Shown here: piece by piece, positions 1 through 64,000 of the stretch | Position numbering within the stretch: the stretch's first letter is position 1 | How the letters are laid out: each line of letters opens with the position of its first letter | NCBI RefSeq assembly: GCF_042242105.1 | Contig: NC_092013.1 | Span: forward strand, 12,083,618-12,147,617 | From: Pempheris klunzingeri | Lineage: Eukaryota > Chordata > Actinopteri > Acropomatiformes > Pempheridae | DNA length: 64,000 bases | Reading direction: 5' to 3' | Translations under genes and position numbers: made by a program | The notes under the pieces: model-generated | Databases searched by the model: none | What the model was told of the DNA's origin: nothing | What the model saw: only the letters and a program-made list of their open reading frames with translations

Positions 1-347
1 GCTGTGACGTGGAGCACGCTATTTGACGTCACCGTGGGAGTGTTCCACCATCGGGAGAAATGAATGGTCATCAACACAATCCTCTCAGCGCCCATGTAAG
101 TTCAAGCCAGCTAAACACACATTTTACGATCTGCTGCGTGAACGAAATGTGTTTTTTCCGTGCGCTGCTGTCCGCTGTGCGCAGGAGTTACGGCCGATAG
201 AGGCTGTTTATCCTATTGTGGCTGCCGCCTGGTCGAGGTGCCCTGTACGCCTGTAGCTAACCATGGCTGTAGCAGAAGCGATGATTTTTTTTTTCTAGCC
301 AGGCTGCTAACGTTAACTAACTGACAGGCTGAGTGGCCAGGCGGCGA
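1..347 (+). promoter_or_regulatory. Candidate promoter and first non-coding exon, possibly of tmcc1
   Basis: This patch is richer in CpG than the DNA that follows. It carries a perfect palindromic cAMP response element, TGACGTCA, at 24-31, and a related TGACGTGG at 5-12. A GCTAACGTTA block lies near 306. A usable splice donor (GCGA followed by GTAAGC) is at 348, and the next good acceptor in front of a coding exon on this strand is at 7207, ahead of tmcc1. I infer a 5' untranslated exon of tmcc1 reading rightwards. It could equally be the promoter of a gene to the left of the window, or a bidirectional one. No long open frame is convincing here. Confidence 0.33.
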
Positions 348-1439
348 GTAAGCGCCTGTTTTGCCAGCCAGGATAGTCTGGATGGGCGATGTTAAGTACA
401 TTTACATGTGAGGGATTAAAGCGAGATGGTGCGTAATGCTGTGGAGATGAAACGTGTAAAGGTTGAACTTTGGAGACGACACCCAGGCCGGATGCAGTGA
501 TGTATTCACAGCGGTCAGACCAGGATATGCTCGATTAATACAAATAGCGTTACTTTGAGCTGATTCTGAGCTGTTTAGTCTTTGTCCTCGGTTAGCTGAT
601 CACCGGCCGATATCACTAATGAAAAGCGAGTGTAAACCTACACTGTAAGAACTGTAGGACTAAATACGCCACCATGAAACACTAGACTCCAAGGTGTGAT
701 TAAGAAAGCCTAGTGGGAGTGTGTGACAGATGGCTACCCAATACCTCCAATCTAAATTCACCTGGTGTGTTTGAGCTTTTCACACCTGCTAGGGCCGTTT
801 CATGGAGGTGGTGTCAGGTGGACAGCACTCCTCTGCATCACTGTAAAGTGATTCCACATTTGATGTAGCACGCCTCAACATTTTTAGCAATAATGTGACA
901 TTTGGGTATGACAGCAGGCTTTTTAGTGCAACATTAAGGTTTAGATACATGAGTTTGAGTTTGATCACATAGTCACAGTTCAGTGATGCAATTTGAACAA
1001 TTAATGCCTCCACATGTTTGGCCAGCAACCAAAGGGGGAGGTGGGGGATGAGACTTTTCTCCATTGGCTCGTACAGGAAAGCTTGTGTATCACATTGCAT
1101 GTTGGCCACCATCTGATTTATGCATTCAAATCAGTAATGTTGAGATCTGTTTATCAGCAGCTGTAATGGTGATGAGAGGTCATTTCTTTGTGTAATCAGA
1201 TGCAGGTCTTACCCTCTGGCTCCCAGCCTGGCAGCAAATATCATTTGTAGCACATTTTCTGCCATTTATTTAAACCTATTATCCATGTATTTGGTTGCAT
1301 TGCCCTCCAAAAACAGTAAGCAAATGGGACCACACACAGGAGTTCATGCTTCGGTGTAAAATTTTAAAAGAATTTGTGTCTTACCAGCTTCAGTGTTGTC
1401 ACATAGCCAAGCTACACTATTTAAGTTTGAGTCTGGGGT
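348..1439. other. Non-coding stretch, no feature recognised
   Basis: I see no coding exon, RNA gene or mobile element. Short open frames occur on both strands but lack family motifs and splice context. It is probably intron or spacer upstream of tmcc1. Confidence 0.4.
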
Positions 1440-1814
1440 GATAAAGGGGCGTACAGACCTTAAGTGTCCACACGTAGACACTGTGACCTCGCCCCGCACA
1501 GCAGCACCGGTGTGCACCGTTGAGTAAAATAAACACCCTCCGGTGCACCACGTTAGCTTGCACTGCTAGCTGCAGGAGGAGCAGACAAGCCATCAAACCG
1601 GGGGCAACGATGTCTTCTGACTTTATCCACCACCACGGTCGGCACCACCCTACAGTAAAACGAGTAACTACATTGACGTTTTCAGCGAATGCGCCCTACA
1701 GTGGAGTGTTTTAAAGGGCAGGCCTACGGACGGTGGTTAGCGAGCTGCTAATTTCATCCTCTTCTTATCTGTAACGTTAGCTAACGTTAAACCGTGGGGC
1801 TCCGACTATTTGCA
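1440..1814 (+). promoter_or_regulatory. Candidate second promoter or alternative first exon upstream of tmcc1
   Basis: A local CpG-containing patch with repeated GTTAGC/GCTAAC words. At 1772-1789 there is a perfect 18-base palindrome, taacgttagctaacgtta. A consensus donor (CA followed by GTAAGT) begins at 1815, so a non-coding exon ending at 1814 could splice to the tmcc1 acceptor at 7207. The GTTAGC-rich palindrome resembles words often seen near teleost transcription starts. The assignment to tmcc1 is inference from position and strand only. Confidence 0.25.
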
Positions 1815-4800
1815 GTAAGTTAATAACGCTATTCATTAATACAGCCTAGTGTTTGTGTACATGATTTACTTTTTAATATCATCTGTTTAATTTTGAAGTA
1901 TTCGCGTTACTACAGTTACCCCTACGTGTAATGACACCGAATGCACCTGTAACCTATTGAGTGGTTTACTTAAGTAACTTAACATAAGCTGTATGCTGAT
2001 GGTAAGCTCTGTAACGTCCGAGTGTTTTTTTTAATGAAGTTTCTGTTCGTGTAATAGTCTGAAGGAAAGCAAACTTTATTGTTAGGCCAGTAGATGTTAT
2101 TACTGAAGGGGTGATGATCTCATCGGAACCCACGTATGACTGTATCCGCGTATTCATGCACGGAGCCATGCGTGCACTAATACACGCCGAGCTGTGCTTA
2201 ACATTTGTTTGTTTTATTATCATCTTGAATCATGTCATCACAGTTGTGGCTCTATGGGACAGGCGAGTAGTTCATGTCCTTTAGATATTCACAAGGGGCT
2301 ATTCGGTACTATTAATTAACATTACACAATGAATTAAGCTAAAAGGCCTTGGGGAGCTGTGCTGTAAAACACTTGTATTCATTTTGCCACTTAAGTAATG
2401 AGGCCAGAGACTTGTATGAGCTTCTTGTAAGAAAATGTTTCTCATGATGCCCTGCATTAGAGGTACAGTCAGCAGCTTGGTTCATTTGAAAGTAGGAGAG
2501 ACATTTAATGCAATGTTATATCCATACTCAATTACAAGCTGTGATCAAGCCCTAGCCCAGATGGGAATTGATTTGGTTCTTTTAAATTATTTGAAACTAA
2601 AGGCACCCTGTGGGGTTTTCAGAATAAGTCCACATATTCAAAAAAACACAGACACTCCATGTATTATCTCTTGTTTTAGAAAGCTGTTATGGTTAATAGT
2701 TGTTTGACTGTTGCTTAATTACGTAACTAGCAAAAAAATAAGCATTCATCTTGACTTTTCGTTTTGTGTGCTTGATGAATGTGATATATATATCTCCTTT
2801 TTAGCTCTGTTTTGGTCTGCACCAACTCCTAATAATATCTGTGTGGAGCCAACGATAAACTCACAAGATCAAGGCTCAACCAGCTGCAAAAATTCAGGGC
2901 GTGATGGGAAATGGCTGGCTCTCCTCTGATCTATGAGCTGATTGATTTAGATATTGGATCAACAATGTGATGTTTTATAGCAATTTTTCCTTTGTTGTTT
3001 AATTTTAATTTAATTTTGCCAGAATCGCAGCTTTTATCATTTAGAGTGCATTCAGCTTTATATGACAGAGATTTCTGATACACTGCATCATAGGTTCACT
3101 CTACAGTATGAATATTACTTATTTTATTCCTCAAGTATCATGAATTCAGGATTCAGGATTCTTTAAATAACCTCTGATGTCTAAATATCTGACAGATCAA
3201 TGGAAACTATTGTCCTGTTTGTCTGCTTTTCTCTTCCTGTGTGTTTTGACTATTGGTTCAAGCTTTGAATTTATTTAGTTTGAGGGAGCCGGGCCCAGCA
3301 ATCAAGTGGGGCACCATACATAGTAGCAAACTGTTGTGACCCTGTCATACAGGAGAATGTCATTGTAACAACAATTATTGGAGTACAAGATGAATAAATT
3401 GGTCTAGTAATATTTTATTAAATTGGGATGGGGTCTAACAGGATGTGAGTCACTGTCACTGCAACTTCCTGCACAGATTAAAAGCTGTTAGAAACTCTCC
3501 ATCTCCACTGCCCCCTGCTGCTGCAGCTCTCGTCTGCTGTTCAGGGGAGGTGCAGTTCATCTTGAAAAAGCATAATATGTAACATTTGTGTCGGGGTCCA
3601 CACACATTTCTCTACAGTACTATCAGCAATCAAAACGCCCACAGGGTACCTTCTAAAATCGGGTCAATGCAGCAATGAAAACCTACTGTACAAACAACAT
3701 TTTTTAGAGGGATGTCACCTGTGCGGATGTGGTTGTCATTTAAGAAATGTCAAGATTCTTTTCATAACAAACTGTTTCTCACACTGTCTTGCCTCTGTCT
3801 TTTGTTTTTCTTTTGCAGCATGTGATTTTTCTAAATGTCTATGGAAACAGCTGACTAAAGTTTGACAGCTATCCCACCAGTTTTCCATTTGTAAAAATTA
3901 CCCAGAGGAAGCGTTGCAGGAAATTTGTTCGGATTAAGCCCTTTCCTGTGTAAACAGATCCACAAATCATCTGCTGATGACCACATCTGAAGGTATGTTT
4001 ATCTGCACGTGGACTGAATTGCGTGTCCCTTTATGATATGCTAATCATTTTTGTTTTTCACAGATTTTTGCAGAACAAAAGAGGAATATCAGTCTAATGA
4101 TGTAGTGTTACGTCCTATAAGAAGACACTGTCTGCTCTGGTTTCTAGTAGACAACAACCTCTTTCAGCAAGTGCAGCTGACAACATGGGATCAGAAATAG
4201 AAAGTGAAGAGAAAAATTGAGAGAAAATGCTAAGTAGCAGCTGAATTTATGATTTCTGCTCCATTTTCAATATTCAAAATATACATAAATAATTTGCCAC
4301 ATTTGTTGTATATACAATCTGAAATAATCTTAAGTGTGCAGATGGAGGGACACTAGAATAATGCATGAAGGCCTGTGCCGTAGCAATGACCTAAGAGGGG
4401 AGAAAAGACTGATTTTAGATCAAAAATAGACCTGCTGCCATTTTGTGGAATGTCTTTTTAACGCAAGTAAAATCTTGAATGCTGCTAGACATGCACAGCA
4501 CTTGATAGATGGTGTGACCTTCGAGCACTGCTTGTACAGAGAGTGATAGGCGAATGTTGGCTGACCCATTTCAAAGAGAGCACGTTGCCCTTAGCCTGGA
4601 GGAGTCGGATGCCATTGCATTTCCACTGTAGATAAAGGATATGGTTCCATGTCTGTGTGGAAGTTTTGTTCCCATGTCTTGTCTTGAGTTTCATGCTTAC
4701 GAAGCGTACTGCAATACGTTACACTGAATCGCTGAGCATCTCTGTCTGTGATTCAGTGATTCAGGATCAGGAAATGTAGTTGAAGAGTAACTGCCTTTCA

Positions 4801-7207
4801 TACAGCGCAGTCCACAGTTGACGATCTGTTGGTTACATAGTAATATAGGTGATGTGTAAGTATTTCCCCTAGAGAAGGAGGGATGCTAAATGTGTTCTCA
4901 TTTGTTTTGAGTAATAAGAGAAATGAGCAATGACAGGAAGTGAACATTAATGCAGTTTAAACATGAAACAGCCTTTGTCCAAGCATGTTAATCAGCAAGA
5001 AATGGTAAGGATACTCCTTTCATTATTGTACTATTCACCACCAGCTACCCTTCAACAAAGCGCTTTCTTATCCAACACTGCAGATCTAACAGCAGGACCA
5101 GCAGTAATGAGTCACTGTGTATCACTAATGGAGCGTTTCGTAGGGTTTTTGGTGCTAGGTTGTGCTGCTGGCTTGGTAAGTGATACTCAGTAGCTCTGCT
5201 GACTCGTGGAATCATTTTTCTGTTCGTCTGCAGAATAATCCATGTACTTCACAGTCAGACCCACCACTTAAGGCTCTGGATATCTCCTTTACAGAAACAC
5301 ACTGCTCACAGTGTTAAACAACCTGTCTGGATGCTTGAAGACTAGAGGAAGTTACATTAGAAACTAACAAGAAATTAATTGCATCCTGGTCTTCATAAAA
5401 AGCTCAATAGCCATCCTGTTAGTAATGGGAGTAATTCAGATTTAATTTACTATGTGAATATGTAATTTAGATCTCATGCTGTGTAAACAATGTATGTTTC
5501 ATGAGCAGTGCAATCAGGGACAGCCAATGTTTTGATTTGATCCCATGTGATTCAGGCATGCAGAGGCAAAGCAGAACTGGATGAGCTGTACCTGTTTCAG
5601 TAATTGGAAATGGGAGTGCTGAATTTCCCAAAATGTGTTAATAGCTTGTAATTTCACCAGTGTACATTTTTTTTTTTAGTAAATGTGCAAATCTGTGAAT
5701 TTAAACACAATACAATTTACAGTACCCAAAAGCAAATCAGTGTACCATTTGGTTTGAGGTTTTAGGAATGTTTTGGCCTCCTACTAGTGTGTCAAATATC
5801 TACAAATATCGAAAAATGTGAGAAACCATCCAAAATACAGAACTAGATGTTTGCATTCAAGGATACCGTGCACATTTGTTGGCCAAGGACAGGAGGGATC
5901 TTTTCTAGTGCTACAGATGAGTCGTGCAGTGACTCCTCCTCCTTTGAGCTGTGTTCATGCCATGTTTTCATGTTTATTTCTATGCACTAGCACTAATACT
6001 TGAACAGTGTCTAGAGCTGCTCGTCATGTTAATGTTGCCATGTCATGTATGCTGTAATGTATAATAGCTGCCGTTGTAACATAACAAGGCTCATCATGCG
6101 TCTGCCGACTGCTGGCTCTTGAGTTTTTAAACAAAGGTCCATTAGGTTGTTGACAGTTTTTCATGGTCAGCATGTTAGAAGCTTTTAAGTCTCTCATCTA
6201 GTGTAGCATTCCTTTACATACCATTATCACCAGTAAACGCTGAGTCGAAGGTCTGTGTTCAAGTCACTACAGTATGCCTAATTTTGAACCTTTTCTGTTG
6301 TATGGAGCATATCATTTCTGACTTCTTTTTGTTTATATTTCTGCTTCATTTAGCCAGTCCTGAGTTGCGAGTCTGTAGAGGAGAAGCTGGGCTGATGGTA
6401 AGCTCTCTGTCACACACTATCTCACGTCCTCTCTTGCTTTCGTCCTCTCTGTCTCATTACATGTCGATAAACTACAATGTTTTAATATAAGCTGTCATCT
6501 GAGAGGCACAGACCTGGAATGGTCCTTGACGTTGCAGGGTTTAGCCTTGTTATGAAATGAAATGCACAGAGGAGACCACCATGGATCGCTGAACACCTTT
6601 ATCAGTTGAGAATTGGATAACCGTCAGTGTCCATTTAAAATTTCATTTACGTTTTTCACACTCTGTAGTCTCTGTGTTAGCGTCATCCAAGCACTCTCAA
6701 TTATGTTGATTATTAATTTCCATAATGAATACTTTCTGAAATGTAATTATTCAGCTCTCATGAGGGCTTCTGGACGGTTGGGCTTAAATGCCCAGAAACA
6801 AACAATGGAAAGTGATTCCAGAAACCGTCAAAGGCACCTTCAACATGTGTAGTATAACAATCCTTGACATTTCAGAAACTGTTCTCAAAGCTTGTTTATT
6901 TTGTAGAATTTGTGTTTTTGCGTTACTGGGTTGGCACCGTCCGACATGCCACATGCTGTTTAGCGACAATGGATAACTACTGTTTTCATTCAGCAGAGAA
7001 AAAAAATATAAAGCTTTTTTCAATCACAAATTGATTTTTGGACAAAATGAACTAGATACTTTCTTATATTGAGCTGCAAAAACAGTGGTTATGTCTGTAT
7101 CAACCCAGGTCATGTTGCTTTGTGTTGGTTTATATTCTGCTGCTGCTTATTATGTTCCTCACTCACTGCTGCATGTCATAATTCATTTTATTTTCCTTTT
7201 GTGGTAG
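1815..7207. other. Long non-coding stretch upstream of tmcc1 coding exons
   Basis: About 5.4 kb with only small random open frames and no recognisable exon, RNA gene or transposon. Composition is ordinary AT-rich teleost intron or spacer. If either upstream patch is a tmcc1 first exon, this is its first intron. It ends in a polypyrimidine tract and AG acceptor at 7207. Confidence 0.4.
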
Positions 7208-7382
7208 ACAAGCATGACTTTGAGCCAAGCCACAGATGCATGTCCACTCAAAAGGCCCAACTGAGCACCATCCCCTCTGCGTCCCGGCTTTCAACCAGTC
7301 TTTCAGGGGGGGGGTGTTGACGGGGCGTAGCTAGTCCCCTGCACCCCCAAGTAGAACCTCACTGTGAAACTGGAGGTCTCTG

Positions 7383-10300
7383 ATGGATCAGGGTAGTAGT
7401 GAACAGAGTCCAGAGGAGCCGGACACAGGAGGCCGAGCGGAGTCGGAGGTCGGCAGGAGGGCGTCGGAGTCAGAGCACGGCTTGTCCAAAATCACCCATA
7501 ATGCCCTGGAGAACATGGGAGCGTTGGGCCATGGCCTGAAGCAGTTCTTCCAGCCACAGCGCCGACGCTCCTCCGTTTCCCCACATGACTCCGCCTCATC
7601 CTGCGCAGGTGCCCCTTCCTCCGAGCCCACTGATGTAGGGTCAGACGTAGGGGACGCTCCTGCCTCCTCGGCCCTCCCTTTGGATTCTGACAACCCTGCC
7701 GCTTCCGCCCCTCCCGCAGCTCTGAGTCGTGTTCTGCAGCAGATCCGTGGTGCTCCACCAATGATGAAGCGAGGCACCAGCCTTCAGAGCCGCCGCAGTA
7801 AGGTGGGGGGCTCTGCGGATCCTCCCCAGAAAGGTAGCCCACAGATCCACCGGCGCAGCACCCATGAAGCCCTGCTGCAGGCTGGACGCCCACGCTCCTC
7901 CTCGACCACCGATACACCCAGCAGCCCAGCCCTGGCTGACATGCTGCTGACCTCTGGTTACCACTCAACTGAGGAGCCTGACAAGGTGAGTGTCTCAGCC
8001 CTGTCAGGTGGTGCAGGAAAGACGTGAACCATGGTCATACAGTAAGAAGGAATTCCAGTTTGGATGGAAGTGATGCGCTAGAAGATTTGAGAGGTTTGTG
8101 ATATAGGTTTACAAAGACCATCACGAGTGCCAGTGTGTGGGGGCGCGCGGAGGCGGAGAACAAAATTGCTCGGCTCTTCCTTCACACTCCTCCGAGTCAT
8201 AACTCAGTCAAATCTGAACACACAGACAAGATCCACACACACACACACGCACACACTCCTGGAATCACTGAGACTTACACTTTACAGGGACAATGTTATC
8301 TCCAGTGCCCGTCACAGATAAATGACCACAACCTTTCTTAGAAGTCATAGAAAAGAAATAGGCTTCTTATACCTCAAGAAGGCATAGTCATCATAATGTT
8401 TGCTTCGGTATCAAAAGTAGTCCAGTCACTGGTTCAGAACTACTAACAGCAAATGTAATATCACTTTCCAAGATGCAAATTTTCCAAATTAGGCATGGAA
8501 ACATATTTCCTGCTTGCATCCCCCTAAGCATAATAGAAATCCATTCCATTCCAAACAAAAGTAAAAAAAATGAAAAACAATAGCAGTGACAAAATCCGTG
8601 AATATAAGCGTTTTTTTGTTTTGCACTCAATACATCAATACATTATTCCTAATGACCCACCAAGAAGACACACTGACAGTCCCCTCTATTCATATATGAA
8701 TATTTTCAGTGTTGAACACAAATCTTTTTTTATAGAAAATCTTCCCTGGAACATACATTGTACAACATTCGTAACAAAATATCATTAGTATTTTACTGAA
8801 TTCAATCCTGCAGTTTTGCATTCATAGAAAATTTGGCTTCAGGACATAAAACATTGAGATTTAGATTGTAATATAAAGAGACACTGTGCATTCATGAGGA
8901 AATAAACGCATTGTATTCGCAACCTGGCTGCAAAAACAAAAGATAAAACTGAGTCATACACTAATATCATTGCAAGAATGTCAAAACGAAGTCAATTGAG
9001 AAAACGTGTTAAAATGCTAATGGTTCAGATGTGCCTGGATGAAGCGGTGAACAAGGGGAGATGAGCTGTCAGCGGTGGAAGGTCAGAGATTGCCTTTGAG
9101 TGGTTGGTCACTATGTGCTTTAAGCCTTTCTAAATTTAGCTTTCGCTGTCTCTGAGTGTACTTCAGGTCAGAGTGCTTGCAGGGATAAACAAACTCAAAC
9201 TTGTTGGACGGTTGTTTTGTTTTTACATTGAAAATTAGAAATCTGGAAATAATGTTTTCGGGGAGGGGGAGGGTGATTTGCATGCCTGTGACATAACAGA
9301 TTAAAATAAGTGAAGAAAATACACTTGAAACGGGGCTTTATTAGAAACTAGCTTCATTTAAAAAAAGGTACAATATTATATAAACTGGACATGGTAATTA
9401 GAGCAGATGATAATAAACACACACTTAAAGAGCCATTGGAGCTGGGGGCTTGATGTCAGTAGTTTGACAGGATAATCTCTTGAATGATAAATTGGGAGAA
9501 AGAAGACGTTGTAAAACAAGGGACCAGGCCAATAGCAGCTCTTGGCAACTCAGTGGAAGCTGGATTTAAGTTAGCAAGTTGGAAACCCCTGTTCTTGTTT
9601 AGAAAACCTTATGACCTGTTACTTGTAATCAGTAATGATAAGTTGTATCTTTGTTGCTTTGCCACCATGCTTGATAGCCCTTTTATCAAATACAGATTAA
9701 AATGAATTGTCTAAGAACCTGTTTGTTCTACATAATTGTATTAGTGCTAGTTACCTGCAGTTTAAGTTAAAATACATGTCATCAAATTGGTCATCTATTG
9801 ATAACGTTGGTGTATAATCAACTTTACATCTCTGTAAAGGAACTGTGAAGTTGCTCATTAGCAGCTCTTTCTAACAGCCTGTCAGTGTTGCAGGGCTCTC
9901 TGGCTTGTTAGCATTTTTGACTCGACTGATCCATTGAGTTGTATGATGGGTATAAATATTGGTTTCAATTGTGTTGTATAATAATCACTAAAATTATGTG
10001 AGGGGAAAATTAGTATTACAGTAAATCTTGCTGTACTGAATGTTGTGAGACAATACCATGTTGTATTCTGGTTCTCTCCTATTTTACATTTAGTTCAGAG
10101 TAAAAGGAGCTCATCAGCTTGTTCCAGTTGGAGCTGGTAGCTCTTAAGACGGGGGTCAATTCAGTTAATGTTAATTACCAAAAAGATTTAATATTTTCCT
10201 CCCATTTTGTTGCATCAGTTTTAGCCTCAAGGCTCTGATGGCTGTTTAAGTGGCTTTTTAACTCGGCTAACTCCTGAGGGGTAAAATTAAAATCAATGTC

Positions 10301-13278
10301 AAAGCTCCTTCTCAATCCTCAGTTAACCCATCTTGTTTTTGGCCTTTTATTTCCCCCCCAGTCACTGTATCTTTCCACCTATGGCTCTTTGAGCTGCAGC
10401 TGTGGTCGGAAGTGAATTTTAGTTTTACAGGCGCCATCTGCTGTTGTGAACATGTAGTGACAGATGCATCTCAAATGTAAGGTGACCTCAGGTTTTCAAA
10501 TGCTAATTTCCAGAGGGGAAAAAAGCATACATAAACTTAAATTCAAGCCAGTACAGCACAGTATTTTACATTGTGTTTCCACTGAATGTTCTAAAGGCTC
10601 TCATTAGTTAAACTTTAAACATGAGAAAGAGAAAGGGAAAACATGATAAACACCACTGCCACCCCCACCCCCCCTTTTTTTTTAACCCTTTATTTAATTC
10701 ACTTCTTTTGAACAGCTGGACCGTTATGATGGATCGGGCCCTGCCGTGTCACCCAATGCCCTCCCCTATGGTGCAGATGGGTATGATGTAGTTGACAGTA
10801 CCCCAGACCCCCAGCGAACTAAGCAGGCCATCGCCCAACTACAACAGAAGATCCTCAAGCTCACAGAACAAATCAAAATCGAACAAACTGCACGTGACGA
10901 CAACGTGGCCGAATACCTGAAACTCGCTAATAATGCAGACAAACAGCAGAGTGCACGCATCAAACAGGTGTTTGAGAAGAAGAACCAAAAGTCCGCTCAG
11001 ACTATCCAGCAACTGCAGAGGAAGCTGGAGCATTACCACCGGAAACTTCGAGAGGTGGAGCACAACGGCATCCCTCGCCAGCCCAAAGACGTTTTCCGAG
11101 ACATGCACCAGGGGCTGAAAGATGTTGGAGCCAAGGTGCGTGCTTTTCTGGTGCCCTCAATGATAAGCCACTCTCTCAGCATTATTTAAAGGGTTTTACC
11201 TCATTTTATTGGCTGTGGATGGAAAATGCATCCCCTTATTATTGTTCAGAGGAAAAACCTCAAGTGTTCAGTCAGTATTACAAGTAATACTGATTAGATT
11301 CTCTTACAGTTTGTGAATCTTTGACAGTTAACACTGCAGTCACCAAATACGAATGTTTACACCAATACATCTGGTGTTTCGTATATTCTGATGAAACAAC
11401 AGGATTTTTCTAAGAGGTAATGTTTACAAATACAACAACTGTGCCTCTGCGCTCCCCTTGTGCAGTAGTCAAACAGCAGGAATTTCATGTAAAAAGTTTC
11501 TCATACTAACGGTATGTGTGTGTGTCTAGGGAGCTTCTGTGCTTTTAATTAAATTGCTTTACCTCTAAATACTGGACATGTCATTGGAAACCATACTACA
11601 ACCAGGTGATATTTTTTTTCTTTGTTTAATTGAGTGAAGAGACATCAGTCTTTTTATTGTTTACATTTATTGAGCATCTGTAGTGGGCATGCTAAAAGCC
11701 CATAGTTGTGATTGTGCTTAACATTACATGACATTATTGCTATAGATGCAGCTCTGATAGCAGAAGCAATAAAATCATTTTTTAAATTAACATTTCAAAA
11801 TCACATTTGAGGCTCCAACTACACCACACATAGTGTTCAGATGCAGAAGTGCACACACAAAAATAACAAATGGCTCCCATATTAGGTCAGTGTGTACAGT
11901 AATGTATCCTGCTGGCAACTAGTCTGTATTATTTTGCCAGTGCAGTTTGTACTTTCTACCAATGAGTTCTTCAAAAGAAGAGAAAAAGATTTATTGGCTG
12001 CAATTTCAAACCTGAATACTTTCAGCTGTATATTGGTAGCACATCAACATTACAATCGCCATAAGGGCAGTAAAGCATGAGGTCCATCACCAGTGCAGAT
12101 GTCAGATAACCTTAGTCTTCATGTTGCTATAGCAACTTGACGAGTATTGACATAATCTCACTCATTACAGGTGACAGGGGGCCTCTCCAGTTTCTCTCAA
12201 GCCACTCACTCTGCAGCCGGTGCCGTGGTGTCAAAGCCAAGAGAAATCGCCTCTCTCATCCGCAACAAGTTTGGCAGTGCTGATAACATCGCAGCCCTGA
12301 AGGACTCGCTGGATGAAACCCAGGGAGATGAAGGTGTTGGTCCCGGCGGAACAAGGACCCTTGGGACAGGACAGTTGCAGTCCAGCCCAAAGTATGGCAG
12401 TGATGACGACTGTTCTAGCGCCACTTCTGGCTCTGCAGGAGCCAACAGCACGACCGGAGCCCCTGGAGGCCCCCCGAGCTCCAAGGGCAATACCCTTGAT
12501 CACACTCAGGCCTCAGGCTTTGATGCCATACTCCATGAGATCCAAGAGCTCCGGGAAAACCAAGGCAGACTGGAGGAATCCTTTGAAAACTTGAAAGCCC
12601 ATTATCAGCGGGACTATACAATGATCATGGAGGCCCTGCAAGAAGAACGATACAGGTCCCGTATCATGTTCTGTACAATGTTGTTCTGTATGGGTAAAAA
12701 GGAAATGCCCTGTTTGTGACGTATTGTTGTTGTCACTATTTTGCAGATGCGAACGTTTAGAAGAACAGCTCAATGACTTGACAGAGCTTCACCAGAATGA
12801 AATTCTGAACCTGAAACAGGAACTAGCCAGCATGGAGGAGAAGATTGCTTACCAGTCTTACGAAAGGGCGAGAGACATTCAGGTAAGCTTCACCGCAGTT
12901 AACGTCATGTTTCTTCATTGACGTCAGAGCCACTTCACTCCCAGTTTTGTCTCTGACCTGCAGGAGGCGCTGGAGGCATGTCAGACGCGAATCTCGAAGA
13001 TGGAGCTGCAGCAGCAGCAACAGCAGGTGGTTCAGCTCGAGGGTTTGGAGAACGCCACAGCACGGACTCTACTTGGAAAACTAATCAATGTGCTGCTAGC
13101 TGTTATGGCAGTCCTTTTGGTGTTTGTGTCCACGGTGGCTAACTGTGTCGTCCCCTTGATGAAAACACGCAGCCGCACGCTTACCACGCTGCTCCTCGTA
13201 ATCCTCCTCGCCTTCCTCTGGAGGCACTGGGATGCTATTTCAGAGTATCTGCATCGCTTTCTTCTGCACCCCAGATGA
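7383..13278 (+). CDS. tmcc1: TMCC1, transmembrane and coiled-coil domain protein 1 (five coding exons, 652 aa)
   Basis: Coding exons: 7383-7985 (5' part of the exon from an acceptor at 7207), 10716-11135, 12171-12655, 12747-12882 and 12964-13278. Phases join without a break to 652 residues; human TMCC1 is about 653. Residues 1-201 are a Ser-rich, disordered region with the block [11 protein letters not shown]. Residues 202-341 hold the first coiled coil and a motif ending [17 protein letters not shown]. Residues 342-548 include [20 protein letters not shown] and the second coiled coil. Residues 549-652 carry a glutamine run and two hydrophobic segments (about 588-611 and 620-634) that form an ER hairpin anchor. 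From the family: TMCC1 is an ER membrane protein that acts at ER-endosome contacts in endosome fission and can self-associate. The start matches the family N-terminus. An 11-residue insert present in human after VTG is absent from exon 3 here. Identity is very secure; the a/b teleost duplicate cannot be assigned. Confidence 0.95.
8234..8257. repeat. CA microsatellite
   Basis: Short CA run in tmcc1 intron between exons 1 and 2. Confidence 0.85.
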
Positions 13279-14334
13279 CCGGCTTGGAGAGGCTTATTTA
13301 AGTGATGAAGGTACAGAGGGTTTGAGGCTGATGTGTAAAGGGAGGACACTGACCCAGACAGGGAGTTCAATCTCAATAGTCCCGCCTTTTCTTCCTCTTC
13401 AGCAGCTTCTCAAACCCCTCAGGAGGACTGCGCCAGAGGTTTGTCACTTTATCACTCTCTGAAATGTGTTATGAGGAGAACACAATGGAGAATTGGGTGG
13501 AGAAAAGGACGGATGGTTGGTGTTGACTTGCTATCTTTGGTGCAATTGTGGCACAGGCACACACACGGTGAGGGTGAACAGGGCATAGTTGAAGGAGGGG
13601 CTGAGAGAACTGCACACTTGATTTCTCTCCTGAGTGAATTTGTTTACATGTGGAAAACTTTGCATTGTTTCCCCACAGAAGAAACTGTAATTCAGAGTTT
13701 TATTACTTTTGAGCTGATTCAAGTAGTATTGTTTTGAAGTCACTGCTATTTTTAATACATGCTGATTAATGACTTTTTATTTTCTTTTTAACTGTAATGA
13801 GCCGACAGTGTTCTGCTGATTTAGTTGTCCACACTCTGTTTTTCTAAGTTCTCTCTCTCTCCTGGCCTCGCCGTTCTGGTTTTCCAGTCTGCCCTTTCTT
13901 TCCTCTTTTACTTAGTCTTTTCAAATTTCAGCTTGTGTGACCAACTCTTCCTCTTCCTGCTCACTACACTCTGAAGAATGGGGTGCTTGCACATCAGCTA
14001 CATTTCTCTGGAATCAGACTTGTCACTGGATCAAACATTAGTGGGTTCTTGGCTTGTTTCTTTTGGATGTGTGAAGTCAGAAACACTGGTTCTGCCACAA
14101 CCAGGATACTATCAAGAACTTTTATGTGGAGTTGCGACCCTGCCCTCTGGGCCAACTGGATCCTATTATCCTGGTGGTTTTTCCACTGCAGAAGAATAAT
14201 CTATGAACTGAATTAACATACTTGAAGAGCGGTTAAAGTGCTCAAAGACTCAGTGCTTCCGTACTGTTTCTATTAGTGACAATGAAATAGTAATACTTTT
14301 TAGTTGATTTTTTTATTTTTTAAAGACAAATAAA
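13279..14334 (+). other. tmcc1: tmcc1 3' untranslated region with poly(A) signal
   Basis: No further coding sequence follows the tmcc1 stop. The first strong poly(A) signal, AATAAA, is at 14329-14334. CT-rich runs lie near 13848-13930. The end of the transcript is inferred from this hexamer only. Confidence 0.5.
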
Positions 14335-15299
14335 TTTGCTGTTTTAAAAGGTGAAATTCAAAGTCTAACTTGTATTTTTCTACATTGTCATTAAATTAAC
14401 TGAATTGTTGATTACACATAACCTTACAAAAACCTCTTATTGGGAATATGTGTGGAATATACTGTGTATAAGAGTAGTATTAATCGTATTCTTACTGGTT
14501 TTATGAACCCAGTGTGAAGTATTAACTTAAAGGAGATAAGGGAGTCAAGTCAAGTAAACATTAACATGGAAGAGAATGAATTGGACTTTAGGCTGTGATA
14601 TTAACCCAGTCATAGTAGTTGGTACATTATCCTCCAGATATGTCATTTTTGCTGTATTACTTTTTGCAAAGCCAAAACCCAGCACCAATTAAGTTAACTC
14701 TCAAACTTTTTATCACTCATTCCTCCTACCACTAACACCTTTAAGTGTGTGAGGATTAGTGACGGAGGACACTAACAGACCTCCACAGCAGATGTTTTGA
14801 CATGTCTGAGCAGAAAAAGCACATGAGCGTTAAATAACTTAATGATGGCTGCATTGCATTTACAGGAAGCCCTGTTATTGTGATGGCTCACTGAACTGAG
14901 GCATCAGTGTAATTAATCACCCCTGTGCTTTTTCATTTGGCCCATTTTTTAAATTTTATTTTAATGTCCTAGTGTATTTTGTGTCTAACATGCACACAGG
15001 AATAAGCGACTATTTGTTATTATAACAGGTACACCAAAACCAACAGGAGAGTCAGTCAAGTACAGCCCACAAAGTCCTGACAAGAGGTCTAATAAGCACA
15101 TTAATGTAACTTACTGTTTGCAGGCTATAGGTACACAGGTCATTTCCCTTCTGCAGAACCCCCCACTGATTCAAAAGACCCGCTTTATTCAGTAACTCAC
15201 TCCATCCAGCCTCCCTCTCTACATGGTGCCTTCAGTTTCTAACTACATGGACTTAAACTAGCATTAAAGCAACTCTTAACATGACAAATACAAATGGCA
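14335..15299. other. Spacer between tmcc1 and its truncated copy
   Basis: AT-rich DNA with no open frame, splice-flanked exon or repeat that I can recognise. Confidence 0.4.
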
Positions 15300-15581
15300 T
15301 ATCGATGTCAATATCGGAGGCTGCAAAACGAGGTAACTTTATGCTAATTAACTTTCTCTGAATAATCTACCATTGCTAAGCAACATGAAAATTGTTTGGG
15401 TCGGTGGAACTGTAGCTAGCAAAGCTAACAGTTAGCATAAGTGGAAAAAGTGCTACATAGTGGTGCTAGCTACTCGTTACTTGAAGCTAGCTAACAGCTA
15501 ACTAAGTTTGTCACAACCTTTAATATGATCGACGCCCCGCAGGTTGGAAGTCACTGAACTAAACACTTCATTTGAAGACGG
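15300..15581 (+). promoter_or_regulatory. Candidate promoter and leader exon of the truncated tmcc1 copy
   Basis: GCTAGC/GTTAGC/GCTAAC words cluster between about 15410 and 15510, as in the patches upstream of tmcc1. A perfect donor, GTAAGT, starts at 15582. The next acceptor on the strand, CCATTACAG ending at 16041, opens the first exon of the tmcc1 copy, giving an inferred 460-base intron. A leader exon ending at 15581 would let the copy be expressed independently. This is inference; no transcript evidence was available. Confidence 0.35.
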
Positions 15582-16098
15582 GTAAGTATTTACTAATATA
15601 ATGAGAAAATCCACATTTTCTCACGTAACCCACTTCTAGGGATATGTGGCCATGCATATTTGGGTTTTAATTTCGAGCATCGAATCGACTCTTAGCTGTT
15701 CGCTAAATTTCAGAAAAGCGTACGATACATCTTGGACTTAAACTAGCATTTTGACAGCTATTACATTTTGACACCAATACACACTGAACAGTTTTGTAGG
15801 GGATTTTTTGGTGGAAGGTTGTTCAATTAAAAGCAGTTTACCTCTACCTGATTTGACAGAGGTCTCATGGCGAGAGTCCCACGTTAAAAAACTATGAATT
15901 GAAAGTCTAATCTTTTTTAATATATTGTATTTAACTTAATTCTAGCAGGCCAAAACCCATAGTCTCAATTGTAATATTGCAATGGCAAGGTTTTTCAGTG
16001 GCCTGAGTAATAGCCTACCTACCCAAACCTTCCCATTACAGGTGACAGCTTCTCCAACTTCTCTCGCTGAACAAAAGCTCCCTCATCTGTAATAGTTG

Positions 16099-17136
16099 AT
16101 GAAAGCTGATACCATCGCGGCCCTGAAAGACTTGGATGAAACCCAGGGAGATGAGGGTGTTGGCCCTGGGGGAACAAGGACCCTCAGGACAGGGCAGCTG
16201 TGTGGCAGTAATGATGACTGCACTAGTAGTGCTGCTCTGGGCCCTGGAGGATCCCCTAGCCCTATGGACAACACCCCTGACCACGACCAGGCCTCAAGCT
16301 TTGATGCTACATTCCATGAGATCCAAGAGCTCCGGGAAAACCAAAGACGACTTGAGGAGTGTTTTGAAAACCTAAAAGCCTGCCACAAACAAGAGTACAC
16401 AGTGATTATGGAGGCCCTACAAGAGGAACAATACAGGTAGCACTTGCTTACTGTAGCACTGAAAGGAGCCCGTCCTGTTTGTGATGTACTGTCGTTACTA
16501 TTTTGCAGATGTGAGCGTTTAGAGGAACAGCTCAGTGACATGACAGAGCTGCATCAGAATGAAATATTTAACTTGAGCCAGGAACTAGCCAGCATGGAGG
16601 AGATTACTTATCAGCCCTATGAAAAAGCAATGGATGTTCATGTATGCTTTACCAGTCTTTTTCACTGCAGACATTTTGACATATAGCAAGATTAAATAGC
16701 TTATTGAATATCTGCCAGAGAAAAAAAGTCTATAAATAAAATGAGTGGTGCTGTATATATCTAATTCCTCTGATAAGTCACCAACACAGATAATTTTGTC
16801 TCTAACCTGTAGGAGGCGCTTGAGGCTTGTCAAAAACGTCTCTTCAAGATGGAGCAGCAGCAGGTTGTACAGCTTGAAGGTTTGGAGAACACCACAGCAC
16901 GAACTCTACTTGGAAAACTAATCAATGTGCTCCTAGTTGTTATGGCAGTCATTCTAGTATTCGTGTCCACGGGGGCGAGCTGTCTCATCTCCTTGATGAA
17001 AACATGCAGCTGCATGTTTTTCACGCTGCTGTTTCTACTTCTCATCTCCCTCCTCTGGAGGCATTGGGATGCCATTTTAGAGTATCAGCATTACTTTTTC
17101 TGTAGTCAACATCCTGAAAAGGGAGGCCATCAATAA
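16099..17136 (+). CDS. Truncated tmcc1-like paralogue with intact frame (264 aa), or a slowly decaying copy
   Basis: Exons 16099-16436, 16509-16641 and 16813-17136 match tmcc1 coding exons 3-5 and join in frame. The protein keeps ELRENQ, the second coiled coil with CERLEEQL and MTELHQNEI, the VVQLEGLEN block, and both hydrophobic segments with WRHWDAI. It lacks the Ser-rich N-terminus and the first coiled coil. The 5' part of its first exon (16042-16098) has lost tmcc1 sequence and contains stops, so the first usable ATG is 16099, in weak Kozak context. The last donor is CAT|GTATGC, weaker than the tmcc1 equivalent. One codon (Lys) is lost from exon 2 without breaking the frame. The stop codon lies inside an AATAAA at 17132-17137. 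Introns are kept, so this is a DNA-level tandem duplicate, not a retrocopy. An unbroken frame despite many substitutions favours a gene under some constraint. Confidence 0.6.
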
Positions 17137-17610
17137 AACCCATCACTGGCATATGTGAGGAAGCTAGTAAGACACACCAGTAAAGCATTAAGGTCCCAAT
17201 TTTCCCCACATTCTGTAATGCAACATTTCCCCTGGTAAACACATCTACCTCTGGTTCCTTAATTAAAGTTACCTACAAGCTTTAATTTCCAGTTTCACAG
17301 GACATTCACTTCAATAGATTGTGTTTTAAACTGTGTCAGCACCACAAATGTATTTGATCTTCAAATGTGGGGAAAAATACAAATACGTTGTATAGAAGGC
17401 CACCTAATCAACAAGAGCAGTTTGTGCTGCTGAAGTGGAAGGCCATCAGTCAAAACAAGCACTTATATTTGAAGCTCCACTACTGTACAAACTTACAAGC
17501 AGAATAAAGATGTACACTGTGCTCCAAATGTAGAGTTTAAAAAGCAGACAAGAGCTCAGATATACATTTTATTGCAAAACACAGTATGAAAACAGTTAAG
17601 AATTATACAT
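17137..17610. other. Shared 3' spacer between tmcc1 copy and h1m, with opposing poly(A) signals
   Basis: On the plus strand AATAAA occurs at 17132-17137 and again at 17503-17508, and could end the tmcc1-like transcript. On the minus strand TTTATT at 17568-17573 reads AATAAA and lies about 40 bases past the h1m stop. The two genes converge with under 500 bases between stop codons, so their 3' ends may overlap. Confidence 0.5.
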
Positions 17611-19057
17611 TTACTCTGTGGTCTTCTTCCCTCGTTTCCCAGTTGCTTTAGTAGCAGGGGCATCGCTGTCTGCTTTAGCAGCCTTGCCCTGGTTCACCTT
17701 TCCTGCTTTTGTCTCCTTGGTGGTCTTTGCTGCTTTAGTTTTGGCCGAAGCGCCCTCACCATCCCCCTTCTCTGCAGCCTTCTTAGCTTTGGGCTTCTTC
17801 ACTGGTGCAGCCTTTGAGGTTGCAGCCGCTTCGTCTTTCTTAGACTTTTTGGGAGGCTTTGAGTCCTACAAAAAGGAAAAAAAACAAATCGCTAGTCAGA
17901 CAAGGCTAAAATGCCAAGTTCAAGCAGCCCCCTTTTGCATCCATTACCATCTTAGACACTTTAAATACTATTAATTTCTCCATCAACTCAGATATTTCAT
18001 TTTGAAATACTTAACATTAAGTATTGTCTGTTGTAAACGGTTAACATGGCACTATTGTAAAAACAGCATGCACTTACTGACTAATAAAAGGTTAAATGAG
18101 AACAAAAACAATTCCATTATTTATTATGTGCCCATTTAAACAGTTGTATCCCAGAGTTTGAGTTGAGAAAGATGTCAAATAGACTTCTTTTAATCTTATT
18201 TTAAATAAAACATCAGCTCCACTGCAGGCCTGTATAATCCCAGATAAACAGAGGACATGACCTCCTGTAGTTTCCCATGTTTCAAAGCACAAACACTCAC
18301 CTCTTGTGACTTTGCCTGTTCACCAGCAGCCTCTTTCTTCTTAGTGGCACCTTGGAGGAGTTACAGGCCGTTAGAGTCAGACACCTAATAGGACTGCTTT
18401 AAATACCGACTGAAGTCACTTTATTCATACCTGCTTTTTTGGGCTTCTTGGCTCCATCCTTGGCCGCTTTTTGCACATTGGGATCAGTGTTCTCAGTTTT
18501 TGGCTTGGTTTCCTTGACTTTTGGTGCCAGCTTAAGACAGAGGACCAAGAAACAAACAAATTACTGGCGTTATTTGACCCTCTTTGATGAAGCTTTAAAA
18601 ACTTAAAAAAATAAACTTACCCTAAATTTTCCCATTGCGCCTGTAGTGACATTGGAGTTTGCAGGCCGGACCAACGTGCCAGTCTCGATTCCTTTTTTCA
18701 GGGCTCTACGGACCAAGTGCTTCAGCCTTACCAAGTCCACTGTGGGATATTTCTGTTTAATGTAGTTCTGAATCGCTTGGGATGAAACACCTTTGCGCGA
18801 ATCCAACTCTTTAAGCGCTTCTCTCACCATAATGGCTGTGGAAGGGTGAGCTGCAGGTTTGCGCAGCGCCGCAGCATCTACGCAACAAACGTGCACAATT
18901 ATACCTTACTTACGCAATTATTTGTTGCCATTTGATTTTACGTAATGGCGTGTGCGTTCAGACCTGACTTTTTCTCTGTTTTCTCGTCCACCGCAGCTTC
19001 AGTGGAGGACGGGACAAGCGGGTCAGCAGAGTCTGCTGCTGTCTTTTTAGGAGGCAT
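17611..19057 (-). CDS. h1m: Oocyte-type linker histone H1 (H1M / H1-8 / B4-like), five exons, 251 aa
   Basis: Minus-strand exons: 18964-19057 (ATG at 19057), 18621-18877, 18431-18530, 18301-18350 and 17611-17865 (TAA). All phases join. Residues about 39-117 are a winged-helix H15 domain: AAHPSTAIMVREALKEL, GVSSQAIQNYIKQKYP, LVRRALKKGIETGTLV and a terminal GKFR. The rest is a Lys/Ala/Pro-rich tail ending GKRGKKTTE that would bind linker DNA. Somatic H1 genes are normally intronless, so the multi-exon structure points to the maternal H1 family (mammalian H1FOO, frog B4, zebrafish H1M), which replaces somatic H1 in egg and early embryo chromatin. Proximity to tmcc1 repeats the human 3q21-q22 arrangement. 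A minus-strand poly(A) signal lies at 17568-17573. The symbol follows zebrafish use; the family call is firmer than the exact name. Confidence 0.87.
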
Positions 19058-21242
19058 GACTGAGGATCAAATTTAAAAAGGGGGGGAAAAAAACAAGACA
19101 CAAAAGCAGCAGGTTACGTGAAGTCTAAAAACAGGCCTACGCTACACCTGCACGTCCAGCGTCTCCGCCTTTATGCGGTTGCTTCCGGTAAAGTGAGACC
19201 AGGTGCATCACATCCCGTCAGGTGCAGTTCATCAGGGTTTGTAAATTAAAGCCATCAGGGATCGACACATAGGGGGTCATCCACCTTCTTTAGACTTCTT
19301 TGACTTGAAACTCATTTCAATCTTTTGCAGTATTTCACAGAAAAATATGAATCGTGCAAGAGTACAAAATCCTACTTCCAGTGTTGGACTTTAAAAATGT
19401 TTTAAAACTTTTGCAAACTCTAAAACAATGATTTCAAAATAATCAGGTGTAAGGTGCACAAAACAAACCTCTTGGTGTCAGATGTCTCACTGTGCAGCTT
19501 TAGAGTGGCCAAAGTGTCATGTAGAAAACAGACAAAATTCAGTGAGAGCACATGAATACAGCCTGTAGGTGATTTGAAGGAGTAATGCACAAATCAATAT
19601 TTAATGTGATGTTCAATAAATATGGAATGTAACACTACTAACATTTGGGATGACTTTGAATTTTATTTATTTTGATAGATAAATAAGGATAAAAGAGGCA
19701 CGCTGGCATTTCATCATGACAACAGCTTGAATGGTTTGAACGGAAAACCAGTCCTGTATCACCAGTCCTGCCCAGTTTTTGCTGGGATATGAGACAAATA
19801 CAACAAACACAACAGTAGAATAACTCCATTCTGTCTCCATTTGTCACCAGGTAGCCTGCACCCTTTTAGATCTAAATATAAAGGACATGAACAATAGATT
19901 GTTGCAACCGATACTCACCTTAGATCAGCCGCATTGTGTCTCCACAGCAATAGAGAGTAGTAAAGAGAGAAAGAGCGGGACAGTGCACTGTGATGTGTTG
20001 CAATGTAATTATAGAAGATATAGAAAATACTTTATATACTGTATATGATAGGCAGATCAATTTTAATTTATTGACGTTCATATTATTGTACAGGCCTGCT
20101 GTTGACATTATTCAACAAATTATACTTATTTTTGATTAAATGATGCTTTGGCAACATTGTTGTTAAAACTTTCATGCTCATGGAAGCATTTGAATTGAAT
20201 TGAAGTGAAGCAACATAATCTGGAGCTGGAGAGTTTTAATGATATTGTGACCTGAGTGCAGCACTATTCTCTCTTCTAGTCACTGGCAGCAATCAGTACA
20301 TTTCGCTTTCTCTCCTGGTTTCAAAACTTGTCAGCATTATAAAGCCCTGCCTTTGAATCTCTTGCTGTTTAGATAGGTGTTGCCAACCAACTCAAACAAC
20401 AGAAATTTAGAGGCTCAGGAAGTATGTATTTTGATGTTTAAAACAGAAACTTGAGATCAAAATTAGTTATATGTGTAAACAACTGATACTTTTAATTTGA
20501 TGACGTGGCATTTTGTTGGCAAGTGGCTATGGGATAAGTGGTTACTAGGGGCAAACCACCCTCCGCCCCCACTCCGTCATTTATTACAGTCATGGAAAAG
20601 AACAGCTTATAAGGTAGAACTGTCAAACTCTGTAACAGGTGAATCGTTCAGTGGATCCTGGCCACACAGTGGTGCTGTAGATATCAACTGTCTATAAATA
20701 TGTGGCATCTGTATATCTTTGGGAGTACTAAATGCTAAGGCAAGAAAACACTTCATAAAAACACAATATAGAAATTTCCTTTTTTGCCCTCTCCAAAACA
20801 ATTATGTACTGTAAATATGTTAGTGTTGATATTTTGGTAAAACTATTGACCTTGTGCTCTCCGGTAAGTTCATTAAAGTAAAAGGGCATAATGCTGCATG
20901 GCATGTTGTCCCACCTGGTTATTCAGTTAGCCAGCTGGTCCAGGTGACGTGGACAATTATTATTAGTTCACCAGTTGAGTTAAAGAGTCAGTTAGAAACA
21001 TGGAGACACTGACTAGTTCAATGCAAACTAGGGCAAAAAAATCACAGACTGTGCAGTATAATTTTGGAAACATTAAGTTAAATGCAGTTAAATTCTGTTT
21101 CTGAAAAATGGGAATAACTGCATGTTTGCCAGAGTAGACCATAAACATGCTAAGTATGTGCGTGCAGATGTAAGCAGTTCATGATTAACAAACGCACTTT
21201 TCTGAACCAGTTAGCTGGCACTGTGGTAGATTGATCTAAATA
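19058..21242. other. h1m upstream region and spacer
   Basis: The first 150 bases upstream of the h1m ATG are CpG-containing (about 19130-19215) and probably hold its promoter; I saw no clear TATA box. The remaining 2 kb is AT-rich, with no exon, RNA gene or repeat I recognise. Confidence 0.4.
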
Positions 21243-21921
21243 CACTACTCACAAAAAGTTAGGGATATTCGACTTTCAGGTGAAATATATGGAAAATGTA
21301 AAAAGTGAATGCTACAGTGATATTATATCATGAAAGTAGGGCATTTAAGTAGAGGCATGCAATGGTAATTTTATTCATCTTAAACAATTTATTGAAAGAA
21401 AATGTAACAACAGTGGTGGGTATACCACAACAAAAAATTTTCAGTGTCTCAATAAATTGGGATGTGGCCAAAGGACGTCCACTCCTCTCCTTTCTGTGAC
21501 TCTTCCAGTCTCTGTATCACTGTTACAACCTCCTGATGACACTCCTCCGTCTGAGGACTTCCTGTTTGAAGCCTCGCAATGACGAGGTGCTGTTGATCAA
21601 TTGTTAGGTGTCGTCTTGGTCTCATGATGTCAGAATGTGAACAGCACGATGAGGAGGACTGTTTAAATACCAATTCTAACTGAAGCAGGAAATGTATTGA
21701 TCGATTCATGGATCAAACCTGTTGTGAATTTTGCTGTTAAGCTTCTTGTTAGAGAACAGCAGCTTGTGCAAAAAGTACTGAAACACTGAACAGTTGGACA
21801 TGTGCATTCAAAAGTTTAGAGAAGGTCACATTAAGTTCACCTGGAAAGGTTAGAATGCATTTTAGGTTCATCCTGAAATTTCACCTGAAAGCCGAATATC
21901 CCTAACTTTTTGTGAGTAGTG
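21243..21921 (-). mobile_element. Internally deleted Tc1/mariner-like element with about 44-base terminal inverted repeats
   Basis: The left end (cactactcacaaaaagttag...) and the right end (...ctaactttttgtgagtagtg) are inverted repeats of about 44 bases with one mismatch. Each is flanked by the TA dinucleotide expected of Tc1/mariner insertion. The 679-base body is too short for a transposase. On the minus strand near 21449-21625 a remnant reading MRPRRHLTIDQQHLVIARLQ resembles the N-terminal helix-turn-helix start of Tc1-type transposases, then breaks off. It is therefore a non-autonomous relic, mobilisable only in trans, if at all. Confidence 0.8.
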
Positions 21922-22109
21922 TATATTACATGCTCAGGCTTTAGTAGAAAATGTGTTCCTGTGGTCTGTTTGTTTGTGTGATTCACCCATGATGCTAGTT
22001 GTGGTTTTCCTGAGAGTAACTTCTGCTAAATGACACTGAAGTCCTTGTGGTCAGATACACAAGTTACGTCTTTAGAGGGTTCTAGTCAGTCTCAGTATTC
22101 AACTTCATC

Positions 22110-24334
22110 ATGTCTGGACGCCTGTGGTTTGTCATCCTCATGTGTAAGTTAAGCTGATAAATGTTTTTATTATTAATGCATGCTATTACAAAGCACTACA
22201 TGTTATACTACACCAAACTTATGTTTTTATCTTTTTTATGGTCTGTGATTTTATCTTATGTGTGTTCTTATTGGCCGAACATATTTTGATCTTGATCATG
22301 ACTCCCACCTCTGATTGACTGAACTACATACAGGGTGGCGTTTCAGTCTCTCTAAGTTTTCTTGAAAGTATTACTTAATTGTCATGACATGTGTTTACCA
22401 TGTTGACACACTGTATTTCCAACAGATTCCTTTTACAAAATTCAAGTACAAGGTCAGTGTCTGATCCGTTTTATGTCCAGCTGTGCCGTCATCACTGTAT
22501 GGGAAGTTTATTATAGACTGTAGTGTTATAAATTCTTCCATTTGTCATATAATTTTCTTATATTCCTTCATGTTATATCATGATTTGATCATTAGGAACA
22601 TTATTATATTGTTTCAGCTATTTTTCATTTGATACAACATGTGTTTACTTCTAAATTTTCAGCTCTTCTTCCACCTAAACTGATGGTGAATTCACATGTG
22701 ATCACAGAGGCAGACTCAGTCACTCTGAACTGTCTGGCTCCGTCACCTGTTTCTGTGTCTCAGTGTTATTTCTACACTGTAAGTGGAGGACAGGTCAGAG
22801 TCCTCTCTTGTCTGCAGACACTGACAGGAACTGAGCTGCTGAGAATGGCACATCAGACTTCACCTGCTGAGGTCAAAGTGATATGTTTTTACACTGTTAA
22901 GCTTGGAGAGACACAATCTCCATCTCCACACAGTGACCCATCCTCCATCAGCATTCAATGTAAGTACACACTACTGCTAAGGACTAATAGAAAGGTAGCT
23001 TTATACATTATGAGCACAAACAGCAAAGCGGTTCTTGACATTGAGTGTGAGTCTTCAGAGGAAGTATCAGAGGCTTTTTAGTGGGAATCGTCTGCCATTA
23101 TAAACTTATCATCAGAATTTGTTTTTTAAATACATTTTCAGTGATTTAATTCAACATATGCTAAATTTTCAGCTCTTCCACCTAAACTGATGGTGAATTC
23201 ACATGTGATCACAGAGGCAGACTCAGTCACTCTGAACTGTCAGACTCCGTCACCTGTTTCTGTGTCTCAGTGTTATTTCTACACTGTAAGTGGAGGACAG
23301 GTCAAAGTCCTCTCTTGTCTGCAGACACTGACAGGAACTGAGCTGCTGAGAATGGCACATCAGACTTCACCTGCTGAGGTCAAAGTGAAATGTTATTACA
23401 CTGTTAAGCTTGGAGAGATAAATTCTCCATCTCCACACAGTGACCCATCCTCCATCACCATACACAGTGAGTGACTGTTCCTCCCATCTGCTGATATTAT
23501 TAGCCATATGTCTTGATACAGTATGAGCACAAAATAGTAGTGTGGCGTGATATGTTATGTGTGACTTTGTTTTTAGAGGTTCAAACCCAAATCAAAGAGG
23601 GAGAGACTGATTTGACGTCCTCTGCACCCATTACAGTGCTGCCTGTGGGTGAAGGTGATACAGAGATGCTCTTTGTTGATTTTATTACTTAGATTAGATT
23701 GATAGAAATTGTTTGTATTACATACAAGTTTGCTGTTATATCAGAGTAAGACTTAGCACTTTGTATCTATTGATTGTTTTTTCTTTTATAAATCTTTCCT
23801 ACAGATCAGAAACCACAGATGAGTGTTCAGCATTTCAGCGGTGAACACATTCTTTTTACTTGCTCTCTGCCTCTATCCTCTAATCATGATATAAGATGTA
23901 ACCTGTACTTTGGAGAAGCAAGTAGACCAGTTCTAACAACAACCATCTGGAGGAAAAGGACCTCAAAAACCAATCAGAGTTTCTGCCAGTTTACAGTCAG
24001 AATCGATGATTTGCTGAGACATCTGCATTTTATTCAACAAAGTGATGCCAGCTGTGATTACAGTTTGAGGAGTGATCCCAACTCTTTGTCCCCTCGTAGT
24101 GATGGATACAGCTTGAGGGGTAAGTCAGAGAAGATATGAACACACATGCTACAATGACATGTAGAAAATGTGACACAACACCTTTGTTTGAAATGAATGG
24201 ATTTATCAAAGTGATTTAGGATAGGATAGGATAGCACTTTATTAATCCCTTGGGAGGCTTCCCTCAGGAAATTGAGGTTCCAGCAGCAGCACAGCACCAA
24301 CAGTACAGTAAAGAGGAAAAAAAAAAAAAAAAAT

Positions 24335-24383
<49 letters not shown>

Positions 24384-24411
24384 TATATACATATATATAT
24401 ATATATGTATA

Positions 24412-24464
<53 letters not shown>

Positions 24465-27400
24465 CAATAAACTAAATAATAATAATAATTAATATCTTAA
24501 TATATATACAAGGGTAGTGTTTTGACCAAGATGAAATTCACACACCTGTCTAGCACCTCCCCTCACCCCTCCCCCTCCCACCGAGGGCAGAGTTGTACAG
24601 ATTAATGGCTCAGAGTCTTTATCACTTAATAGGAATAAGAATAAGACCGCCTTTATTTAATGTATAAATTCAAACAAACATCACAAATTATGTCTCCACA
24701 TTTGAGTCAGTCTTTAACTGCATATCATTAGAAATATTTGAACATAACACTGAGATCACAATCAGAATCATGCTGATTTGTCAAGTAGAAGGAGCTGGTT
24801 TTAACGACAGTGACAATAATATCTTGTCATGATGTCTAAAAAAATGTCAACTTCATGGTGGTGCTAGTAGAAGTCAGGAGATCACCAAAATCAGTGGGCC
24901 CTGCATGGCTAAAAACGGACTACATGTTCACTGGTTTGTAGTTCTGTCAAAAGAAATAGCATGACTGTTTATTTGTACACACATTATACTGACAGGTACA
25001 AATCCTTTCCTTTTATTTCAGATATTACCGAGAAAGAATCAAGTGTGGTCTCCACAAAATCAGCATTTACAATGACCACAGGTAGGACCTGTCATGCAGC
25101 TAAACAGAAAGCTGGAACATCACATATCACTTCTATAAAATTATACTAGTGAATCACAAACTGAATGTTTTCTCTATTGCTGAGTGATGTGATGCTCACA
25201 AATACACTATCTCACACAGTCCCACACATGACACTGACAGATCCAAATCCATTCTCGCGTATGGCGCAGAGTATGCCGCCATCTATTATGACTACAGGCA
25301 AGTCATCCAATGCATTTTGATATAAGCCTACATCATCATCACAAATGACTTACTATATTTATTATTTTGGAATTTTTTTTTTTTATTCACCAGGTCTGAC
25401 TGTTACCAGGCCTCATGCCTCCACTCATGTAACTCCTGCAAAAACATCAACTGGTAATTATTGTTATATTGTCTTTAACTATTGAAAAATTAACCATCAA
25501 CATTTGATAGAAGAATCAATGCCTTGATGAATAATCCATATGTACAGAATCATATACGTCTCTGAGCAATATGACTATTTTGAATTGTATTTTTCCTCAT
25601 TTACCAGGTGTGACTGTGGGAAGACCAACAAACACTGATACTTTCTTCTCTACTTCCCCAATGCCACTGAAACCAGGATCAGGTGACACAACTACTCAGT
25701 TTCTCAAATATTCACATGGATGTCTTTTAAATTGTTAGTTGGGCATTTAATGCCTTTATTTGATAGAGATAGAGGAAAGATGACTGGAATTGAGGAAGCA
25801 AGAGATGCAAATAGATACTTTCATAAAACTTTGGGGAAAATATGTCATTTTAATATTTATTTCCTGTTTAATATTTTCACTGTCATAACTCCTATGAATC
25901 TGGCATCAGGAGACATTGTTACAGATGAGATTCTTGCGTGCGTAAAAAAATGCCATGATGCATTGCTGTGAATGTTTTTAATGTTTCTGACTATTTATTT
26001 AATACAGCTAGCTTTTCCCCAGTAACCCCACAACGCCCAACATCAGGTGAGCAAAAAGGATGTAATTACTTACACATACTGCTTGTGATAATATGTCTTA
26101 AACAACATGCAGTCAATTTGACATATTTGCAGCAAAATAATGTTAATTAACGTTAATGATTAATAAATGAATGCAACCATCTCATTTACAGTGGACACAC
26201 AGCATTACAGTAAGTATAGCTCTGCAATGACCTTTTATGGCATAATTACAGTCCATAGCATGTCCTAAACCTAAATTCAATGATTCATCATGTTCACAAC
26301 TTTATTTACATATTCAACAATTGCATAGCAATACATTGTCATTCATGTTTTATATCTGTTGTGGCATGCACTGGAAGGAATTCAGCAGGCACCACACACA
26401 GTCTTCTTACTTTTGTGTTTGAAGTGAAACTGATACTTTTGTGGTCTCCAAAACAGAAACATGGATATGGGTGTTGACAGTAGTGGCTGGTTTTGGAGTA
26501 ACTGTGGGTGTTCTCTTACTGGGACTGGCACTTCTCTGTAGCAAAAGAAGAACTGGTGAGATTATGTGTCCAGTAAAGCTTGAGTGTATTTTTCCTTCCT
26601 GTTGTTTTTGTAAAGAGTTCTTAAAGAGCTGAGGATTCTGCTGAGAGACCTTATGTCCCCTTATGGAACACATACAGGAACATAAATCTTACATACCTCC
26701 TACATAAGGAGAAGGTAGGGGTGGCAGAGGGAGCTGTGGCAAAACCGTGTTAGCATGTGCAAATCAGCTGAGTGATAATAACACGTGTCAGTTTGTTATG
26801 TCTGCTTTGTACACCTACGTGAACGTGGTTGGACATCTCTAATCACACAGTTCTGAATAGGCCAATAATTATGAAGCATATATTAAACTGCTGATGCCAA
26901 TCGGCCAATACAAGCACAACTTCAGTGTACTGAAACTTCAATGCTGTGCTTCTCTCTCTCTCTCTCTCTTCTTTTGCATTTTTCAGAGATAAATTCTCAT
27001 AAGAGGTAAGAAATCTTCTTTCAGCAAAAGCTGATTAGGTGTTTTCTATTACCACTTTTTCATACTGAAGTTGAGCTCATTCACTTCAAGCAACTGAGCT
27101 CTTCACCTTCCTCAATTAAACTTTCCTTAAAAAAGGAAAGTTTTTTGGGCTTAAAAGTAGTGGCCACATAAGTCAAGGAGGTCTTTGGGGAAAGAAATAA
27201 ATTCCCAGCGGATATTATGTTTTAGTCCTACAGTGCATTCTGCTTTCCTGATACATAAATAAATACAAAGACACACTCTTCACTAAAACTTTGTTTTGCT
27301 TTTGCTTTCATTTCTGTATAGGACAGAAACCAATACCACTGGTAATGTACATATTTAGTGGTCAGACAACATCTCTATATTATTCACACAAACAGAATAC

Positions 27401-28336
27401 AGTATGTGTTGCATTTATATGTTGGTCCTCTAGTGTACTGAATTATAATTTGCATTCTGTTGCAGATGACATTATGTACATGAGAAATCTTGACCATGGA
27501 GGACTGGTAATCAAATAACCCTTTTTCTGTCAAATCTAACATTCACATCAATTACGTCAAACATTTAAATAGCAATTCATGTGTAAAGTTATTCATGGAT
27601 TCCTCTCACTTCCTGTCTCCTCTTTTCCTGTTATCTTAAGTTACCTGCAGGTACTGAGGAAGCCTACAGTGTGATTACCTTAGGACCTGGCAACTGCCCT
27701 ACTGGTGAGCTGCTTTTCTCCTCTATAACAACTTGAACGTATAGTATAAGGCTATTGTACAGGATGGAGAACAGGTTTCATGCTGTATATTACATACTAC
27801 ACAGTAAATAACTCTCCCAATTGATTTGTCATATTAGTTTTTGATGTATTTTAAAAAGCGTATATTATTGTATGACAAATATGCTTTGGTTAATTTTTCT
27901 AAACTTGTATATCTATATAGTTAAATAAGCAAAACATTCAATAACATGGTTGCTGTCCCTTCTTTCACTCCATGAAAATGAACAAACACAACACAAGTGC
28001 AAGGGGAGTCCAATGACTGTTAGAAACCTACACATCTTCTATGAAGACAGTTCAACAAAATTCCAAAGTTAACTGAAACTGTTACCTTGTGGGTGTTGTT
28101 CTCTCTTATTCACAGGCTGTGAAAACCTGAACTGGCAAGTGCCTCAAAATGATGACGTAAGTGCAAAATGCGACACAGTATTCAATAATTTAGCTACATG
28201 GATTTATAGATGCTATAGATTTAAAAAGCTCTTTCTTTTGTAGTCTGATGTATACCATGTGTACTCCACCATCTCTGAGAAGCTGCCTCCATCAGCCCTG
28301 AAGGACATGGTGTACAGCGTTGTGCAGGAACATTGA
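22110..28336 (+). CDS. Ig-like receptor copy 1: three Ig-like domains, long Ser/Thr stalk, one TM, tyrosine-motif tail (583 aa)
   Basis: Nineteen exons join in phase: 22110-22143, 22426-22452, 22663-22959, 23173-23466, 23577-23654, 23805-24119, 25022-25081, 25220-25297, 25394-25453, 25608-25682, 26008-26046, 26192-26209, 26457-26555, 26987-27005, 27322-27341, 27466-27506, 27641-27704, 28116-28156, 28244-28336. Residues 1-20 are a signal peptide; 21-119 and 120-217 are near-identical four-Cys Ig-like domains (VTLNC, SQCYFYTV, LSCLQTLTG, CYYTVKLGE); 244-348 is a divergent third domain; 349-458 a Ser/Thr/Pro stalk; 459-491 contains the membrane helix; 492-583 the tail with AYSVI, VYSTI and VYSVV. 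The domain endings (CxYxxxxxxxSPxSD) recall Fc-receptor/LRC-type C2 domains. A ligand-binding leukocyte receptor is inferred, function unknown. The intron after 25297 has a GC donor. Confidence 0.75.
24219..24310. repeat. Teleost retroposon-like tail inside intron of Ig-like copy 1
   Basis: A short tandem run of aggat, then ttattaatcccttgggag and ctcaggaaattgaggttcc, matches a 3' tail common in teleost genomes that I recognise but cannot place in a named family. An A-run and a TA/CA microsatellite follow directly, as after many retroposon insertions. The equivalent intron of the other copies lacks it. Confidence 0.5.
24317..24460. repeat. Compound A / CA / TA / TG microsatellite
   Basis: An A-run (24317-24333) followed by alternating CA, TA, CA, TA, TG and TA blocks. 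It generates spurious open frames rich in Ile-Tyr and Thr-His on both strands. Confidence 0.9.
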
Positions 28337-29306
28337 AACATGCTGTATAGAGAAACAGTTGATGTACTGTATGTAATATTTGTGAGCTGGTGTTGACCTG
28401 CAAAAAGCCTTTGATAAAATTGTTTTTGGTCTATATTGATGACATGAAAACTGCCAGGACATGTGCTTTGTTCTTATATGCAGATAATTTTCTTCTGGGA
28501 GAAACAGGTATTAGTTGATCCGTATGTAAGTACATTACAAAACAAAAACAAATGTCAAACACAAATACTAACATGAAAGTAAAAAAGTAAAATTTAAGTC
28601 ATTTTAGGCATGTACATGAAGTAACGTTTGCAACTTGAATAATATATTATAAGTTACAAGTTAAAAAGGCGTATTACACTGTGCCAGGAGTTAAAGAAAA
28701 TATAATTCCAAGTTCAGTTAGTGACTCCATTAAGATCAAGGCATGCATGCAGCTAACAGGGGATAACACTGCCATGTGAACTGTTCGGCCACCAGGTGGC
28801 ACCATTCACCTAAGACTGAGATGGTACCTACTGTCTCAAATGGTGATAACCACACCACAGAGGACTTGGACTCCTCTTCCTCCTCATCCCCCTCAACCTG
28901 TTCAAAAAGATGCGGTCCCACATCACAGTCTGTTCGTGGGGTCACCTGTCTGTGCACAAATCATGCGTGTTGTAGTTTATCTCAAGATATCCTCCCAAAC
29001 ACACATATAAGCCGCACAGCAGCACAACTCTGAATATACTGTATGAAGTGAAATGCAGATTTCTTTGTAAGATGGTCGGGACCAGAATAGGAAATAATTG
29101 CGTGTGTGTGCTTGTGTTTGTAGTTACGCAAACCTACTATCTGTATCTGTGTATGTCACAAAAGTTATTAGAACTTGTTTAGTCTTGATCTTCTGCATTA
29201 GATTATTTTCTACTTCCATTTGTTCAGTGTGTCACAGTCCATGTAGTCAGACACACAAGAGTAGTCTTTAAAGGATTACTGGACATTCACATTATTCAGG
29301 TTCATC
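28337..29306. other. Spacer between Ig-like copies 1 and 2
   Basis: 3' flank of copy 1 and 5' flank of copy 2. One CTCF-core-like word, CCACCAGGTGGCA, is at 28789-28801. The open frame across 28776-29033 has no family features and no splice context. Nothing else recognised. Confidence 0.35.
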
Positions 29307-31755
29307 ATGGCTGGACACCTGCTGTTAGTCATCCTCATGTGTAAGTTGAACCTCTTGTCAGCTTCTTTCAATGTAAAATTAGGCAATTACACACTAATAA
29401 AGGTACAATTTCTGTCAGAGTCAGATTGATATGTCATGTCCATCATGTATTGGTGTTAGCACGTTATACTTTTACATCAAGCTGAGAGAAATAAAACAAC
29501 AACATTAAGAGTTTACTATCTACATCTGTTTCCCTCTAATCCTAACCCTACCTCATGTCAACTTGTTATTTATATCTCTAGCAGATTCCTTTTCTGAGAT
29601 GAAATCACAAGGTCAGTTCCTAAGTGTGATATTAGTTTTTATGGGCAGGTGTACTGTTGTATATCACAGTATGGTCAGTTTAGTATAGTCTGTTTGTGTT
29701 TGTGTATAGTTAGTTTGTTTTACACATAGCTTGGCTGTACTGTACTTTTTTTTAAAACTATACATCAAATCACAATTTGTTGTTAGGAATTTCATTGCCT
29801 TGATGTAACAAATGCATGTTTCCCTCTAAATCTTCAGGTCTTCTTCCACCTAAACTGACAAGATGACCACAGAGACAGATTCACTGTCAGATGCCATCAT
29901 CTGTTTCTGTGTCTTAGTGTTTTTTCCACATTATAAGAGGAAGAACTGCCAAGAGTTTCTCTTGTCTGCAGACACTGACAGGACCTGAGCTGCTGAAGAT
30001 TATAGATTAAAGCTCACCTGCTGAGTTTAGTGACATGTTTTAACCTTTATGCGTCTCAGTCTCCTGACAGTGACATGTCCCCCATCATCATTTGAAGTAA
30101 GTGAACACGGCTGCTATGGACTAATATTAGGATATCTTGCTACATTATGAGCACAAACACCAAAGTGGCTCTTAGCATGGAGGTTGACTCTTCAAAATAA
30201 GTGTTAGAAGCTTTAGAATGCAGCAGATTTAATCATTGCCAAAAAAACATGTAATATGTGCCTTGTCGCGGCATGCTCTACTATTATGCATTAATCTTTA
30301 GAATTATTTTAGATTATGCAATTTCAAAGTCAAAATCACTGCTCGAGTGATTGCACATTTACACTGTCAAATCCATCTTGTTTTACTGTAGTTATAGTGG
30401 AAACATAATTAACCATGATGCAGACTAAGTCAGCTCACTCACTTTGACCACAGGTAAGACATGTTATACATTTAAACAGAAATCCAGAATATTACCACAA
30501 ATCGCTCACTATTTTGTTGTTTTGTAAATTCTCCCACTCATCTAGCTGTGATCCTGTAATCATGTGTCTGAGTATTTTGACTACTGAAAGGTACTTTTCT
30601 TCATTCACCAGGTTGGCCTCTCAGTATGCCAAGCCTCATTGGTACTTCTATCTCTACTTTGCTAAAATCAGTAAAGCAATCTTCAGGTGATAATTTTTTC
30701 AACATTTCACACTGACTTCCATGTAAATATATATGCTACACTACTGTATATAATATCCACTCATGAAACACTAATAATGTTTATAAAACGTGATGATCTT
30801 GAATGTCTATCAAAGTGCAGACTGAAGTGATGATTAGTGATGTGGTGCTTGATTGGATAGTGTATAATGGATATACACTAATGTGTTGCTTAGTATTTGC
30901 ACACCTAGTACAAAGGAAAACAATATATAGTTTTAATGTTTAATGTATAGTTTACTGCCTTCAAGAAACACTCCCTGGTATCACTCTGGTGATGAAACAA
31001 CAAGTGCTGTTGACTAAAGATTGTTGTTATTTCATCAAAGTGCTAACATGCATTGGTGTGGATGTTTTGAAAACATTTATGGTTCTTTACTTAAAAGGTT
31101 TGAGCGCTAATACACCTGGCACTAAAGATAGTTCCTCCACTGTAACCCCGCTGAAAACAGCTTTGAGTAATTACAGTATGTGTGTCTTCCTGACCACTTG
31201 AATTCAGTGATACAATTAACTTTGCAACTATCTTTTACCCTAAATTAATCAGTAACAAATCAATACTTTGCTTTCTATTGTACATATTTGGTTAGCACAA
31301 GTATTGGTGGTTGAAATACTATACAGATGTACAGTACATGTCTTCCTGCTTTTTTATTAATGATGTAAGAAGCGAAAGTTACACTTATGGCTTCTGTTGT
31401 TTACAAGGAGGAATGTGGGTGCGGGAGCTTCTTTTAGTTGTGACAGCTTGCGGAGTAACTCATCTTTCTAGTTTCAGTTCTCTGGAGCCAAAGAAGAGTT
31501 GGTGAGAACAATGTCGATTTGCTTGTCTAATAAAGTCAGAATGGGTTTTTTATATGGGTGTTCACACATGCTGTTTGATTCTGAAGTGTAGCAGTTCATG
31601 ACAAAAATCTGAAACCCTTTTAAGAGTTAACAACTGCTCTCTGTCTTTTCCCAGCTTGACATATGCCATTTGTACTTCATCATCTCTGAGGAGCCAGTTG
31701 CGTCAGCACGGAAGGACATGGCGTACAGCACCGAGAGTGAAAGTGCTTTAAGCTG
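29307..31755 (+). pseudogene. Ig-like receptor copy 2, decayed
   Basis: The signal exon (29307-29340, MAGHLLLVILM) and the second small exon (29585-29611) are intact and match the other copies. The first Ig-like exon (from about 29838) meets a stop after PPKLTR and carries several internal deletions relative to copies 1, 3 and 4. The second and third Ig-like exons are not recognisable. Stalk-like pieces (about 30612-30686 and 31099-31177), a membrane-like exon (about 31410-31501) and a final exon (31655-31755) remain. In the final exon the first tail tyrosine has become Cys (CHLYF). Several independent lesions make this a clear pseudogene. It shows the cluster is old enough to lose members. 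Confidence 0.8.
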
Positions 31756-32412
31756 TACAGTTAATTTTACTATCTTCTGTCAAGTCAGGCACAAGTTGTG
31801 TGTATTTTAGCACTCCAAAGTTATTTTAAAACCCAAGTGTTGTTTTTCTAGCATCTTTTTCACTTATGTACAAGTTAAATGATGTTCACATTATTTACAT
31901 CATTATCCCAAAGTGCAGACATTTAAATGTTGTAAGGGTTCAAATGAACTTTATTATCATTTTTATTAGAAACCAAAGTTCTACACACACGAGGGTGATT
32001 CACACATGTGGATGTACACAAATACATATGACTCTCATACACAGAAAAAGATAACGACAAATCAAGAGTTAATGCATAATGGTGCAGTGAAAAGTGGAAA
32101 CCATCAAGGAGACAAAAATCAATCACAACTTTATGCAAGGAAATAATATTTGAAGGCAATTTAAAAATATCTTTTAGCTAACATGACACGTTACCAACTC
32201 TCTATCTAATTTGATCAAAGAACAAAACCACATATATGTGCGACTTTGAAAAGGCTGTCACGTGTTTCTGTGGCCTGCCTGTTAATGTGACCATACATGT
32301 GATGCTTGCTGTGGTTTTCCTGAGAGACAATTCTTCTACGTGACCCTTTAGTTCAGGAAACAAGCGTATCTTCTGCAGAGGTCTTTAGATAGCCTCAATA
32401 TTCACCCTCATC
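31756..32412. other. 5' flank of Ig-like copy 3, start of the tandem unit
   Basis: From about 31809 the sequence is nearly identical to DNA starting at 36572, the 5' flank of copy 4. It holds the putative promoter of copy 3, with no TATA box that I can point to with confidence. Open frames here are duplicated along with the unit and have no family features. Confidence 0.5.
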
Positions 32413-35400
32413 ATGGCTGGACGCCTGCTGTTTGTCGTTCTCATGAGTAAGTAAACCTTAAACAGCTTTTTTTAATTATTAAGGCAGGCTACAGTAGGAT
32501 ATCAGACTAATACAGATTTACGGTTCCAAATATTCCAAATATTAATATGTAATTTCTGCCATTTTGTGTCAGCATGTTACATCATGCCGCATTTAAGTTT
32601 TATCTTTTTTATGGTTGTTGATTACATGTTATGTTTGTTCTTACTGCCTGTGCTGTGTATTGTAAACTTAAAGTGGAACTGTTGTGCAAAGTTCAAAACT
32701 AATTTCATCATTGGGACAAATAAAATGTATGTTGATCTGGATACTGACTCTCACCTTTGATTGACAGAATTGCATACTGGGGGGAGTTTGGTGATTAGTC
32801 ATTTTTAAATGACTATTAGGTGTGTTTACCATGTTAACGCATTGTATTTCCAACAGATTCCTTTCACAAGATTCAAGCACAAGGTCAGTCTCTGATCTTT
32901 TGTGTCATTATCACTGTAGGAGAAGTTTATTATAATTTGTTATTAATTTGATTATTTTTCCACATAGTTTGGTTGCACAGTATAGAAATCTTTTCTTCCC
33001 CTGGATAAAACCACAATTAGGAATATTAATACATATTGATACAGTTACTCAGGATTTCATATAATGCGTTTTTGTTAAATTTTCAGCTCTTCTTCCACCT
33101 AAACTGATGGTGAATTCACGTGTGATCACAGAGGCAGACTCAGTCACTCTGAACTGTCAGACTCCGTCACCTGTTTCTGTGTCTCAGTGTTATTTCTACA
33201 CTGTAAGTAGAGGACAGGTCAAAGCCCTCTCTTGTCTGCAGACACTGACAGGAACTGAGCTGCTGAGAATGGCACATCGGACTTCACCTGCTGAGGTCAA
33301 AGTGAAATGTTATTACACTGTTAAGCTTGGAGAGATAAATTCTCCATCTCCACACAGTGACCCATCCTCCATCAGCATTCATTGTAAGTACACACTACTG
33401 CTAAGGACTAATAGAAAGGTAGCTTTATACATTATGAGCACAAACAGCAAAGCGGTTCTTGACATTGAGTGTGAGTCTTCAGAGGAAGTATCAGAATCGT
33501 CTGCCATTATAAACTTATCATCAGAATTTGTTTTTTAAATACATTTTCAGTGATTTAATTCAACATATGCTAAATTTTCAGCTCTTCCACCTAAACTGAT
33601 GGTGAATTCACATGTGATCACAGAGGCAGACTCAGTCACTCTGAACTGTCAGACTCCGTCACCTGTTTCTGTGTCTCAGTGTTATTTCTACACTGTAAGT
33701 GGAGGACAGGTCAGAGTCCTCTCTTGTCTGCAGACACTGACAGGAACTGAGCTGCTGAGAATGGCACATCAGACTTCACCTGCTGAGGTCAAAGTGATAT
33801 GTTTTTACACTGTAAAGCTTGGAGAGATAAATTCTCCATCTCCACACAGTGACCCATCCTCCATCACCATACACAGTGAGTGACTGTTCCTCCCATCTGC
33901 TGATATTATTAGCCATATGTCTTGATACAGTATGAGCACAAAATAGTAGTGTGGCGTGATATGTTATGTGTGACTTTGTTTTTAGAGGTTCAAACTCAAA
34001 ACAAAGAGGGAGAGACTGATTTGACGTCCTCTGCACCCATTACAGTGCTGCCTGTGGGTGAAGGTGATACAGAGATGCTCTTTGTTGATTTTATTACTTA
34101 GATTAGATTGATAGAAATTGTTTGCATTACATACAAGTTTGCTGTTGTATCAGAGTAAGACTTGATAGCAGATTAGCACTTTGTATCTATTGATTTTTTT
34201 TTCTTTTACAAATCTTTCCTACAGATCAGAAACCACAGATGAGTGTTCAGCATTTCAGTGGTGAACACGTTCTTTTTACTTGCTCTCTGCCTCTATCCTC
34301 TAATCATGATAGAAGTTGTAACCTGTACTTTGGAGAAGCAAGTAGACCAGTTCTAACAACAACCATCTGGAGGAAAAGGACCTCAAAAACCAATCAGAGT
34401 TTCTGCCAGTTTACAGTAAGAATCGATGATTTGCTGAGACATCTGCATTTTATTCAACAAAGTGATGCCAGCTGTGATTACAGTTTGAGGAGTGATCCCA
34501 ACTCTTTGTCCCCTCGTAGTGATGGATACAGCTTGAGGGGTAAGTCAGAGAAGATATGAACACACATGCTACAATAACTTTACTTCACTACAATGACAAC
34601 AAAATACGAATGCACAAACAATAAGGCTGTCCTATGCATAAATGTGCACTTCTAAGCTTTCTAATTTATTTCTTATATTTTTTGTACAAATTATCAGCCC
34701 AAGTCCATCTTCTCTTACTGTAGAAATTGTGAAAAGAGAATCAACCATGACCCAAACAAAGACATTTGGTACGACCACAGGTAGGACATTTTATAAATTA
34801 AAGTAGAAATCCAGCACATTATTACAAAGAACTTCAGCATAATTTCAGGCTCAAACTTAAGTTTAAAATTTGTCAGAGGGTTTTGTGTTTTTATTCACCA
34901 GGTGTGACTGTTAGCAGGTCTGGTGCTTCCACTTTGGTTCCTGGGAAACAAACATCAGGTAACAAAATAACAGACTGAGAGTATTAAGAGCAACATTAAA
35001 TGCAAACTATACATCATTCAGTGTGTTTTATATTTGAAATATATTGACTAGGTTTGACTGTTGGTGTTTCCACCTCTACGCCCCTAACATCAATGAAACC
35101 AGCATCAGGTGACATCATTTTTCATGAGGATTCACACTGACTCATTAGATAATGACGATATAAACACTTATTAACATGTCAAACATTTAACATGTTTTAC
35201 AAAGTGATTAAGCTGGATGTCAGTTAAAGCACATACCATGGTGATGGTTGCTGATTGGTTACTCTGACAGAGTGTGATGGTTATGCAGGTGCTCATGCAT
35301 GTGTGAACTTAGCCTTCCTGTTGTGCATTCAAAGCTCCCACAGTGGTAACAGTGTCTGCTCTCTGTCTTTCTAACAGCAAGACAAAACAAGGTTATTGTC

Positions 35401-36111
35401 ACGTGAACAAAACATGAAATGTTAAATCACAATTTATTTCCTTTTACGTGTCTTCCTGATTTTCTGTCCTTGTTGTGAGAAGCGTAACTGACACTTGTTT
35501 GTGTTTTCTGCTGTTTCAAAGCAGGAACGTGGATCTGGAAGTTTACCGCAACTGCCCCTGGTTGTGGAGTAATTGTTGGTGTCATCTTGCTGGTTTCAGC
35601 AATTCTCTGTAACAAAAGAAGAGCTGGTGAGAACTGTGTTGGTTTATTTTTCTAACAAAGTCTGAATCCATTTTTATGTAGATATTTACACATAATGTTG
35701 TCCAAGATACACACAATATACACACAATCAGAATCAGCTGAACTAAAGACTTGTATTTACATTCTGAGAAACCTGTGATTTGATATAGAGACTGAGAAAA
35801 ATAAAATGCCAAAGCTCATGGGAAACAATTATAGTACAACTATAATGAACAAATATTAACTGTTCGTCTTTCTCACCGGCAGGTTCTAAGGAAGTGAAAG
35901 GGCATAAGGTTCAAAATGATAATGTAAGTTTGACATGAGGCACAGCATTAAATATATCATTAACTATGTTTGTCAAATACATTAACAACTGGTCTCTTTC
36001 TTCTCCCAGCTTGACATATACCATTTGTACTCCACCATCTCTGAGGAGCCAGCTGCGTCAGCACGGAAGGACATGGTGTACAGCACCGTGAGTGCTGTAA
36101 ACTATACATAG
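32413..36111 (+). CDS. Ig-like receptor copy 3: three Ig-like domains, short stalk, TM, tyrosine-motif tail (486 aa)
   Basis: Twelve exons join in phase: 32413-32446, 32857-32883, 33087-33383, 33582-33875, 33986-34063, 34225-34539, 34724-34780, 34902-34958, 35052-35108, 35525-35626, 35883-35923, 36010-36111. Residues 1-20 signal peptide (MAGRLLFVVLM...); 21-119 and 120-217 four-Cys Ig-like domains; 218-243 linker; 244-348 third Ig-like domain; 349-405 Thr/Ser stalk in three 57-base exons; 406-439 membrane exon (GVIVGVILLVSAILC then NKRRA); 440-486 tail with LYSTI and VYSTV 13 residues apart. The -2 residues (His, Met) are off the strict ITIM consensus, and the spacing is just longer than a normal ITAM. 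The final exon contains an internal GTGAGT at 36091 that could be a donor. It is the left member of a recent tandem duplication with copy 4. Confidence 0.78.
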
Positions 36112-37167
36112 AGAGACAAAGACTGACTGGTGTTGGACTGCTGTAATGTAATTTTATTATATTCTGTCAAGTCAGGCACAAATTGTATGTATTTTATGTT
36201 ACCTAAAGTTTTGTCACCTTTGAATGTAACATTGGTGAGCTGGATTCCTCTTCCTGTATGCGGTGTCAAGTTAGCCACCTGGTGGAACAAGTTCTGCTAA
36301 AATGCTTAAAAGTGGCCAGAGTTTGAAAAGACAAAACATGTCATAACAGGCACAATAATGAAAATGGATGTAAAATAAAAATTGCCATGCTGTGGCATGA
36401 CAGAATCTAAACATGTGAAACATTTATATCTTAATGAATGCATAATTCTGGCACACATCTACACTTCACAGAGGGCAGTTGAGTCACATTTCTGTTTCTT
36501 TCTCTTCACTGACTGACAGCAGCAGCCTCTCAGACAAGTCGGCTACATCAGCCCTGGGAGATTCAGTGTACAGCACTCCAAAGTTATTTTAAAACCCAAG
36601 CGTTGTTTTTCTAGCATCTTTTTCACTTATGTACAAGTTAAATGATGTTCACATTATTTACATCATTATCCCAAAGTGCAGACATTTAAATGTTGTAAGG
36701 GTTCAAATGAACTTTATTATCATTTTTATTAGAAACCAAAGTTCTACACACACGAGGGTGATTCACACATGTACATGTACACAAATACATATGACTCTCA
36801 TACACAGAAAAAGATAACGACAAATCAAGAGTTAATGCATAATGGTGCAGTGAAAAGTGGAAACCATCAAGGAGACAAAAATCAATCACAATATATAATA
36901 ATATTTGAAGGCAATTTGAAAATATCTTTTAGCTAACATGACACGTTACCAACTCTCTATCTAATTTGATCAAAGAACAAAACCACATATATGTGCGACT
37001 TTGAAAAGCCTGTCACGTGTTTCTGTGGCCTGCCTGTTAATGTGACCATACATGTGATGCTTGCTGTGGTTTTCCTGAGAGACAATTCTTCTACGTGACC
37101 CTTTAGTTCAGGAAACAAACGTATCTTCTGCAGAGGTCTTTAGACAGCCTCAATATTCACCCTCATC
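36112..37167. other. Spacer between Ig-like copies 3 and 4
   Basis: Copy 3 3' flank, then from about 36572 the second tandem unit. At 36521-36583 a piece reading like a tail exon (after an AG, including a GTGTACAGC match to the VYS motif) is probably a remnant of an older tail exon at the duplication junction. Confidence 0.4.
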
Positions 37168-40100
37168 ATGGCTGGACGCCTGCTGTTTGTCGTTCTCATG
37201 AGTAAGTAAACCTTAAACAGCTTTTTTTAATTATTAAGGCAGGCTACAGTAGGATATCAGACTAATACAGATTTACGGTTCCAAATATTCCAAATATTAA
37301 TATGTAATTTCTGCCATTTTGTGTCAGCATGTTACATCATGCCGCATTTAAGTTTTATCTTTTTTATGGTTGTTGATTACATGTTATGTTTGTTCTTACT
37401 GCCTGTGCTGTGTATTGTAAACTTAAAGTGGAACTGTTGTGCAAAGTTCAAAACTAATTTCATCATTGGGACAAATAAAATGTATGTTGATCTGGATACT
37501 GACTCTCACCTCTGATTAACAGAATTGCATACTGGGGGGAGTTTGGTGATTAGTCATTTTTAAATGACTATTAGGTGTGTTTACCATGTTAACGCATTGT
37601 ATTTCCAACAGATTCCTTTCACAAGATTCAAGCACAAGGTCAGTCTCTGATCTTTTGTGTCATTATCACTGTAGGAGAAGTTTATTATAATTTGTTATTA
37701 ATTTGATTATTTTTCCACATAGTTTGGTTGCACAGTATAGAAATCTTTTCTTCCCCTGGATAAAACCACAATTAGGAATATTAATACATATTGATACAGT
37801 TACTCAGGATTTGATATAATGTGTTTGTGTTAAATTTTCAGCTCTTCTTCCACCTAAACTGATGATGAATTCACGTGTGATCACAGAGACAGACTCAGTC
37901 ACTCTGAACTGTCAGACTCCGTCACCTGTTTCTGTGTCTCAGTGTTATTTCTACACTGTAAGTGGAGGACAGGTCAAAGCCCGCTCTTGTCTGCAGACAC
38001 TGACAGGAACTGAGCTGCTGAGAATGGCACACCAGACTTCACCTGCTGAGGTCAAAGTGAAATGTTATTACACTGTTAAGCTTGGAGAGACACAATCTCC
38101 ATCTCCACACAGTGACCCATCCTCCATCAGCATTCATTGTAAGTACACACTACTGCTAAGGACTAATAGAAAGGTAGCTTTATACATTATGAGCACAAAC
38201 AGCAAAGCGGTTCTTGACATTGAGTGTGAGTCTTCAGAGGAAGTATCAGAATCGTCTGCCATTATAAACTTATCATCAGAATTTGTTTTTTAAATACATT
38301 TTCAGTGATTTAATTCAACATATGCTAAATTTTCAGCTCTTCTTCCACCTAAACTGATGATGAATTCACGTGTGATCACAGAGGCAGACTCAGTCACTCT
38401 GAACTGTCAGACTCCGTCACCTGTTTCTGTGTCTCAGTGTTATTTCTACACTGTAAGTGGAGGACAGGTCAGAGCCCTCTCTTGTCTGCAGACACTGACA
38501 GGAACTGAGCTGCTGAGAATGGCACATCAGACTTCACCTGCTGAGGTCAAAGTGAAATGTTATTACACTGTAAAGCTTGGAGAGATAAATCATCCATCTC
38601 CACACAGTGACCCATCCTCCATCAGCATACACAGTGAGTGACTGTTCCTCCCATCTGCTGATATTATTAGCCATATGTCTTGATACAGTATGAGCACAAA
38701 ATAGTAGTGTGGCATGATATGTTATGTGTGACTTTGTTTTTAGAGGTTCAAACTCAAAACAAAGAGGGAGAGACTGATTTGACGTCCTCTGCACCCATTA
38801 CAGTGCTGCCTGTGGGTGAAGGTGATACAGAGATGCTCTTTGTTGATTTTATTACTTAGATTAGATTGATAGAAATTGTTTGCATTACATACAAGTTTGC
38901 TGTTGTATCAGAGTAAGACTTGGTAGCAGATTAGCACTTTGTATCTATTGATTTTTTTTTCTTTTACAAATCTTTCCTACAGATCAGAAACCACAGATGA
39001 GTGTTCAGCATTTCAGCCGTGAACACGTTCTTTTTACTTGCTCTCTGCCTCTATCCTCTAATCATGATATAAGATGTAACCTGTACTTTGGAGAAGCAAG
39101 TAGACCAGTTCTAACAACAACCATCTGGAGGAAAAGGACCTCAAAAGCCAATCAGAGTTTCTGCCAGTTTACAGTCAGAATCGATGATTTGCTGAGACAT
39201 CTGCATTTTATTCAACAAAGTGATGCCAGCTGTGATTACAGTTTGAGGAGTGATCCCAACTCTTTGTCCCCTCGTAGTGATGGATACAGCTTGAGGGGTA
39301 AGTCAGAGAAGATATGAACACACATGCTACAATAACTTTACTTCACCACAATGACAACAAAATACAAATGCACAAACAATAAGGCTGTCCTATGCATAAA
39401 TGTGCACTTCTAAGCTTTCTAATTTATTTCTTATATTTTTTGTAGAAATTATCAGCCCAAGTCCATCTTCTCTTACTGTAGAAATTGTGAAAAGAGAATC
39501 AACCACGACCCAAACAAAGACATTTGGTCCGACCACAGGTAGGACATTTTATAAATTAAAGTAGAAATCCAGCACATTATTACAAAGAACTTCAGCATAA
39601 TTTCAGGCTCAAACTTAAGTTTAAAATTTGTCAGAGGGTTTTGTGTTTTTATTCACCAGGTGTGACTGTTAGCAGGTCTGGTGCTTCCACTTTGGTTCCT
39701 GGGAAACAAACATCAGGTAACAAAATGGTTATGCAGGTGCTCATGCATGTGTGAACTTAGCCTTCCTGTTGTGCATTCAAAGCTCCCACAGTGGTAACAG
39801 TGTCTGCTCTCTGTCTTTCTAACAGCAAGACAAAACAAGGTTATTTTCACGTGAACAAAACATGAAATGTTAAATCACAATTTATTCCCTTTTACGTGTC
39901 TTCCTGATTTTCTGTCATTGTTGTGAGAAGCGTAACTGACACTTGTTTGTGTTTTCTGCTGTTTCAAAGCAGAAACGTGGATCTGGAAGTTTACTGCAAC
40001 TGCCCCTGGTTGTGGAGTAATTGTTGGTGTCATCTTGCTGGTTTCAGCAATTCTCTGTAACAAAAGAAGAGCTGGTGAGAACTGTGTTGGTTTATTTTTC

Positions 40101-40559
40101 TAACAAAGTCTGAATCCATTTTTATGTAGATATTTACACATAATGTTGTCCAAGATACACACAATATACACACAATCAGAATCAGCTGGACTAAAGACTT
40201 GTATTTACATTCTGAGAAACCTGTGATTTGATATAGAGACTGAGAAAAATAAAATGCCAAAGCTCATGGGAAACAATTATAGTACAACTATAATGAACAA
40301 TTATTAACTGTTCGTCTTTCTCACCGGCAGGACCTAAGGAAGTGAAAGGGCATAAGGTTCAAAATGATAATGTAAGTTTGACATGAGGCACAGCATTAAA
40401 TATATCATTAACTATGTTTGTCAAATACATTAACAACTGGTCTCTTTCTTTTCCCAGCTTGACATATACCTTTTGTACTCCACCATCTCTGAGGAGCCAG
40501 CTGCGTCAGCATGGAAGGACATGGTGTACAGCACCGTGAGTGCTGTAAACTATACATAG
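37168..40559 (+). CDS. Ig-like receptor copy 4: three Ig-like domains, shortest stalk, TM, tyrosine-motif tail (468 aa)
   Basis: Eleven exons join in phase: 37168-37201, 37612-37638, 37842-38138, 38337-38633, 38744-38821, 38983-39297, 39482-39538, 39660-39716, 39973-40074, 40331-40371, 40458-40559. Residues 1-20 signal peptide; 21-119 and 120-218 four-Cys Ig-like domains; 245-349 third domain; 350-387 stalk; 388-421 membrane exon; 422-468 tail with LYSTI and VYSTV. A 310-base deletion has removed the third stalk exon present in copy 3, and the frame survives because stalk exons are symmetric. One base change upstream of the first stalk exon creates a second acceptor (AG at 39444-39445) that would add 12 residues in frame. 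The second Ig exon begins CTCTTCTTCC, one Leu codon longer than in copy 3. The role is inferred as for its sisters. Confidence 0.78.
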
Positions 40560-41139
40560 AGAGACAAAGACTGACTGGTGTTGGACTGCTGTAATGTAAT
40601 TTTACTATCTTCTGTCAAGTCAGGCACAAGGAGCCACTGATGAATGGGCAATGGGCCACTCAGTTGTCCTATACACACATTCTGACCTGGATTTTAAAAG
40701 CCATTTGCGCTTTTCAAGAAAATTTTGATGCAGCGTTGTTAACGTAGTTCACAGCTACTAAGGTAACTATTTTTATTCAATTTAACAGGTTTGCTTCTCA
40801 AACTGAAGTAAACCACCCGTAAAGTAAACCATGCGTGTGGTAGACCACCGCTGTGCTGGGATAAAAATAACTCAAGCAAATTACATGAGAAGAAAATACT
40901 GTATGAGAAGAGATGGTACAGAGTTGATATCTTAACAGTTGGTTTATTTTGTTTCAACTAAAAGATCAATTAAGATACTAAGATACAGTGTAATGCTGCC
41001 CAGGATATACACCATCATACACACAGTCATGAGTAGCATGATCATACACAATAAGTTTGACTTATTTTTATTCAGAGAAACATTATTTAAACACCAACTT
41101 CATGAAAAACTATAATGTGTGTTTCTTTCTCACCCACAG

Positions 41140-41530
41140 GTTTCGACAGCGTGAAAGACGGAGGTCCCAAATTAGCAATGTAAGTCTAACGTGAAAGACG
41201 ATATTTAATATTTTTGGCATGTATATGTTAATAAACACTGAAGCTGGTTTATTTCTTTTTCCAGTCTGACATATACCATATTTGTGCGACCATCTCAGAG
41301 GAGTGAGCTGCATCAGCCCTGAAGGGTGTGATGTAAACTGTTTTATACTGTTAGAGGAAGAGAAAGCAGCCTGAAGAACTGTTGATACTGTTGTTATGAT
41401 GTCTAGACTGATGTTAGACTACTGTAATGTTTTTAAACAGCCAGATACAAACTTTAAGTTGCAATTTAGAGATAAAGCACAAAATGGGTTTCAAACTGTA
41501 TTTTGATTTTTTTTAAATAAAGATTTGCTT
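41140..41530 (+). pseudogene. Orphan cytoplasmic-tail exons of the Ig-like family, with poly(A) signal
   Basis: Two splice-flanked exons remain: 41140-41179 (40 bases; its intact relatives are 41) and one from 41265 that reads SDIYHICATISEE before a TGA at 41304-41306. They match the last two exons of copies 1, 3 and 4. The upstream exon has lost a base relative to its relatives. AATAAA at 41517-41522 follows. This is either the tail of a fifth, deleted copy or the original 3' end of copy 4 stranded by the tandem duplication. Confidence 0.65.
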
Positions 41531-42529
41531 TACTCGTTTGTTTTTTTGGAGGATTTTCTGTTTCATGTTAATGTTATTTTTGTAATGTTTGATATATTTT
41601 GTCTGAGATTACTGTAACTAATGTCCCCACAACAGACACACACACACACACAATAATTACACGAGGGATAATTGAAGGGAGGAAAATATTTCTCTGTGTT
41701 TATTCATCACCTTTCTCAAACATGTGGTTAAGAGCATGTGGTCACCTTGACAAATTATGGGTGGGTATATCATGTAACATTCTTCTAACATCTTCTTAAT
41801 CATGCATCTTTTGCTTGTCTGAAATGTCTTCTGCTTCAAAACAATGACAAATTGGCAGAATAAAGCAAGATAACATTTTTTGTTGTCTCGTATTTTACAT
41901 GATCCATATTATTACTGGCATCAAAAACAATTAACTTAGAAAATAAACTTTGAATATTTGATGAAAGAAAACTATGACGGCACTGTCAATTGTTTTTAGC
42001 AATTCACTGCCAAAAATATAGACCGTTCTGCATTCTTTTCACATATGACAAAAGTGCATTTTACATTCTGTAGACATTTAGATGAACCTTCTTTTTTTCC
42101 CCTAACAACAAACAAAGCAACATATTTGATGTCTTACTATCATCCTTTACACAAAGGACTTGTTTTATACGTTTACAAGAAATACCTGAACTCCCAGGCA
42201 TTTCCTTTTAACTGTTTACACACTGCGCTTCTTTCTTATATTTAATTTCAGCACACATTCAGGACAATATGGCGAACTGTCAGTGGTGCTCTGAGCTAAA
42301 CCACCAAACATTCACATTACTTTCATTTTCTTTTGCTGCACCACATCATTTCTGTTTTCTGCATTTATGGATGTGAGTCTCAGTGCTACTGATAAAGATT
42401 TTTTCTTAGAGCGCTGCCTGTTGCAGAATTATGAGCAAATTCATTTCTGATTGACCATGTTCTCTATGTGTTTATAAGCATCTTCTTGTTGACTTAGTCC
42501 TTACTGACGTCCAGTCCTGCTGCTAATGG
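41531..42529. other. Spacer between the Ig-like cluster and cacna2d3
   Basis: A short CA run lies at 41638-41652. The DNA just left of 42530 should be the cacna2d3 3' untranslated region (minus strand). No exon or transposon seen. Confidence 0.4.
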
Positions 42530-63780
<21,251 letters not shown>

Positions 63781-64000
63781 CTGAGGAAAAGAGTGAATAC
63801 AGCAAATATTAACCACTTTTAGCTCCAAAAAAACAGCTATGGTGATATTAATACTTAAAGGACAGGTTCACAAGTCCTCCTTAAAACAGTATTCACATGC
63901 TCATATGTATATTGAAGACCGTTTACTTGCTGTAATGACTCCTTTAAGTCAATACTGGCCATCTTGAGGTCCCCTCCCAGTGTGATTTCAAAGTAAGTGA
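63781..64000. other. cacna2d3: cacna2d3 intron at the window edge
   Basis: Intronic sequence upstream of the exon at 63618-63780. The next coding exon towards the N-terminus lies outside the window. Confidence 0.5.

Follow-up and report, generated by a model that had tools for sequence, protein, structure and literature searches.

The locus described here raises the question of whether a row of similar genes in Pempheris klunzingeri encodes a teleost receptor family of its own or divergent members of one already named. The window, by which we mean the whole 64,000-nucleotide stretch analysed (C2:12083618-12147617), holds a receptor cluster that is real. Joining exons at their splice sites gave stop-free models for three copies, A, C and D, of 583, 486 and 468 residues when the second of two hinge donors is used, exactly the frames given in an earlier note on this DNA; the first donor yields 581, 484 and 466 residues instead. 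Exons were chosen by eye to suit splice signals and frame and then joined by script, thus the fit of splice signals and frame is partly by construction. All three models follow the same order: a two-exon leader, modules D1 and D2, a hinge, module D3, stalk exons, a single membrane exon and tail exons. The architecture proposed earlier (leader, three modules, Ser/Thr stalk, membrane helix and tyrosine tail) is therefore reproduced by the gene models. With exons chosen by eye, all nine module exons of the three intact copies are phase 1 at both ends, with one domain per exon. The introns of the models are GT-AG in 38 of 39 cases; the exception, in the stalk of copy A, is GC-AG. Nine stop-free stretches of at least 285 nt occur on the plus strand between 21901 and 41500, and none of 200 first-order resamples reached this number (average 2.6, maximum 7), which rules out chance open frames. 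By length alone no stretch stands out: the longest has 483 nt, against a resample maximum of 555.

Copy A (22110-28336, plus strand like all the copies) has 19 exons, a splice-consistent open frame, a long stalk and the longest tail. Its leader (22110-22452) comprises exons of 34 nt (22110-22143) and 27 nt (22426-22452), followed by D1 (22663-22959), D2 (23173-23466), the hinge (23577-23654) and D3 (23805-24119). The Ser/Thr stalk spans six exons (25022-26209), the membrane exon, also marked by hydropathy, lies at 26457-26555 and the cytoplasmic exons, with their tail motifs, at 26987-28336. The GC donor (gcaagt) closes the stalk exon at 25220-25297. Copy C (32413-36111) has 12 exons, with D1 at 33087-33383, D2 at 33582-33875 and D3 at 34225-34539; copy D (37168-40559), identified by its model and tail motifs, has 11, with D1 at 37842-38138, D2 at 38337-38633 and D3 at 38983-39297. 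Two further copies, assigned from blastn, tblastn and the sequence, correspond to the dead copy and the tail-exon copy that had been claimed. Copy B (29307-31771) retains leader exons (by eye), a D1 with stops and gaps, a stalk remnant and the last tail exon; D2 and D3 were not found in this interval by the same three approaches. Copy E (41140-41345) is a remnant of two tail exons, their starts placed by eye, with an in-frame TGA after ISEE and both YxxI/V tyrosines lost.

Upstream of the cluster Pfam recognises a linker histone gene and a Tmemb_cc2 gene of the TMCC family, of which a second, partial copy also occurs. The partial copy (16096-17136, plus strand) consists of two Pfam-positive stretches. 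Downstream, minus-strand sequence contains a VWA_N stretch scoring above the Pfam cut-off, with sub-cut-off VWA matches close by, as would suit a gene for an alpha2delta calcium-channel subunit. The specific names tmcc1, h1m and cacna2d3 come from the earlier note. Just upstream of copy A, blastn detects an inverted repeat (21240-21924) with arms of 47 nt, 97.9% identical, and about 590 bases between them, perhaps a small DNA transposon. A stop-broken piece of a Tc1/Sleeping Beauty-type transposase (43827-44498), its Pfam match covering the first part only, sits about 2.5 kb past the last receptor remnant.

Searches of the fish's own genome (646 Mb, 439 contigs) returned seven places at E<=0.001 for a 109-aa frame containing D2 of C and three at E<=10 for the last tail exon of A, every one of them in the window. 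The D3 query gave six rows at E<=10, three in the window and three elsewhere at E 2-7. One of the latter (L016) was inspected and its frames resemble nothing in the receptor family; on this one inspection of three, the outside rows are taken as chance. The tail-exon search overlooked the corresponding exons of B and E, although tblastn detects both at roughly 50% identity. The genome search is thus insensitive to short diverged exons and distant relatives may be missed, but convincing relatives appear to be confined to the locus. As expected for a fish gene, neither D3 nor the 109-aa frame containing D2 of C found relatives in viral contigs, and there were none in prokaryote contigs (D1/D2 alignment) or in phage records.

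Each module contains four Cys with a first gap of 10 or 11 residues, as had been noted; the later spacing is not shared, the gaps being 10/14/24 in D1 and D2 and 11/28/22 in D3. The reported lack of Trp holds for D1 and D2, but D3 has one Trp, though not next to the second Cys. The missing Trp and the four Cys were considered as the mark of a new family and rejected, since both have precedents among the LRC receptors: the KIR and LILR domains inspected by eye have no C-strand Trp, and D2 of both LILRB1 and LILRB2 has four Cys, albeit with gaps of 11/9/29. In LILR D2 the second and third Cys are paired with each other, and by analogy those of the modules may pair together. No described family with such a layout or locus was found in the literature covered, which lay mostly outside subscription journals and apart from fish protein databases. 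The description of the family as undescribed is thus uncontradicted by the literature, but the signs taken as unusual are not peculiar to it. Similar unnamed predicted proteins may exist in other spiny-rayed fishes.

The rival explanation that survives best is that these genes are ordinary fast-evolving teleost FcR-like/LITR or LRC members, recognisable once other fish sequences are aligned with them; we judge this unlikely, yet several features speak for it. In FcR-like genes the leader occupies two exons, the Ig exons are phase 1, the YxxL/I/V motifs are spread over separate exons and the clusters show exon recombination (PMC2413239). FCRL, Xenopus XFL and zebrafish FcRL5L resemble the cluster in each of these respects, the YxxI/V tails included. 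The FcR-like mini-exon is, however, 21 nt long; the leader exons of A, C and D measure 34 and 27 nt and so depart from the 30/21 nt rule, which holds for only part of the family. FcR-like receptors also have, by eye, a C-strand Trp where the cluster modules have Cys, and there is no significant sequence match. The LRC receptors (KIR, LILR, CHIR, OSCAR, LAIR) share with the modules, besides the absent Trp and the four-Cys LILR D2, an S..SD stretch behind the last Cys (by eye). Some of them are structural neighbours of the D3 model, yet D3 has no profile match.

The profile scores themselves cut both ways. FcR and LRC profiles give the tested D1/D2 sequences low scores, and the two compared with shuffles (1.5-4.9 bits) were equalled by 9-86 of 3000. 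With the two-domain FcgRIIa profile they reached 4.4-4.5 bits, equalled by 9-24 of 3000 shuffles; with the eight-domain KIR/LILR profile D1 of D reached 4.9 bits (13-14 of 3000) and D2 of C 1.5 bits (77-86 of 3000). D1 of A gave 0.3 and 1.8 bits, two scores that stand without a shuffle comparison. D3 was equalled by 589-662 of 3000 shuffles with FcgRIIa and, for D3 of C, by 724-861 of 3000 with KIR/LILR. The suggested leaning towards FcR/LRC-type C2 domains is therefore weakly supported: sub-threshold Ig_2 matches, D1/D2 scores above most shuffles and the neighbours of the D3 model favour it, but not all shuffles are beaten and D3 scores no better than its shuffles.

Among other fish receptors, catfish IpLITR offers a teleost Ig ectodomain and a multi-tyrosine tail able to recruit SHP-1/SHP-2 (PMC4810170), whereas six of the seven cluster tail sites fail the ITIM consensus; this comparison is by description. 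NITR, NILT, SITR/CD300-like and DICP receptors were likewise considered by description. NITR and NILT are teleost immune-type receptors with tyrosine tails, as in the cluster, NILT having V-type and NITR variable domains (PMC3022915, PMC2442602). CD300-like receptors carry a WCR motif (PMC3031540), and the cluster modules contain no such motif.

For D1 and D2, Ig_2 is a recurrent but sub-threshold Pfam match. The best scores lie below the curated cut-offs (Ig_2 23 bits vs 27; V-set 13.8 vs 26) and we therefore describe the modules as Ig-like only. The predicted models are weak (pLDDT 69-70). Top neighbours of the D3 model include the LRC receptors CHIR-AB1, OSCAR, KIR and LIR-1, and also unrelated sandwiches. 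Foldseek on the PDB found nothing at E<=0.001 for the D3 and D2-exon models, the top rows being platypus CTLA-4 at E 0.015 for D3 and a match at E 0.75 for D2, and a BFVD fold search with D3 gave nothing at E<=0.001. Sequence profiles of the PDB gave weak, unrelated matches only; NCBIfam gave two such matches for D2 and none for D3. An Ig fold is likely, although not proven. That the modules are some other small beta-sandwich, cytokine-receptor or FN3-like, we consider improbable. Cytokine-receptor domains have a characteristic Cys pattern that the later spacing here does not fit, and both the recurrence of Ig_2 for D1/D2 and the presence of one module per phase-1 exon count against this idea.

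The three intact copies are related in an uneven manner. Column-by-column alignment and segment identities delimit a 1.5 kb block in copy A (22652-24157, plus strand) that spans all three modules with their introns; by offset, the matching stretch of C is about 33076-34577 and that of D about 37831-39335. Within it, identity of A to C/D is 95.6-100% per segment when gaps are ignored, and that of the D1-D2 intron reaches 100% across 198 aligned bases; a single insertion of 15 nt sets A apart there. At both edges identity falls sharply: beyond them it is 64-65% in the SP2 intron, 70% in the SP1 intron and 53-72% in the intron after D3. Further out it is 60-63% in the first stalk exon, 75% in the membrane exon and 61-73% in the final pair of tail exons. 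Only the short leader exons are higher (82% and 89%), the remaining out-of-block segments all falling between 53 and 75%. The genes thus carry near-identical heads on diverged tails: through gene conversion or an unequal exchange, copy A was either donor or recipient of all three modules as one block, and its stalk, helix and tail stayed old while the block moved. A long TA/CA microsatellite (24320-24460, by eye) in the copy A intron directly after the block might mark an exchange edge.

The segment with copy C (31809-36181, plus strand) is repeated at 36572-40629, with copy D, at 98.3-98.5% identity (blastn). Copy D lacks about 34969-35276 of the C segment, some 300 bases containing the third stalk exon of C. 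C and D are a recent tandem duplication. Together with the dead copy and the tail remnant, the duplication bears out the tandem turnover claimed for the locus. The weakest rival, that every copy is a non-expressed relic of a decaying cluster with frames kept open by recent conversion and duplication, can draw on the two dead copies of five, the recent C/D duplication and a dN/dS of 0.73 between A and C, which gives no significant sign of purifying selection (p=0.34; leader, helix and the last two tail exons counted, the stalk and A's extra tail exons omitted), but we think it very improbable, as the leader, helix and last tail exons of A and C have come to differ by some 0.39 synonymous changes per site (over 68.8 sites) with frames and splice sites intact in both.

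Exchange is also seen on a smaller scale. D1 and D2 of one gene are alike (blastn) only in the exon and a few flanking bases. A four-gamete test on the six D1/D2 exons, with 12 informative sites, found all four combinations in 36 of 66 pairs, which requires exchange or repeated mutation. The D1/D2 exons are thus mosaics, their variants distributed as if swapped. Ignoring gaps, copies A, C and D vary at 27 of 591 positions in D1+D2 against one of 308 in the two adjoining introns (Fisher p=1.5e-4), or five of 458 with the third intron included (p=9e-4); D3+hinge vs introns gave p=0.19 and D1+D2 vs D3+hinge p=0.08. These tests were chosen post hoc, after the data had been inspected. Changes in the head are mostly amino-acid changing, and D1 of A and D1 of C differ by 13 nonsynonymous and no synonymous changes. 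Positive selection was considered and set aside: over the whole block the N:S ratios for the three pairs (20:4, 22:3, 20:3) are not significant (p=0.47, 0.16, 0.23) and the exon-over-intron excess is confounded by exon swapping.

Leaders are weakly hydrophobic (best 19-residue mean 1.29-1.41). The membrane helix of copy A peaks at 2.52 in hydropathy. No charged residue lies in the membrane hydropathy cores of A (19 residues), C or D, which makes adaptor coupling unlikely; in C and D a Lys stands at the helix's outer edge. The tails differ between copies. C (HLYSTI, MVYSTV) and D (LLYSTI, MVYSTV) have the paired YxxI/YxxV motifs that had been described, but A has a third (EAYSVI, HVYSTI, MVYSVV). 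Thirteen residues separate the last two motifs. The usual ITAM gap is 6-12 residues, which this spacing just exceeds. The ITIM consensus is given as S/I/V/LxYxxI/V/L (PMC4810170). Only the first site of D, LLYSTI, of the seven YxxI/V sites in A, C and D matches it; the other six fail at -2, with His there in the equivalent first-pair site of A and C. Position -2 of the first tail tyrosine thus separates the C/D duplicates: C has His (36022-36024), D has Leu (40470-40472), and only D fits the consensus. Recruitment of SHP-1 and SHP-2 is described for the LITR tails of catfish, which can also inhibit independently of both (PMC4810170). By analogy, an SH2-dependent inhibitory or tuning function is most likely for the cluster tails.

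The explanation that we favour, and hold with fair confidence as a whole, is a small, tandemly arranged family encoding type I cell-surface receptors of IgSF kind with shared converted heads, diverged tails and D1/D2 exchange. The N-terminal D1 and D2 would most likely bind ligand, held away from the membrane by the Ser/Thr-rich, probably O-glycosylated stalk. Phosphorylated tail tyrosines would recruit SH2 proteins, with a signalling direction that we infer to be most likely inhibitory or tuning, and expression would be expected in immune cells. Gene conversion has spread one ectodomain block over genes with diverged leaders, stalks, helices and tails, and similar ligand recognition could thus feed different tails, which would amount to paired-receptor logic. 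Small D1/D2 exon exchanges would then reshuffle amino-acid variants in the head. A more specific proposal is tentative and, in our estimate, falls somewhat short of an even chance: that the modules are an Ig-like subclass of their own, with a strand-C Cys, paired to a neighbouring strand, replacing the core Trp, used in a paired-receptor system with a conversion-shared head and D1/D2 swaps outside FcR, LRC, NITR and CD300.

The locus is a clear case of a compact receptor cluster of known architecture in which one head has been copied onto diverged tails. It is probably a teleost Ig-type, immune-regulatory receptor family that fits no named family confidently. If expressed in leukocytes, the family adds to the teleost receptor set. 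It also offers a compact natural example in which a single ectodomain was copied to genes with differing signalling tails and the tract edges can be placed within a few bases, and the origin of paired receptors by conversion thereby becomes directly testable within a single locus.
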